Origin: Motilimonas sp. E26
Lineage (GTDB): Bacteria > Pseudomonadota > Gammaproteobacteria > Enterobacterales > CBDFNC01
Reading direction: 5' to 3'
Length of the DNA: 64,000 nucleotides
Assembly: GCF_021278025.1 (NCBI RefSeq)
Contig: NZ_JAIBHJ010000003.1
Coordinates: forward strand, 156,887 to 220,886
Shown here: piece by piece, positions 1 through 64,000 of the stretch
Layout of the letters: each line of letters starts with the position of its first letter
Numbering within the stretch: the stretch's first letter is position 1
The notes under the pieces: model-generated
What the model was told of the DNA's origin: nothing
Databases searched by the model: none
Seen by the model: only the letters and a program-made list of their open reading frames with translations
Made by a program: the position numbers and the translations under genes

Positions 1-1326
1 CTGATTAAATCGAGCGCGCTTCCAACCACGGGATGGCATCACAGCGGTTGTTTCTTCTGCTATGTCAATTCCGGTGTAATCACCAAAGCCGAACTGTTTC
101 ATAAAGGCGCTGGTTTTATCAATCCCCACTTGGTAGATCAAGTCATAAAAAAAAGTATCGCAGCTTTGCTCAATGGCGTGATATACATCGACCCAGCCGT
201 GTCCCCAACGTTTCCAATCACGAAAACGCTTAGATGTGTTGGGAATTTGCCATGAGCCGGGATCCCAAATTTTGGTTTGTGGTGTGATGGTGCCTTCATT
301 TAAACCCAACAATGACATTTGCATTTTGATGGTCGAGGCAGGTGGGTAGCGACCTTGAGTGGCGCGATTAATTAATGGCCGGCTAAAAGAATGCAGCAGT
401 TCATTATAGTTTTTACTGCTGATACCATGTACAAATAAATTGGGGTCATAACTTGGGCTTGATACCATGGCGAGCACGCCACCATCTTTAGCGTCGATCA
501 TCACCACTGAGCCGCGACGACCATCAAGCAGTTTTTGTGCTTTGCGCTGCATGGCCAAATCAATATTAAGATAAATATCTTTGCCCGGCTCTGGTGGCAC
601 AAATTTCAACACGCGGATGATTTTGCCGCGGTTATTCACTTCCACTTCTTGATAACCCGGCACGCCATGAAGCATTTCTTCATAGTAACGCTCTACGCCT
701 TGTTTTCCTATGTCTCTGGTTGCTGCATAGGTTGCTGTTTTTCCTTCTTTTTCTAGGCGGATTACGTCTTTATCATTGATCTTTCCAACGTAACCTAAGG
801 TGTGTGTCAAAGTATCGCCGTGAGGGTAGTAACGCTTTAAGTAAGCTTCAATATTGACGCCATGATATTTATGCTGATTGACACTGAACAAAGCAGCTTG
901 CTCGGTGGTTAGACGGTTCACCAATGCGACCGGCTTGAAGCGGCGTTGGCGTTTTTTTTGTTTGTAAAAATTATCAATATCATCCTGATCTAGCCCGAGT
1001 AGTTCAGCGAGTTCAGTGACGGTTTTATCCAGGTCATCTATTTTTTCGATGGTAATTTCTAAACTGAAGATCGGCCGATTTTCTGCTAATAAGACGCCAT
1101 TTCGATCGTATATCAGACCACGGTTTGGCGCGACAGGCAGTACATTAATGCGGTTATCATTAGAGCGAGTTTTATAAACCTGAAATGATTCTACTTGTAA
1201 GTAATAAAGGTTTAGAAAAAGAACTGAAATCAATGCCAACACAAATACAATACTGACCACAACGCGACGGACAAATAGAGCTGATTCGGCACTATGATCT
1301 CGCATCGCTATGTTGGATTGATTCAT
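1..1326 (-). CDS. mrdA: Penicillin-binding protein 2 (peptidoglycan transpeptidase), C-terminus cut by window edge
   Basis: This gene encodes the elongation-specific class B transpeptidase that cross-links peptidoglycan with RodA in the rod complex. I translated it from an ATG at 1324-1326; 442 codons lie inside the window and roughly 190 C-terminal residues are missing. A short cytoplasmic tail and one membrane anchor (about residues 20-43) lead into a periplasmic PBP dimer domain with the motif APNRGLIYDRNG. The catalytic tetrad STIK places the nucleophile at about Ser331, as in E. coli PBP2, and a second motif SCD follows near residue 387. The stop of rlmH's upstream partner lies only 3 bp away, so mrdA is the downstream member of the rsfS-rlmH-mrdA transcript. 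Identification is firm; the KTG motif is outside the window. Confidence 0.96.
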   Translation of the reverse strand, partial: MNQSNIAMRDHSAESALFVRRVVVSIVFVLALISVLFLNLYYLQVESFQVYKTRSNDNRINVLPVAPNRGLIYDRNGVLLAENRPIFSLEITIEKIDDLDKTVTELAELLGLDQDDIDNFYKQKKRQRRFKPVALVNRLTTEQAALFSVNQHKYHGVNIEAYLKRYYPHGDTLTHTLGYVGKINDKDVIRLEKEGKTATYAATRDIGKQGVERYYEEMLHGVPGYQEVEVNNRGKIIRVLKFVPPEPGKDIYLNIDLAMQRKAQKLLDGRRGSVVMIDAKDGGVLAMVSSPSYDPNLFVHGISSKNYNELLHSFSRPLINRATQGRYPPASTIKMQMSLLGLNEGTITPQTKIWDPGSWQIPNTSKRFRDWKRWGHGWVDVYHAIEQSCDTFFYDLIYQVGIDKTSAFMKQFGFGDYTGIDIAEETTAVMPSRGWKRARFNQ

Positions 1327-1329
1327 CAA

Positions 1330-1800
1330 TTACTCTCTATGGTAGGGATGGTTAGTCGTCACGCTCCAAGCACGGTATAAAGACTCTGCAACGACCACCC
1401 TAACTAATGGGTGAGGGAGAGTTAATGGAGAAAGTGACCATTTTTGTTCGGAGGCGGCAATACAAGCTGGTGCAAGCCCTTCTGGCCCACCGATTAATAA
1501 GCTGACATCCCTGCCATCATGTTTCCATACTTCTAGTTGTTTGGCCAACATTGGGGTATCCCAAGGTTTGCCGGTTACTTCTAAAGTAACAATGCGATTG
1601 CTTTTGGGAATTGCGGCTAAAGTGAGCTCGCCCTCTTTATGTAAAATGCGCTTAATGTCGGCATTTTTACCTCTTTTCCCAGCGGCAATTTCAATCAGCT
1701 CTAGTGGCATATCATGAGGGAAACGGCGGGCATATTCTTGATAACCGCGTTCAACCCAGTCTGGCATTTTACTGCCTACGGCCACTAATTGGATTTTCAT
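1330..1800 (-). CDS. rlmH: 23S rRNA pseudouridine-1915 N3-methyltransferase RlmH
   Basis: RlmH is a SPOUT-class methyltransferase that methylates pseudouridine 1915 in helix 69 of 23S rRNA on assembled 70S ribosomes, using SAM. The 156-residue product begins MKIQLVAVG and contains the SAM-binding knot motif LLIGGPEGL at residues 101-109 and the family C-terminus NHPYHRE. I chose the ATG at 1798-1800 instead of a longer reading with nine extra residues, because this start gives the usual length of 155-156 and overlaps the rsfS stop by 4 bp. The rsfS-rlmH-mrdA order matches E. coli and suggests translational coupling. Confidence 0.97.
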
Positions 1801-2135
1801 TCGTTGCTTTCGCTCGCTTCGCTCCACAGCTTTTCAAGCTGATAGAAATCACGGGTTTCATCTTGCATGACATGGACTACGATATCACCTAGGTCAACCA
1901 ACACCCACTCACCGGTATCTTGGCCTTCCATACCTAATGGCTTGTTGCCAGCACGTTTTGCTTCGGTATATAGATTTTCCGCAATCGAAATAACATGGCG
2001 TTTTGAGTTACCAGAGCATACTACCATGTAGTCTGTTAGGGTTGATTTACCTTGTACATCTAAAATCGTTAAATCACGACCTTTTAGGTCTTCAATTTTA
2101 TCAATAACGAATTGTCGTAACGCTTCTGCTTGCAA
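1797..2135 (-). CDS. rsfS: Ribosomal silencing factor RsfS
   Basis: RsfS (Iojap family) binds uL14 on the free 50S subunit and blocks subunit joining when nutrients are short. The 112-residue protein shows the family core: [19 protein letters not shown] near residues 21-39, a region around SKRHV, and the C-terminal [14 protein letters not shown] segment. The C-terminal tail of about ten residues is Ser/Glu-rich and a little longer than the E. coli protein (105 residues). The gene is translationally coupled to rlmH by a 4-bp overlap. Confidence 0.97.
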
Positions 2136-2271
2136 TGGTATTTCCTCTCATTTATTTAAGGGCGGCATTCTAACATGATCATGCGAGGGGATTAAGCTTT
2201 CTATATTTAAATGGCAGCAAAATAGTGACCGATCATTGAACAGCAAGCCTAAGTGTGTCTAGGTGCACTGA

Positions 2272-2952
2272 CTAGCAATACAATTGGTTGTCTTCGATGT
2301 ACTGGATCACGCTATCAGGCAACAGGTATTTTATTGATTGTTGCTGTTGTCGTAACTGTCTAATTTTACTTGAACTTATATCTAACTGCGTCACTTGAGT
2401 AAAATAGAGTAAGCCATGTTTACGTTGATGGAGTTGGCTGATATCCGAGGTTTGCTTGGGCAAAATATGCTGTTGCAGTGACTCACTATATTGCTGCTGC
2501 CAGCCTGGGCGCTGACAAACAATTAAATGACAATAGTCGAGTAATTCCAACCAACGATGCCAAGTCGGTAGGTTAATAAACGAATCCATACCAATAATAA
2601 AGCACAGCGGGGTATTGGGGTTTGCTGCACGTAATGCAATTAAGGTGGCTACCGTATAGTTAGGCTGAGGCAGTGATAATTCAGTCATGTCTAAGCAAAG
2701 CGCGGGCATATCTGCGATGGCTGCTTGGATCATGTCACAACGCTGCTCGGTGCTGCTATAACCATGACTTTTATGAGGCGCCACATGATTGGGCATCAGC
2801 TTCACTTGTGCCAAGCCTAGTTGCTGTTGCAGTTCAAGGGCAGGGCGCAGGTGACCGAAGTGAATAGGGTTAAATGACCCCCCCATAATAGCAATCGGTG
2901 CTGTTAGTTGAGCGGTTGTTGCTGGGGGATTAATTGATAGCGGTAAGGTCAT
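2272..2952 (-). CDS. nadD: Nicotinate-mononucleotide adenylyltransferase NadD
   Basis: NadD transfers AMP from ATP to nicotinate mononucleotide, giving deamido-NAD in the common branch of NAD synthesis. The nucleotidylyltransferase signature GGSFNPIHFGH lies near residues 24-34 and the second motif SSSKIRQLR near the C-terminus. The frame is open to an ATG at 2985, but that start gives a long N-terminal extension; I prefer the ATG at 2950-2952 (226 residues), which has AAGGA about 15 bases upstream and overlaps holA by 23 bp. The start remains uncertain: homologues often begin only a few residues before the GGSF motif. The gene follows holA as in E. coli. Confidence 0.93.
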   Translation of the reverse strand: MTLPLSINPPATTAQLTAPIAIMGGSFNPIHFGHLRPALELQQQLGLAQVKLMPNHVAPHKSHGYSSTEQRCDMIQAAIADMPALCLDMTELSLPQPNYTVATLIALRAANPNTPLCFIIGMDSFINLPTWHRWLELLDYCHLIVCQRPGWQQQYSESLQQHILPKQTSDISQLHQRKHGLLYFTQVTQLDISSSKIRQLRQQQQSIKYLLPDSVIQYIEDNQLYC

Positions 2953-3958
2953 ATTGCTGTGCACTTTTTCCTTGAAATAAAACACAGATCATTTGCAATA
3001 TTGGCCAGCTGTTTTGGTCATATTGCGTTTTAATACTAAGCTCAAGCTGGCAACATAACCCTAGCATATGCTCTAGTTGTTGGCTGCTGAGGCGGTTTAG
3101 TGCTTGCTGGATCAGTGCTTGCTTGCTACTCCATACCCGGGCATTCTTCATTAGTTGCGCAAAGGGAACGCCGTTATTGAGTTGATACTGATAATCGAGC
3201 AGTTTTTTGATTTCGTTGTTGAGTGTGCCACTCAATAAAATAATGTCGGAGCCCTCTTCTTGTAGCTGCTGAAGCATGCGTTGAGCTCGATTTACCTTGC
3301 CCGCGAACAGTGTGTCTAGCCACTGAAAGATACCAAAATGCGTATGTCCGGTTATATTATTGGCAATGTCTTGCAAAGTAAGGGGCTGCTGGCCGAATTG
3401 CAGTGAGAGCTTTTCTATTTCTTGCGCACAAGCTAATAAATTGCCTTCAAAGTTGCGGCACATAAAGTTGACTATATCTTTATTGGCGCTGAGTCCTGCT
3501 TGAGTTAAGCGACGATACATCCATTGCGGGAAATGTTTACTATCAGGATGATTAGTGGGGACATTGATTCCTGCGCCATCCATTGCGACAAACCACTTTG
3601 CTTTCATTTGTTGCAAGCTGAGCTTATTGCCATGAATAATAAAGATGGTATCTGGGTTGTTCAGTTGCGCGAGCTCAAGTAATGCATCAGTGATGGTTTT
3701 GTCGGTTTTATCTAGCTCGATACTGATCAATTGCTGGTTGGAAAACAATGACATCGCACTAGCACAATCAAATACTTGGTCCCAATTTAGCCCCCCTTCG
3801 GTGCTAAATTGGTGATGCTCAACAAATCCTGCTTGCGCGGCGACTTGTTGAATTGCCTTTAAGGCTTCAAGGCGGATAAGGTGTTCATCACCAAAGACTA
3901 AATAATAGCCCTTTAGTTTTTTTAAATGTTGGCCAAGTGCTTCAGGGTAAACCCTCAC
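2930..3958 (-). CDS. holA: DNA polymerase III delta subunit HolA
   Basis: HolA is the delta subunit of the clamp-loader complex; it opens the beta sliding clamp. The product is 342 residues, matching the E. coli subunit (343). Recognisable features are the N-terminal YYLVFGDEHLIRLEAL segment, the central NDPDTIFII-like strand (NNPDTIFIIHG) and the C-terminal collar domain rich in Leu and Gln. The start is a GTG that directly abuts the lptE stop codon (TAA then GTG), so translation is probably coupled to lptE. Order lptE-holA-nadD is the standard enterobacterial one. Confidence 0.95.
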   Translation of the reverse strand: MRVYPEALGQHLKKLKGYYLVFGDEHLIRLEALKAIQQVAAQAGFVEHHQFSTEGGLNWDQVFDCASAMSLFSNQQLISIELDKTDKTITDALLELAQLNNPDTIFIIHGNKLSLQQMKAKWFVAMDGAGINVPTNHPDSKHFPQWMYRRLTQAGLSANKDIVNFMCRNFEGNLLACAQEIEKLSLQFGQQPLTLQDIANNITGHTHFGIFQWLDTLFAGKVNRAQRMLQQLQEEGSDIILLSGTLNNEIKKLLDYQYQLNNGVPFAQLMKNARVWSSKQALIQQALNRLSSQQLEHMLGLCCQLELSIKTQYDQNSWPILQMICVLFQGKSAQQYDLTAIN

Positions 3959-4450
3959 TTAGGGCTCCAGAGTGGTTAAGCGGCGAACAATACGCTGCGC
4001 TGCTGTTTCTCGCATTTCACTTAGCATTAACTCGGCTTCACGCGATGAAGCTAAGGCTTGTTCTGGGTTTTCCAAAAAATCACGATGAATATTAATGGTG
4101 AAACTGAGTGGCTCTTTGTTAGGGCGCACTATTTGATATTGCAGTGAATAGCCCAGTTCATATTCAGCGCTTTGGGCATTGTCGTATAAAGAAATAGTGC
4201 GTCGACTTTGTTGCTCACCGCCGACGCGCAATTGATACATTTGTTCGTCAGGCTGGCTTAAAATGTCGATATTGGCAAACCTAAGCTGCTGTTCTATTTC
4301 TCGGGTTAATTGCCCATAAGGATCGGGTGTAGATAAATACACACTATTAATATCGGCGCGAGAAATAACCTGGCCTTTGGGGGTAAACCCGCAGGCGCTA
4401 ACTAAGATAAGTGTGGCTAGCGCGAGGCTAGCCTTTTTTAATATCGACAT
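3959..4450 (-). CDS. lptE: LPS-assembly lipoprotein LptE
   Basis: LptE is the outer-membrane lipoprotein that plugs and helps fold LptD, the LPS translocon. The 163-residue precursor has a lipoprotein signal peptide of about 19 residues ending in the lipobox LVSAC, so Cys20 would be lipidated. The mature part begins CGFTPKG, close to the CGFHLRG of E. coli LptE, and the position between leuS and holA is the conserved one. Sequence similarity in this family is low, so context carries much of the weight. Confidence 0.93.
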   Translation of the reverse strand: MSILKKASLALATLILVSACGFTPKGQVISRADINSVYLSTPDPYGQLTREIEQQLRFANIDILSQPDEQMYQLRVGGEQQSRRTISLYDNAQSAEYELGYSLQYQIVRPNKEPLSFTINIHRDFLENPEQALASSREAELMLSEMRETAAQRIVRRLTTLEP

Positions 4451-4464
4451 TGAGCCTCAACTAA

Positions 4465-7071
<2,607 letters not shown>

Positions 7072-7181
7072 TTAAAATTTATCGGCATAGGATACAGTAG
7101 CAAGGGCAAGGCAACAATAAGGGAGTACGCTGAGCTTGAGTTTATTGGTTAAAAATAGCAAAGAGGGGCATGGAAAAGTGG

Positions 7182-7217
7182 GCTCAGCCAAAAAGGCTTG
7201 TGACCTTTTGGCTGAAG
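7182..7217 (-). terminator. Hairpin just downstream of lnt, possible transcript end
   Basis: A stem with arms TCAGCCAAAAAGG and CCTTTTGGCTGA (one extra A in one arm) and a short loop lies 11 bp after the lnt stop, in the 183-bp gap before leuS. No clear U tract follows on the minus strand, so it may be an mRNA-stabilising hairpin and not an intrinsic terminator. Confidence 0.4.
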
Positions 7218-7227
7218 TGAGGTTGAA

Positions 7228-8754
7228 TTATCCGCTAATTTTCCGCTCAATACGAAAATGACGCCAAATACATAAGCTGAATATACTGCAGACCCAAACA
7301 ATAAGTGGCCATGAACCAAAACGGCCATATGGGGTTTGACCGGTCATGGGCACCACATCTTGCGTGATCACTTGGGTTTTAAACTGCTCAGCACGCGAGG
7401 TAATGTTGCCATGATGATCGATAAAGGCGGTGATGCCGGTATTGGTTGCGCGCAACACTGGACGGCCAAATTCTAAGGCGCGCATTTGGGCTATTTCTAA
7501 ATGCTGATGTGGGCCATTTGAGTCGCCAAACCAAGCATCATTGCTCACGGTTAAAATCATACTGGTATCGTCGAGAATGTTTTGCCTAAGTTGCTCAGAG
7601 TACGCTATCTCATAGCAAATTGCGGGGGCAATCTTATTCTTTTTAGTTAATAAATTGCTTTGCACATAGTCGCCACGATTGAACGATGACATAGGTAAAT
7701 CAAAGTAGGGGGCTAGTGGGCGCAGCCAATCTTCAAACGGCACAAACTCGCCAATAGGCAGTAAGTGATGTTTGGCATAGCGGTTAGTATGGTCTGGCTC
7801 ATAATCGTGCTCTAGGGGCGTATCACCTAACGCGATTAAGGTATTATAGTAAGTTTTTTCCGTCTTACGGTATTCGATAATTCCAGTAATTAAGCTGGTG
7901 CCTCGGTCATTCATGTCTTGGTTGAGTCTAACTAAGAAGGGCTCAACGTTAAGTTCAAGAGCGGCAATCGCAGATTCAGGCCAAATAATTAAGTCGAGCT
8001 CCTCTTGGATCTGGCTTAGCTCGTAGTAAAGCTTTAACGAAGGCCACAGTTGCTCGTCTTGCCACTTTAAGTTTTGGTCGATATTGCCTTGCACTAATGC
8101 CACTTTCGCGACGGGTAAAGGCTGCGTGAAGGTTTGGTTGTTCAAATAACCGCCAGCCGTGAATAGTGCGACAATTAAGCTTGCTGGCCAAAGCCAAGTT
8201 TTACTCTTGATGGCAATTACCAAAGAGCCACAAATTAATAAGATTGCGAGGGTGATGCCTTGTACACCAAAAATGGGCGCAAAGCCTGCTAGCGGCGAAT
8301 CAATTTGGCTATATCCCAACCAAAGCCAAGGAAAACCAGTCATAAAGTGGCCGCGAAGCCAATCAAAAATGAGCCAAGTGACCGGCATTAATAGCCAATA
8401 CTGCCATTTTAAAGAGACTTTAAAGCGTTGCGCGACATAGCCGGTGAGCAAGGTAAATATGGCGAGATAGGCACAAAGCAGGGCCATTAGTGCCCAAGTA
8501 GCCACTGCTGGCATGCCGCCAAATAAATCCATACTGACGTGGATCCAAGTGATACCAAAGGCATACATGCCCATGGCATAGCTGAAACCCAGTTTTGCCG
8601 CCATTTTTGCGCTGCGGCCATCAATAAGGAATAAAAAGCCCGTTAAACTGACAAAAACAACAGGCCATAGGGAATAGGGGGCGAATGCAAGGGGAGCGAT
8701 ACTACCTAGCAGAAAGGCGCATAGGTATTGAAGCCAAGGATTGGATTTGTTCAC
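7228..8754 (-). CDS. lnt: Apolipoprotein N-acyltransferase Lnt
   Basis: Lnt transfers the third acyl chain from a phospholipid to the N-terminal cysteine of diacylated lipoproteins at the inner membrane. The 508-residue protein has about six hydrophobic helices in residues 10-220, followed by a nitrilase-like periplasmic domain and a final membrane helix. The catalytic Glu is in IIWPESAIAA, the Lys in the KHHLLPIGEFVPFE region and the nucleophilic Cys in APAICYEIAY. The start is a GTG with no strong ribosome-binding site. The gene is downstream of corC in the usual miaB-phoH-ybeY-corC-lnt order. Confidence 0.97.
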   Translation of the reverse strand: MNKSNPWLQYLCAFLLGSIAPLAFAPYSLWPVVFVSLTGFLFLIDGRSAKMAAKLGFSYAMGMYAFGITWIHVSMDLFGGMPAVATWALMALLCAYLAIFTLLTGYVAQRFKVSLKWQYWLLMPVTWLIFDWLRGHFMTGFPWLWLGYSQIDSPLAGFAPIFGVQGITLAILLICGSLVIAIKSKTWLWPASLIVALFTAGGYLNNQTFTQPLPVAKVALVQGNIDQNLKWQDEQLWPSLKLYYELSQIQEELDLIIWPESAIAALELNVEPFLVRLNQDMNDRGTSLITGIIEYRKTEKTYYNTLIALGDTPLEHDYEPDHTNRYAKHHLLPIGEFVPFEDWLRPLAPYFDLPMSSFNRGDYVQSNLLTKKNKIAPAICYEIAYSEQLRQNILDDTSMILTVSNDAWFGDSNGPHQHLEIAQMRALEFGRPVLRATNTGITAFIDHHGNITSRAEQFKTQVITQDVVPMTGQTPYGRFGSWPLIVWVCSIFSLCIWRHFRIERKISG

Positions 8755-8802
8755 GTTTATTGTTCACTTAAAAAATGGCTACCTAAGTAGCCATAGCAAA
8801 GG

Positions 8803-9684
8803 TTATTCTGACTCAGCTAAGGACTCTGACACTTCCTCGGGTAATTTTACTTGCAGCTGGATCAAACGACGTTTATCAGCACTTACGACTTTAAAAGTAA
8901 AACCATCAATTTCAATGCTTTCACCTCGAGCAGGTAAGTGACCAAAAGCATGCATGACCATGCCACCGATAGTATCTTGCTCATCATCGGCAAACTTAAC
9001 TTTAAACTGATCGTTAAAGTCTTCAATTGGCGTCAATGCGCGCACCGAATAATGACGTTTGCTAATTTTACGAATATCGGCTTGGTTATCGTCTTCAGCA
9101 TCGGTTTCATCTTCAATTTCACCGACTATCAGTTCTAAAATATCTTCAATCGTGACTAAACCTGACACGCCGCCATATTCATCTACCACGATAGCCATGT
9201 GGTAACGTTCGGAACGGAATTCTTTCAGTAATTTATCAAGGCGTTTGCTTTCAGGTACTACCACGGCAGGGCGTAAAATTTGCGCTAAAGAAAAGTCTTC
9301 ATGTTGTTTAGCAAAGCCGTAACTGATCAAATCTTTGGCGAGCATAATGCCTTCGATATGATCTTTATCTTCATTGATAACGGGAAAGCGCGAGTGGGCG
9401 GATTCAATAACGATGGGTAAAAAAGATTCTACGGTCTGGCTCTTTTCTATGGTGACCATCTGGGAGCGAGGGATCATGATATCCCTTACGCGCATTTTTG
9501 ATACGTCTAAAACCCCTTCGATCATTTCAGCAGTATTTTGATCTATTAAGTCACGTTGGTTAGCATCTTGGATCACACCAACAAGATCTTCCTGACTCTT
9601 CGGCTCTGCTTGGAACAGCTGACTGAATTTAGTTAACCAGCTCTTTTTAGCAGAACCGTTGGGCTGGGGAATATCGTCACTCAT
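8803..9684 (-). CDS. corC: CorC/YbeX family CBS-domain protein
   Basis: This 293-residue cytosolic protein has the CorC layout: a short N-terminal part, two CBS domains (about residues 65-195, with [14 protein letters not shown] and the strand [19 protein letters not shown]) and a C-terminal CorC_HlyC domain (about 205-285). CorC has been linked to Mg2+/Co2+ efflux in Salmonella and YbeX to ribosome and heat-shock physiology in E. coli; the molecular role is not settled. There are no membrane segments, unlike larger CNNM-type relatives. It sits 2 bp after ybeY and 48 bp before lnt. Confidence 0.94.
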
Positions 9685-9686
9685 GC

Positions 9687-10151
9687 TTATTTTTCTTCCT
9701 TTTCACTAATATAAGGGTCGATGAAACCGAGCTGCTGCATAATTTGGGTTTCTAACCCTTCCATTTCTTCGGCTTCATCATCTTCAATGTGGTCATAACC
9801 TAGCAAATGTAAACTGCCGTGAACAAGCATGTGCGCCCAATGGGCCATTAATGGCTTGTTTTGCTCTTGAGCTTCTTGTTCAACCACTTGCTTACACACT
9901 ACTAAATCTCCAAGTAAGGGTAATTCAATACCTGGAGGCGCTTCAAAGGGAAAAGATAACACGTTGGTCGGTTTGTCTTTTCCACGGTAGTCACAATTTA
10001 GGCGCTGACTTTCTTCGTTGTCAACAATTCTAACGGTAAGCTCTGCTTCATCTAACGATATGGTGGCATTTAGCCAAGTTTCAATGTCTGTAACACTTGG
10101 TAAGTGACTTTCGTCGTTACAGGCCAGTTGTAAATCAAGAATCACTGGCAT
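9687..10151 (-). CDS. ybeY: Endoribonuclease / rRNA maturation factor YbeY
   Basis: YbeY is a zinc metalloprotein needed for 16S rRNA 3'-end maturation and 70S quality control. The signature [11 protein letters not shown], which carries the three metal-binding His residues, is near residues 113-123 of 154, and the conserved region [11 protein letters not shown] precedes it. The gene overlaps the 3' end of the phoH-like gene by 17 bp, which suggests coupled translation. Length matches E. coli YbeY (155). Confidence 0.97.
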
Positions 10152-11196
10152 TTTTTGCCTCGGCTCTGGCTGCTTCGCGTTTACGTTTCAGTGCTAACTC
10201 TTGCGCTTGCTCATGCTGCTCAAATGCTTCATAAGCCTGCACGATTCTTGCGACAACAGGATGACGTACCACATCTTCAGCTTGGAAAAAACTAAAGCCG
10301 ATTTCTTCTACGTTAGGAAGAACTTCAATGGCGTGGCGCAGGCCTGATTTAACATGGCGCGGTAAATCCACTTGCGTGATGTCACCAGTCACCACCGCTT
10401 TGGTATTAAAGCCAATACGGGTTAAGAACATTTTCATTTGTTCTACGGTGGTATTTTGGCTTTCATCTAAAATGACGAAGGCATCATTGAGGGTACGACC
10501 ACGCATGTAAGCGAGTGGGGCGATTTCAATCACGTTACGTTCAATTAAACGCTCTACTTTTTCAAAACCGAGCATTTCAAATAGTGCGTCATATAAAGGG
10601 CGCAAGTAGGGATCGACCTTTTGTGATAAATCGCCAGGTAAAAAGCCCAATTTTTCACCCGCCTCGACTGCTGGACGAGTAAGCAGTATGCGGCGTACTT
10701 CTTGGCGCTCTAGCGCGTCCACCGCACAAGCAACGGCAAGGTAGGTTTTACCGGTGCCCGCAGGACCAATACCAAAACTAATGTCATTAGTTAAAATATT
10801 TGTGACATAGTTAGTTTGGTTTTCACCACGTGGCTTAACCACACCACGTTTAGTTTTGATATTAATGGTTTTATGAAAAGACGCTTGTTCGTGAGCGCCT
10901 TGCTCTAACACTTTTGACTCTTGAATTGCTAGGTGCACTTGATCCGGCAGGATATCGGCGGCTTTGCCTTTTACTGGCTGAGTCTCGATATATAGTTGCT
11001 TGACGATAGTGCGGGCAGCATTAGCATTTAGCGCTTTACCCACGACTTTAAAGTCGTGGTTGCGATAAGTGATTTCCACCCCTAAGCGACGCTCTATTTG
11101 TTTAATGTTGTCATCAAATGGGCCGCAAAGGTTAGCGAGTCGCTCAGGATCAGCCGGGGCTAAGGCAAATTCAATTTTTTCTAGTGTTGTGCTCAA
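10135..11196 (-). CDS. ybeZ: PhoH-like ATPase YbeZ
   Basis: YbeZ is a PhoH-family P-loop ATPase, predicted to work with YbeY on rRNA and stress responses. The Walker A motif [11 protein letters not shown] lies in the middle of the protein, followed by the PhoH signature [19 protein letters not shown] and a Walker B-like FVILDESQN. The frame is open upstream to an ATG at 11232, but that part overlaps miaB and has no family similarity. I chose a TTG at 11194-11196 (353 residues) because AGAGAG precedes it at good spacing and the protein then starts [19 protein letters not shown], like other family members. Confidence 0.93.
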
Positions 11197-11206
11197 TATT
11201 AACTCT

Positions 11207-12640
11207 CTAATTTGGTGTAAAAGAACCCACACCTAAATGGTCTGTATGGTTTGGGTTTTTACGAATAATGTCAGCAGGGCGAATTGATTCACGAAGGTTC
11301 ATTTCGTCTTCACCGCGAATAAACTCACCGCGTAATGAGTTAGCGTATACGTCGACGATGTTGACATCAACAAATTGACCGATGAACTTGTGCGACGCTT
11401 CAAAGTTAACCACACGGTTGTTCTCAGTACGACCACGTAGCTCTAATGGATTCTTTTTCGATGGCCCTTCAACTAAAATACGTTGTGTGGTGTTTAGCAT
11501 TTGACGGCTGATCTGCATCGCTTGTTGGTTGATGCGATCTTGCAAAATATACAGACGCTGTTTTTTCTCATCTTCTGACACATCATCAGGTAAGTCGGCG
11601 GCTGGGGTACCGGGACGAGCGCTGTAAATAAAGCTAAAGCTGTGATCAAAGTTTACATCGCTAATCAGCTTCATGGTTTGCTCAAAGTCTTCTTGAGTTT
11701 CGCCTGGGAAGCCAATGATGAAGTCAGAGCTGATGGTGATATCTGGGCGCGCTTTGCGCAATTTGCGAATAGTCGATTTGTACTCGATAGCGGTATGGCC
11801 ACGCTTCATCAAATTTAAGATACGGTCGGCGCCACTTTGCACAGGTAGATGTAAAAAGCTGACGACCTCAGGGGTGTCGGCATACACTTCTACGATATCA
11901 TCAGTGAACTCAATGGGATGACTGGTGGTGTAACGAATGCGATCAATGCCGTCAATAGCGGCCACGTAACGCAGTAATTCTGCAAAGCTACAAATTTGGT
12001 CATCAAAGGTGGCGCCGCGATACGCGTTTACGTTTTGACCGAGTAAGTTGACTTCACGCACGCCTTGTTCGGCTAATTGCGCGATTTCGTACAGTACGTC
12101 ATCAAGAGGACGACTGACTTCTTCACCGCGGGTGTAAGGCACCACGCAGAAAGTACAGTATTTCGAGCAGCCTTCCATAATTGAAACAAATGCGCTGGCC
12201 CCTTCCGCTCTCGGCTCGGGTAAACGGTCAAACTTTTCAATTTCAGGAAAAGAAACATCCACCACCGAGGAGTTGTCTTCGGTTTGCACTTTCTTAATCA
12301 TTTCTGGTAGGCGATGTAAGGTCTGTGGACCAAATACGATGTCTACGTATGGCGCACGCTCACGGATGGCTTTACCTTCTTGCGAGGCGACACAACCACC
12401 AACACCAATTACTAAGCCTGGTTTTGCTTCTTTCAGGTTTTTCCAGCGACCAAGTTGATGAAATACTTTTTCTTGGGCTTTTTCACGAATTGAGCAGGTA
12501 TTGAGTAGCAATACATCCGCCTCTTCAGGCTCTTCCGTTAAGGTGTAACCATGGGTGGCGTCTAAGAGATCTGCCATTTTTGATGAATCATATTCATTCA
12601 TCTGACAGCCCCAAGTTTTTATATGAAGTTTTTTGCTCAT
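11207..12640 (-). CDS. miaB: tRNA-2-methylthio-N6-dimethylallyladenosine synthase MiaB
   Basis: MiaB is a radical-SAM methylthiotransferase that adds the 2-methylthio group to i6A37 of tRNAs reading UNN codons. The N-terminal MTTase domain starts [16 protein letters not shown] with its cluster-binding cysteines, the radical-SAM motif is [15 protein letters not shown] near residue 160, and a C-terminal TRAM domain spans roughly 375-440. I chose the ATG at 12638-12640 (477 residues) over one 15 codons upstream because the family starts right before [11 protein letters not shown]. It is divergent from ubiF, as in E. coli. Confidence 0.97.
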
Positions 12641-12822
12641 GTGCTGCAACTGCTCTATCAACTGGACAACTAAAAAAGAGGACACATTCTACTGATTTCG
12701 GTCTGGCCTTGCTAGCTGATAAGTGTAAAAAGTATGCAGGGCGATCTTACGCATTTATGCAAACGCTTATTTTCGTTAAGATAGCGCCAAATAATAAAGT
12801 TGAGACAGTGTCAGGGACAGTG

Positions 12823-13989
12823 ATGAAGACGACTCAAGTGATGATAAATGGTGGTGGCATGGTGGGAGCGACGACCGCCTTGATGCTAGCGAAACAAGGT
12901 ATTCAAGTGACCTTGGTGGAAGCGGCAGCCGCGCCGAGCTTTGATCCTAAGCAAGTGATGGATCTACGGGTATCGGCAATCAGTGTCGCCAGTCAAGAGT
13001 TGCTTATTCATGCCGGTGTATGGGATGCCATTACTACCATGCGGTTATGCCCTTATCGACGCTTATCGACGCAGCAGCAAGGTGGCAAGGCGCTCACCTT
13101 TAATGCCAATGATATTGGCGCTGATGTATTGGGCTATATCGTGGAAAATAACGTGGTGCAAACGGCATTATGGCAGGCCATGGCAGAGCAGCCATCGATA
13201 ACCTTACTTAACCCTGAACAAATTCAGCGTTTTGAAAATAATAGCGCTGGAGTAGAAGTGACACTGGCGAGTGGTGAGAAATACCAAGCTCAATTGTTAA
13301 TTGCAGCCGATGGCGGGCAATCTTTTTGTCGCCAACATGCCGGTATTGGCTTGACGGCTTGGGATTATCGTCAGCAATGTATGTTGATTAATATTGCAAT
13401 GGCCCAAGACCAGCAAGACATAACTTGGCAAGAGTTTGTTCCCACTGGACCAAGAGCATTTTTACCCCTTGCTGGAAATCAAGCGTCGTTAGCTTGGTAT
13501 CATCAAACAGCAGATATTCGTCGTTTATCTCAGCTTTCTAAACCAGAATTAAAAAAAGCAATTTTAGCCGAGTTTGCGCAACTAGATTTTGATTTTGAGG
13601 TGTTACAAGCCGCTGCGTTTCCATTAACTCGCCAACATGCTCAAAAATATTATGCTGATAGTGTGGTGTTGATCGGGGATGCCGCGCATACCATCAACCC
13701 ATTAGCAGGGCAGGGGGTCAACCTAGGCTTCAAAGATGTGGCCGCTTTAGTGGGCGTGTTAAATGCGAGTGCATTGGCATCGCCATTTGATAAAAGACAA
13801 GCATTAGCGGCTTATCAGCAACAACGTCGCGGTGATAACTTGCTGATGCAATCGGCAATGGATGTGTTTTATAAAGGCTTTAGTAGTCGCTTACCTGGGG
13901 TTAAATCACTGCGTGAATTTGGCCTTACCTTGGCACAACATTCAGGGCCAATAAAAAATAAAGTAATGAAATACGCGATGGGCCTGTAA
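12823..13989 (+). CDS. ubiF: 3-demethoxyubiquinol 3-hydroxylase (FAD monooxygenase) UbiF
   Basis: UbiF is a flavin monooxygenase of ubiquinone synthesis that hydroxylates the demethoxy intermediate. The protein (388 residues) has an N-terminal FAD-binding GGGMVG fold (residues about 9-16), the family motif DLRVSAIS, and the second FAD motif GDAAHTINPLAGQGVNLG near residue 290. The C-terminal segment (SAMDVFYKGFS, KYAMGL) matches E. coli UbiF better than UbiH or UbiI. The frame extends 81 codons upstream but into the divergent miaB region; the ATG at 12823 gives the family length. In place of the usual IVGGG it reads INGGG, a mild deviation. Confidence 0.93.
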   Translation: MKTTQVMINGGGMVGATTALMLAKQGIQVTLVEAAAAPSFDPKQVMDLRVSAISVASQELLIHAGVWDAITTMRLCPYRRLSTQQQGGKALTFNANDIGADVLGYIVENNVVQTALWQAMAEQPSITLLNPEQIQRFENNSAGVEVTLASGEKYQAQLLIAADGGQSFCRQHAGIGLTAWDYRQQCMLINIAMAQDQQDITWQEFVPTGPRAFLPLAGNQASLAWYHQTADIRRLSQLSKPELKKAILAEFAQLDFDFEVLQAAAFPLTRQHAQKYYADSVVLIGDAAHTINPLAGQGVNLGFKDVAALVGVLNASALASPFDKRQALAAYQQQRRGDNLLMQSAMDVFYKGFSSRLPGVKSLREFGLTLAQHSGPIKNKVMKYAMGL

Positions 13990-14111
13990 GGGTCTGTCGT
14001 TGTGTTGAAATAAAAAAGAGTTGATTGGGTATATAAGACGCTAAGGTGATTTTTGATGAAACTGAAATATGCTGAAGCTGGCTATGAATAAGCTTTAAGA
14101 GGGACACTAAA

Positions 14112-14196
14112 TGGTGCGGAAGGAGAGACTTGAACTCTCACACCTTGCGGCACTAGAACCTAAATCTAGCGTGTCTACCAATTTCACCACTTCCGC
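14112..14196 (-). tRNA. tRNA-Leu (anticodon UAG), copy 2 of cluster
   Basis: An 85-nt cloverleaf with encoded CCA folds on the minus strand. The acceptor stem pairs GCGGAAG with CTTCCGC, the anticodon loop TTTAGGT gives UAG, and a long variable arm marks it as a class II leucine tRNA. It looks identical to the copy at 14610-14694 and is the last tRNA of the six-gene transcript. It closely resembles E. coli leuW. Confidence 0.97.
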
Positions 14197-14211
14197 AGTG
14201 CAAAGAAAGAA

Positions 14212-14288
14212 TGGTGGCTACACCGAGATTTGAACTTGGGACCCCATCATTATGAGTGATGTGCTCTAACCAGCTGAGCTATGTAGCC
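14212..14288 (-). tRNA. tRNA-Met (elongator, anticodon CAU), copy 2
   Basis: A 77-nt tRNA with encoded CCA. The acceptor pairs GGCTACA with TGTAGCC, and the anticodon loop CTCATAA reads CAU. The fully paired acceptor end and the similarity to E. coli metT indicate the elongator, not the initiator. The T stem has one A-C mismatch that E. coli metT shares, so it is not a sign of decay. Confidence 0.96.
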
Positions 14289-14331
14289 ATTCTTTTTTGC
14301 TTTAGTCTGAAAGTGAACTCTCAGAATAAAT

Positions 14332-14406
14332 TGGCAGGGATATGAGGATTTGAACCTCAGAATGCCGAGATCAAAACCCGGTGCCTTACCGCTTGGCGAT
14401 ATCCCT
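14332..14406 (-). tRNA. tRNA-Gln (anticodon UUG), copy 2
   Basis: A 75-nt tRNA with encoded CCA; the anticodon loop TTTTGAT reads UUG and the acceptor pairs AGGGATA with TATCCCT. The D arm GCCAAGCGGTAAGGC is the usual bacterial tRNA-Gln form. It is identical by eye to the copy at 14451-14525. Confidence 0.96.
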
Positions 14407-14450
14407 GTTGTAACTTTTTGATCAATGATATTCATCATTCAATCAGAATT

Positions 14451-14525
14451 TGGCAGGGATATGAGGATTTGAACCTCAGAATGCCGAGATCAAAACCCGG
14501 TGCCTTACCGCTTGGCGATATCCCT
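14451..14525 (-). tRNA. tRNA-Gln (anticodon UUG), copy 1
   Basis: A 75-nt tRNA with encoded CCA and the same sequence as the downstream copy, 44 bp away. Both read CAA (and CAG by wobble); no CUG-anticodon glutamine tRNA is present in the cluster, in contrast to E. coli where glnV/glnX follow metU. Confidence 0.96.
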
Positions 14526-14609
14526 ATTTTTTGAGTTTTACGTGTAATAATCTCACACGGATCAAAGTTATTTACTTTGATGTTTATTAAAAGCTTAGCT
14601 TCTAATAAA

Positions 14610-14694
14610 TGGTGCGGAAGGAGAGACTTGAACTCTCACACCTTGCGGCACTAGAACCTAAATCTAGCGTGTCTACCAATTTCACCACTTCCGC
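14610..14694 (-). tRNA. tRNA-Leu (anticodon UAG), copy 1
   Basis: An 85-nt class II tRNA with encoded CCA, the same sequence as the copy at 14112-14196. It lies 30 bp downstream of the first tRNA-Met, so the Met-Leu pair is present twice around the two Gln genes. Confidence 0.97.
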
Positions 14695-14724
14695 ATCTGT
14701 CTTTTCAGTTGAACTAAAAAGAAA

Positions 14725-14801
14725 TGGTGGCTACACCGAGATTTGAACTTGGGACCCCATCATTATGAGTGATGTGCTCTAACCAGCTGAGCTATGTAGC
14801 C
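14725..14801 (-). tRNA. tRNA-Met (elongator, anticodon CAU), copy 1
   Basis: A 77-nt tRNA with encoded CCA, first gene of the cluster on the minus strand and about 42 bp downstream of the predicted transcription start. Sequence is the same as the copy at 14212-14288. Confidence 0.96.
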
Positions 14802-14850
14802 GTGCTTTTCCGTTCAAGGTTTTGAAGCCCTGTTCGTCGTTGCGGGGCGC

Positions 14851-14879
14851 ATTATGCTGATACTGGCGCTAAGCGTCAA
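14851..14879 (-). promoter_or_regulatory. Sigma-70 promoter of the tRNA operon
   Basis: On the minus strand a -35 box TTGACG (14874-14879) and a -10 box CATAAT (14851-14856) are separated by exactly 17 bp. The bases after the -10 box are GC-rich (GCGCCCCGC), the discriminator type found at growth-rate and stringent-controlled stable RNA promoters. An A/T-rich stretch lies just upstream of the -35 box and may act as an UP element. Confidence 0.85.
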
Positions 14880-14889
14880 TAGTTTTTTA
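14856..14889. repeat. 34-bp direct repeat, copy A (contains -35 and spacer of tRNA promoter)
   Basis: This 34-bp segment covers the -35 box, the spacer and the first base of the -10 box of the tRNA promoter plus the flanking A/T tract. It recurs exactly at 15022-15055, in the same orientation. Confidence 0.9.
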
Positions 14890-15021
14890 GTAAAAAAAAG
14901 CGAGTTTTCTTCTGTGTGCCTATAAATTAAACGCTAGCTTGCCAGTTTGGTGATTTGTTAATCGACTATTAGATAAAGATGAAGATCTCCCGCATTGCGG
15001 CTGCTAGCGAAAGCGAGATAC

Positions 15022-15055
15022 GCTGATACTGGCGCTAAGCGTCAATAGTTTTTTA
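15022..15055. repeat. 34-bp direct repeat, copy B (promoter-like, -10 box not conserved)
   Basis: An exact copy of 14856-14889, 166 bp further upstream of the tRNA genes and next to the ychF terminator. The -35 box TTGACG is kept, but the sequence at the -10 position is CGTATC, so this copy is probably a weak or inactive promoter. The rest of the 312-bp interval 14802-15113 holds no gene that I can support. Confidence 0.88.
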
Positions 15056-15064
15056 TCCAGATAC

Positions 15065-15089
15065 AAAAAAGCCTCGCAGTGCGAGGCTT
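15065..15089 (-). terminator. Rho-independent terminator after ychF
   Basis: On the minus strand AAGCCTCGCA and TGCGAGGCTT form a compact stem followed by a run of T. It lies about 25 bp after the ychF stop. Confidence 0.88.
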
Positions 15090-15113
15090 ATCTAATCTGC
15101 GGCTTAGATTAAC

Positions 15114-16205
15114 TTAAACGTTAAATAAGAAGTGAATTACGTCGCCATCTTTAACGACGTATGTTTTACCTTCTTGACGCCATTTCCCGGCTTCTTTTGC
15201 GCCAGACTCGCCCTTGAATTGAATGTAATCGTCGTAGCCAATAATTTCTGCGCGGATAAAGCCTTTTTCAAAATCGGTATGAATCTTACCAGCGGCTTGT
15301 GGTGCAGTAGAGCCTTTCGGGAAGGTCCAAGCGCGCACTTCTTTTACACCTGCAGTAAAGTAGGTTTGCAGCTCTAATAATTCGTAACCTGAGCGGATAA
15401 CGCGGTTTAGGCCAGGCTCTTCTAAGCCCATTTCGTCCATAAACTCTTTTTTCTCGTCTTCGTCTAGCTCAGCGATTTCATTTTCGATTTCAGCGCACAC
15501 TGCTACCACCACGGCATTTTCTTTTTCTGCAATGGCTTTAACGATATCTAGGTAAGGGTTGTTTTCAAAGCCATCATCATTGACGTTAGCGATGTACATG
15601 GTGGGCTTACCTGTGAGGAAGTTCATGTACGCAACGGCTGCTGTTTCTTCTTTTTCTAGGCCTAGACTGCGGATCATTTCACCTTCTTCAAGGTGCGCTT
15701 TAATTTTTTCAAGTACGGTGATTTCAAATTTAGCATCTTGGTCGCCGCCTTTGGCTTTTTTCGCCACGCGGATTAAGGCTTTTTCACAGCTGTCTAAATC
15801 AGCTAGTGCTAATTCAGTATTGATCGTATCGATATCATCAGCTGGGTCTACTTTACCTGTAACATGAACGATATTGTCATTTTCAAAGCAACGTACAACA
15901 TGGCCAATGGCATCTGTTTCACGAATGTTAGCAAGGAACTTATTACCTAAGCCTTCGCCTTTTGATGCACCTGCGACTAGGCCTGCAATATCAACAAATT
16001 CCATTGATGTTGGGATCACGCGTTGTGGCTTAACGATCTCAGATAGGGCGTCAAGGCGTAGGTCAGGCACAGGAACTACACCTGTGTTTGGCTCAATCGT
16101 ACAAAATGGAAAGTTAGCCGCTTCGATGCCTGCTTGTGTTAATGCATTAAATAGAGTTGATTTACCTACATTAGGAAGACCAACGATGCCACATTTAAAA
16201 CCCAT
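15114..16205 (-). CDS. ychF: Redox-regulated ATPase YchF (Obg family)
   Basis: YchF is an Obg-family P-loop NTPase that prefers ATP over GTP and associates with ribosomes; it modulates oxidative-stress responses. The 363-residue protein starts [24 protein letters not shown] with the P-loop, has a switch region [20 protein letters not shown], a coiled-coil insertion near residues 130-200 and a C-terminal TGS domain ending in [14 protein letters not shown]. It lies 16 bp downstream of pth, the usual arrangement, and ends at an intrinsic terminator. Confidence 0.97.
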
Positions 16206-16221
16206 GAGTGTTTACCTTAAA

Positions 16222-16812
16222 TTATTCTGCTTTGAAGCTGTGAAGTCGATTCATCGCTTTTGCGATGCCGTCTTTTGCCAGTATATTCGTTGTGCGAACT
16301 GCTTCATCAACCACGCTTTCAATTAAAGCTTGCTCATGTACTGGCGCTTTCCCTAATACATAGCCGGTTACTTTATCTTTATGACCGGGGTGGCCGATGC
16401 CAATTCGTAAACGATAAAAATTCTTGTTATTACCCAACTTATTAATGGTATCGCGCAACCCGTTATGGCCGCCATGTCCGCCGCCTAATTTAAACTTGGC
16501 TACGCCAGGGGGCATGTCCATTTCATCATGAGCCACTAAGATTTCTTCAGGGGTGACCCGATAAAAGTTAGCCATGGCTACAATGGCTTTACCACTGAGG
16601 TTCATAAACGTAGTGGGAATAAGTAGGCGTATATCTTGATTTTCGATCTGAATGCGGCCCGTTAAGCCAAAGAACTTAGCTTCCGGTTTGAGCTGGATAT
16701 GATGGTATCGCGCAAGTTCTTCAATAAACCAAGCGCCGGCGTTATGTCGAGTGTGCTGATATTCGGGGCCTGGATTAGCCAGGCCCACAAGCAACTTAAT
16801 ATTCGTCGTCAC
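16222..16812 (-). CDS. pth: Peptidyl-tRNA hydrolase
   Basis: Pth recycles peptidyl-tRNAs released by stalled ribosomes by cleaving the ester bond. The 196-residue product shows the family motifs [20 protein letters not shown], which holds the catalytic His, FMNLSG(K) near residue 67, and [26 protein letters not shown]. The start ATG at 16812 lies 2 bp after the rplY stop, so the rplY-pth-ychF genes probably form one transcript. Confidence 0.97.
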
Positions 16813-16814
16813 GA

Positions 16815-17423
16815 TTATTCAGCAGCTTCCTCTTCAGTGCTTGGCGCGCCTTTAGCTGTTGCAACAGTAGCAACGGCTTGGTCGTGGTCAGCACCTTTAG
16901 CTAGCTCAACTGATTCAACACCTTCAGGTAGTTTTAGATCTGAAATGTGGATCGTTTGGCCAAGTGCAATTTCGTTAACATCAACTTCGATGAACTCTGG
17001 AAGAGCACCAGGTAGACAGCTAACTTCAACTTCGTGAGCAGTTTTAGCTAATACGCCGCCTGATTTAACTGATTCCGCTGTATCTTCGTTGATGAAGTGA
17101 AGTGGTAATACAGTTTGTAGTTTTTGCGTAGCATCAACACGTAAGAAATCTAAGTGTTGGATTTTTGGCTTGAACGGGTGACGTTGGATGTCTTTTAGTA
17201 CTGCTTGTACTTCTTTACCGTCAACATTTAGCGTGATAACGCTAGTGTAGAAGCTTTCAACATCGTTTACTTTGATCACAGAGTTGTGAGTTAGAGTAAG
17301 TGATACAGCTTCTTGACCTGCACCGTAAAGGATCGCTGGTACTTTATCTGCGTGACGTAGGCGGCGGCTCGCACCTTTCCCTAAATCTGTACGCACTTCA
17401 GCGTTAAGAGTGATAGTTGACAT
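16815..17423 (-). CDS. rplY: Large ribosomal subunit protein bL25, long CTC-type form
   Basis: bL25 binds loop E of 5S rRNA. At 202 residues this is the long form with an N-terminal 5S-binding domain (about residues 1-92, typified by [24 protein letters not shown]) and a C-terminal beta-rich TL5/CTC domain, unlike the 94-residue E. coli protein. A good ribosome-binding site (GGAG) precedes the ATG at 17423. A small hairpin (TAGGCT with AGCCTA) lies in the short leader; whether L25 regulates itself through it cannot be told from sequence. Confidence 0.96.
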
Positions 17424-17482
17424 AGTATTTCTCCAATAAATAATAATTGCTTCTAGGCTTGCGACCAGCCTAAAAACGCCAT

Positions 17483-17523
17483 AAAAAAAAGGCGCGCCAT
17501 GTTAACGTGGCAGCGCCTTTTTC
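17483..17523 (-). terminator. Rho-independent terminator between prs and rplY
   Basis: On the minus strand a GC-rich stem (GGCGC with GCGCC, extended by CCA/TGG with a small internal loop) is followed by eight T. It lies about 60 bp after the prs stop and separates prs from the rplY-pth-ychF group. Confidence 0.85.
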
Positions 17524-17582
17524 TCAAACTGTTTTTTACTCTAACTGCAGTTAAAGCCAGTTAGAATGAAAATTTGTTCAAC

Positions 17583-18530
17583 TTAGTGATGGAACATCGC
17601 AGAAATTGACTCTTCATTGCTAACGCGACGGATAGCCTCAGCTAGCATTGCGCTCAATGTTAATTGCGTTACTTTATCAATTTTTGCCATCTCAGCAGAA
17701 AGTGGAATTGAGTCAGTTACAATCACTTCGTCAATAACTGATTCAGCAATGTTCTTAGGAGCGTTACCCGAGAACACGGCATGGGTAGCGTATGCAAATA
17801 CGCGTTTAGCACCACGGTCTTTCAATGCTTTCGCTGCTTGGCATAGTGTGCCGCCCGTATCGATCATGTCATCGACAATAATACAATCACGGCCTTCAAC
17901 TTCACCAATAAGGTGCATAACTTGCGCTACGTTAGCTTTTGGACGGCGTTTATCAATGATAGCCAGATCCGCGTCATCAAGTAACTTAGCATGAGCACGT
18001 GCACGTACCACGCCGCCGATGTCTGGAGAAACAACAACCGGGTTAACCAGTTTTTTGTTCAACATATCTTCAAGTAACACAGGGCTACCAAATACGTTGT
18101 CTACTGGTACATCAAAAAAGCCTTGAATTTGTTCAGCGTGTAAGTCAACAGTCATCACGCGGTCAACGCCAACGCTAGAAAGGAAGTCTGCCACTACTTT
18201 TGCGGTAATTGGCACACGAGATGAACGAACACGGCGGTCTTGACGTGCGTAACCAAAGTAAGGAATAACAGCTGTAATACGACCAGCAGATGCACGACGC
18301 AGTGCATCAATCATAACGATCAGTTCCATTAGGTTGTCGTTGGTTGGCGCACAAGTAGATTGGATAATAAAGATATCGCCGCCACGTACATTTTCGTTAA
18401 TTTGTACGCTAATTTCTCCGTCGCTGAAAGTACCGACTTCGGCACTACCAAGTTTAGTGAAAAGGCGGTCAGCGATCTTCTGGGCAAGTTCTGGCGTCGC
18501 ATTACCAGTGAACAGCTTCATGTCAGGCAC
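17583..18530 (-). CDS. prs: Ribose-phosphate pyrophosphokinase (PRPP synthetase)
   Basis: Prs makes PRPP from ribose 5-phosphate and ATP, feeding purine, pyrimidine, NAD, His and Trp synthesis. The 315-residue protein is the usual length and carries the PRPP-binding motif [12 protein letters not shown] near residue 218, the Mg-binding [12 protein letters not shown] near residue 128 and the flexible loop around YARQDRR near residue 98. The ATG at 18530 gives MPDMKLFTG. The 95-bp leader upstream contains a small CCAGC-GTAA-GCTGG hairpin of unknown significance. The ispE-prs order is conserved. Confidence 0.98.
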
Positions 18531-18625
18531 GGTGGGGAACCTCAGGTTGCTTCCTGTTTAGAGTGATACCAGCTTACGCTGGACGTTTTACTGATGCTTA
18601 GGTCAGATAAAACAATATCGACGAT

Positions 18626-19495
18626 TTATTTTTTTATTCGCAATTTCAACTGCTTATATAAGGCAGACTCATTACTTCCCTGCGTTACAAATCCGTTCAG
18701 CCACGCAGGGCAACTGTCTAAAATTGATTGGGCGTGCTGCTGGTTATTGCAAGTTGCAAAAACACATGCGCCCGTTCCCGTCAATCTCGACGGCGCGTAT
18801 TCTATCAAGGCGTCAATTGCCTTGGCAACCTCGGGATATTGTTTTTTAACTAAAGGCTCACAATCATTATGCCAAGAAGCCTGTAATAACTGCTCTATTG
18901 AGCATTTAGGGGTGTTTCGAATTAGCTCTTTATGGGTAAACACGCTGACGGTCGCAACGTGTACCGGCGGCACGGCAATCACATACCAAGGCTCGGCTAC
19001 TTCGACACTGGTTAGTTTCTCACCGACACCTTCAGCAATTGCAGCGCGTCCGTGAATAAAAATAGGGACATCGGCACCTAATTTTACGCCGATATCAGCT
19101 AAAACATCATTACTGTAATCTAATTGCCATTGTTGGTTCAGTGCGACTAGGGTCGTGGCGGCATCGGAAGAGCCACCGCCCAGCCCCCCCCCCATGGGTA
19201 AGTTTTTCTCGACATCAATGTGCGCGCCAAGTTTTGTGCCACTGAATTGTTGTAATGCGCGAGCGGCTTTAAAGATGAGATTATCTTCAAGCTTAATCTC
19301 GCTCTCTGGGGCAATACTGATATGGCCAGATTGATTGACTTGAATCGTTAAGTAATCGGCCTTGTCCACAAACTGAAACAGTGTTTGTAATTCATGATAG
19401 CCATCCGGGCGTTGTCCGTTAACGTATAAAAATAAGTTTAATTTAGCAGGCGCTGGCCAGCGTATGGGATCAAGGTTGCTCAAAGGTCCACTCAT
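18626..19495 (-). CDS. ispE: 4-diphosphocytidyl-2-C-methyl-D-erythritol kinase IspE
   Basis: IspE phosphorylates CDP-methylerythritol in the non-mevalonate isoprenoid pathway. The 289-residue product has the GHMP-kinase ATP motif PMGGGLGGGSSDAATTL near residue 100 and the N-terminal substrate motif WPAPAKLNLFLYVNGQRPDGYHEL. A tract of eight C in the plus strand (within the Gly-rich codons, about 19186-19193) is a homopolymer worth checking for sequencing error, but the frame is intact. The start overlaps the lolB stop by 26 bp. Confidence 0.97.
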   Translation of the reverse strand: MSGPLSNLDPIRWPAPAKLNLFLYVNGQRPDGYHELQTLFQFVDKADYLTIQVNQSGHISIAPESEIKLEDNLIFKAARALQQFSGTKLGAHIDVEKNLPMGGGLGGGSSDAATTLVALNQQWQLDYSNDVLADIGVKLGADVPIFIHGRAAIAEGVGEKLTSVEVAEPWYVIAVPPVHVATVSVFTHKELIRNTPKCSIEQLLQASWHNDCEPLVKKQYPEVAKAIDALIEYAPSRLTGTGACVFATCNNQQHAQSILDSCPAWLNGFVTQGSNESALYKQLKLRIKK

Positions 19496-20069
19496 ATATT
19501 TTTAGTTTCAGTAAGTTGTCATTGTTTCTAAGGCTAAGATTGCTCGGTAACGTTAGGCCTTGGCTTTGCGTGTGTCCCCCTAAGGTAAGATGCCAAGGCT
19601 GCTGTTCTACTATGGCATCGATACTGATGACATTGCCTTGCTCATCGAACTGCGCAGAAGCATCGAGAGGGACACCTTTTACCCATTGCTGCATTTGATT
19701 TAACGGTAACACCCATCCGGTTAATTGTTGGATCAATAACTGCGCATTGGCGGCGTAATGCTCTTCACCATTGTTGTCGCGCAGCCAAGCGCCAAATTTG
19801 TCTTGCTTCACTTCCAACACGGTTTTGAATAGCTTAGTGAAGGTGATGTGAAACTGTTCTCCTTGTTGCTGCCAGTGCATATCAAGGGCCACGGGTTGTT
19901 GTTTTGCTTGGCGAATAGCCATCTTGCCCTTTATTTGCCAATGGTCAAGCTCGGCTAATTGGGTTTGTTGAGGAAATTCTGCTAGTGGTTGTTTTGATGT
20001 CGGCTGAAGCAGAGAACAACCTGACAAGCCCATGATAATAAAGCATAAGCAAAAGCGTAATTGATTCAA
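19470..20069 (-). CDS. lolB: Outer-membrane lipoprotein receptor LolB
   Basis: LolB accepts lipoproteins from periplasmic LolA and inserts them into the outer membrane. The open frame runs much further upstream, into hemA, but the protein should be about 200 residues. I chose a TTG at 20067-20069 with AAGGGA at good spacing; it gives 199 residues and a signal peptide NQLRFCLCFIIMGLSGC ending in the lipobox LSGC (Cys18). The mature part shows DHWQIKGKMAIRQ and GWVLPLNQMQQWVKG, both typical of LolB. It is divergent from hemA with 128 bp between starts. Confidence 0.92.
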   Translation of the reverse strand: MNQLRFCLCFIIMGLSGCSLLQPTSKQPLAEFPQQTQLAELDHWQIKGKMAIRQAKQQPVALDMHWQQQGEQFHITFTKLFKTVLEVKQDKFGAWLRDNNGEEHYAANAQLLIQQLTGWVLPLNQMQQWVKGVPLDASAQFDEQGNVISIDAIVEQQPWHLTLGGHTQSQGLTLPSNLSLRNNDNLLKLKIYEWTFEQP

Positions 20070-20197
20070 TTTTGATCCCTTTTTGAAGTGCGAAACCAGT
20101 ATAGCGAGGCCAAGTAAGCAAAACCAGTCAGCAATCCCTTTTATTAAGAGGGAGTTTTCCGTAAAATTGCGCCCTCGCGAATTATAAAGTGATTTAG

Positions 20198-21460
20198 ATG
20201 ACACTGTTTGCTCTGGGAATAAACCATAAAACGGCTTCTGTTGCACTAAGGGAAAAACTTGCCTTTGCACCAGATGCGATGGCGAGTGCCCATCAACAAG
20301 CGTTAACCATTGAAGCATTAAATGAGCTGGTCATTGTTTCGACCTGTAACCGCACTGAATTGTATGGCCATATTGAGGCGGGCAATGAAGAACAGCTATT
20401 AGACTGGTTATGTCAATTTCACCATATTGATAAAGAAGAACTTCGGCCTTGTCTCTATGTTTATCAGCAAGAGCAAGCGATTGCCCACCTTATTCGAGTT
20501 TCCAGCGGTTTAGATTCACTCGTGCTGGGCGAGCCGCAAATTCTTGGGCAAATTAAACAGGCCTATGGCGTGTCGCGGGAAGTGGGCGCAGTTTTTCGCA
20601 TTCTAGATAAACTGTTTCAACATACCTTTGCGGTGGCAAAGCAAATTCGTTCGCAAACCGATATTGGCGCCAATGCCGTATCGGTGGCTTATGCAGCGGT
20701 TAACCTATCTAAGCAGATTTTTTCTGAGTTATCTGATACCAAAGTGATGTTAATTGGTGCAGGTGAAACCATTGAACTCGCGGCAAAACACCTAGTTGAG
20801 CAAAATGTGGCGAAAATGTTTGTGGCTAACCGAACCATAGAGCGCGCAGAGTTACTGTCAGAACAATATGGTGCCAAGGCGATCACCTTAGGGGAAATTC
20901 CACACTATTTACACCAAGCTGATATCGTTATCAGCTCAACCGCGGCACCATTGCCGATATTAGGTAAGGGCGCAGTAGAAACGGCGTTAAAACAGCGCAA
21001 GCATCAACCTATGTTGTTGGTTGATATTGCTGTCCCTCGTGACATTGAAAGTGAAGTGGCAGAGCTTAACGATGCTTATCTTTATACTGTGGACGATTTA
21101 CAAGGTATCATAGAGCAAAATATGGAAGCGCGGCAGAAAGCTGCGGTAGATGCCGAACGTATTGTCACTGCTCGTAGCAAAGAATTCATGGCTTGGCTTG
21201 CTTCCTTGCAGTCGGTTAACCATATCCGAGAGTATCGCCAGCGCAGTGAGCAAACTCGCGATCTTTGTGTTAATCAAGCCCTGGCCAAATTACAACAAGG
21301 CGGTGATGTAGAAGCCGTGATCCGAGAATTAGGATTCAAATTAACCAATAAATTAATTCATCAGCCTACCGTGTCCCTTACCGAAATGGCGCGCAAAGGC
21401 CAACAAGACAAACTTGAGACCTTATGCCATAGCCTCGGCTTAAGCACTCACCAAGATTAA
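20198..21460 (+). CDS. hemA: Glutamyl-tRNA reductase HemA
   Basis: HemA reduces Glu-tRNA to glutamate-1-semialdehyde, the first step of C5 tetrapyrrole synthesis. The catalytic Cys50 is in [10 protein letters not shown], the NADPH-binding domain spans about 170-300 with VMLIGAGET, and a C-terminal helical dimerisation domain follows. Length (420) matches E. coli (418). It heads the hemA-prfA-prmC-sirB2-sirB1-kdsA operon seen in E. coli and relatives. Confidence 0.98.
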
Positions 21461-21530
21461 ATGAATAACTTGGTCTCATTACCGACCAATATAGATAAAT
21501 ACTAATTAAGGGCGAAGGCCCGGAGTAGCA

Positions 21531-22619
21531 ATGAAACCGTCCATTATTTCAAAATTGGAAGGCTTGAAAGAACGTTATGAAGAAGTTCAGGCGTTAATGA
21601 GCGAGCCAGATGTCATTTCAAATCAAGAGCAATTTAGAGCATTAAATAAAGAATATTCACAGCTGGAAACCGTGGTGAAGTGTTTTGATGCTTACACCCA
21701 AGCGGTGGCGGATTATGCCTCGGCGCAAGAAATGTTGTCAGATGACGACCCAGATATGCGTGAAATGGCGGAAGAGGAAGTAGCGAGCGCCAAAGAAGCC
21801 TTAACTGAGATGACCGCTGAACTGGAGATCCTGTTACTGCCACGTGACCCTAATGATGACAGCGATTGTTATATTGAAATTCGTGCTGGTGCTGGTGGTG
21901 ATGAAGCGGCGATTTTTGCCGGTGATTTATACCGCATGTACAGTAAATATGCTGAAAAACGCGGCTGGCGTGTGAGCATAGTGAATATGAACGAAAGCGA
22001 CCAAGGTGGTTACAAAGAAATCATCGCAAAAATGGAAGGTGAATCTGTTTATGGCGTGATGAAATTTGAATCGGGTGGGCATCGTGTACAACGTGTACCT
22101 GAAACCGAGTCACAAGGCCGTATTCATACCTCGGCTTGTACAGTTGCTGTACTGCCTGAAGTACCAGAATCTGAAGCAATTGATATTAATCCTGCTGATT
22201 TAAAAATAGATACCTTCCGTGCATCAGGCGCCGGTGGTCAGCACGTTAACAAAACTGATTCAGCCATTCGGATTACCCATTTACCAACGGGTATGGTGGT
22301 TGAATGTCAAGACCAACGCTCGCAACATAAAAACCGTGCCCGTGCAATGAGTGTGTTGCAATCGCGGTTACAAGCTGCGATTGATGACAAGCGCCAAGAG
22401 GAAGAACAAAGTATGCGTCGCAGCCTCGTGGCCAGTGGCGATCGCTCTGAGCGTATCCGTACCTATAACTATCCGCAAGGACGGGTATCAGATCACCGTA
22501 TCAATCTAACCATATACCGCTTAAATGAGGTGATGGAAGGGGATTTGAATGCTTTGATTGAGCCGATATTACAAGAATACCAAGCTGACCAATTGGCGGC
22601 ACTGGCAGAGAATGACTGA
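21531..22619 (+). CDS. prfA: Peptide chain release factor 1
   Basis: RF1 recognises UAA and UAG and triggers hydrolysis of peptidyl-tRNA. The 362-residue protein contains the universal GGQ motif in [17 protein letters not shown] near residue 237, whose Gln is methylated by PrmC, encoded next. The gene lies 70 bp after hemA and overlaps prmC by 8 bp, which indicates translational coupling with its own modifying enzyme. Confidence 0.98.
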
Positions 22620-23472
22620 TCCATTATTGACGATTGCTGCGGCCCTTAATTGGGGCCAAAAGCAATTAACTCATTCTGATTCTCCAGCGCTTGATGTGCG
22701 GGTTTTACTTTGTTTTGCTCTTGAAAAGCCAGACAGTTATTTGTACACCTGGCCGGATAGAGCAATAGAGCCACAGCAGCAGGCTGTCTTTGTTGATTTG
22801 GTGGCACGCCGTGCTCAAGGTGAGCCTGTTGCGCATATTGTGTGCCAGCGTGAGTTTTGGTCTTTGCCTTTGATGGTTAACTCGTCAACTTTGATCCCTC
22901 GACCTGATACTGAAGTGTTGGTTGAGCAAGCCTTAATGTTGGCCTCTGATCACCCCATGCTAAGGCAAGCAGGCGTGTTGGATTTGGGCTCAGGTACTGG
23001 CGCTATTGCTTTAGCATTAGCGTCGGAGTGGCCTCATGTTAGGGTGACGGGGGTTGATGTTAAACCCGAAGCGGTTGAATTAGCACAGTGTAATAGCAAC
23101 AACTTAAAGCTTGGCAATGCACAGTTTAAGCAAGGCAGTTGGTTTGATCCGGTTGCAGGACAAAAGTTTGCACTGATTGTCTCGAATCCGCCGTATATTG
23201 ATGCGGACGATCATCATCTCACGGAAGGTGATGTGCGGTTTGAACCACTATCAGCATTAGTGGCGAAAGAAAAAGGTTTAGCTGATTTGGCGTTTATTGC
23301 CACGCAAGCAACAGAATATTTATTAGCCAATGCTTGGCTAATCATGGAGCATGGCTTTGCCCAAGGCGAAGCCGTGCGAAACTTATTAACCCAAAATGGT
23401 TATTGTGACGTAAACACGGTAAAAGATTACGGTGGTAACGATCGCATTACATTAGGAAAATGGAATCCCTGA
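22612..23472 (+). CDS. prmC: Release-factor glutamine N5-methyltransferase PrmC
   Basis: PrmC methylates the GGQ glutamine of RF1 and RF2. The 286-residue protein has the SAM-binding motif [16 protein letters not shown] and the catalytic NPPY motif in [13 protein letters not shown] chose the ATG at 22612, inside the prfA stop region, instead of the frame start at 22558, because [12 protein letters not shown] gives the family N-terminus and length. Confidence 0.97.
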
Positions 23473-23474
23473 TC

Positions 23475-23858
23475 ATGTATATGGCATTAAAGCACAGTCA
23501 CTTTTTATTTATTGGATTAACAATTTTACTGTTTATTGCGCGCTTTGTATTTGTACTTACCGCAAGTCGCTTCGCAGCAAATAAAGGGATTATTGGTGCT
23601 TATATGGCATCACTTACAGGCCTTGTTATCACAGGTGCTGGCTTGATTGCGGTGACTGGCTTTATGCCTTTTACTGTAGGCAATGTTTGGCTGACTGAAA
23701 AAATATTGGCGTTTGTTGCTGTGCTGCTCTTGCAATATATGGCCCTTAAAGGTGGCCGAACTAAGAGTATGAAAGTGTTTGCATTTATCGGTGCTATCAG
23801 TTGGATTGGCTATATGGCCCATTTGGCTGTAAAGCATCAGCCTATGTTGTTGGGATAA
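23475..23858 (+). CDS. sirB2: SirB2-family membrane protein
   Basis: This 127-residue inner-membrane protein has four predicted hydrophobic helices (about 8-28, 42-66, 73-92, 98-118) and belongs by position and composition to the SirB2 family. Its biochemical role is unknown; the name comes from an early Salmonella invasion-gene study. It starts 2 bp after prmC (ATG at 23475) and abuts sirB1. Its place between prmC and sirB1 is conserved in gammaproteobacteria. Confidence 0.88.
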   Translation: MYMALKHSHFLFIGLTILLFIARFVFVLTASRFAANKGIIGAYMASLTGLVITGAGLIAVTGFMPFTVGNVWLTEKILAFVAVLLLQYMALKGGRTKSMKVFAFIGAISWIGYMAHLAVKHQPMLLG

Positions 23859-23859
23859 G

Positions 23860-24675
23860 GTGATTAAGTTGATCGAAAAAGACATGCCAGAAGTGAGCTT
23901 GCTCGATATGGCATTGATGATCGAGCAAGAATTAGGTGAGCTCGATATGGCCAAGGTAGAGGCAGAATTGGCGCAATTATCAACTCAACTCGCTTGCTAT
24001 TTAGCAGACAGGTCATCTGCGCGCAATGATAGCAGCCAAACTTGGCAAGACGTGTTGGCGTGTTTTTTCCAACAATGGCAATTTAGTGGTGATTGGCAGC
24101 AGTTTTTTGATTACCAAAACACCCTCGTTAGTCAAGGCATCTTAAAGCGCAAGGGAACCCCGTTAACACTAGGGATCTTGCTGGTGCATTTTTTACGTCA
24201 ATCAGGTGTCACGGCTAACGGCATTTGTTTCCCTGGCCATTTTTTGGTTCGAATAGATGTCGATAATAATTTCCACTACATTGACCCTTTTAACGGTGAG
24301 TTGTTATCTTGGCAACAAATGGAACTCAAGCTGCGCGGCGCTAAGGGCGATCTTGCTCGCTTAAAACAGCAAGACTTAAAGCCCGATGACATTAAATCTA
24401 TTATCAAGCGCTTATTACACACTAAAAAAGGCGCATTGTTGCGAGAGCACCAATTTAACCAAGCGCTACGTTGCTCTGATATTTTATTACGTTTAGCACC
24501 TGGTGACCCGTTTGAGATACGTGATCGCGGCTTTATATTTCATGAGTTAGATTGTTTTAATGTTGCTGTTGATGACTTCAACTACTTTATTGATAAGTGT
24601 CCAAACGATCCTTCAATTGGCTTACTTAAGCTAAAAATAGAGCAAATGGATCATTCCGAAACAGTTATGCATTAA
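23860..24675 (+). CDS. sirB1: SirB1-family protein (transglutaminase-like fold plus TPR)
   Basis: The 271-residue protein matches the SirB1/YchA family: an N-terminal helical part, a transglutaminase-like core with GICFPGHFLVRI and YIDPFNGELLSW, and a C-terminal TPR-like helical segment (about 190-260). No enzymatic activity has been established for the family. The frame starts with a GTG at 23860; an internal ATG at residue 9 (MPEVSLLDMAL) is a possible alternative. It sits in the conserved slot before kdsA. Confidence 0.87.
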   Translation: MIKLIEKDMPEVSLLDMALMIEQELGELDMAKVEAELAQLSTQLACYLADRSSARNDSSQTWQDVLACFFQQWQFSGDWQQFFDYQNTLVSQGILKRKGTPLTLGILLVHFLRQSGVTANGICFPGHFLVRIDVDNNFHYIDPFNGELLSWQQMELKLRGAKGDLARLKQQDLKPDDIKSIIKRLLHTKKGALLREHQFNQALRCSDILLRLAPGDPFEIRDRGFIFHELDCFNVAVDDFNYFIDKCPNDPSIGLLKLKIEQMDHSETVMH

Positions 24676-24686
24676 GTCTGAATTAA

Positions 24687-25541
<855 letters not shown>

Positions 25542-25568
25542 GTCGGTTGGCTTGAGAGCTCTTTAATA

Positions 25569-25591
25569 GGCTGCCTAGTGCAGCCTTTTTT
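25569..25591 (+). terminator. Rho-independent terminator after kdsA
   Basis: GGCTGC and GCAGCC pair around a five-base loop, followed by six T on the plus strand, about 28 bp after the kdsA stop. Confidence 0.9.
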
Positions 25592-25617
25592 ATTGTCACT
25601 CGGTAAAAAAGATCCAT

Positions 25618-25847
25618 AAAAAAAACGCCACCTAGGTAGGCAGCGTTTAACTGTAGCTAAACAGAAGAAGGCTAAATTACCGGCATTGGCCACGTCATAA
25701 TATAACCTTTCATAGAATGACCTATGAGTGCAAACACAACATTGCAAACCATTAGCTATAGTAAGGTATTTTGTAAAATATTTGTTACAAAATACAAGGC
25801 GAGAGCATAGAGAAAAACACTGCTTTTTACATATAGCCTTTGTTGCG
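25618..25847 (-). ncRNA. gcvB: GcvB-like small regulatory RNA (candidate)
   Basis: An RNA of about 230 nt can be read on the minus strand, divergent from gcvA exactly where E. coli encodes GcvB. It contains GTTGTGTTTGCA (25729-25740), the G/U-rich R1 seed of known GcvB RNAs that pairs with amino-acid transporter mRNAs. A 5' stem (ACAAAGGC with GCCTTGT), a perfect 9-bp hairpin (ATTTTGTAA with TTACAAAAT) and a 10-bp terminator stem at 25623-25648 followed by eight T give the multi-hairpin layout of the family. A promoter with consensus-like boxes fits the 5' end. No gene on this strand would otherwise need the terminator. The R2-like segment CTTCTTCTGTTTAGC is weaker. Exact ends are estimates. 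Confidence 0.75.
25623..25648 (-). terminator. Terminator of the GcvB-like RNA
   Basis: A 26-nt hairpin with ten pairs (two of them G-T) and a six-base loop is followed on the minus strand by eight T (25618-25625, overlapping the stem base). On the plus strand it lacks a T tract, so it works only for minus-strand transcription. Confidence 0.85.
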
Positions 25848-25853
25848 TAAAGA

Positions 25854-25882
25854 AATATAGTCTTTCGCTGGTGATACAACAA
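25854..25882 (-). promoter_or_regulatory. Putative promoter of the GcvB-like RNA
   Basis: On the minus strand TTGTTG (25877-25882) and TATATT (25854-25859) are spaced by 17 bp; the start would be near 25847. Confidence 0.6.
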
Positions 25883-25891
25883 ACGACAATT

Positions 25892-25919
25892 TATAATATT
25901 TGGCATTAGTTTTTCTAAT
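25892..25919 (+). promoter_or_regulatory. gcvA -10 box and GcvA-type dyad
   Basis: A perfect TATAAT (25892-25897) points towards gcvA. Just downstream, ATTAG and CTAAT form a dyad with a 5-bp spacer (25905-25919). CTAAT is the half-site described for E. coli GcvA, and a dyad over the transcript start would suit autorepression. No good -35 box was seen, so the promoter may need an activator. Confidence 0.5.
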
Positions 25920-25928
25920 GGAATGCGG

Positions 25929-26849
25929 ATGTTTAATCGATTACCGCCACTCAATGCCCTGAAAACCTTTGAGTCGGCTGCTCGTCACCTGAGTTTTACC
26001 CGTGCTGCCAATGAGTTATTTGTCACTCAGGCTGCGGTTAGTCATCAAATAAAGGCATTAGAAACGCACTTAGGGCTAAAGTTGTTTCAACGCCGTAACC
26101 GTGCCTTGCGCTTGACCGAAGAAGGGCAAAGTTACTTTTTAGACCTCAAGGAAATTTTCTTAAGTTTAGGTAATGCTACCGAAAAATTATTGGCACGAAC
26201 GGCGACGGGCTCTCTTACTGTAAGCTTACAGCCGAGCTTTGCCATACAATGGCTGGTGCCTAGGCTCGTAAAATTCAGTGAACAACACCCTGAGATTGAT
26301 GTCAGGATAAAAGCTGTGGATGAAGATGAAGGTTCACTGCGTGAAGGAGTGGACTTAGCTATCTATTATGGCCGCGGTCATTGGCCTAACTTACGTTGCC
26401 ATAAGTTACATGCAGAGTACTTGCTACCACTGTGCTCACCGGCCTTATTACAAGGTAAAAAAAAGCTCGAGACATTAGCGGATTTAAGCCAGCACACTTT
26501 ATTACATGATTCGTCACGCAAAGAATGGAAAACCTGGATGAAACAGGTGGGAGTAAATTTCCCAAATGTGAATCAAGGGCCGATTTTTAGTCACTCATCT
26601 ATGGTGTTGCAAGCTGCTATTCACGGACAGGGGATTGCGCTTGGACACAACGTATTAGCCAAGCCTGAGCTTGATGCTGGGCGTTTAGTGTGCCCATTCA
26701 GTGAAGTTTTAGTGAGTAGGAAATGCCATTATTTGGTGTGTGAAGAAAGCCAAGCAGAATTAGGAAAAGTGGCCGCCTTTCGTGACTGGATGATCAATCT
26801 GGTTGAGCAAGAAGAAAAAGAATTAGACGGTATTATTGAAACGCAGTGA
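25929..26849 (+). CDS. gcvA: LysR-family glycine-cleavage regulator GcvA
   Basis: GcvA controls the glycine cleavage operon and the small RNA gene gcvB. The 306-residue protein has an N-terminal winged helix (LSFTRAANELFVTQAAVSHQIKALE is split by motif: recognition helix about residues 31-52) and a LysR substrate domain from about residue 90. Segments SHSSMVLQAAIHGQG and LVCPFSEVLVS align closely with E. coli GcvA. I chose the second ATG (25929), which has GGA at correct spacing, over the one at 25923. Downstream ygdD and rlmM are its conserved neighbours in E. coli. Confidence 0.94.
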   Translation: MFNRLPPLNALKTFESAARHLSFTRAANELFVTQAAVSHQIKALETHLGLKLFQRRNRALRLTEEGQSYFLDLKEIFLSLGNATEKLLARTATGSLTVSLQPSFAIQWLVPRLVKFSEQHPEIDVRIKAVDEDEGSLREGVDLAIYYGRGHWPNLRCHKLHAEYLLPLCSPALLQGKKKLETLADLSQHTLLHDSSRKEWKTWMKQVGVNFPNVNQGPIFSHSSMVLQAAIHGQGIALGHNVLAKPELDAGRLVCPFSEVLVSRKCHYLVCEESQAELGKVAAFRDWMINLVEQEEKELDGIIETQ

Positions 26850-26879
26850 TCCCGTCAACTTAATTGAGATCGTAAATTG

Positions 26880-27509
26880 ATGAACAAATACACTATCGAC
26901 GGCCCAGCGGATGCCTCACATACCTTTATTTTTGCCCATGGTGCAGGCGCCGGCATGGCGCACCCTTTTATGGTAACCATGGCCGAAGGTATTGCCGCGC
27001 AGGGCATTAAAGTGGTGCGCTTTAATTTTCCTTACATGCAGCAAATGTTAGCCGAGGAGCGCCGCTTACCCCCCAATAAGGCGCCAATCTTGTTAGCAGC
27101 CTTTAAAGAGGTGTTGACCGACTTTACTGGCGAACGCTTAGTTATTGGTGGTAAGTCCATGGGCGGGCGTATCGCAAGCCATTTATTAGCCGAGCCCGAG
27201 GTGATTGCTGGTGTTTGTTTGGGGTTTCCGTTTCACCCTGTAGGTAAGCCTGAGCGCCTTAAAGGTGAACATTTAGCCAACCTAAATAAGCCGTGTTTAT
27301 TAATCCAAGGTGATCGCGATACTATGGGCAGTGAAGCAGAAGTAAAAGATTATGATTTATCGTCTTCGATTCAGCTGCATTTTCTGGCTGATGGCGATCA
27401 CAGCTTTAAACCGAGAAAAAGCTCCGGCTATAGTTATGAGCAACATATGCAGCAGGCGATCACGCTAGTGAGTGAGTTTATTTTAAGCTGTAACCTTGAA
27501 GGAAAGTAA
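26880..27509 (+). CDS. Small alpha/beta hydrolase (KANL3/Tex30-type)
   Basis: A 209-residue single-domain alpha/beta hydrolase. The nucleophile elbow is GGKSMGGR (Ser near residue 95), an oxyanion-type FAHGAGAGMAHPF loop is at residues 16-28, and the C-terminal DGDHSFKPRK supplies the catalytic His. This matches the Tex30/KANL3 family of predicted hydrolases (COG3571), whose substrates are unknown. It is inserted between gcvA and ygdD, which are adjacent in E. coli. A TTG three bases upstream is in frame, but the ATG at 26880 is the likelier start. Confidence 0.85.
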   Translation: MNKYTIDGPADASHTFIFAHGAGAGMAHPFMVTMAEGIAAQGIKVVRFNFPYMQQMLAEERRLPPNKAPILLAAFKEVLTDFTGERLVIGGKSMGGRIASHLLAEPEVIAGVCLGFPFHPVGKPERLKGEHLANLNKPCLLIQGDRDTMGSEAEVKDYDLSSSIQLHFLADGDHSFKPRKSSGYSYEQHMQQAITLVSEFILSCNLEGK

Positions 27510-27510
27510 T

Positions 27511-27906
27511 ATGCTGGGCACGAGAGTGATGTTTTTATTGGCGGGCTTAAGTGGCGCGTTTGCTGTTGGCTTTGGTGCCTATGCTAGCCATGGGTTAAGT
27601 GGCAAACTTGATGCACAGTTATTTAGTTACGTCCAAATGGCACTGCAGTATCACTTTTATCATAGTCTGGCTATCTTAGCGTGCGCGGTTATCTCACTTT
27701 TTATCCAACAGGATGGTCGTTATCGGTTATCATATTACGCTTGCTGCTGTTTTGTGGTGGGGTTAGTTCTATTTTGTGGCTCTTTTTATTATTGGGCGCT
27801 CAGTGGGCATAAATTGCCTGCATTCGTCACCCCCATTGGCGGTGGAAGTTTTATATTAGGCTGGCTATGTTTAGCCATGATCGCGTTAAGAGGAAATAAA
27901 CAATGA
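27511..27906 (+). CDS. ygdD: DUF423 (YgdD) membrane protein
   Basis: A 131-residue inner-membrane protein with four hydrophobic helices and the family start MLGTRVMFLLAGLSGAFAVGFGAYASHG. GGxSFxLGW near the C-terminus (GGGSFILGWL) is typical of DUF423. The function is unknown. It overlaps rlmM by 4 bp (ATGA), as in the gcvA-ygdD-rlmM group of E. coli. AAGGA precedes the ATG at 27511. Confidence 0.92.
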   Translation: MLGTRVMFLLAGLSGAFAVGFGAYASHGLSGKLDAQLFSYVQMALQYHFYHSLAILACAVISLFIQQDGRYRLSYYACCCFVVGLVLFCGSFYYWALSGHKLPAFVTPIGGGSFILGWLCLAMIALRGNKQ

Positions 27907-29036
27907 AGGGCTTATTGCTGTACTGTCGCCCCGGTTTTGAAAGTGACTGCGCTGCTGAGATCCAAGATCAAGCGGCGTTATTAGATTGCTTTGGTTTTGT
28001 GAAAACGCAGAGTCAATCTGGTTATGTTTATTTTGAATGTTACGATCCTAGTCATGCTGAGATATTAATTAAACAACTTAACTTTTTCCGCTTGGTGTTT
28101 GCTCGGCAAATGATTGCTGTTTCAGAACTAGTGTCAGGTATGGATGTTAATGATCGGATCACGCCAATCTTGGCTGCTGCGCAATCTTTACCTTTAGGTG
28201 GAGATATTTGGGTGGAAACCCCAGAGGGCGATGAAACCAAGCCGCTGCTGACTTTTTGTCGCAAGTTTACGGTGCCGTTGCGCGCAGCATTACGTAAAGC
28301 TAACAAAATTACGGCTAAAGAGCAGGGACGTAAACCGCGCTATCATGTTTGTTTTCTGGATAATCAAACTGCGTACTTAGGTTACTCAATTACCTATAAT
28401 AGCTCTCCATTTTATATGGGCATCGCACGCCTTAAGTTTCCAAACGCCGCGCCAAGTCGTTCAACTTTAAAGCTTGATGAAGCAATCCAACTCTTTATTC
28501 CTAAAGAAGAGCAAGAAACGCGCTTAGCACCAGGCATGAAAGCGGTCGATTTAGGTGCCTGTCCAGGAGGCTGGACTTATCAGTTAGTACGCCGTGGTAT
28601 GTTTGTGGCTGCAGTTGATAATGGTCAAATTGCCCAGTCGCTAATGGATACCGGGCAGGTTAAGTACTACGCCGATGATGGTTTTAAATTCCAGCCTTTT
28701 ATTCGTAACCTTACTTGGTTAACGGGTAAAAATGAGCAGGGTAAAAAGGTGAAATACCCTGAGCATACTCATGTGAACTGGTTAGTCTGCGATATGATTG
28801 AAAAACCGCACCGGGTGGCAAAACTAATGGCTGATTGGCTTGAGCAAGCTTATTGTAGAGAGGCTATTTTTAATCTCAAATTACCGATGAAGCGTCGCTA
28901 CTATGCGGTAAAAGAATGCTTGGATATGATGACACAACGTCTTGGTGAAGATGCCTTTGATTATCAAGTGAAGCACTTGTATCACGACCGCGAAGAAGTA
29001 ACAGTGCATGTCCGTTGGAAAGATTTTAGTAAGTAA
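27903..29036 (+). CDS. rlmM: 23S rRNA 2'-O-ribose methyltransferase RlmM (C2498)
   Basis: RlmM methylates the 2'-O of C2498 in 23S rRNA before 50S assembly. The 377-residue protein has an N-terminal THUMP-like region and a Rossmann methyltransferase domain with AVDLGACPGGWTYQLVRRG near residue 215 and the catalytic-tetrad Lys in NLKLPMKRRYY near the C-terminus. It is translationally coupled to ygdD. Confidence 0.96.
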   Translation: MKGLLLYCRPGFESDCAAEIQDQAALLDCFGFVKTQSQSGYVYFECYDPSHAEILIKQLNFFRLVFARQMIAVSELVSGMDVNDRITPILAAAQSLPLGGDIWVETPEGDETKPLLTFCRKFTVPLRAALRKANKITAKEQGRKPRYHVCFLDNQTAYLGYSITYNSSPFYMGIARLKFPNAAPSRSTLKLDEAIQLFIPKEEQETRLAPGMKAVDLGACPGGWTYQLVRRGMFVAAVDNGQIAQSLMDTGQVKYYADDGFKFQPFIRNLTWLTGKNEQGKKVKYPEHTHVNWLVCDMIEKPHRVAKLMADWLEQAYCREAIFNLKLPMKRRYYAVKECLDMMTQRLGEDAFDYQVKHLYHDREEVTVHVRWKDFSK

Positions 29037-29102
29037 CCTCCGTGTTGCAGACAAATATACTATTTTGTTTCTTCAGAGGCCGGGTTAATTACTTTTAAAA
29101 TG

Positions 29103-29139
29103 AAAAAGGTAGAGGAGATGTTAGTCTCGTCTACCTTTT
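29103..29139. terminator. Bidirectional terminator between rlmM and the dehydrogenase-like gene
   Basis: A 15-bp stem with one G-G mismatch (AAAAGGTAGA/TCTACCTTTT outer part) and a six-base loop, flanked by A on the left and T on the right, separates two convergent genes. Confidence 0.82.
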
Positions 29140-29144
29140 GTTTC

Positions 29145-30056
29145 TTATAGCCTCTCTAATACTGCTTGAGTAAAGTCTGCGCCGCTATGATGGCCACCGA
29201 ATGCAGAAGTTAGCCTATCATCAAATGAAATGGTTTGGCTTAATGCACTCAGTATTGCTTCCGCTTCGTTATCTCTTCCTAGAAATTCAAGTAAATTCAC
29301 CGATGCTAGTATTAACGAGGCTGGATCATCTACAGGTGGCTCTGGATTGGCTAATTCAACAGCATAAAATAAGGCCCCGCTACTACCAAGGTGCGACTTA
29401 GCACAAAGCCGCTTTGCTGCTGGTTTACCATATAGCTGATTTTTGATTTCTTTACCGAATAAATGATGAGTAATTAAAAAGTTATAGCGCTCGTTGTCAC
29501 TGGTTAAGTTACGACTGACTTCATCTACGCTGCTAAATTGAACTTGTAGGTCGCTGTACTCTGTTGCGACCGCTCGCTCAATAGCATTAAGTAGTTCAGA
29601 AGCATCAGCTGCTTCATCAACCACAGTAATAATACTTTTTTGTTTTAGCCGAGCGGCTTGTAAAGCTTGTTGGGCAAATGCTTGGTAATGAGACCTTAAG
29701 TTGAAACCAGCTGCCTTTGGCATATCGTAAATCAAGTTTTGTTCTTGAAACGGCTGAAAGGGACTAGCAGGAAAATACAGCAAATAATAACACTCGGCCG
29801 ATAAACCGAGTGGGGTTTGCAATTGCTCCTTCAACTGCTCTTCTTCAAGGCTGCCTTCTTTAAGTGGGCCAAGCAAGGCAACCTGATTATCTTGGATTAA
29901 TTCACAAGTTTGTTGCAATAGCTCAGTAGATTGAGGGTATGTTGCTACCTGTAAAATGACACCAGAGCCAATTTTATCTAAGGCTTGGACCATCGCTTGT
30001 GTTAGTACTTCTTCCCCATACAAGCTTGGGATTAGCGCAATTCGTTCAAATGTCAT
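29145..30056 (-). CDS. Isocitrate/isopropylmalate dehydrogenase homologue lacking catalytic residues
   Basis: The 303-residue protein follows the beta-decarboxylating dehydrogenase fold end to end. The N-terminal RIALIPSLYGEEVLTQAMVQALD parallels the family IALIPGDGIGPEV start, the region 124-148 parallels the catalytic-Tyr and Lys segment, 177-206 parallels VD...LFGDILSD, and the C-terminus (DPASLILASVNLLEFLG, SAFGGHHSGADFTQAVL) parallels NPIATILSAAMML and TxDLGG. Key residues are replaced: the Lys of VDKAN is Glu148, and the two metal-binding Asp of the FGDILSD motif are Lys202 and Asn206; the substrate Arg cluster is also not visible. It is probably a pseudoenzyme with a regulatory or unknown role. 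AAGG precedes the ATG. It lies 79 bp downstream of xni on the same strand. Confidence 0.75.
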   Translation of the reverse strand: MTFERIALIPSLYGEEVLTQAMVQALDKIGSGVILQVATYPQSTELLQQTCELIQDNQVALLGPLKEGSLEEEQLKEQLQTPLGLSAECYYLLYFPASPFQPFQEQNLIYDMPKAAGFNLRSHYQAFAQQALQAARLKQKSIITVVDEAADASELLNAIERAVATEYSDLQVQFSSVDEVSRNLTSDNERYNFLITHHLFGKEIKNQLYGKPAAKRLCAKSHLGSSGALFYAVELANPEPPVDDPASLILASVNLLEFLGRDNEAEAILSALSQTISFDDRLTSAFGGHHSGADFTQAVLERL

Positions 30057-30135
30057 AGTTAACCTTACTTTTATGTGAGAGCTAACAGGATGATGGAAAA
30101 GTGCTTTTTTATTTAAAGGTAGCAGAGCAAGATCT

Positions 30136-30933
30136 TTATGGCAGTTTCTTATTGATTATTTTGCTATACCGAATATCTTTCAGGTTAAAACCTAAGGGAA
30201 TATCAGCTTTTAGTATGACTAATTTTTTACTCACTAACGCTTCTTCACTGTGCAGTTTGACTTTATTTAATGCTTTATCGGTTTCATATTGGCTAGCAAG
30301 CATCATTTCAAGTGACGGATACTGTCCTAATAGTTTCGTGGCTGTTTTAGGACCAATACCGGGAACCCCTTTTATATTACTGCTGCCTACACCTGTTAAG
30401 CACCAATAATCAATTAACTGATCTCGTTTAATGCCCGTTTTCTGACAAAATTGCTCAGCAGTTAACCATTGGTGAGTGAAGTAGTCATACTGTTTTATGA
30501 GAGGTTGATGAAGTTGAAAAAAGCCTTTATCAGTTGAAACAATACAGCTTTGTTTATTATTTTTTGCCACTGTTAATGCCAAGGTAGCAATTAGATCGTC
30601 AGCTTCATCTTGCTCACTAACTAAGGACTCAATGCCATTGGCTAAGAGGGCATCTTGAATATTAGGTAAAAAATCTACCAGTGTTGTGGGAGCTGGCGTT
30701 CGGCCTTGTTTATATTCGGGCCATACTTCGCTGCGCCAACTGGGTTGTTGACCATCAAATACAGCAATAACATGAGTAGAAGGAATGTGCCTTAGTAGCT
30801 TATTACAGCTATTGACCACGCCATTAAGTGTGGCAATTAGCTGTGATTTCTCTGAGGGTTGTTGTGATTCGGAAACTGCGTGGATGCGACGGATTAGATT
30901 CATCGCATCCACGATCAGTAAAGTATTACCCAT
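30136..30933 (-). CDS. xni: Flap endonuclease Xni (ExoIX)
   Basis: Xni is a 5'-3' exonuclease-like flap endonuclease related to the N-terminal domain of DNA polymerase I. The 265-residue protein has NTLLIVDAMNLIRRIHA at the start, acidic metal-site residues in EQDEADDLIATLA and VSTDKGFFQL, and a helix-hairpin-helix VPGIGPKTATKLLGQY. Length and the missing C-terminal metal ligands are those of ExoIX rather than Pol I. It starts 1 bp after the ppnN stop, so the two are probably cotranscribed. Confidence 0.94.
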   Translation of the reverse strand: MGNTLLIVDAMNLIRRIHAVSESQQPSEKSQLIATLNGVVNSCNKLLRHIPSTHVIAVFDGQQPSWRSEVWPEYKQGRTPAPTTLVDFLPNIQDALLANGIESLVSEQDEADDLIATLALTVAKNNKQSCIVSTDKGFFQLHQPLIKQYDYFTHQWLTAEQFCQKTGIKRDQLIDYWCLTGVGSSNIKGVPGIGPKTATKLLGQYPSLEMMLASQYETDKALNKVKLHSEEALVSKKLVILKADIPLGFNLKDIRYSKIINKKLP

Positions 30934-30934
30934 A

Positions 30935-32296
30935 TTATTTACTAACTATCTCATAGCAAGGTGTGTATTTTGTTCCTGGCAACTTCATCCGATTTTGCTT
31001 TACAAAATCTTGTAGCAGTTTATCCATCATTTTCATCAATTTTGGATCGCCATCAATTTGAAAAGGACCATTTTTTTCAATCGCCTTTATACCTTCATCT
31101 TTGACATTACCAGCGACAATACCTGAAAAAGCACGGCGTAACTGCGCGGCTAATACTTGCGGCTCTTGATCTAAATTAAGATTAAGGCTGGCCATATTTT
31201 CGTGATTAGGAATAAATGGCACCTGAAAATCATGTTCAATTTTTAGCGACCAATTAAACGAATAAGCGTCGCCAATAGCGCGGCGATAATCTTTAACCTT
31301 AGGCATTGCCTGCTTAATAACTTGGGCTGCACTGGCGGCATCATCAATGATAATTTGGTAATGGCGTTGGGCTTCAAAGCCAAGCGTATTGCCGATAAAG
31401 TCGTCAATGGTTCTGAAATATTCTTCGCTTTCTTTTGGCCCTGTCAGAATAATGGGCAATGGCTGGCGTCTGTTTTCTGGATGCATCATGATGCCCAAAA
31501 TATAGAGTAGCTCTTCAGCCGTGCCCACGCCGCCAGGGAAAATAATAATACCATGAGACATGCGCACAAAGGCTTCTAAGCGTTTTTCGATATCAGGTAA
31601 TATGACTAACTCGTTGACAATTGGATTAGGTGGCTCTGCAGCTATGATGCTCGGCTCAGTTAAGCCAATGTAGCGGCCGCTTTTTACTCGCTGTTTAGCA
31701 TGGCCTACCGTGGCCCCTTTCATCGGCCCTTCCATGGCGCCAGGCCCACAGCCGGTACAGATGTTCAAGCCACGTAAGCCTAGTTGGCTGCCAATTTCAC
31801 GGGTATAGGCATATTCTATATCGCTGATAGAATGACCGCCCCAGCAAACAACTATGTTTGGGTCAATGCCCGGTTGTAGCACTCGAGAGTTACGTAAAAT
31901 CGAAAACACTTTATTGGTGGTAAAGGCTGTTAACTCTTCTTCATCGGTGGGGATGGTTTGCGGCAATTGGCTGTTAACGTAAATAAGATCACGTAGTACG
32001 GAAAATAAATGCTCTTGAATACCATAAATAAGTTCGCCATCGACAAAGGCATGCTCGGGTGCGTTGAATAGCTCAAGTTTTACTCCGCGCTCACGACGTA
32101 TCACGCTAATTTCAAAGTTGGCGTATTTTTCGAGAATTTCTTTACTGCTGTCTGTTTTACTGCCCGAGTTTAAGACGGCTAAAGAGCAGTTGCGATACAT
32201 TTGATAAATGTCGCTGGTAGCGGTTTTTTTTAATCTGTCTACTTCTAGCTGTGACAGTAGATCCATACTACCAACGGGGCTAATGTGTGTGATCAT
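30935..32296 (-). CDS. ppnN: Pyrimidine/purine nucleotide 5'-monophosphate nucleosidase PpnN (YgdH)
   Basis: PpnN cleaves nucleoside monophosphates to base and ribose 5-phosphate and is stimulated by (p)ppGpp in E. coli. The 453-residue protein has an N-terminal helical domain (1-~145), a LOG/Rossmann domain with [21 protein letters not shown] and [15 protein letters not shown], and a C-terminal domain. Length matches E. coli (454). GGGGGT at 4-bp spacing precedes the ATG. Proximity to xni is conserved in E. coli. Confidence 0.95.
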
Positions 32297-32312
32297 AGTG
32301 ACCCCCTAATAA

Positions 32313-32334
32313 CAAAGAGGCAAAATTGCCTCTT
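32313..32334 (-). terminator. Hairpin after the GGDEF gene, probable terminator
   Basis: AAAGAGGCA and TGCCTCTTT form a perfect 9-bp stem with a short loop, followed on the minus strand by TTTGTT. It lies about 40 bp after the cyclase gene and 17 bp before the ppnN start. Confidence 0.6.
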
Positions 32335-32373
32335 TAACTTTCTGATTAGTATAGCTTTATAGTTTGTGAATTG

Positions 32374-33864
32374 CTAAATGCTTAATACCACTCGATCACG
32401 ACCTTGATGTTTAGCATCATATAGTGACTGGTCAGCTCGCTCAAAAGCATCTAATGGTTGGTCTCCGTCTTTAAAGGCTGTAGCACCAATGGAGACGGAA
32501 ATGGAAACGCGATTATCTTTAAATTTAAAGGGGATCCCTTTAATTGTTTCGCGTAGTTTGTCTAGTGGACCTTGTAGATCTTTGGTTTCTACATTTGGCA
32601 TTAAAATTACAAATTCTTCTCCGCCAAAGCGGGCAATAAAGTCAGTGTCTCTTAACGATTTTTGTAACGCTCGGGCAATCACTTTTAATGCTTTGTCACC
32701 AGCCATGTGTCCGTAGTTATCGTTAATTGATTTAAAGTGGTCAATATCAACGATGGCTAAGCATAAAGGATGCTCGTAGCGTTGCCAGCGCTTAAATTCA
32801 AGCTCAAGACGTTCGTCTAAAGCGGCGCGGTTATACACTTGTGTCAAGCTGTCTAAAAACAGTTTATGCTTTTGCGCACTGAGTCTTTTTTTATACTCAG
32901 AGGTTTCTTCTTTCATTAAACTTAGCTTATTTTCCATCTCAGCTAAGCGTTTTTCTAATTCTTTCTCGCGTTGTTCAAAGCTATCCTTTTCAGACAGTAA
33001 TCGCGTTATTTCTTTCAATTGCGACTGAATAGATAACTTCAATTGCAGTAAGTCATTAGTATTGTCTACTTGCAGGCCCATGGTGCGCAAACGGGCACGT
33101 AAGTCCTCATTTATTTCAATCTGTTCGTTGCGTAGGGTACGAGACTCACTGACTGAGCTGCAAAACGTCTGATGAAACGAGGTTAAGCTTTCATTTAGTG
33201 AGTAAAGAAATGCCTGAGAGGCTTTTCGCTCTTCCCGAGTACCATCTATGATCAGGTTGATGACTTCTAAACATACACTGGCTAACTCATGGGGGTTAAT
33301 CCCCGAAAGAATCCGGTTTCGTATTTGCGCCAGTGCTTCGCCAAACTCACCAGCAAAATCGAGCTCAGTAATTAGCCGTTGTAATTCATCGCAGATGCGT
33401 TTGTGCGAGAGTGGATCGATGCTGGCAGCTGTGGTTTTTTCTTCTTGTTGATGTGTTCTTAAGTAATCAGGCGCAGGGCGTTCTTGATAATTGAGCAGTT
33501 GCTGGTAAAAACCAACCAATATAGCCAGCTTATCTTGGTGATCTCTTAATATTTCAGAGGAGGGGCGGCTTAGGTACTCACGAATATTGCCACGGACTGC
33601 ACCCGGTAAGCTTTTAAATTGCTGTAGTTTTTCTGCAGCTAAATAGGTTTGCTTATCTAGTTCTGTTAATGCCGGCTTAATAGATATGGGGTTTTTTAAT
33701 AAATATTGTTCAACTTCATGGGCCTCAGTTAAGGCACTGCCGACTTCACTAACACTTTGCAGCTTAGTCACTAAACGCTCTAGCTTTTCATCAAGCGTTG
33801 TGTCGTGGTTTTGTGCACTGAGAGCCAGTCGTTCAATTAATTGAATGATTAATTTATTTTCCAT
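32374..33864 (-). CDS. Diguanylate cyclase with long helical N-terminal part (GGDEF)
   Basis: The 496-residue protein ends in a GGDEF domain with the intact active site GGEEF (residues 414-418) and an inhibitory I-site RDTD (405-408) exactly five residues before it, so it should make c-di-GMP and be subject to product inhibition. The N-terminal 250 residues are helical with no recognised sensor domain, and residues about 265-325 form a coiled coil (rich in Leu, Lys and Glu). There is no membrane segment, so it is cytosolic. I chose the ATG at 33864, with AGGG 5 bp upstream, over the frame start at 33984. It is downstream of a TPR/degenerate-GGDEF gene. Confidence 0.88.
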   Translation of the reverse strand: MENKLIIQLIERLALSAQNHDTTLDEKLERLVTKLQSVSEVGSALTEAHEVEQYLLKNPISIKPALTELDKQTYLAAEKLQQFKSLPGAVRGNIREYLSRPSSEILRDHQDKLAILVGFYQQLLNYQERPAPDYLRTHQQEEKTTAASIDPLSHKRICDELQRLITELDFAGEFGEALAQIRNRILSGINPHELASVCLEVINLIIDGTREERKASQAFLYSLNESLTSFHQTFCSSVSESRTLRNEQIEINEDLRARLRTMGLQVDNTNDLLQLKLSIQSQLKEITRLLSEKDSFEQREKELEKRLAEMENKLSLMKEETSEYKKRLSAQKHKLFLDSLTQVYNRAALDERLELEFKRWQRYEHPLCLAIVDIDHFKSINDNYGHMAGDKALKVIARALQKSLRDTDFIARFGGEEFVILMPNVETKDLQGPLDKLRETIKGIPFKFKDNRVSISVSIGATAFKDGDQPLDAFERADQSLYDAKHQGRDRVVLSI

Positions 33865-34081
33865 GTCGGCCCTAGATTGGTTGGCATTATTGCGTACTGG
33901 CAGTGAGTGCGATTTCTCTTTGAGAGGCTCTCCGCCGTTGCTCCGTATAATGACGCATTTTTGGGTTGGTGCTTTCAATGACAATTCCTGTCAATACTAC
34001 AGTCCGTTCTCTAATTTCATTTTGCATCAGTTAATTGGTTCACACAAGTCAAGCTGTGCATTTATGCTAGTGAAAGCAAGT

Positions 34082-36391
34082 TTAGAAAGCAGGTTTTAGC
34101 TTCATATTATTACTGGCTTGAATGATTGGCCATACTAATTGGCTCTTATCACCACTGCAGTTGATTTTGACAAGACCTTTTGCAATAGCTTGTTGACCTA
34201 ATTGCCAAATATCACCATTAAAAAATGCAGCTTGTGGGCAGTCTATAGCGAATAATTCCAGCCAAGCACTTTCCTCTGGTGTTTGTATTTGTTTGGCACC
34301 GAGCAAAGCCAAACAAGCTAAATCACTCACTCGTTTATGATCAATCGCAGCTTCAGCTTTAGGTAAAAAAGGATGGTTAACGATACCTATCGCTATACTG
34401 GGGGCAAGGTCATATTTATGAGTAAAGCGAGCCAATATATCAGTGAGAAACTGAGCGAGGGATTCGGCATCACTGTCTTCGGTTTTATGGGTAATAAACA
34501 ACAGCTGATTATCTCGCATTTGATAAAAAGCAGATTGTTCCGGTTGGTGTGTTTGCAAATAAACGCCAAACTCTTTTTCGATGCGTTGTGCTTTTAACGC
34601 ACCGTATTTCTCGTAGAGATCGGTTAAAAAATTAATGGATATTAACGCATAGTATTGGGGCGTTGTTGCTTCTTTCGGTTTAGTAAATTGTTCACTCTTA
34701 AGCTGACTTGACCACCAAGGTAATAGGGTGTGTGGGTGGTGGTTAAGCTGCGTGATCAAGGTTTGACTTGCGGCTTTAAGTTGTTTTAATTTTAGCCAGT
34801 TGTGAATATAGCGATAAAGCAATACCAGCAATATGGTAGCTATCACAACACACACCAAGAGAAAGCCTTCGAGCTTACTGGTTAATTTCTGATTATCTTG
34901 TTCCAAAACGGTAATTTGCTGCGTGCGTTCAATTAGCTGGTATTGTTCATTGAACTTGTTTTGTTCTAGGGTGAATTCTAATTGTTTAATTTTGGTTTGT
35001 AGGGCGTGAAACTGTTTAAAGTTTTCGATGGCTTTTTTGTAATGACCTGTCAGTTCATAAGCTGCAGCAAGCAGCTCATAAGCGCGTTCACGTTGCTCTA
35101 AAAATGACAGTGATTCGCTCAGCGCTAATACTTTTTCAAGTTGAATGCGAGCAATGCCAGCTTCGCCTTGTTCAATGTTGAGTCGCCCTAACAGTAACAA
35201 GGTATCGGCTAACATTTTGGCGTTATCCATCTTACTGTATTGAAAACGGGCTAAATTAAGATAATTACGTGCTTCATCAACGCTGTGCATTTTTAAAAAG
35301 GTTTTACCCATTTCAAAATTACACAAGGCGCTACCAGTTAAGTCTTGTAAGCCTTGTAATAAATCGCCCGCATTCCAAAAATACACCATCGATAATGAAT
35401 ACTCTTGGTTTTGACGATGTAATATCGCCATATAAATTTGCGCGTAAGCTAACTCTCTGTCATCGCCTAAGTCTTGGTATGCGTTTGCCGACAAGTTAGC
35501 GTAATGCAGTGCTTTATCTAATTTATTGCCTTGCAGTCGATAGATGTCGGCGATTTCATAAGTTGCTTTTGCAATCAGCAAAAAGTTCTCAGCATTCTCT
35601 GCCATGCTTTTTGCATCAACAAAATGGCTCAATGCCAATTGCGGCTGAGAAATGCGAATATAGTAGCGACCCCAATAGTAATTTAGCCAAGCTATGAGCT
35701 GAGGTTTATCGAGTTTGTTGGCAATGGTTTTCGCGTTCTCTAGCTCTTGATTTGCTTGTTGGAATTTATCTTTTTGGGTGTAAAAGTCAGCCAATGCGAG
35801 ATGAATAGATAGTTGTAACTCATCTGTCAGGGGGTGGCTTGAACTATCGGCTTGTAATGATGCCTGTTGTACTTCAAGTAAGGCATCGACATGGCGTTGG
35901 GTATGATTAAACAGCAAGCTGCCGTAACTTAGCTTTGCTTGGGCCAGTTCAAAAGGCAGAGAGCTGGTTTGTGCCAGTTCAATCGCAATTTCAATATTGA
36001 CCATGGCTTGGTCAATATTTTTAAGTTTTTTATAACATTTCGATTTTATTTGGAAGGCGTTTACGATGCTGCTGTTGTTGTTACTGGCCAGTGAAAAGCT
36101 ATCGTTAAAAACAAATCCTTGTTTAGTTTGTTGTAGTTGAGATTTGTTTTTACCGAGATAAGCGTCGATCAGCTCAATACATTTTAATGGTGCTTTTATG
36201 CTTAAGTCATTGGCAGCCGAAAGCTCATCATTCAGCTCCATTGCTGTGATGTCTTCATAGCCGTAGGCTGGCGTGACCCAACTGACTAGAATCAATAAAA
36301 AACTAAAGGCAACGCGACTTAGTGTTCGAAATGATCGCAAGATTACGTGTGCTCTCCGGTAAAACCAATAATGGTAGCTGGCAAGCATCAT
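34082..36391 (-). CDS. Membrane TPR protein with degenerate GGDEF-like domain
   Basis: The 769-residue product has a signal peptide (VAFSFLLILVSWVTPAYG, about residues 27-44), many TPR-like helical pairs (about 50-470), a coiled coil, one membrane helix (about 509-533) and a cytoplasmic domain at 575-700. That domain has the spacing of a GGDEF fold (ALISINFLTDLYEKYGALKAQR; SIAIGIVNHPF; LACLALLGAKQ), but the signature position reads MRDNQLLF, so it cannot be an active cyclase. A periplasmic TPR sensor acting through a dead GGDEF is likely. The start is uncertain: the first ATG gives about 26 residues before the hydrophobic stretch, and a TTG just before LRSFRTLSR is an alternative. It sits 27 bp after queF and 217 bp before the active GGDEF gene. 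Confidence 0.75.
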   Translation of the reverse strand: MMLASYHYWFYRRAHVILRSFRTLSRVAFSFLLILVSWVTPAYGYEDITAMELNDELSAANDLSIKAPLKCIELIDAYLGKNKSQLQQTKQGFVFNDSFSLASNNNSSIVNAFQIKSKCYKKLKNIDQAMVNIEIAIELAQTSSLPFELAQAKLSYGSLLFNHTQRHVDALLEVQQASLQADSSSHPLTDELQLSIHLALADFYTQKDKFQQANQELENAKTIANKLDKPQLIAWLNYYWGRYYIRISQPQLALSHFVDAKSMAENAENFLLIAKATYEIADIYRLQGNKLDKALHYANLSANAYQDLGDDRELAYAQIYMAILHRQNQEYSLSMVYFWNAGDLLQGLQDLTGSALCNFEMGKTFLKMHSVDEARNYLNLARFQYSKMDNAKMLADTLLLLGRLNIEQGEAGIARIQLEKVLALSESLSFLEQRERAYELLAAAYELTGHYKKAIENFKQFHALQTKIKQLEFTLEQNKFNEQYQLIERTQQITVLEQDNQKLTSKLEGFLLVCVVIATILLVLLYRYIHNWLKLKQLKAASQTLITQLNHHPHTLLPWWSSQLKSEQFTKPKEATTPQYYALISINFLTDLYEKYGALKAQRIEKEFGVYLQTHQPEQSAFYQMRDNQLLFITHKTEDSDAESLAQFLTDILARFTHKYDLAPSIAIGIVNHPFLPKAEAAIDHKRVSDLACLALLGAKQIQTPEESAWLELFAIDCPQAAFFNGDIWQLGQQAIAKGLVKINCSGDKSQLVWPIIQASNNMKLKPAF

Positions 36392-36418
36392 ACCGCCAGC
36401 CCCATGACAAAAAAACTA

Positions 36419-37273
36419 CTATTGGCGCAAAAGTCTTGGGGTTGTTATCCCGCTCTCAAAGTTACTACGAAATGGGTTAATATCTAGACCACCTCTGCGT
36501 GTATATCGTGCAAAAACAGTAAGTTTTGTTGGTTTACAGTAATGATTGATGTCTTGAAAAATACGCTCAACACATTGCTCATGAAACTCATTATGCTGAC
36601 GAAATGAGATTAAGTAGCGTAACAGCTGCTCTTGGTTTATTTTCGGTCCTTGATATTTAATCAGAACACTGCCCCAATCAGGCTGATTAGTGACCAAGCA
36701 ATTAGACTTGAGCAAGTGGCTATATAGGGTTTCGTTCACTTCCATCTGGGAAGTACTGTTTTTTAAGTATTCAGGTTTAAACGCAAACTCAGTGACCTCT
36801 ATGTCTAGCTCATCAATCAGAGTGCCAGCAAAACTGCCAAGCGATTCATAATTTTGGTCAAGATTAGTATGGAGCGTTACTTCAACTTTACCTTGAGCGC
36901 ACGTTGATAAGTCGCGAGTAAGGGTTTCAAGTACCGCGTCATGAGAATCGAACTTGTGCTGGTTTAGGCTGTTGAGATAAAGCTTAAAGGATTTTGACTC
37001 AATTAAGTTTTCGCTGTTTGCATCGACTTTACAGTGCGCTGTGGCGACTACCGGCTTGCCTTTGCTATTAAGCCATGACAATTCATATAAACCCCAGAGG
37101 TCAAACCCTTGAAAGGGTAAATTTTGTGCCTGAAGTTGCAAGTCATCACGATTGAGTGAACGTGGTACAGCTTGCAGTAGAGCAGGGTTGTAGTCTGAGT
37201 CATATTGAGTATCTTGACCCAGCGATAAGGTATCGAGTATCGATGCGTTTTCGTAGCGAGATGATTTTTTCAT
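36419..37273 (-). CDS. queF: NADPH-dependent 7-cyano-7-deazaguanine reductase QueF
   Basis: QueF reduces preQ0 to preQ1 in queuosine synthesis. The 284-residue bimodular (YqcD-type) protein has the QueF motif [14 protein letters not shown], the active-site Cys in [13 protein letters not shown] near residue 190, and the [13 protein letters not shown] segment. It aligns closely with E. coli QueF (282). It is divergent from syd, as in E. coli. Confidence 0.97.
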
Positions 37274-37330
37274 TGTTTGACGATAATAGTTACAATGGCA
37301 TTATTCTAACTGAAAATAGGCAATAAAGCA

Positions 37331-37891
37331 GTGGCACTATCTCCCTCTCTTGTAGAATTATCCGACTTTTTACAGCGTTGTCAGGCCTACTGGGCAGAGC
37401 AAAATCAGTGGCCAGAAGTTGAATTTGACGAACAGTGGCCTTCACCATGTCAGCGCAGTGGCGCGGTTAATGGCATCATCACTTGGCAACCAGAGCCAAA
37501 TCCGAGTAATGTCAACTTTGACAATATCGCAGCGGCTTTGGAATGCCAGATCCACCCCGATATCAGCGCTTTTTATTGTCAGTGGTTTGCTGATAGCATT
37601 GCTTGTACTTTCTCATCTGCTGAGGTGAACCAATACCCACTTGAGTTGATTCAGGCATGGAACCAAGATGATTTTGAACGACTACAAGAAAATATTATTG
37701 CACATGTTTTAATGCAGCGGCGTATTAAACAGCCTGACACTATTTTTATTGCTAGTTGCGAAGATGAAATGCAAATCATTTCAGTGGTGAATGAAACCGG
37801 TGAAGTTATTTTGGAGCAGTTGGGGAAAGGTGAAATTCGCTCATTAGCAGCCAGTTTACCTGAATTTTTGTCGCGATTGTCGCCAGCATAA
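37331..37891 (+). CDS. syd: SecY-interacting protein Syd
   Basis: Syd is a small cytosolic protein that binds SecY at the inner membrane and may act in quality control of the translocon. The 186-residue product shows WPSPCQ, a Trp/Gln-rich N-terminus, the NQYPLELIQAWNQDDFERLQENIIAHVLMQRR stretch (split here by description) and FIASCEDEMQIISVVNETGEV, all parallel to E. coli Syd (181). The start is a GTG at 37331. Confidence 0.95.
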   Translation: MALSPSLVELSDFLQRCQAYWAEQNQWPEVEFDEQWPSPCQRSGAVNGIITWQPEPNPSNVNFDNIAAALECQIHPDISAFYCQWFADSIACTFSSAEVNQYPLELIQAWNQDDFERLQENIIAHVLMQRRIKQPDTIFIASCEDEMQIISVVNETGEVILEQLGKGEIRSLAASLPEFLSRLSPA

Positions 37892-37904
37892 AGTTTAAAC
37901 CAAG

Positions 37905-37923
37905 CAGCGGAAAAGCCGCTGCA
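37905..37923. terminator. Hairpin between convergent syd and DUF2310 genes
   Basis: GCAGCGG and CCGCTGC pair around a five-base A-rich loop. There is no clear T tract on either strand, so termination is only plausible. Confidence 0.45.
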
Positions 37924-37929
37924 TAGGCA

Positions 37930-38700
37930 TTACTTTTTAAAGTCCCAAGATAAGTTTGAGACCAACCGACACGGCTCACACCTAAAATCAAAGATATCAA
38001 GCGCAGGCTCAGGTAAACGCCAGTCTTGCTGACAGCGAGGACAGGTGCGCGCCTGCTCTTGAGCTAAACTGCTGCCACCGACACGATACAAATAATAATA
38101 AGTAGGCACTTTAGTTAAGTATTCAATTCGCTTAGCCAAGTCATAACCACGACGAAATAAGTGAGAATCTGTACTACTTATTTCATGTAGCGCGCCATGC
38201 TCCAAAATTGAGCCATTCATTTGTAATTGATCGCAAGCTTCCCAATCTTCTTGCCATTTTATGGCCTGTTTTTGGCTGCCATTAGCAATGGTTGGGATTT
38301 GATAGAGCGGAATGGGGGATAAATCTAAACCACTGCGTAAGGGTGAACAAGTATGCACATAGGTAGTATAAAGAATTTGCCAAGGTGGTTGAGTATCAGC
38401 ACTGGCCTGTGAGTTAAGGTCTTCACCAACGAGCTTTATTTTGGGGCTTAATAAGCCTGCTTGTTTTAAGCCTTCAATGGCTTTTTTGCCTTGCGGGCTT
38501 AAAAAAGAGCCGTGTAAGCTATTTGGCTCTGGTGTTACCAAGCGCAGTTGAAAGTAGCCGTCTTTGATTGCAATCGGAAACTCACGACCAAGGATCTGAC
38601 CTTGATAGCGTAATGCATCTAAATATTGGTTAATACTGCGCTCAACTTGATCAAAAGTCGTGTCTTGATAGCACTCGAAGATTACGTCATTGATATACAT
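37930..38700 (-). CDS. Zn-ribbon-containing protein (DUF2310, COG5595)
   Basis: The 256-residue protein has a variable N-terminal part and a C-terminal zinc ribbon formed by CPRCQQDW and CEPC, with the context RLPEPALDIFDFRCEPCRLVSNLSW. This is the layout of the DUF2310/COG5595 family, described as possible nucleic-acid binding proteins; no function is known. Its start is 2 bp after the next small gene, and the group is conserved in marine gammaproteobacteria. Confidence 0.82.
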   Translation of the reverse strand: MYINDVIFECYQDTTFDQVERSINQYLDALRYQGQILGREFPIAIKDGYFQLRLVTPEPNSLHGSFLSPQGKKAIEGLKQAGLLSPKIKLVGEDLNSQASADTQPPWQILYTTYVHTCSPLRSGLDLSPIPLYQIPTIANGSQKQAIKWQEDWEACDQLQMNGSILEHGALHEISSTDSHLFRRGYDLAKRIEYLTKVPTYYYLYRVGGSSLAQEQARTCPRCQQDWRLPEPALDIFDFRCEPCRLVSNLSWDFKK

Positions 38701-38702
38701 GA

Positions 38703-39005
38703 TTATGAATTTTGTTTGAGTTTTTCTATTTCACTGCGCAGCTCAGCAATGTCTTGATTAAGTAAAGCAACTGCAGCAGTAATCTGCTGTTGAATACGCT
38801 TATCTAAGTCATCTTCAACGGCTGCCTGCGTGACGGGTTTATTGGGCGATGAATCAGTGATTTCAGGATGGTCTTGCCAAACTTTTAAGGCGCCAATAAT
38901 TTTAGGTAAAGGATAGCCTTTCGGCAGTTTGGCTTTTACTAATCCTACACTGGGCGTTTTACCCGTTTTAGCGATTTGCTGTGCGGCTCTTATTGCGTCT
39001 TCCAT
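38703..39005 (-). CDS. Small conserved protein, KfrA-like N-terminus and coiled-coil tail
   Basis: A 100-residue protein from the ATG at 39005. Residues 1-45 (AAQQIAKTGKTPSVGLVKAK and PLPKIIGALKVW) resemble the small winged-helix region seen at the start of KfrA-type DNA-binding proteins. Residues 60-100 form an amphipathic coiled coil. The frame runs further upstream to 39110 but overlaps the next gene. I do not recognise a named family with certainty; a DNA-binding accessory role is inference only. Confidence 0.7.
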   Translation of the reverse strand: MEDAIRAAQQIAKTGKTPSVGLVKAKLPKGYPLPKIIGALKVWQDHPEITDSSPNKPVTQAAVEDDLDKRIQQQITAAVALLNQDIAELRSEIEKLKQNS

Positions 39006-39049
39006 GATTTGTTCTGGGCTCGAGAGAAAGATCGTATAGTACGATATTT

Positions 39050-39280
39050 TTACCTTCTTAACATTAAATCTAACTGATCGATTACTTCTGCCCAATCTGA
39101 ATCTTGCCAAATTTGTTCGCGCAAAAACTCTGCTTGGGTGCTATTCCAAAAGGGGGCATCTGCCAATAACGTCATATTGTCTAGCTTATGCTGGTGGGTA
39201 AAACGCTGAATGCTAACTTCGTCATTTTTTAAGCCTAGTTGGGCAAATAGGCTCGAAACGTTGTGCGCTGAGTAGTCCAT
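39050..39280 (-). CDS. DUF2789 family protein
   Basis: A 76-residue acidic protein, MDYSAHNVSSLFAQLGL onwards, with WNSTQAEFLREQIWQDSDWAEVIDQLD near the end (split by motif: PFWNSTQA, ADWAEVIDQLD-like). This matches DUF2789, a family of unknown function in marine gammaproteobacteria. The start is set by a perfect GGAGGT four bases before the ATG at 39280; the frame itself opens at 39304. Confidence 0.82.
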   Translation of the reverse strand: MDYSAHNVSSLFAQLGLKNDEVSIQRFTHQHKLDNMTLLADAPFWNSTQAEFLREQIWQDSDWAEVIDQLDLMLRR

Positions 39281-39413
39281 TGGGACCTCCATACTGCGGC
39301 TCATTTGTTCAAGTATAGTCTGGCTGGAGGGCTTTGCACCTTCACTCCTTTAACTCGATAACAAAGGCGTTAGGTGCATAGTCTTGAAGGGATATAACGG
39401 TTTAAACTACCGA

Positions 39414-39707
39414 CTAAATCATGCGGTATGGCGGGATATCAAAGTGATATTTATGTTGGCCACTTAACCGTAGGTAACCTTGATAGCAGTTTTCACTGTC
39501 ACTGCTAAATTCAAACACAAAAGTTTGTTCCAAAAAGTGCTCACCCAGTTTAAAACAAATGTTATCACGGGCGACAGAGACCAATTGCAGTTCAAGCTGC
39601 TGGCAACGTTGCTCAATCAGCTCTTGAGCTCGCTCGTTTTGTTTACGTTGCTGCCAAAACCAGATACAGATGGCGAAAATAGCAAAAAGCCAAAATAAAT
39701 CAGACAT
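39414..39707 (-). CDS. DUF3301 family membrane-anchored protein
   Basis: A 97-residue protein with one N-terminal membrane helix (about residues 4-18, LFWLFAIFAICIWFW), then a charged helix and a beta-rich tail ending GQHKYHFDIPPYRM. This fits DUF3301, found next to DUF3549 in Shewanella relatives. Function unknown. Confidence 0.82.
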   Translation of the reverse strand: MSDLFWLFAIFAICIWFWQQRKQNERAQELIEQRCQQLELQLVSVARDNICFKLGEHFLEQTFVFEFSSDSENCYQGYLRLSGQHKYHFDIPPYRMI

Positions 39708-39747
39708 TCATTAGTTCCAAATTATTATTCAAAAGTTCTGGCATCAA

Positions 39748-40770
39748 TTAGCCAAACAAAAGCCCAATGGCGTGATTGAGTGCAGGGCTTCGCTCTGGCT
39801 CACGAATTTTTCCTAACAGTAAATGACGTAATTCAGGTTGTGCCACAAGATCTGCAAATAACTGCACAAACAGTTGACCATGATCGATGACCGCCAACTG
39901 TTCAAGGTATTGTGCTAAAAAATCGGGTTCGACTAAGTCTTGCCAACAACGGGCGGCAACTGCGATAAACCATTGTGGGTCTTGCCCTAAACTAGAAGCT
40001 AGCTGCTGCTTGAGTAGCATTTGGCGCAAACCTTTGGCTTTACTTGATGATATGGCGCGCAGTGCCAAAGTGGCGACTTGCGGCTTGTCAGCTAGTTTGG
40101 CCTGAGCCAGCTCAACTAATTTTTCAGTAAGTTGAGTGCTCATATTTTGGTGCTCTAATGCCTCAAGTAAAATACACAAGGGGGTGTCTGGTAGCTGAGT
40201 TAATGCGTTGCCAATATGTGTTTCATTATCATCCTGCTTTAAGCGCACCGCAACGTCAGCGATCCCTTGCATACCTAGCTGTTGCCATTGTTGCCAATCG
40301 AGTTGGCCACTGAAATAAGCATGTGCCTGCTCATAGTAACGAGAAGCAGGGCGCACTAGATCAAGATTTAATTTGGCATGAAACACTGCCGTTTTATGCT
40401 CAGCAGGTTTAAAAGTGTAAGGGTTGTTAGCAAGGCGCTCTTGCTGTTTTTCATCGGGTTGCTTTTCTAAGCTGGCGCCAAGGGCTTCAACCACCAGTTG
40501 AATAAAGTGCGTTTGTGGGCCGGCTAACAGTAAGCCGCGCTCGTCCAAAGGCAGTTTCAAAAACCAAATATAATGCTGTGGGTTATTCACCTGCCAAAAT
40601 ACCACGGCAACCCACGCATGTTGTTGCAATGGGTAAGGGTAGGGAACTTGGTTCAACTCTACTTTTTTGAAATCACTGGCACTGATTTTTGTTACTTTTC
40701 TACCAAGATCATAAATTCTAAATTGGCATTGGGCTTTATCGAGAAAATCAGTAAGCGAGTGAATATTCAT
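39748..40770 (-). CDS. DUF3549 family protein
   Basis: A 340-residue cytosolic protein starting MNIHSLTDFLDKAQCQFRIYD, with YPYPLQQHAWVAVVFW and a helical C-terminal half that looks repeat-like (Leu-rich, HEAT-like pattern). The family DUF3549 has no known function and is found beside truC/yqcC in marine gammaproteobacteria. The ATG at 40770 is preferred to the frame start at 40785. Divergent from the truC fusion gene. Confidence 0.82.
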   Translation of the reverse strand: MNIHSLTDFLDKAQCQFRIYDLGRKVTKISASDFKKVELNQVPYPYPLQQHAWVAVVFWQVNNPQHYIWFLKLPLDERGLLLAGPQTHFIQLVVEALGASLEKQPDEKQQERLANNPYTFKPAEHKTAVFHAKLNLDLVRPASRYYEQAHAYFSGQLDWQQWQQLGMQGIADVAVRLKQDDNETHIGNALTQLPDTPLCILLEALEHQNMSTQLTEKLVELAQAKLADKPQVATLALRAISSSKAKGLRQMLLKQQLASSLGQDPQWFIAVAARCWQDLVEPDFLAQYLEQLAVIDHGQLFVQLFADLVAQPELRHLLLGKIREPERSPALNHAIGLLFG

Positions 40771-40883
40771 AATCAGTACAACCAAACATCAAGTGAGCAA
40801 ATAAATTGGCTATGGATTATAGGGCCTAAGCGCTTCAGATGGTATATTCTCGGCAAATTTACCACAGATAATCCAAGGACATC

Positions 40884-41939
40884 ATGAGTCAAGCCTTATC
40901 TTTGTTACCCTTATTGGCACAACTTAAACAATCGATGCAGCAAGCCCAGTTGTGGCAAGCAGACATACCAAGCGATGAGGCCCTTGCCAGTCAAGCGCCG
41001 TTTTGTGTTGATACGTTAACCTTTGCGCAATGGTTACAGTTTGTGTTTCACCCCAAATTGTCCTTGATGGCAGAGCAACAAATGCCGTTGCCAAGTAAGA
41101 TTGCTGTGCTGCCAATGGCAGAAGAAGCATTTAAATTAGAAACTAAACCCACCGATGAGGTGATGCGGATCATTAGCCAAATAGATACACTCTTAACTCA
41201 AGATGAGCCCGTCTCATTACTGGACATTGTTTATCAAGATGAGTATTTAGTTGCCATAAATAAGCCATCAGGGTTATTGGTTCACCGCAGCTGGCTGGAC
41301 AAAGGCGCCACCCAATTTGCCATGCAAATGCTACGCGACCAACTTGGCCAATATGTCTATCCCATTCACCGCCTTGATCGTCCTACTTCGGGCGTACTGT
41401 TGTTTGCACTAAGCTCTGACGTGGCTAGGCTGATGAGCGAACAGTTTGCTGAGCGCGCACCAACAAAAATGTATTATGCCCTAGTGCGTGGTTGGTGTGG
41501 CGATGGTGAACTTGATTACCCATTAAAAGAAGAATTAGACAAAATAGCAGATAAGCATGCTAGCCAAGCTGCAACGTTCAAAGAGGCGGTAACGCAATAT
41601 CAATGTTTACAGCAAGTTGAATTGCCGTTTGCAGTCGGTCGCTACGCCACCGCACGTTTTAGTTTGATGCAACTTATGCCAAAAACAGGGCGTAAACACC
41701 AATTAAGGCGACACCTAGCCCATTTGCGCCACCCCATTATAGGTGACACCAGTCATGGTGATGGCAAACAGAATGCGTTCTCTAAGCAGCAGCTTAATAA
41801 CCACCGCCTATTGCTACATGCTGCGCAGTTAGCATTTACTCACCCGATAACGCAGCACGCCACTGTTATTGATGCCCCCTTGCCTGCTGATTTTGAACGC
41901 GTGCTAAAAACATGTGGTATTGACCGCTTTTCCGTATGA
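40884..41939 (+). CDS. truC: YqcC-TruC fusion: DUF446 domain plus tRNA pseudouridine-65 synthase
   Basis: Residues 1-85 match YqcC/DUF446 (AQLWQADIPSDEALASQAPF, FAQWLQFVFHPK, LPMAEEAF). A charged linker (86-112) leads into a full TruC domain (113-351) starting LDIVYQDEYLVAINKPSG, with the RluA-type catalytic motif HRLDRPTSG at 162-170 (Asp165) and the C-terminal KTGRKHQLRRHLAHLRHPIIGD. TruC makes pseudouridine 65 in some tRNAs. In E. coli yqcC and truC are separate neighbouring genes, so this looks like a domain fusion. The frame is continuous and the ATG at 40884 follows AAGGACATC. Confidence 0.93.
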   Translation: MSQALSLLPLLAQLKQSMQQAQLWQADIPSDEALASQAPFCVDTLTFAQWLQFVFHPKLSLMAEQQMPLPSKIAVLPMAEEAFKLETKPTDEVMRIISQIDTLLTQDEPVSLLDIVYQDEYLVAINKPSGLLVHRSWLDKGATQFAMQMLRDQLGQYVYPIHRLDRPTSGVLLFALSSDVARLMSEQFAERAPTKMYYALVRGWCGDGELDYPLKEELDKIADKHASQAATFKEAVTQYQCLQQVELPFAVGRYATARFSLMQLMPKTGRKHQLRRHLAHLRHPIIGDTSHGDGKQNAFSKQQLNNHRLLLHAAQLAFTHPITQHATVIDAPLPADFERVLKTCGIDRFSV

Positions 41940-42080
41940 TATCTGCGCTTATTTAACTTGAATTCAGTATATTTGACTTAAATAAGCGTTACCGTTGGTG
42001 ACCTGTGTTCCTACTTGGTAACTAAGTTCCTTGTTTTATCGACTCACTCAATTCAACTAATTGTTTTTAAAGGCTTTTAA

Positions 42081-42129
42081 TTGTTACTCTTTGTTACATT
42101 GCAAGGGGTAAGTTTTTGAACTGTAACAA
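42081..42129. promoter_or_regulatory. Candidate operator upstream of the PTS gene
   Basis: TTGTTACA (42091-42098) and TGTAACAA (42122-42129) form perfect 8-bp inverted arms 23 bp apart, and TTGTTACT (42081-42088) adds a third half-site. They lie 100-150 bp upstream of the permease start. The regulator is unknown. The rest of the 289-bp interval 41940-42228 shows a strong ribosome-binding site (GAGGAGAG) and no gene. Confidence 0.45.
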
Positions 42130-42228
42130 GTTTCCATTCCTCAATCCTGTGCTTTAATTAACTCATGCGCTGGGGCCATGTTATATGGCGGCAAAGTCCG
42201 GTGAAATTTTAAATCGAGGAGAGTTGAT

Positions 42229-43737
42229 ATGTTTAAAGCACTGTTTGCAAATCTGCAAAAAGTGGGTAAATCACTGATGCTACCAGTATCAGTGTTACCT
42301 GTTGCAGGTATCCTACTTGGGGTGGGTGCCGCCAAGTTTAGTTTCCTTCCAGATCTTGTTTCCCAGCTAATGATGAACGCGGGTGACTCAGTATTTGGTC
42401 AAATGGCCTTGTTATTTGCTGTGGGTGTGGCGTTAGGCTTCACTAAAAACGACGGTGTTGCTGCATTGGCTGCTATCGTTGGTTTCGGCATTATGAAGGC
42501 AACATTAAGTGTCATGGCGGGGTTAGACTTTAACTCAGCGGTAGAGGCAGCCAAGGCGGCGGGCCAAGTGTTATCGGAAGCCGATTTAGCCACGCTTAAG
42601 GCGGCGATTAGTAAAAACTATGAGACGGGTGTACTTGGCGGTATTTTAGCGGGGTCATTAGCGGCGTGGGCATTTAATCGTTACTACCGTATCCAGTTAC
42701 CTGATTACCTTGGTTTCTTTGCTGGTAAGCGCGCTGTGCCCATTATCACAGGTTTCCTTGCCATCGTATTGGGTGTCGTACTTTCTGTTGTGTGGCCACC
42801 AATTGGTGGCGTGATTGCTACTTTCTCACACTGGGCAGCTAATCAAAACCCAACCGTTGCTTTTGGTATCTACGGTGTGGTTGAGCGTAGTTTGATTCCA
42901 TTCGGCTTACACCACATCTGGAACGTGCCGTTCTTCTTCGAAGCGGGTCAATGTCTCGACTCTTCTGGCGCTGTGCGTAACGGTATCTTAACCTGTTATC
43001 AAGTAGCGGATGACGCATCTCGTGCTGCCGGCAATGGCTTTGGTCAATTAGCGGGTGGTTTCATGTTCAAAATGTATGGTCTGCCTGCAGCGGCGATTGC
43101 CATTTGGCACACAGCAAAACCTGAAAACCGAGCAAAAGTGGGTGGCATTATGGTCTCCGCTGCGCTTACCTCCTTTCTAACAGGTATTACTGAGCCTATC
43201 GAATTTGCTTTCTTATTCGTAGCGCCTGTGCTTTATGCAATCCACGCTGTATTGGCAGGCTCTGCATTTGTATTAACCAATATGTTAGGCATGGTACACG
43301 GTACCTCTTTTTCACACGGTCTAATCGACTTTGTGGTGCTATTCGCTAACTCAAATAAAGGCTGGATGTTCCCATTATTGGGTATGTGCTATGCCGCGCT
43401 TTATTACGTTATCTTCCGGGTCGCTATTGTTAAACTCGATCTAAAAACACCTGGTCGTGAAGATGATGTAGCAGACACAAGCGCCGCGGTAGAAAGTTCT
43501 GAAATGTCTAAAGAGCTAGTCGCTGCCTTTGGTGGTAAAGAGAACATCACCAACCTAGACGCATGCATTACGCGCTTAAGAATCAGCGTAAAAAGTGTTG
43601 ATGCGGTTAACAAAGACCGCCTTAAAGAGCTAGGCGCAAAAGGTGTGGTTGTAGCAGGTGACGGTGTCCAAGCTATTTTTGGTACGCAATCAGATAATTT
43701 AAAAACCGATATGGAAGAGTACATTTCAGGTTTGTAA
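42229..43737 (+). CDS. ptsG: PTS glucose-type EIICB permease
   Basis: The 502-residue protein combines an EIIC membrane domain (about residues 10-400, with [31 protein letters not shown] and [11 protein letters not shown]) and a C-terminal EIIB domain. The phosphorylated Cys446 lies in DACITRLR. Motif content fits glucose/N-acetylglucosamine family permeases; the lack of a fused EIIA, as in E. coli PtsG, favours glucose, but N-acetylglucosamine or another sugar cannot be excluded. It forms a single-gene unit with its own terminator. Confidence 0.92.
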
Positions 43738-43758
43738 GTTAAACGTAACCTCAATATG

Positions 43759-43785
43759 AAAAAGGAGCCAAATGGCTCCTTTTTT
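43759..43785 (+). terminator. Rho-independent terminator after the PTS gene
   Basis: AAAAAGGAGCC and GGCTCCTTTTTT form a strong stem with an AAAT loop, 22 bp after the stop. Confidence 0.92.
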
Positions 43786-43848
43786 ATTTTTATTTGATTT
43801 ATACTGCGACGCTAATTATTCATGACCGAATTTTCGTGATTACGCATT

Positions 43849-44259
43849 TTGCTTATCCGGTGTTCTTCGCGTTACAGAGCTATTATTTTGTTTAGATTCA
43901 ACGCCCGTTATTTTGTCTGCAGTCTTATACTATTGCTGACCTTAATTGTTATCGCCCTATTTATTCGTGACTCATTTATTCGGCCATTCCTTGGCGATGT
44001 GTTAGTCGTTATTTGGCTGTATTTACTTTTGGTGGCTTGCTTATCTTACTCCAAAAAAAGCATCGCGATATTTGTTTTAGCATTTGCTTGCTCTCTTGAG
44101 GTTTTGCAGTACTTTCAATTAATCAATTTACTCGGGCTACAAGACCACCAAGCCGCGCGGATCATCATTGGCGCAACATTTGATTGGCTGGACTTGGTGG
44201 CTTATGCGTTAGGGATTGGCTTTATTGGTGTATTTGAACGCCTCTTAAATAAGGGATGA
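43849..44259 (+). CDS. DUF2809 family membrane protein
   Basis: A membrane protein of up to 136 residues with three or four hydrophobic helices and the motifs FIRPFLGDVLVVIWLY, LEVLQYFQL and GATFDWLDLVAYALG, typical of DUF2809 (function unknown). The only starts are TTG codons; the one at 43849 is the frame opening, and a second TTG near residue 14-16, just before FRFNARYF, fits the family better. The stop overlaps the next start by 4 bp (ATGA). Confidence 0.78.
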   Translation: MLIRCSSRYRAIILFRFNARYFVCSLILLLTLIVIALFIRDSFIRPFLGDVLVVIWLYLLLVACLSYSKKSIAIFVLAFACSLEVLQYFQLINLLGLQDHQAARIIIGATFDWLDLVAYALGIGFIGVFERLLNKG

Positions 44260-45456
44260 GTATGAGCAATCAGAGCGGTGTAAAAACCCTTTGGATTGGA
44301 TTAATGATCATCGCAGGTGTGTTGTTACTACCTGAATTTTTCATTTTCTTGATATATGTTTCGCTTACGATCTGGATGTTGGCATACTTTACATTGCTGT
44401 TGCCAACTTGCTGGCGGGCTTCTATTTCAGACTCTGATGCATGGAAGTGCTGGTTTGCCTTTACCGTATCATTATATTTTTTATTGGGTTGTTGTTGGTT
44501 ATTTGAGCTTAGTATTTTGGGATTTAGCGTGCATGGATGGTTTTATTATTTCATCATGTTAATGACTGTTCCTTGGCTCTCCTCGTACTTTCTGTTCCAC
44601 ACTGGCGCATATATTGATATTGCTTCTAGTGGCCGGTATTTGAGATGTCGAGATTGGATTTACTATGATGGTAGATCAATCCCCGCTATTGCTTATAACT
44701 TTAGATCGTTAGATGTGGAAGGTGAAAATAACCTATCTGGTTATGGGACTGATGGCGTTGATATTTTTTTCAAAGGTGAAACAGTATTAGGTGCTGAACC
44801 TCGTTCATTTAGGTGCTGAACCTCGTTCATTTAGGTGTTTATCCGAGTCAGGAAATGGTTATTGGTGTGATCGGCAACGAGTTTATTTTGAAGGTCAAGT
44901 CCTTGAAAATGCAAAACCAGATTTCTTTTCAGTCATGAATCTGCAGAATCAGAGTATATTTGGCCATTGTCAGGGGGTACTGTATGTAGGTGCCAACTGC
45001 ATTCCAGAAGTCGATTTAGCAACCTTTCACTTTCTTGTTGATCATTGGTTGTTTGCTAAAGATAAATCCAATGTTTACGCTATTTATGACAACAAACTCA
45101 GAGTAATAGATGTCGATGTTTCCAGCTTTAAGATATTTGAAGGCGGAATAATAGTTAGAGATAATTTGCGTGCTTTTGTTGTTATCTCAGGCGCTGTACT
45201 TAAAATTATCCCTGATGCGGATTTACATACCTTAACGCTACTAGACTGCGGTTATGTTAAAGATAAGTACCGCGTTTACTATCATGATGTTGGTTTAGAC
45301 GATCAAATATTAATTAGTAGTGCAGATCCTGCTTCATTCGTTGTTACAGACTATGAGTCAACGATTTCTGATAGCCTAAATGTCGATGCTAAAGATAAAT
45401 TTGGACATTACTATCGAGGTATTTTGCTAAGAAATACGCTGATAGAAGATGAGTGA
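44256..45456 (+). pseudogene. DKNYY-repeat membrane protein gene, split by a 22-bp tandem duplication
   Basis: Two frames together encode one protein of about 390 residues. The first (44256-44819) has three membrane helices and the start of a soluble domain; the second (from about 44812 to 45456) continues it, with repeats such as YWCDRQRVYFEGQVLENAKPDFF, WLFAKDKSNVYAIYDNKLR and YVKDKYRVYYHD (DKNYY-type beta repeats). Both frames read GAEPRSFRC at the junction, because a 22-bp unit is present twice there. Deleting one copy joins the frames exactly. As written the product stops after residue 187. It may be a recent lesion, a reversible switch, or an assembly error. Confidence 0.85.
44789..44832. 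repeat. 22-bp perfect tandem duplication causing a frameshift
   Basis: The unit at 44789-44810 is repeated exactly at 44811-44832, and its first five bases follow again. Since 22 is not a multiple of three, the reading frame shifts inside the DKNYY gene. Confidence 0.95.
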
Positions 45457-45556
45457 GGTACTCTGATTTGATGATCATCACGGAGCACATTGGGCTGGCT
45501 TGCTTTTACTGCAACCTTAATATCTAATAAGTCAAATTTTAATCACCTAGGGCGTA

Positions 45557-45778
45557 ATGTTGAGTTATTACATGCTGGCAGGCTGTGTGTACTTTTCGCT
45601 GCTGTGCGCAATTGCTGCGCACAAAAAAAATCGTCATGTTTTATTGTGGGCGATGGGCGGTGCTTTGGGTGGGTTAATTACTTTTACTACATTAGTGCTT
45701 AGCGCTAACGTGTGCCGCCAATGTGGGCGCTCTACACGCGCTTCATATTGTGCTCATTGTGGATTTCATAACCCTTAG
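45557..45778 (+). CDS. Small membrane protein with C-terminal zinc ribbon
   Basis: A 73-residue protein with two hydrophobic helices (about 3-20 and 31-49) and a C-terminal CRQCGRSTRASYCAHCG knuckle (two CxxC pairs). The combination of two helices and a cytoplasmic or periplasmic zinc ribbon suggests a small regulator or adaptor of membrane proteins, but no family is recognised. It follows the split DKNYY gene by about 100 bp. Confidence 0.65.
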   Translation: MLSYYMLAGCVYFSLLCAIAAHKKNRHVLLWAMGGALGGLITFTTLVLSANVCRQCGRSTRASYCAHCGFHNP

Positions 45779-45866
45779 TAACTCTCTCTGTTTTTCTTAT
45801 CGAGAATCTGAGCTAATTCCCACCTCGCTGCGTATCAAGTATTTTAGTCGTGATATAAGGCTCATT

Positions 45867-46034
45867 ATGTTCGCTTGGTTATTTGGCCCCCCTGAAGCGC
45901 GTTTGCGCAAACAATACGATGCAAAACTTGAGCAAGCCATGCTGGCACAGCGCCGTGGTGATATGAAGTCCTTTGCTTTTCTTAGCCAAGAAGCAGAAGG
46001 GATTTGGAAAAAAATAGAAGCTTTTGAAAAATAG
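45867..46034 (+). CDS. DUF6435-type short protein
   Basis: A 55-residue protein, MFAWLFGPPEARLRKQYDAK followed by LEQAMLAQRRGDMKSFAFLSQ, helical and charged. The pattern (FxxLFxxPExxLxKxYxxKLExAMxAQRxGD) is that of a widespread short family of unknown function, DUF6435. AAGG lies eight bases before the ATG, and a bidirectional terminator follows. The frame opens much earlier (45723) but only this part is family-like. Confidence 0.78.
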   Translation: MFAWLFGPPEARLRKQYDAKLEQAMLAQRRGDMKSFAFLSQEAEGIWKKIEAFEK

Positions 46035-46044
46035 TCTTAAATGT

Positions 46045-46072
46045 AAAAAACCTCGCATCGGCGAGGTTTTTT
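46045..46072. terminator. Bidirectional terminator between DUF6435 and trpA
   Basis: AAAAAACCTCGC and GCGAGGTTTTTT with an ATCG loop serve both convergent transcripts; the trpA stop is 25 bp away. Confidence 0.92.
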
Positions 46073-46097
46073 GTTTCAGCAATATAACTTTGTGCGA

Positions 46098-46907
46098 TTA
46101 TTTTTGCGTGGCTGCTTTCATGCTGCGGATGAAGCTATCCATTTCAGCTAGTAGTGCGGCTTCATCATTTAAATTACGCTCAATGATTTTCACTACTGCT
46201 GAGCCGGAAATTGCGCCAGCAGCACCCGCTGCAATCGCCTCTTGTACTTGTGCTGGCTCTGAGATACCAAAGCCAAGTAGTGCGGGCGGTGCTTGGTATT
46301 TATTCAGGTTGGCCAATAAACTTTCTACTGGTTTACCCGCTTTGGTTTCCGCGCCTGTCACGCCCGCGCGGCTCAGTAGGTAAGTGTAACCACCGCCGTA
46401 TTTACCCACTAGCTCCATGGTTTGCTCATCGCCATTTGGCGGTGCAATAAATATAGGGTGAATATTATATTTTGCCGCCGCTTCACGATAAGGCGCGCTT
46501 TCTTCCACTGGCACATCGGCAATTAACAGCGAATCAACACCGACTTCGGCGCAGCGCTGATAAAAGCGATCAATGCCGTTGCTGAATACCAAATTGGCAT
46601 AAAGCAGTAAGCCAATCGGCAGCTCAGGGTACTTAGCGCGAATTTCCGCGAGCATTTCAAAACAGTTGTCTGGGTTGGTGCCGTTTTCCAATGCGCGGGT
46701 TGACGCATCTTGAATAGTTGGGCCATCGGCAACGGGGTCGGAAAAAGGAATACCCAGTTCAAGGGCGTCAGCGCCAGCAGCGACTAAGCAATCAACAATT
46801 TTTAATGATAGCTCGCGTGTTGGGTCGCCAAGGGCGATAAAGGGCACAAATGCACCTTGGTTTTTCTCTGCTAATGCTGCAAAGCAATTTTCATAACGTT
46901 GGCTCAT
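46098..46907 (-). CDS. trpA: Tryptophan synthase alpha chain
   Basis: TrpA cleaves indole-3-glycerol phosphate to indole and G3P and channels indole to TrpB. The 269-residue TIM-barrel protein has [26 protein letters not shown] with the catalytic Glu and Asp region, and [10 protein letters not shown]. The start overlaps the trpB stop by one base. It is the last gene of the trp operon. Confidence 0.98.
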
Positions 46908-48094
46908 TACATTAATCCTTTTTCTTCAAATAGCTCAGCCACTGTGAAGATGTCTTTATCTCCTCGGCCAGACAAGTTCACTATGATGCTTTGCTCTTTA
47001 TCGTCTTGTTCAATGATTTTTAAGGCATAAGCAAGGGCATGCGCCGATTCAAGGGCGGGGATAATCCCCTCTTTTCGTGCTAGCTCGTGAAATGCGGCTA
47101 ATGCTTCATCATCGGTGACTGACTCATATTGCGCGCGGCCAATGGCGTGTAGATGTGCGTGTTGCGGGCCAACGGATGGAAAGTCTAAACCGGCCGATAC
47201 CGAGTAAGACTCTTCCACTTGACCAAACTGGTCTTGCATCATCATTGATGCCATACCGAAGAAAATACCTTTGCGACCGTGACGCAATGGCGCGCCGTGT
47301 TGCGGGGTATCAATGCCTTTACCTGCTGGCTCTACGCCAATTAATTGCACGTTTTCATCTTCGATAAAGTCAGCGAAGATACCAATAGCATTGGAGCCAC
47401 CGCCCACACAGGCAATCACTTTATCAGGTAATACGCCTTCTTTTTTCAGATGCTGGGCTTTCGCTTCTTCGCCGATCACGCGTTGGAATTCACGAACGAT
47501 GGTTGGGAAAGGGTGAGGACCCGCTGCGGTGCCCAGTAGATAATGGGCTCTGTCGTAACTAGCGGTCCAATCACGCAGTGCTTCGTTACAGGCATCTTTT
47601 AACGTTGATGAGCCAGACGTGACCGGGATCACTTCAGCGCCCATTAGTTTCATACGAAACACGTTTGGCTTCTGGCGCTCACAGTCTTTTGCGCCCATGT
47701 AAACTTTACATTTTAACCCCAATAGCGCACATGCTAATGCAGTGGCCACGCCGTGTTGACCAGCGCCGGTTTCGGCGATGATCTCAGATTTACCCATGCG
47801 TTTTGCTAACAACGCTTGGCCTAGCACTTGGTTCGTTTTATGAGCGCCGCCGTGTAATAAATCTTCACGTTTTAGGTAAAGCTTGGTTTTTTTACCTTTG
47901 GTTAGGTTTTGGCAAAGCGTTAGTGGAGTAGGGCGACCAGCATATTCGGTCAGTAACTCTCTAAACTCAGCAATAAACTCAGGATCGTTTTGTGCCTTAA
48001 TAAACTCTTCTTCAAGTTGGTTCAAGGCTGGCATTAGAATTTGTGGCACAAACATGCCACCAAATTCACCAAAATACGGGTCTAATTTACTCAT
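46907..48094 (-). CDS. trpB: Tryptophan synthase beta chain
   Basis: TrpB is the PLP enzyme that joins indole and serine. The 395-residue protein carries the PLP lysine motif [15 protein letters not shown] (Lys near residue 87), the phosphate loop GGGSNAIG and the conserved [12 protein letters not shown]. Length matches E. coli (397). It lies 22 bp after trpCF. Confidence 0.98.
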
Positions 48095-48116
48095 CTTTTC
48101 GCCTTAATTCGTTATT

Positions 48117-49505
48117 TTAATACTGTCTAATAGCGGCAAATGCGCTGTCTAATTTCTGTTTGTCTTTAATCCCTGGCGCTGACTCAACACCTGAATTCAG
48201 ATCGAGCCCTAAGCAATCTTGATGGGCCGCGTGTTGCGCATTCTCTGGGGTAATCCCCCCTGCGAGCATCAGATTGCTTTTGTTTTGTTTGGCTAAAATT
48301 TGCCAGTCAAACGCTTGCCCAGTACCACCCGATTGCGCGGCGGTGCGCGTGTCGAACAATTGCATGTCAGCAGTTGGGCATAACTGTGGCTCGCTACCAT
48401 CAATGCCAATGGCTTTCCAGATGGCGCAACCGGCAGGTAATAGCGGGCGCAAGGTGGCAATGTAAGTTTGGTCTTCGTCGCCGTGTAGCTGCACTGCGTT
48501 TAACCCTAAGGCCTTTGCGTGCTCTGCCACTGCGTTAACATCATGATTTTGAAACACGCCCACGTATTCAAGGGGGGCAGCCATCATGATAGTTTTGGCT
48601 TGCTCAAGGTTGACGCAGCGCGGCGATTTTTCAACAAAAATCAAGCCGCCTAATACCGCGCCAGCACTGTAAACATTGGCGGCATCGGTCGCTGAAGTTA
48701 AGCCACACACTTTGTTATTGCCTAAAATAAGCTTGCGACAAGCCAGCTCAACGTTGTCTTGCGACATAATCGAGCTGCCGACTAAAAAGCCTTTAGCAAA
48801 ATGGCGCAGCTCTTTCACTTGGTCGTGATGGTAAATACCCGACTCACAGATCACCACTTTACCTTCAGGAACCAATGGAGAAAGCGCTTTGGTGCGGTTT
48901 AAATCGGTGCTGAGATCGCGCAGGTTACGGTTGTTGATGCCGTAAATGCGTACATCGAGAGCCAAAGCTCGCGCCATCTCTTGTTCGTTACTGACTTCCG
49001 TGAGTATGCCCATGTTGTAGCTATGAGCGACTTTAGCCAGGGCGATATATTCCTCATCAGATAACACCGATAGCATGAGTAACACGGCATCGGCTTGGTA
49101 CAAGCGTGCCAGCTTGATTTGATAAGCGTCGATAACGAAATCTTTACAGATCACAGGTTGTGTCACTTGATTGCGCACTTGAGTGACATAATCAAATTGA
49201 CCTTGGAAGTACTTCTCATCGGTTAATACCGAAATTGCGCTGGCGTGATTTTTATAGGCGCTAGCGATTAAATCCAAGTCGAAATCTTCACGGATCAAAC
49301 CTTTAGAAGGCGAAGCTTTTTTACACTCTAAGATAAAGTGGGTGCCCGGCGCTTCAAGGGCGGCGTAAAAGTCGCGCTCTGTTGGCTTAAGCAGGTGTTC
49401 AAATTCAGCTAACGGCTGGCTTGCTTTGCGCGCTTCAACCCAAACTTTCTTATCATCAATAATTTTACCTAAAATGGTATTTTCAAGTTCTGATTGCATT
49501 AGCAT
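48117..49505 (-). CDS. trpCF: Bifunctional indole-3-glycerol-phosphate synthase / phosphoribosylanthranilate isomerase
   Basis: A fused protein of 462 residues: TrpC (about 1-258, with LECKKASPSKGLIREDFD, VLLMLSVLSDEEY and VICESGIY) followed by TrpF (about 259-462, with KVCGLTSATDA, AVQLHGDEDQ and GLDLNSGVESAPGIKD). It converts phosphoribosylanthranilate to CdRP and on to indole glycerol phosphate. The fusion is the usual one in enteric and Shewanella-type bacteria. It overlaps trpD by 7 bp; a second ATG two codons in is also possible. Confidence 0.97.
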   Translation of the reverse strand: MLMQSELENTILGKIIDDKKVWVEARKASQPLAEFEHLLKPTERDFYAALEAPGTHFILECKKASPSKGLIREDFDLDLIASAYKNHASAISVLTDEKYFQGQFDYVTQVRNQVTQPVICKDFVIDAYQIKLARLYQADAVLLMLSVLSDEEYIALAKVAHSYNMGILTEVSNEQEMARALALDVRIYGINNRNLRDLSTDLNRTKALSPLVPEGKVVICESGIYHHDQVKELRHFAKGFLVGSSIMSQDNVELACRKLILGNNKVCGLTSATDAANVYSAGAVLGGLIFVEKSPRCVNLEQAKTIMMAAPLEYVGVFQNHDVNAVAEHAKALGLNAVQLHGDEDQTYIATLRPLLPAGCAIWKAIGIDGSEPQLCPTADMQLFDTRTAAQSGGTGQAFDWQILAKQNKSNLMLAGGITPENAQHAAHQDCLGLDLNSGVESAPGIKDKQKLDSAFAAIRQY

Positions 49506-50506
49506 TGGCTCATCTCCGCCAGTTTGTTTACTAAGGCCAGCGGCTCACCGCTATTCATGGCGGCGAGGGCAAGCTCTGCGCCGTGCTTAAAGTTATCGGC
49601 TTTACCATTGAGCACTAACAGCGCGGCAACGTTAATCGCTACTGCACTTTGTTGGCCCGGTGTGCCTTTGCCTTGGAGTATTTTTTCAATAATGGCTTTG
49701 TTTTCTGCTGGTGTGCCGCCAAAGATCGCCTCGATTGGGTACTCTTCAAGGCCAAAATCAGCCGGCGTGACTGTGTATTCTTTAATAATGCCATCTTGCA
49801 ATTCAGCTACTTGCGTTGGGCCATGAAGGGCAAACTCATCCAGCCCTGAGCCATGAACCACCATCACGCGCTTCATGCCTAAGGTTTTATGCACCTGTGC
49901 AATGGGGCGCAGTAAGCTTGGGTCGTAAACGCCATTAAGCTCTGTTTGTGGCCGAGCAGGATTCACCAGTGGGCCTAGTACATTAAAAATGGTGCGGGTT
50001 TTTAGGGCGGCGCGAACCGGGCCGGCAAAGCGCATGCCGGCGTGATATTGCGGCGCAAAAATAAAGCAGACATTTAGCTCATCTAAACAAGCTCTGGCCA
50101 CTTCGGGGCTCATATCAATGTTGATGCCAAAGGCGCTAAGTAAATCAGAAGCGCCTGATTTACTTGATACACTGCGACTGCCGTGTTTACACACCTTTAG
50201 ACCACAGGCAGCGCCAACAAAGGCGCTGGCGGTTGAAATATTGATGGTGCCAAAGCCGTCACCGCCGGTACCGACTATATCGGTGAAGGCATAATCAGGG
50301 CGAGGGAAGTCTTTCGCGCTTTCCAGTAAGGCTGACGCTGCGCCGGTAATTTCCTCTGGCGTTTCGCCTTTGAGTTTTAATGCGGTTAATACCGACGATA
50401 AAACAATCGGGTCCACTTCGCCTTTGATGACTTCACGGAAAAACTCATGGCTTTGCTCAGCGCTGATGTTTTTTCCATCGAGTAGTGTTTCTAACATATT
50501 GCTCAT
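49499..50506 (-). CDS. trpD: Anthranilate phosphoribosyltransferase
   Basis: TrpD attaches PRPP-derived phosphoribose to anthranilate. The 335-residue protein is separate from TrpG (E. coli has them fused). It has the PRPP motif VGTGGDGFGTINISTA near residue 80, KHGSRSVSSKSGASDLL and the FNVLGPLVNPA segment. It lies 10 bp after trpG. Confidence 0.97.
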   Translation of the reverse strand: MSNMLETLLDGKNISAEQSHEFFREVIKGEVDPIVLSSVLTALKLKGETPEEITGAASALLESAKDFPRPDYAFTDIVGTGGDGFGTINISTASAFVGAACGLKVCKHGSRSVSSKSGASDLLSAFGINIDMSPEVARACLDELNVCFIFAPQYHAGMRFAGPVRAALKTRTIFNVLGPLVNPARPQTELNGVYDPSLLRPIAQVHKTLGMKRVMVVHGSGLDEFALHGPTQVAELQDGIIKEYTVTPADFGLEEYPIEAIFGGTPAENKAIIEKILQGKGTPGQQSAVAINVAALLVLNGKADNFKHGAELALAAMNSGEPLALVNKLAEMSQC

Positions 50507-50516
50507 TGTGCTGTCC

Positions 50517-51125
50517 TTAGCTCGCTGGCTGCGAAATGAGATCTAAACTGGCTTCAAGCAGCTTAGCGCCTTCGCTGGTCAAAATAGACTCGGGGTGGAA
50601 TTGAAACCCGATCACCCGATCTTGCTCTTGATAAATAGCCATGGGCATGTCGTTAAAGCTGGCGACAATTTTAAGGCTATCGGGCACAAAAGTCCCGACT
50701 AAAGAATGGTAACGTGCTACCGGTAAGGGCTGAGTTAACCCGGCGAACATACGATTGCCGCAGTGATTAATGTCAGACGATTTACCGTGCATAATTTCTT
50801 CTGCTGGGCCAACAATGCCGCCATAGTGTTCAATTAAGGCTTGATGGCCTAAACATATGCCCAAAATAGGTACTTCACCACGACACAATTGGATCAACTC
50901 CGGCATGCAACCTGCTTCAGATGGACAGCCGGGGCCGGGTGATAATACCAGAACCGAGTCTGGGATAGCGTCTATCTCAGCTTTAATTTTGCTGGCATCC
51001 ACGCTGTTGCGATAGATTTTGACTGGGTGGCCTAAGCTGCGAAATTGATCCACTAGGTTGTAAGTAAATGAATCAAAATTATCCAGTAACACAATGGTGT
51101 AAAGGCTTTGATTTGAATTAGACAT
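50517..51125 (-). CDS. trpG: Anthranilate synthase component II (glutamine amidotransferase)
   Basis: TrpG supplies ammonia from glutamine to TrpE. The 202-residue class I amidotransferase has [13 protein letters not shown] at the start, the nucleophile Cys in [12 protein letters not shown] and the His/Glu pair in [12 protein letters not shown] chose the ATG at 51125, which overlaps the trpE stop by 8 bp, over a frame start 13 codons upstream. TrpG is free-standing here, not fused to TrpD. Confidence 0.97.
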
Positions 51126-52710
51126 TGCTAACCGCCTCCAATGTAGTGCCGTGCGCTTGGGCAATGGCGTTTAACACGGCCGCGGCTTTGCTGCGGGTTT
51201 CATCTGCTTCTGCTTGGGGTTTTGAGTCATAAACCACCCCCGCGCCTGCTTGCACATGGGCGACTTGGTTTTGTACAAAAGCGGAGCGGATCACGATACA
51301 CGTGTCCATTTCGCCTTGACCGGTTAAGTAACCTACGGCGCCGCCATAGCTGCCGCGGCGCTGTTGTTCTGTTTGACGAATCAGCTCTGAAGCGCGAATT
51401 TTCGGCGCGCCGGTTAAGGTACCCATATTCATACAAGCCTGATAGGCGTGCAGCGCGTCTAAGTCACTGCGCAGTTTACCCACCACCCGTGACACTAAAT
51501 GCATCACATGGCTGTAACGGTCAACTTTGAGTAAGTCGGCCACATGGCGAGTGCCGGGCTCGGAAATGCGCGCCACATCGTTACGTGCTAAATCCACTAA
51601 CATTAAATGCTCAGACATTTCTTTTTTATCAAGGCGTAGCTCTAATTCAATGCGGCCATCAAGGTCTTTATTGATGCTGCCATCGGGATTAAAACCACGA
51701 CGACGGGTGCCTGCAATCGGGTAGATTTCTACGTCATTAGACTGGTGGCAGTACTTAATCGCACTTTCTGGTGACGCGCCAAACAACACAAAATCACGGT
51801 CGTTTAAATAAAACATATAAGGGCTAGGGTTGGTTTCTTTTAACTTACCGTAAGCGCTTAATGAACATGGGCACTCCAGTGAGAAGCTACGTGAAGGTAC
51901 CACTTGAAAGATATCACCCTTGCGGATATAGCTTTTCAGGGTTTCAACCTGACGGCAAAACTCAACATCAGAAACATCAACGCTGACCTTGCTGGTCACG
52001 ATATCGGTGGTGGTAATGGGCTGAGAGGTAAAGTTTTCACAGAGAGTAGCGATGTCTTGCAGGCGTTGTTCGATGTTGGCTTGGTTGGCTTGACTATTTG
52101 GCCCGCTAAACACTGAACCTATCAACTCACATTGTTGTTGCTGGTGGTCTTGCAGCAGCAAGGTTTCAGCGACATAAAATAGGTAATCTGGGCATTGATT
52201 GGTGCCGTTTGGCACGTCTGGCAAACTTTCAAAGGTGCCGATAAAGTCATAAGAAAACGCGCCGCCGATAAACAAAGCCTCATTTAAGTCGGACTCGGTT
52301 TTCACTGTGTTGATGATGGTGCGTAGGCCGTCCACTGGGGAATGAGACTTTAATCGAGTGTCTTCGTCTGAATCTCTATCTGGCGCTGGGAAGGTTAATG
52401 TTAAACGGCGTTCATTGAGTTCAACTGCCACGTTTGATTCAAACTGCTCAGTTAAAAATACCAACAAGTTATAGCCATTATCCGTTAACGCTTCCATGGT
52501 CACGTTTAAGCCGTGGCAAGCAATGCGCACAGCGGCATCAAGTAGCATTAAACTTTTTAAGTCGGCTTTACTGTCTATTTCTGCGGAATCGAGTAGCAAG
52601 CTGTTATCACCGGGGCGGCTCAAGGCTTGGTATAATGGCAGCGATTCCGTGCTGTATTGGCTGTGCCTGCGTAAGGTGGCAAGTTCGCCTGTGTATCCTG
52701 ATGTATTCAT
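51118..52710 (-). CDS. trpE: Anthranilate synthase component I
   Basis: TrpE converts chorismate to anthranilate. The 530-residue protein has the Trp feedback motif SLLLDSAE near residue 38-45 and the chorismate-binding C-terminal half with [24 protein letters not shown]-type [16 protein letters not shown], and [15 protein letters not shown]. Feedback inhibition by tryptophan is therefore expected. GGAG precedes the ATG. It is the first structural gene behind the trpL attenuator. Confidence 0.97.
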
Positions 52711-52818
52711 TTTAACTCCGATATAATTAACATTTTGTTTTTATAGGGTTTAGTTGTTAATTCACCATCGCCAATTGTGTTTTTTTACCTGTATTTGCAT
52801 TTCAACCGTCCTGATACG

Positions 52819-52847
52819 AAAAAAGCCCGCTTAGTTGCGGGCTTTTT
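52819..52847 (-). terminator. trp attenuator (strand 3:4 terminator)
   Basis: On the minus strand AGCCCGC and GCGGGCT pair around AACTAA, followed by six T. It lies between the leader peptide and trpE, about 108 bp before the trpE start. Confidence 0.93.
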
Positions 52848-52910
52848 GTCGGTTTTCTTTAATATATTTTACATATAACAAACCACACAACCCGCTTATT
52901 CTGGATTGTG
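52837..52910 (-). promoter_or_regulatory. trp attenuator control region (strands 1, 2, 3)
   Basis: Strand 1 CACAATCC (52903-52910, at the end of the leader peptide) can pair with strand 2 GGGTTGTG (52886-52893) over 8 positions. Strand 2 GCGGGTT (52889-52895) can instead pair with strand 3 AGCCCGC (52837-52843) to form the antiterminator. This is the classical arrangement: a ribosome stalled at the Trp codons masks strand 1 and lets 2:3 form. Confidence 0.85.
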
Positions 52911-52949
52911 CCACCACCAAATTAGAGAAGAATGTGTTAAATTATGCAT
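52896..52949 (-). CDS. trpL: trp operon leader peptide TrpL
   Basis: A 17-residue peptide MHNLTHSSLIWWWHNPE is encoded just upstream of the attenuator, with three consecutive Trp codons (TGG) at positions 11-13. E. coli TrpL has two. Translation of this peptide senses charged tRNA-Trp. The ribosome-binding site is weak (GAG adjacent to the ATG), yet the codon run and the pairing pattern leave little doubt. Confidence 0.93.
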   Translation of the reverse strand: MHNLTHSSLIWWWHNPE

Positions 52950-52993
52950 CTCGGCGATTTCGTTACATGAATGATGCCTAATTCTTCTTTTAT

Positions 52994-53010
52994 TTGACCT
53001 ATAAAGTCAA
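52994..53010. promoter_or_regulatory. Inverted repeat between trpL and rnm
   Basis: TTGAC and GTCAA flank a 7-bp A/T-rich spacer in the 81-bp gap between the divergent trpL and rnm starts. On the minus strand TTGACT could also be a -35 box for trp. No sequence close to the E. coli TrpR operator was found. The whole 320-bp interval 52711-53030 contains, besides this, only the trp leader features. Confidence 0.4.
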
Positions 53011-53030
53011 GTTATATTTATGGATAATTG

Positions 53031-53885
53031 ATGTTAATCGACTTTCACTCACATACCACTTCCTCAGACGGGTTGTTATCACCTGCTGAACTCGTACAGC
53101 GAGCCGTTGAACGCCGAGTCGATGTATTAGCCATTACCGATCACGACACGACCGCGGGTATTGCACCCGCTCGCCAAGCGATTGCAGAGCTTGATTTGCC
53201 GTTAACGCTGATTAATGGCATTGAAATTTCATCGGGTTGGGAAAACCATGAAATTCACGTGGTGGGATTGCGTATGGACATCGACCATCCTGCTTTGCAG
53301 GCGTTTATTCAGGGCCAAAGTGAAAAACGTGAAGCCAGAGCCATTGAAATGGGGCTGCGCTTAGAAAAAAAACGCATTTTGGGTGCCTATGAGGGAGCAA
53401 AAGCGTTAGCGGGTGATGCAGCCATAACACGTGCCCATTTTGCCCGCTACATGGTTAATGCCGGTATTGTTGACTCATTCCCCAATGTGTTTAAAAAGTA
53501 TTTAACCAAGGGAAATCCGGGTTATGTGCCATCGAATTGGCCTGAGTTAGCAGAGGCCATTGCGATCATCAAACAAAGTGGTGGGGTGGCGGTATTGGCG
53601 CATCCTACCCATTATAAGTTGTCAAATAAGTGGCTAAAGCGTTTACTTAACGACTTTAAAGCCGCGGGCGGAGATGCCTTAGAGGTAGCGATGTCACAAC
53701 AATCGCCACAAGACAGAGTCAATCTAGCGCAATGGGGCAACGATGTTGGCCTTAAAGCCTCGCAAGGGTCTGACTTTCATTTAATCAGCAGCTGGTGCGA
53801 TCTGGGCCGTAACCTATATTTACCTAAAGATGCTGAGCCAATTTGGCAAGATTGGCCTGAAATTTTAGCGTTGAGCGAAGCTTAG
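53031..53885 (+). CDS. rnm: PHP-domain 5'-3' exoribonuclease RNase AM (Rnm/YciV)
   Basis: Rnm trims 5' ends of 5S, 16S and 23S rRNA and degrades short oligonucleotides in E. coli. The 284-residue PHP-family protein shows metal-binding motifs FHSHTTSSDG, ITDHDTTAGI, GIEISSGWENHEIHV(V), LAHPTHYKL and GSDFHLI. A codon earlier a TTG is in frame; the ATG at 53031 is the likely start. It is divergent from trp, as in E. coli. Confidence 0.95.
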   Translation: MLIDFHSHTTSSDGLLSPAELVQRAVERRVDVLAITDHDTTAGIAPARQAIAELDLPLTLINGIEISSGWENHEIHVVGLRMDIDHPALQAFIQGQSEKREARAIEMGLRLEKKRILGAYEGAKALAGDAAITRAHFARYMVNAGIVDSFPNVFKKYLTKGNPGYVPSNWPELAEAIAIIKQSGGVAVLAHPTHYKLSNKWLKRLLNDFKAAGGDALEVAMSQQSPQDRVNLAQWGNDVGLKASQGSDFHLISSWCDLGRNLYLPKDAEPIWQDWPEILALSEA

Positions 53886-53907
53886 CGTAGGCAAGAACAT
53901 TAATAAT

Positions 53908-53942
53908 AAAAAAAGCACTCACCTTAGATTTGTTGGTGAGTG
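53908..53942 (-). terminator. Minus-strand intrinsic terminator between rnm and yciO
   Basis: CACTCACC and GGTGAGTG pair over 8 bp around an 11-base loop; on the minus strand the stem is followed by C and seven T. On the plus strand no T tract follows. Neighbouring genes are all on the plus strand, so it has no obvious client. Confidence 0.7.
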
Positions 53943-53960
53943 TAAAAGTAGAGGATTGAG

Positions 53961-54581
53961 ATGAGTCAGTTTTTTTATGTACACCCAGATAACCCACAAG
54001 CACGCTTGATTAGCCAAGCGGTTGAAATTATTCATCAGGGTGGCGTAATTGTTTACCCTACCGATTCTGGCTATGCCCTAGGTTGTCAATTAGGCGATAA
54101 GGCAGCAATGGAGCGAATTTGTAAAATTCGTCATATCGATAAGGATCATAATTTTACTTTATTATGCAAAGACCAATCGGAATTAGCATCTTATGCCAGA
54201 GTCGATAATGCCGCGTTTCGTTATTTAAAAAATAACACCCCAGGTGCTTATACCTTTATTTTCAAAGCGACCAAAGAAGTGCCGAAGCGTTTAATGAACC
54301 CAAAGAAAAAAACCATCGGAATTCGTATTCCAGACAACAATATAGCCTTGGCATTACTTGAAAAACTGGGTGAGCCATTGATGTCTTCTAGCTTAATTTT
54401 ACCTGGTAACGAGCACACTGAATTTGACCCTGAAGAAATCCGTGACAAATTAGAGCGCCATGTTGAGCTGATTATTCATGGTGGCTTCTTATCTGAAAAA
54501 CCAACCACAGTGGTGGATTTTTCAGAAGGTGAGCCAGAAATTGTTCGCCGTGGATCGGGCGATCCATCGGCATTTGAGTGA
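53961..54581 (+). CDS. yciO: YciO, Sua5/YrdC-family protein
   Basis: A 206-residue protein of the Sua5/YciO/YrdC family, with GGVIVYPTDSGYALGCQLGD, KIRHIDKDHNFTLLC and RIPDNNIALALLE. TsaC (YrdC) makes threonylcarbamoyl-AMP for t6A in tRNA; YciO is its paralogue with a less certain role, sometimes proposed to hydrolyse nucleotides. The start follows GAGGATTGAG. Its position after rnm is conserved. Confidence 0.94.
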   Translation: MSQFFYVHPDNPQARLISQAVEIIHQGGVIVYPTDSGYALGCQLGDKAAMERICKIRHIDKDHNFTLLCKDQSELASYARVDNAAFRYLKNNTPGAYTFIFKATKEVPKRLMNPKKKTIGIRIPDNNIALALLEKLGEPLMSSSLILPGNEHTEFDPEEIRDKLERHVELIIHGGFLSEKPTTVVDFSEGEPEIVRRGSGDPSAFE

Positions 54582-54617
54582 TTTAGCATTACGAAGAAAT
54601 TAAAGTGGTGAAAAAAT

Positions 54618-54847
54618 CAGCTTTGGTGGTGATTTTATTAAGTGATTTACGCCAAAGCTGGTACAATTTGCGCCCTTTGATTTGACTGCTGTGAAGTAGG
54701 CATACACATCTGCTAAGCGCATACCCTGTGTAGGTTTATATCCAAGCAACTTCAAAACCGATTTGTGTTGGCTATGTGTTTATTTCTAATCATAAATTTT
54801 AATAGCCAATAAAAAATGATGGGTTTGCAGTGTTTTCATTACACTGC
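54618..54847 (+). other. Structured leader region of rluB with three inverted repeats
   Basis: The 289-bp gap 54582-54870 has no gene. It contains CAGCTTTGG/CCAAAGCTG (54618-54626 and 54652-54660), TTGGCTA/TAGCCAA (54768-54774 and 54803-54809) and GCAGTGT/ACACTGC (54827-54833 and 54841-54847). An extended -10-like TGGTACAAT lies right after the first arm pair (about 54659-54667). Confidence 0.5.
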
Positions 54848-54870
54848 GCCAATGAGTGTTAGGAATAACC

Positions 54871-55734
54871 ATGAGTGAAAAGATTCAAAAAGTGCTTGCC
54901 CGTAGTGGCGTAGGCTCTCGTCGTAAAATGGAAGAGCTGATCCAAGCCGGTAAAGTAAGTGTTGACGGTAAAATTGCCACCTTGGGTGATCGCGCCGAAG
55001 CCGACCAAGTGATCCGAGTGGAAGGCCGCATTATTGCAACCAAAGCAGAAGAAGACGTGGTGTGTCGTGTGTTGATGTACCATAAGCCGGAAGGCGAGCT
55101 TTGTACGCGTTTTGATAGCGATGGCCGCGCCACGGTATTTGACCGCTTACCCCGTATTTTAGGCTCGCGCTGGATTGCGGTAGGGCGTTTAGATATTAAC
55201 ACCGCTGGTTTGTTATTGTTCACTACTGATGGTGAGCTAGCCAACCGCATGATGCACCCAAGTCATGAAATTGAGCGTGAATATGCGGTGCGTGTATTTG
55301 GCGAAATTGAAGATGAAATGTTGGCGCGCTTGAAAGAAGGCGTACAACTTGAAGATGGCATGGCTTCTTTTAGCAAGATCAAAAAGTCTGGCGGTGAAGG
55401 CATTAACGAATGGTTTAACGTTACCTTAAGTGAAGGGCGTAACCGTGAAGTAAGACGTTTGTGGGAAAGCCAAGGCATGCAAGTTAGTCGCTTGATCCGC
55501 GTGCGTTACGGCCAACTTAACTTACCAAAGTCGCTGCCAAAAGGTGGCTGGATGGAACTACCGCTAAAAGAAGTGAATGCTCTGCGTAGCTCAGTTAACC
55601 TTGCGCCTGAAACCGAAACCAAGGTAAAAGTAGATAAGCGCCCAGCGCGCACGCAAAATACCCGTATTCGCCGTTCGGTGAAAAAACACCAAATGAAGCA
55701 AAACAGTGAGCGCAAAAAAGCGCGCAATCGTTAA
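54871..55734 (+). CDS. rluB: 23S rRNA pseudouridine-2605 synthase RluB
   Basis: RluB makes pseudouridine 2605 in 23S rRNA. The 287-residue protein has an N-terminal S4 domain ([24 protein letters not shown], by description residues 1-60), a catalytic RsuA-type domain with [14 protein letters not shown] (Asp), and a basic C-terminal tail rich in Lys and Arg (about 245-287). AGGA at 6-bp spacing supports the ATG at 54871 over the frame start at 54856. The rnm-yciO-rluB neighbourhood follows E. coli. Confidence 0.96.
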
Positions 55735-55751
55735 TTTTCACCTACGACCGA

Positions 55752-55774
55752 AAACCTGCTGCGGCAGGTTTTTT
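55752..55774 (+). terminator. Rho-independent terminator after rluB
   Basis: AACCTGC and GCAGGTT pair around a four-base loop, followed by a T run, 17 bp after the rluB stop. Confidence 0.88.
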
Positions 55775-55976
55775 GTTTTTTGGCTGTTTGTCATTTACCG
55801 AACCCAGTCACGTCACTGAGCACATTCAGCGTGAGTCACTTAGGTATATTCACCCGAAATTTGACCTGTAACTCGGTTTAACCAGTTTTGCTTGATGGTA
55901 AAGCTAGCGTTAGCAGGGGGGTTGCGGGTAAAATCTGCGGCATTATTTTTTCAAATACAGATCGAGAGAGAACGAG

Positions 55977-56702
55977 ATGGGAAGAGCTTACCAGAACCGT
56001 AAAGATTCGATGGCTAAAACAGCCGGAATGAAAACCAAGGTTTATTCGAAATACGGTAAAGAAATATACGTAATAGCAAAAAATGGTGGCCCCGATCCCG
56101 ACACCAACCTCTCCCTAAAACGTATTATTGAAAAGTCGAAAAAAGACCAAGTGCCTACTCACGTTATTGAACGTGCAATTGAAAAAGCGTCAGGTGCTGG
56201 CGGTGAAGATTACTCTCACGCTCGCTATGAAGGCTTTGGTCCTGGTGGCTGTATGGTGATTGTGGATTGTTTAACTGACAACACCAACCGCACCCATATG
56301 GAAGTGCGTCAAGCCTTTTTGAAAAACGGTGCTAAATTAGGTGCACCTGGCTCAGCGGCACATATGTTTGATCACTTAGCTATTTTGGCATTTAAGGGTG
56401 AAGATGACGAAGCGGTACTTGAAGCGTTAATGATGGCCGATGTTGATGTGACTGACATTGAAAACGAAGATGGCGTAATCACGGTATTTGCACCGCACAC
56501 TGAGTTTTACAAAGCCAAAACAGCCCTAGCTGAAGCCATGCCTGATGTTGAGCTTGATGTAGAAGAGATTACCTTCGTACCACAAACCGAAGCGCCGATT
56601 ACCGGTGAAGACGTTGCGGTGTTTGAAAAATTCTTAGACATGCTAAATGATTGTGATGACGTACAAGATGTTTATCACAATGGTCAGGTTGAAGAGGCAT
56701 AA
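55977..56702 (+). CDS. YebC/PmpR family protein (YeeN-type)
   Basis: A 241-residue protein of the YebC family. It has [62 protein letters not shown] and the C-terminal DDVQDVYHN, which is closer to E. coli YeeN than to YebC by eye (the YebC form starts GHSKWANIK). YebC-family proteins have been described as transcription regulators and more recently as translation factors at polyproline stretches. The ATG at 55977 follows GAGAGAACGAG. It forms a single-gene unit with its own terminator. Confidence 0.9.
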
Positions 56703-56725
56703 GCCTAAACAACACTGACAATTGA

Positions 56726-56752
56726 AAAAGCCGGCATTTGCCGGTTTTTTTT
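56726..56752 (+). terminator. Rho-independent terminator after the YebC-family gene
   Basis: CCGGCA and TGCCGG form a tight stem followed by eight T, about 27 bp after the stop. Confidence 0.9.
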
Positions 56753-56824
56753 GTCGGAAAATAACAGCGAAGGCCCTACAAGGCCGATAATTGATTGTTT
56801 ACTATAGATAAAGATGATGTAAAT

Positions 56825-56875
56825 ATTATGGGTATGTTTTCGACGCCGTTTTGGGGCGTTTTGTGACCCCATAAT
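56825..56875. repeat. Nested inverted repeat (about 51 bp)
   Basis: Outer arms ATTATGGG (56825-56832) and CCCATAAT (56868-56875) enclose inner arms ACGCC (56843-56847) and GGCGT (56855-56859). It lies between the YebC-family terminator and a small zinc-ribbon gene. No open frame spans it. A hairpin in the leader or a remnant of a small mobile element are both possible. Confidence 0.45.
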
Positions 56876-56914
56876 GGGAGCTAAAAAGCTGTTAGGTTAA
56901 TGGAGCCTCAATCT

Positions 56915-57151
56915 ATGAAGTTTGTATGCCCAAGCTGTGAAAGACCAATCTATAACCGCAGAATCGAGAAGTGTGAGTTTTGCGGGGATGCTTTACCAAA
57001 CGAGTTATTGTACTCACAAAATGATGTCGATAACCTAGATAGGCAGCAAGCAGAATCCTTGAAAAGGCAAACTAATACATCAAGTAGTTTATCTGGTGGT
57101 GGAGCTGACTTTTTCTCAATTGATTTTGGTGATTCTGGTGGCTGTGATTGA
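56915..57151 (+). CDS. Small double-CxxC zinc-ribbon protein
   Basis: A 78-residue protein starting MKFVCPSCERPIYNRRIEKCEFCG, with two CxxC pairs that form a zinc ribbon, followed by a polar Ser/Gly-rich tail ending GGGADFFSIDFGDSGGCD. The function is unknown. The ATG at 56915 is preferred to the one five codons upstream because GGAG lies at usable spacing. The base composition is more A/T-rich than the flanking core genes. Confidence 0.65.
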   Translation: MKFVCPSCERPIYNRRIEKCEFCGDALPNELLYSQNDVDNLDRQQAESLKRQTNTSSSLSGGGADFFSIDFGDSGGCD

Positions 57152-57177
57152 GAATACGCAAAAGACAGGACACCCTC

Positions 57178-57193
57178 CTAAATTTGAAGCTTG
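57178..57193. repeat. 16-bp direct repeat, left copy
   Basis: The sequence CTAAATTTGAAGCTTG is repeated exactly at 57750-57765. The two copies flank the unassigned gene at 57275-57709. Each copy is near an ACACCC-type motif (GGACACCC), which could point to a small repeat element. Confidence 0.8.
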
Positions 57194-57274
57194 TCACGTC
57201 TGCCAGCTTCAACCACCAAGTGCACCAGTTAAAACGACCAGTTAAACCTTTACCAGGATTGTTTCAAAACATAT

Positions 57275-57709
57275 ATGAACGAAATTGATTTCTCGAATAT
57301 AAAATCGATTGAAGCGTATAAGCTTTTTAGATCGGCAAATGGATTAGATCTAATGAGGAAGAAGTTAGGTGATAAAATGCCAAGCTTCGAAAAGATTACA
57401 TATGATGACTTTGGCGTAGAGAGCACACATGAAATTAATGGGTGGCTAAGGAAGCGGAAAATAGCAATGCTCATTAAATCTTTACCAAGCGGTACTGCTA
57501 TTAGATGTCATACACCAGAGGTCGGTTTAAATATCCTATCAACGGATAACGTTAGAACTGAACTTACTATAAGCTGGGAGTGCAATTCGATTAATTATAG
57601 GATTGGTGCAAAACAAGGACATTATTCCTTTGATTCGGAGTCGTCGACTGCACTAAAATTGAAGGAATTTATTCAAAAAATAATGGGGACACCCAGTGGG
57701 CCGAGCTAA
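57275..57709 (+). CDS. Hypothetical protein, possibly acquired
   Basis: A 144-residue soluble protein with no recognised domain. It is rich in Ile, Ser, Lys and Asn and uses codons such as ATA and AGA that the core genes use rarely. The N-terminal half is helical (FSNIKSIEAYKLFRSANGLD), the middle is beta-rich. 16-bp direct repeats lie on both sides. It has no strong ribosome-binding site, so expression is uncertain. Confidence 0.5.
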   Translation: MNEIDFSNIKSIEAYKLFRSANGLDLMRKKLGDKMPSFEKITYDDFGVESTHEINGWLRKRKIAMLIKSLPSGTAIRCHTPEVGLNILSTDNVRTELTISWECNSINYRIGAKQGHYSFDSESSTALKLKEFIQKIMGTPSGPS

Positions 57710-57749
57710 GTCGGTAGAAGATTTGAGGTAACAGTATCTGGATAACCAT

Positions 57750-57765
57750 CTAAATTTGAAGCTTG
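57750..57765. repeat. 16-bp direct repeat, right copy
   Basis: Exact copy of 57178-57193 in the same orientation, about 40 bp after the stop of the hypothetical gene. Confidence 0.8.
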
Positions 57766-57856
57766 CCAATTCCCATGGGTGACTTTAAAGAGCCGATAAA
57801 ATGCATCTTTAAGATTGAAGTTGAGGCATAGAGGTAATGCCCAGCATATTTTGAGG

Positions 57857-57890
57857 AAAAAGCGTGTTTGACTACTCGGCAAACACGCTT
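57857..57890 (-). terminator. Rho-independent terminator after the ATP-grasp gene
   Basis: A perfect 11-bp stem (AAGCGTGTTTG with CAAACACGCTT) is followed by T on the minus strand, about 28 bp after the ATP-grasp stop. Confidence 0.88.
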
Positions 57891-57917
57891 GTAATGAGGC
57901 AAGCTGGATTGTGTTAC

Positions 57918-58880
57918 CTAGATAGTTGGCGTTTGTGAAAAGTGTTTAATCGCAAACTCAACGCGCTGCTCTGGCGTCATCTTCTTATTCCCAAGGCTTT
58001 CAACTAACTGCAACCGCGGCAGTAATCCGGCACCATTGGCCACTTGAATGGCTAAGCCGGGGCGGGCGTTAAGCTCAAGTAGCATCGGACCTTTATCACG
58101 GTCTAACACCATATCAGTGCCAAGATAACCTAAGCCCGACATTTCGTAACAGCTGGCAGCAAGGCGGATCAATACATCCCATTGTGGCACTACTAGCTCG
58201 TTAAGGGCTCGATTGGTGTCTGGGTGATGAGTGACAGGGTCACCAAATTGCACCGCATGGAGCGCTTTTCCGCTACCTATGTCGATGCCAACCCCCACCG
58301 CACCTTGGTGTAAATTAGCTTTACCGTCAGAGTCTGTGGTAGACAAACGCATCATAGCCATCACCGGGAAGCCTTTAAATACGATAACACGTACATCGGG
58401 TACCCCTTCGTAGCTAAAGCCATCAAAGGCGGTATCAAACTCAATCAGCGCCTCTATCACTGCTACGTCTTGTGCGCCGCCAAGGCTGAATAAACCGGCC
58501 AAAATGTTAGACACATGACGCTCAAAGTCTTCATGGGTCTCTTCGGCGCCATTTGGCTTATAGTATCTATCGTGTTCAACCTTAGTGATAACCAAGATAC
58601 CTTTACCGCCACTGCCTTTCGCAGGTTTGATGACAAAGCCGCTACGGCCTTTAATCAGCTCTGCCACTTTGCCTACTTCAGCTTGCGAGCTGATCACCCC
58701 AATGAGTGCGGGTACAGTGACTTTTGCATCTTCTGCGATAATTTTGGTTTTTAACTTATTATCTACCAAAGGGTAGAGCGAACGCTTGTTATAACGGCCA
58801 ATATAATGACCGTTACGTTTGTTCATCCCCATTATGCCCTTGGCTTTAAGCTTAAAAGGACTTGCTAGTAAACCAAACAT
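57918..58880 (-). CDS. ATP-grasp ligase of the alpha-L-glutamate ligase-like (RimK-related) family
   Basis: A 320-residue ATP-grasp protein. The ATP-binding Lys is in GFVIKPAKGSGGKGILVI near residue 85, and the metal-binding acidic pair is near the end (LGTDMVLDRDKGPMLLELNARPG). This resembles the RimK-related subfamily annotated alpha-L-glutamate ligase-like, which would join an amino acid to a carboxylate; the substrate is unknown. It is the last gene of the three-gene cassette, 2 bp after the 7TM gene, and probably cotranscribed. Confidence 0.88.
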   Translation of the reverse strand: MFGLLASPFKLKAKGIMGMNKRNGHYIGRYNKRSLYPLVDNKLKTKIIAEDAKVTVPALIGVISSQAEVGKVAELIKGRSGFVIKPAKGSGGKGILVITKVEHDRYYKPNGAEETHEDFERHVSNILAGLFSLGGAQDVAVIEALIEFDTAFDGFSYEGVPDVRVIVFKGFPVMAMMRLSTTDSDGKANLHQGAVGVGIDIGSGKALHAVQFGDPVTHHPDTNRALNELVVPQWDVLIRLAASCYEMSGLGYLGTDMVLDRDKGPMLLELNARPGLAIQVANGAGLLPRLQLVESLGNKKMTPEQRVEFAIKHFSQTPTI

Positions 58881-58882
58881 GA

Positions 58883-60394
58883 TTACTTCTCCGCCATAGA
58901 CTTAAAGCGGTACAGCTCCAATAAACGGTAACCCGTGTAGCTACCAAGAAGCAGTACAAGGGACATAATAATCAGCTGCACACCTAAGAAGTTAAAGGTA
59001 ATGTGGCGAACATAGTCGTTGTTCATTGCTAAATAAGCCAGTATCGCAACCAGTAAGCTGCCGCCACCTTGGCGCACCACTTCTTTTGCTCCTTCTTCTT
59101 CCCATAGCACAGACATACGCTCTATGGTCCAAGACAAGATAATCATTGGGAAGAAGGTGATTTTAAGGCCTTCACTTAAGCCTACTTTATATGAGACGAC
59201 CGAGAATAAACCGATCATTAAGATAACCATGATGATCACCGCGGATATTCGCGACACCAGCAGTAGGTTTAATCGTGATAGATATGAGCGGATCACTAAG
59301 CCGGTACCGACCACAATAATAAAGCCGACTAAACCTGTGACTAGGCTGGTTTGAATAAAGGCCATGGCGATTAATACGGGCATAAAGGTGCCAGAGGTTT
59401 TCAGGCCGACTAAAACACGCATTAGAACCACAACCAACACCCCAAATGGAATTAACAAGATGCCTTTAAATAGCGCTTGCTCTTCAATGGGTAAACTTTG
59501 GATAGAGAAGTTAAGTAAATCTTGGCTGTTTAGTTTTTCTTTTACAGCCATTAGCGCTGGTTGCTCTTGTTTGATCATTGAGAAGGTGACCAGTGAATCG
59601 GATCCCCCTTGTAAATCTAATAACGATGAGTCTGATTGCTCCCATAACAGTAGGTTTTCACGATTGGCTTCTTTACCCGTTTTAACATCGAATAATAGCC
59701 ATTTATCGCCTTCATATACTTGGACAAAGGCATTGAGAGGTTGGCGGCGGCGGCCATCTTCAAGGCGTAAGCCACCGACTACACGAGCACTAATATCTGC
59801 AGAATTAAGTAATTTAACGATTAATTGTGATGTATCAGGTTCGCTATTTACCAGCAATTCTGCATTTTGACTAAGCTCTTTTTTGTTGAACTCTTTTAGC
59901 AACTCGCGAGTGTAGCTAAAAGCATCGGCACTGCGTTTAGTCACATCGATTGTTAGCTGATGGGCGGCGGTGCCATATGGTTCTGTCCATTCCGGCACTT
60001 CAATTTCGGGAATACTGGCTAAGCCCGACAAGTCTGCATTATCATCTTCGAGCAATTGAACTTTATAGAATAACTCTTGGTTTCCGCTGGCTTCACGAAT
60101 CGACCACTCGGCACGAGGCGTAGCGTCTTGCTGAATAAAGTTCAAGCCATAACCAGGCGATGCGGCATTTTGATGTAGTACGGTAAAGCCAGGTTGGCTC
60201 ATTGGCGTGGCAAGGGAAGCTTTCACTTTATCGCCATTGGCAAAAAACTCTACTTTAGCATCCACTGACCAAACGGTGCGTTTAACACCTGGTGTAAGTG
60301 GTACTTCATAGGAAAGGTGGCGTTGAATGGTTAAGGCTAAACCTGTCACAAATAAAATGGCGACAAGGATATAAAAAGGCGCTCTGGAGGTCAT
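58883..60394 (-). CDS. Inactive transglutaminase-like protein fused to seven membrane helices
   Basis: A 503-residue membrane protein. One N-terminal helix (about 6-24) anchors a periplasmic domain (25-280) whose 175-255 segment is transglutaminase-like (LLNSADISARVVGGLRLED; VQVYEGDKWLLFDVKTG). The catalytic Cys and His positions read as non-catalytic residues (the His of the HAWVEV motif is Asn in NAFVQV), so it is probably inactive. The C-terminal half (305-495) has six or seven helices. This matches the 7TM_transglut family found beside RimK-like and retropepsin-like genes. Function not established. Confidence 0.88.
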   Translation of the reverse strand: MTSRAPFYILVAILFVTGLALTIQRHLSYEVPLTPGVKRTVWSVDAKVEFFANGDKVKASLATPMSQPGFTVLHQNAASPGYGLNFIQQDATPRAEWSIREASGNQELFYKVQLLEDDNADLSGLASIPEIEVPEWTEPYGTAAHQLTIDVTKRSADAFSYTRELLKEFNKKELSQNAELLVNSEPDTSQLIVKLLNSADISARVVGGLRLEDGRRRQPLNAFVQVYEGDKWLLFDVKTGKEANRENLLLWEQSDSSLLDLQGGSDSLVTFSMIKQEQPALMAVKEKLNSQDLLNFSIQSLPIEEQALFKGILLIPFGVLVVVLMRVLVGLKTSGTFMPVLIAMAFIQTSLVTGLVGFIIVVGTGLVIRSYLSRLNLLLVSRISAVIIMVILMIGLFSVVSYKVGLSEGLKITFFPMIILSWTIERMSVLWEEEGAKEVVRQGGGSLLVAILAYLAMNNDYVRHITFNFLGVQLIIMSLVLLLGSYTGYRLLELYRFKSMAEK

Positions 60395-60435
60395 AATAGC
60401 AATGATCCTACTAACTGATTAAAGGTTAAAATTAA

Positions 60436-60456
60436 GGCGAGCTTTGTCGGCTCGCC
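60436..60456 (-). terminator. Hairpin between the retropepsin-like and 7TM genes
   Basis: GGCGAGC and GGCTCGCC-type arms (GGCGAGC 60436-60442, GCTCGCC 60450-60456) pair around a seven-base loop. On the minus strand TTAATTTTAA follows, so it may be a partial terminator that lowers expression of the downstream genes. Confidence 0.6.
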
Positions 60457-60462
60457 TAAATA

Positions 60463-61233
60463 TTACTGAGGTTTAAATTCTGGGTGAATCTGTTGTTTCC
60501 CTGGGTCAACCAAGGTGATGTCTTTTAAAAATTCACGACCAAGTAATACGGGATAACTCATTTGTCCGCGATCGGCTAAGGTAAACTCGGCTGAATCTTT
60601 AATCGTGCCTAAACGAATGTTAAGTTTAATAACTGGGCGTTTCACCGTTTCTTCACTGGTTGATTGACGAATGTTGGAGTAACGTTCAATCTTTCGCTCT
60701 ACTGTCATATTGGGCTGGCCAGGCTCATGGGCAATATCAAACTTGACCCACTTTTCACCATCTCGCTCAAATTCAATTACATTGGTAGCATGAATGGAAG
60801 ATACGGTGGCGCCAGTATCAACACGGGCTAACAGGTTTGCTTTTGGGGGCGAAATGTGTACCCACTCTTCTTCACCAACAATGATTTTTCCTGCTTTGGT
60901 GCCATCAACGACTGCTGTTTTAGAGGGAATAATCACTTCTTGGCACTTAGGCTCAGGCATTGGCGCGGGTGCAACAACAATGGTTTTCTCTTTACTAGTA
61001 GTTATAAAGGTTTGCTTGAGATCTTGTAATTGAATAGCTTGCTGTTCTCGTAAATGGGCAAGTTCAGCAGTAAGATTGCTATTCATTTGTGTACATTGTT
61101 CGACCATAAATTGCTGAGTTTTAGCCAGCTCACTGGATAATAAGTCGGGAGAAACAGTGGGGGCTGGTTTTTCATTGGTAGCACATGCGGATAGCAGCAA
61201 AACAGAAGCGGCTAACACGGTTTTTTGAAACAT
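60463..61233 (-). CDS. Retropepsin-like aspartic protease lipoprotein (RimB/Zn-protease family)
   Basis: A 256-residue lipoprotein precursor from the ATG at 61233: signal FQKTVLAASVLLLSAC with lipobox LSAC (Cys17), a low-complexity linker, a coiled-coil part, then a retropepsin-type domain (about 120-250) with the catalytic motif ARVDTGATVSSIHA and the flap region. The pairing with HEPGQPN and LLGREFL supports the DUF/PF05618 family, labelled ATP-dependent zinc protease but with an aspartic-protease fold. It lies first in the cassette. The 15-codon upstream extension is not used because it precedes the signal peptide. Confidence 0.88.
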   Translation of the reverse strand: MFQKTVLAASVLLLSACATNEKPAPTVSPDLLSSELAKTQQFMVEQCTQMNSNLTAELAHLREQQAIQLQDLKQTFITTSKEKTIVVAPAPMPEPKCQEVIIPSKTAVVDGTKAGKIIVGEEEWVHISPPKANLLARVDTGATVSSIHATNVIEFERDGEKWVKFDIAHEPGQPNMTVERKIERYSNIRQSTSEETVKRPVIKLNIRLGTIKDSAEFTLADRGQMSYPVLLGREFLKDITLVDPGKQQIHPEFKPQ

Positions 61234-61334
61234 ATTTTTTATCCTAGCTATGACAAAAATTGTTGAGTACACATTCACAATGGCAAACTAAGTGATTTAT
61301 TAACAGACTACAAGAGGTAGTAAAACATTTAGTT

Positions 61335-62324
61335 CTAGCTTAATCGTTTTTCCGGATTTCGCGCGATGATCACGGCTCTTTTGGGGGCCGGATAACCTTC
61401 AATGGTTAAGCTGGGATCGTTGGGATCTAAAAAGTCGCTTAGTGAATCATTTTTCATCCATTGCGTACTGCGCTGCTCGGCTACCGTGGTTTCACTGATA
61501 TCCACAATGCGTACATCTTCAAAGTCGCATTTTTCAACCCACACTTTTAACGCTGCCGCGCTTGGGATAAACCAAATGTTGCGCATTTGCGCATAACGAT
61601 CACGTGGTACTAATACATCATTTTCACCGCCATCAATCACTATGGTTTCAAGCACTAATTCACCGCCGGGCACCAGTTGTGATTTTAATTGCATAATATG
61701 GTCGATAGGAGATTTACGATGATAAAGCACACCCATTGAAAACACGGTATCGAAGGCTTTTAGTTCGGGCAGTTCTTGAATGCCCAGCGGCAGTAAATGC
61801 ACGTTTTGATTGTTATTGGCAAAATGACGGATGGTTTCAAATTGGCATAAAAATAGCTGCGATGGATCAACGCCCACTACAAACTCAGCGCCTTCGCCCA
61901 GCATGCGCCACATGTGGTAGCCATTGCCACAGCCCACATCTAACACATAGCGGTATTTTAGCGGGCTAATGTGCGGTAGCAGTCGGTCCCATTTAAAATC
62001 AGAGCGCCATTCGGTATCAATATGAATGCCGTGCACTGTGTAAGGGCCTTTGCGCCAAGGGTGAAACTTTTCTAACAGGTTGCCAAGCTTAGCTTGCTCA
62101 CCAGCAGGTAGTTCGCCTTGTTGCCCTACGGAAACCTGACTCTCTAGATCAATGTGCTGGGTTTCAATTTCAGGGAATTTTTTCAGTACTTTTTGCCAGC
62201 TTGGAAACTCACCGCGCAAATTGTCTTGTTGCCACAGCGCTAATTGCGCCGGTAAGGTGGTTAGCCAATGACTAAGGCGGTTTTTCGCAATTTGCTGATA
62301 AAAGTTATTAAAATCGATGATCAC
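61335..62324 (-). CDS. cmoB: tRNA U34 carboxymethyltransferase CmoB
   Basis: CmoB transfers the carboxymethyl group from carboxy-SAM to 5-hydroxyuridine-34, giving cmo5U in wobble positions. The 329-residue protein aligns with E. coli Cmo[40 protein letters not shown] (SAM site), LFLCQFE and [13 protein letters not shown]. The start is a GTG. It is 34 bp after cmoA, its partner enzyme. Confidence 0.97.
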
Positions 62325-62357
62325 TTAGGGTTACCTTGGTAATGAATTCTGTTTGCT

Positions 62358-63402
<1,045 letters not shown>

Positions 63403-64000
63403 ATGAAATTGGAATCATTGGCTTTGCACCACGGCTACACCTCAGAAGCGACCACTAAAGCAGCGGCGGTGCCGATTTATCAAACCACTTCTTATACTTT
63501 TGATGACACCCAACACGGCGCAGATTTATTTGACCTTAAAGTGCCGGGCAATATTTATACCCGCATCATGAACCCCACCACAGACGTGTTAGAGCAGCGC
63601 ATTGCGGCAATGGAGGGCGGTATTGCTGCATTAGCAGTGGCGTCTGGCATGTCGGCTATCACTTATGCTATTCAATGTATTTGTGAAGTGGGCACCAATA
63701 TAGTGAGTACTAGTCAGCTTTATGGTGGCACTTATAATTTATTTGCTCATTCATTGCCAAAACAAGGCATTGAAACGCGAATGGTCAACTTCAATGATTA
63801 TGAAGGTTTTGAAAACGCCATTGATGAAAACACCCGTGCGGTTTTTTGTGAGTCGATAGGCAACCCCGCCGGTAACGTGGTTGATTTAGCTAAGTTGGCC
63901 GAAATAGCCCATCGCCATGGCGTGCCTTTAATTGTGGATAATACCGTAGCGACACCTTTTTTATGTCGCCCGTTTGAACATGGCGCTGACATTGTGGTGC
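63403..64000 (+). CDS. metY: O-acetylhomoserine sulfhydrylase-type PLP enzyme, C-terminus outside the window
   Basis: The visible 199 codons encode the N-terminal half of a Cys/Met-metabolism PLP enzyme. Family features are [28 protein letters not shown] (split as motif text), [22 protein letters not shown] with the Tyr and Arg PLP contacts, SGMSAI, and [12 protein letters not shown] after the conserved [14 protein letters not shown]. This pattern favours O-acetylhomoserine sulfhydrylase (MetY/MetZ) over cystathionine gamma-synthase; the catalytic Lys is outside the window. Specificity cannot be settled from this part. Confidence 0.88.

Follow-up and report, generated by a model that had tools for sequence, protein, structure and literature searches.

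The minus strand between kdsA and gcvA in Motilimonas sp. E26 (25617-25848 of the window, i.e. the whole 64,000-nucleotide stretch of DNA that was analysed) encodes a GcvB small RNA, ordinary in kind and real; sequence, homology, seed, promoter pattern, terminator, structure and conservation all bear on the identification. The whole explanation, in which this RNA would be activated by GcvA and its R1 seed would block translation of transporter and metabolic mRNAs, is given a probability of roughly 0.93. A well-studied regulatory RNA, known from gut bacteria for turning down the genes of amino-acid uptake, is thereby extended to a genus of marine bacteria in which the Rfam model can only just detect it. 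A literature search, with most subscription journals outside its reach, turned up no account of GcvB in Motilimonas, and the accessible part of one Motilimonas genome paper mentions neither GcvB nor a small RNA (PMC13182010).

Rfam at the gathering threshold reported six tRNAs only over the window and did not list GcvB. At a relaxed threshold the GcvB covariance model (RF00022) was the best Rfam match of a 1.5-kb stretch, covering all 204 model positions (25808-25617) with 41.7 bits and an E value of 2.1e-7, 0.3 bits under the gathering score of 42 bits. The covariance-model search proposed as a check of the original prediction thus gave a full-length match, and a scan of the whole genome found it to be the only one (E 1.5e-7). 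The corresponding RNAs of M. cestriensis and M. eburnea scored 42.6 and 43.3 bits, both over the cut-off, and in this strain the RNA is divergent enough to score just below the naming cut-off. An order-wide scan, with stricter filters that lose weak matches, found GcvB at E <=0.001 in 90 of 295 genomes and over the cut-off in 72; its best 21 loci scored at least 118 bits, against the 41.7 bits of the window. The RNA of the window therefore belongs to the low-scoring end of the family and does not fall outside it, and of the two possibilities suggested, an extension of the family or a divergent member, the second was right.

The source genome is Motilimonas-like, its GcvA sharing 96% identity with the M. 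cestriensis protein (L032) and 86% with the M. eburnea one (L033). The order along the window is kdsA, the gap, gcvA, an alpha/beta hydrolase, a DUF423 protein and rlmM, and the minus strand of the kdsA-gcvA gap holds, in order, a palindrome, a promoter, a structured RNA and lastly a terminator whose end lies at ~25617 (Table 1). The predicted position beside gcvA was borne out, with GcvA over its family cut-off, on the opposite strand, and the spacer common to both genes. Since the GcvA profile begins at residue 3, the likely start of gcvA is 25929. Elsewhere in the window a tRNA cluster was observed at 14112-14801 (Leu, Met, Gln, Gln, Leu, Met), in which each kind occurs twice and which looks like a duplicated block.

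Table 1. Features of the gcvB locus, in window coordinates, and genes carrying candidate R1 target sites
Feature	Position	Strand	Remarks
gcvB, predicted GcvB small RNA, ~232 nt	25617..25848	-	Rfam RF00022 match 25617-25808; 5' end from conserved -10
gcvB promoter TTGTTG-17-TATATT	25854..25882	-	pattern at 38/38 seed-bearing gcvA loci vs 2/41 others
Palindrome ATTAGTTTTTCTAAT, candidate GcvA operator	25905..25919		exact or near copy in same place at other gcvA loci
R1 seed TGTTGTGTTTGCA, 13 nt, G/U-rich	25729..25741	-	sole exact copy in window
Stem-loop 1, 11 pairs	25766..25795	-	centroid fold; varying pair 25794-25767 remains paired
Intrinsic terminator of gcvB	25623..25648	-	11-pair stem and T-run
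gcvA, LysR-type regulator, divergent from gcvB	25923..26849	+	NCBIfam PRK11139, 460 bits, cut-off 288
kdsA, convergent neighbour downstream of gcvB	24696..25541	+	NCBIfam KDO8P synthase, over cut-off
Candidate target: SNF-family sodium symporter			15-nt perfect pairing with R1, TGCAAACACAACATT
Candidate target: branched-chain amino-acid carrier (livcs, BrnQ type)			
Candidate target: Na+/H+-antiporter-family permease			
Candidate target: GH18 chitinase			
Candidate target: phosphoenolpyruvate carboxylase (Ppc)			

The promoter has its -35 at 25882-25877 and its -10 at 25859-25854, separated by 17 bp. A simple consensus scan found no promoter where 2.8 were expected, because the -35 is poor. 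Comparison of the window with 78 further gcvA loci, 38 of the total with the seed and 41 without, revealed TTGNNN-17-[TC]A[TC]NNT correctly placed at every seed-bearing locus and at two of the seed-less ones (Fisher p 1.6e-20, related species not being independent). The proposed promoter with 17-bp spacing was thus upheld despite the empty consensus scan. With the start placed from the -10, the predicted transcript would run from 25848 to 25617, and its 232 nt come close to the 230 nt anticipated. Just past the -10 the motif CGCA (window 25843-25848) recurs across genera and could pair with R1; CGCAAC was exact in 8 of the 38 loci, had one mismatch in 20 and was not found in 10. The recurring CGCA may simply be the start site.

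The minus-strand terminator that had been predicted is present, and kdsA is served by a separate terminator-like site on the plus strand (25568-25586). The scan gave three such terminators against 1.7 expected in shuffles, which is not significant alone, and three of the four varying pairs of the stem stay paired in M. eburnea. GcvA binds CTAAT, and the palindrome beside gcvA is, from its sequence, likely to be the GcvA operator. As a genome-wide pattern the palindrome showed no enrichment (18 rows versus 22 control rows, G000).

The R1-like seed was confirmed as an exact 13-mer. Matches with up to two mismatches numbered four in the window against 3.9 expected, so that only the exact copy is telling. 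The exact seed was found in the window, M. cestriensis, M. eburnea, Celerinatantimonas, Alginatibacterium and all 20 Vibrio/Photobacterium loci, including genera in which most of the RNA, judged by eye, aligns poorly. There were two mismatches in Moritella (3 loci) and three in Aeromonas (10 loci, classed as seed-bearing nonetheless), located at the 3' end of the seed. Among 80 gcvA loci those of Shewanella, Ferrimonas, Rheinheimera, Oceanimonas and Zobellella had, over the 700 bases searched, no seed within three mismatches, the exceptions being 3-mismatch matches in L063, L066, L076 and L107 that were judged to be chance, and these four loci were counted as seed-less; L044 and L055, neither with a seed, were left out of the element and promoter counts. 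Within the genus the four invariant runs of at least 15 nt among three Motilimonas include one of 24 nt that precedes the terminator, and the longest, 36 nt (25764-25729), has the seed at its end. This is weak evidence because the mean column identity is 94%. Taken with the exact seed in other genera, it is the opposite of a seed that drifts while its surroundings are kept, the outcome that was to have counted against the prediction.

Folding gave z-scores of -4.4 for the 192-nt Rfam segment and -3.5 for the 232-nt transcript. Ten pairs of the centroid fold vary among the three Motilimonas, of which eight are paired in all three, one of them through a change on both sides, and two break in M. 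eburnea. In the lowest-energy fold of the 232-nt form the seed is paired with the 5' end of the same RNA. This pairing is not part of the centroid fold, and mean openness is higher in R1 than in the remainder (0.58 versus 0.38).

Other explanations of the gap were weighed against a functional GcvB. That it is only the 3' region of kdsA and the leader of gcvA, with seed, hairpins and terminator arising by chance, would agree with the empty consensus scan and with a terminator count near expectation, but it is very improbable given the full-length Rfam match at 2.1e-7, the seed and promoter kept across genera and the paired changes within helices. Somewhat less improbable, though still poorly favoured, is a degenerate gcvB that has lost its function; the low Rfam score and the missing R2 and gcvT (see below) would be expected of such a relic, whereas seed, promoter and helices are kept in three species with GcvA differing by up to 14%. 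A small protein gene on the minus strand is the least credible of the three. An open frame of 156 aa does exist (25484-25954), but it starts with TTG, has no Pfam match and is broken in M. eburnea; the longest stop-to-stop frame over it falls from 152 codons in the window to 124 in M. cestriensis and 49 in M. eburnea, within the stretch examined. It was rejected as a gene, having no Pfam match and not being kept open in M. eburnea.

The GcvB RNA of Motilimonas resembles those of E. coli, Salmonella and Yersinia (RF00022) in being divergent from gcvA, in its exact R1 core with a stem-loop ahead of it, in its own terminator and in the full-length match to the model; it differs from them in that R2, R3 and, in the genus, gcvT were not found. 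R2 was tested as CACTTCCTGTA, taken from the Rfam consensus line, and occurred with up to two mismatches in 51 of 68 sequences, namely all 30 of the top-scoring Rfam loci (a choice biased towards canonical forms), 20/20 from Vibrio/Photobacterium and that of Celerinatantimonas. The other 17, with three or four mismatches, were scored as missing it and comprised Motilimonas (3/3, including the window), Aeromonas (10/10), Moritella (3/3) and Alginatibacterium (1/1). In the window the best match to R2 had 3 mismatches in 11, the estimated chance level, and the best match to R3, an element of enteric members only, had 4 in 11. The missing R2 had gone unremarked in the original prediction. The accessible part of a study of V. 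alginolyticus describes R1 and R2 as shared by every GcvB RNA, reports R3 to be absent across Vibrionaceae and allows that use of R2 is perhaps limited to cycA (PMC9409037). Vibrio GcvB shares with the window R1, the palindrome, a promoter with a 17-bp spacer and, on the same partial source, the absence of R3, but all 20 Vibrio/Photobacterium loci keep the R2 that is missing from the window. The distance from -10 to R1 is 112 nt in the window compared with 64-71 nt in Vibrio/Photobacterium and 114 nt in Alginatibacterium.

The gcvA-linked loci of Aeromonas and Moritella are similar to the window in place, promoter, near palindrome, R1 core TGTTGTGTTT and want of R2, and differ at the seed ends, which are of TTCTT type in Aeromonas and TTGTT in Moritella. 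One locus of each was scanned (L034 and L067) and gave no Rfam match at E 0.5, which suggests that GcvB in these two genera goes unseen by the standard model. R1-like, R2-less GcvB candidates were noted upstream of gcvA in Aeromonas L034-L040, L042, L045 and L050 and in Moritella L067, L068 and L070.

The gcvT family (TIGR00528) was over its cut-off in none of four Motilimonas genomes and in 10 of 14 control genomes, E. coli among them. The weak match in this genome (19.9 bits, L286:1420-2400) is YgfZ, two congeners also have weak matches, and the accessible part of the genome paper holds nothing on glycine or gcvT (PMC13182010). As gcvT was not found in the four genomes, GcvA and GcvB may have become uncoupled from glycine cleavage. 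A hint as to which parts are indispensable comes from R1 and the promoter having stayed, with R2, R3 and apparently gcvT missing; the lack of R2 and of gcvT deserves to be followed up. In G057, the fourth genome of the genus, strict filters gave no GcvB match, and a close GcvA was likewise not found: the best match there is 33% identical, compared with 86-100% for the best match in each of the others. The co-loss of GcvA and GcvB is an anecdote from one genome, and G057 offers a natural comparison for the decay of small RNA target sites.

GcvA together with glycine activates gcvB in E. coli, GcvA together with GcvR represses it, and Yersinia gcvB behaved likewise in E. coli hosts, according to the accessible part of one report (PMC1557403). 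R1 of GcvB is described, in the available portions of two others, as conserved, unstructured and G/U-rich, with CA-rich repeats in most targets (PMC3879156, PMC3536696). In Motilimonas transcription, control by GcvA, binding by Hfq and every target are what we infer, as follows. GcvA would bind the palindrome that lies next to the gcvA start codon and switch on the divergent gcvB promoter; the RNA of ~232 nt would end at its own terminator and probably be bound by Hfq; and the G/U-rich seed would pair with sequences resembling CACAACA, close to the start codons of mRNAs for transporters and metabolic proteins, and block their translation, so that uptake of amino acids and peptides would be lowered when amino acids are plentiful. 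An hfq gene is present in the genome, and hfq, GcvA, palindrome, promoter, seed, terminator and candidate sites fit an E. coli-type mechanism.

Candidate targets were sought as the R1-complement 9-mer AACACAACA lying 2-25 nt before an ATG anywhere in the genome. The 25 matches exceeded the 11 of a reversed control, but a control of the same composition gave 46 and the raw-count enrichment was dropped; only sites heading a real gene were therefore counted. Five did so, and these are candidates by sequence. In four of the five genes no in-frame start precedes the site; the chitinase does have upstream in-frame starts and was counted on its signal-peptide-like beginning. None of the 46 rows of the same-composition control (three at one place; all read as loci) headed a real gene (Fisher p 0.004 with the chitinase and 0.013 without it), the unclear cases L267, with two upstream in-frame starts, and L273, whose frame is still open where its stretch stops, being uncounted. 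Among congeners the site was carried by the leaders of 4 in 14 matches in G037, 1 in 20 in G012 (a second SNF symporter) and none at 20 places in G057 (23 pattern rows, all 20 places read). A further G012 site (L197) lies near a gene start and was uncounted, the likely start being upstream of it.

Conservation of individual sites varied. At the first SNF site G037 shows a single G-U change, and in G012 the site is weaker. For the second SNF symporter, ACACAACAT or AACAACATT was seen in the leader in each of the three genomes other than G057, which has neither. An SNF leader of G057, the congener with no GcvB match, still pairs at -18.4 kcal/mol. In the BrnQ leader CACACAACA is kept in G012 and missing in G057, and the pairing of this leader in the present genome is no better than that of an average one (25/47 as strong). 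GcvB of V. alginolyticus lowers BrnQ by proteomics, according to the part of that study available (PMC9409037), an independent parallel to the BrnQ site here.

A tentative reading, rather less probable than not, is that an R1-only GcvB paired with GcvA has been detached from glycine cleavage and would act as a free-standing switch for amino-acid plenty (targets SNF symporters and perhaps chitinase and Ppc), that this RNA and GcvA would be lost together, whereupon CACAACA target sites would fade, as G057 hints, and that the R2-less form would be the usual one in Aeromonas and Moritella, unseen by Rfam. An unlikely alternative to the main explanation is that the regulon has moved and that the chief targets of the R1-only homolog lie in carbon and chitin metabolism (chitinase, Ppc) and not in amino-acid uptake. 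The failure to find R2, the chitinase and Ppc leaders with a site both here and in the near relative G037, and the chitin degradation reported in the accessible part of the Motilimonas paper (PMC13182010) would suit a moved regulon. However, the sites in the SNF symporters and BrnQ are as well supported as those of chitinase and Ppc, and the latter two are absent from the pattern matches of G012.

Lastly, one ortholog group of family-5 solute-binding proteins was kept (L117, L122 and L123). In this genome AACAACAACATTGGAG precedes the start codon and the leader pairs at -19.4 kcal/mol, a strength reached by 2 of 47 window leaders; the G037 ortholog (L122) reaches no NCBIfam cut-off. It was also observed that in G012 (L117:1055-1323) the leader of the family-5 binding protein together with its CA-rich site is tandemly repeated, with 2.2 copies of a 124-bp unit.
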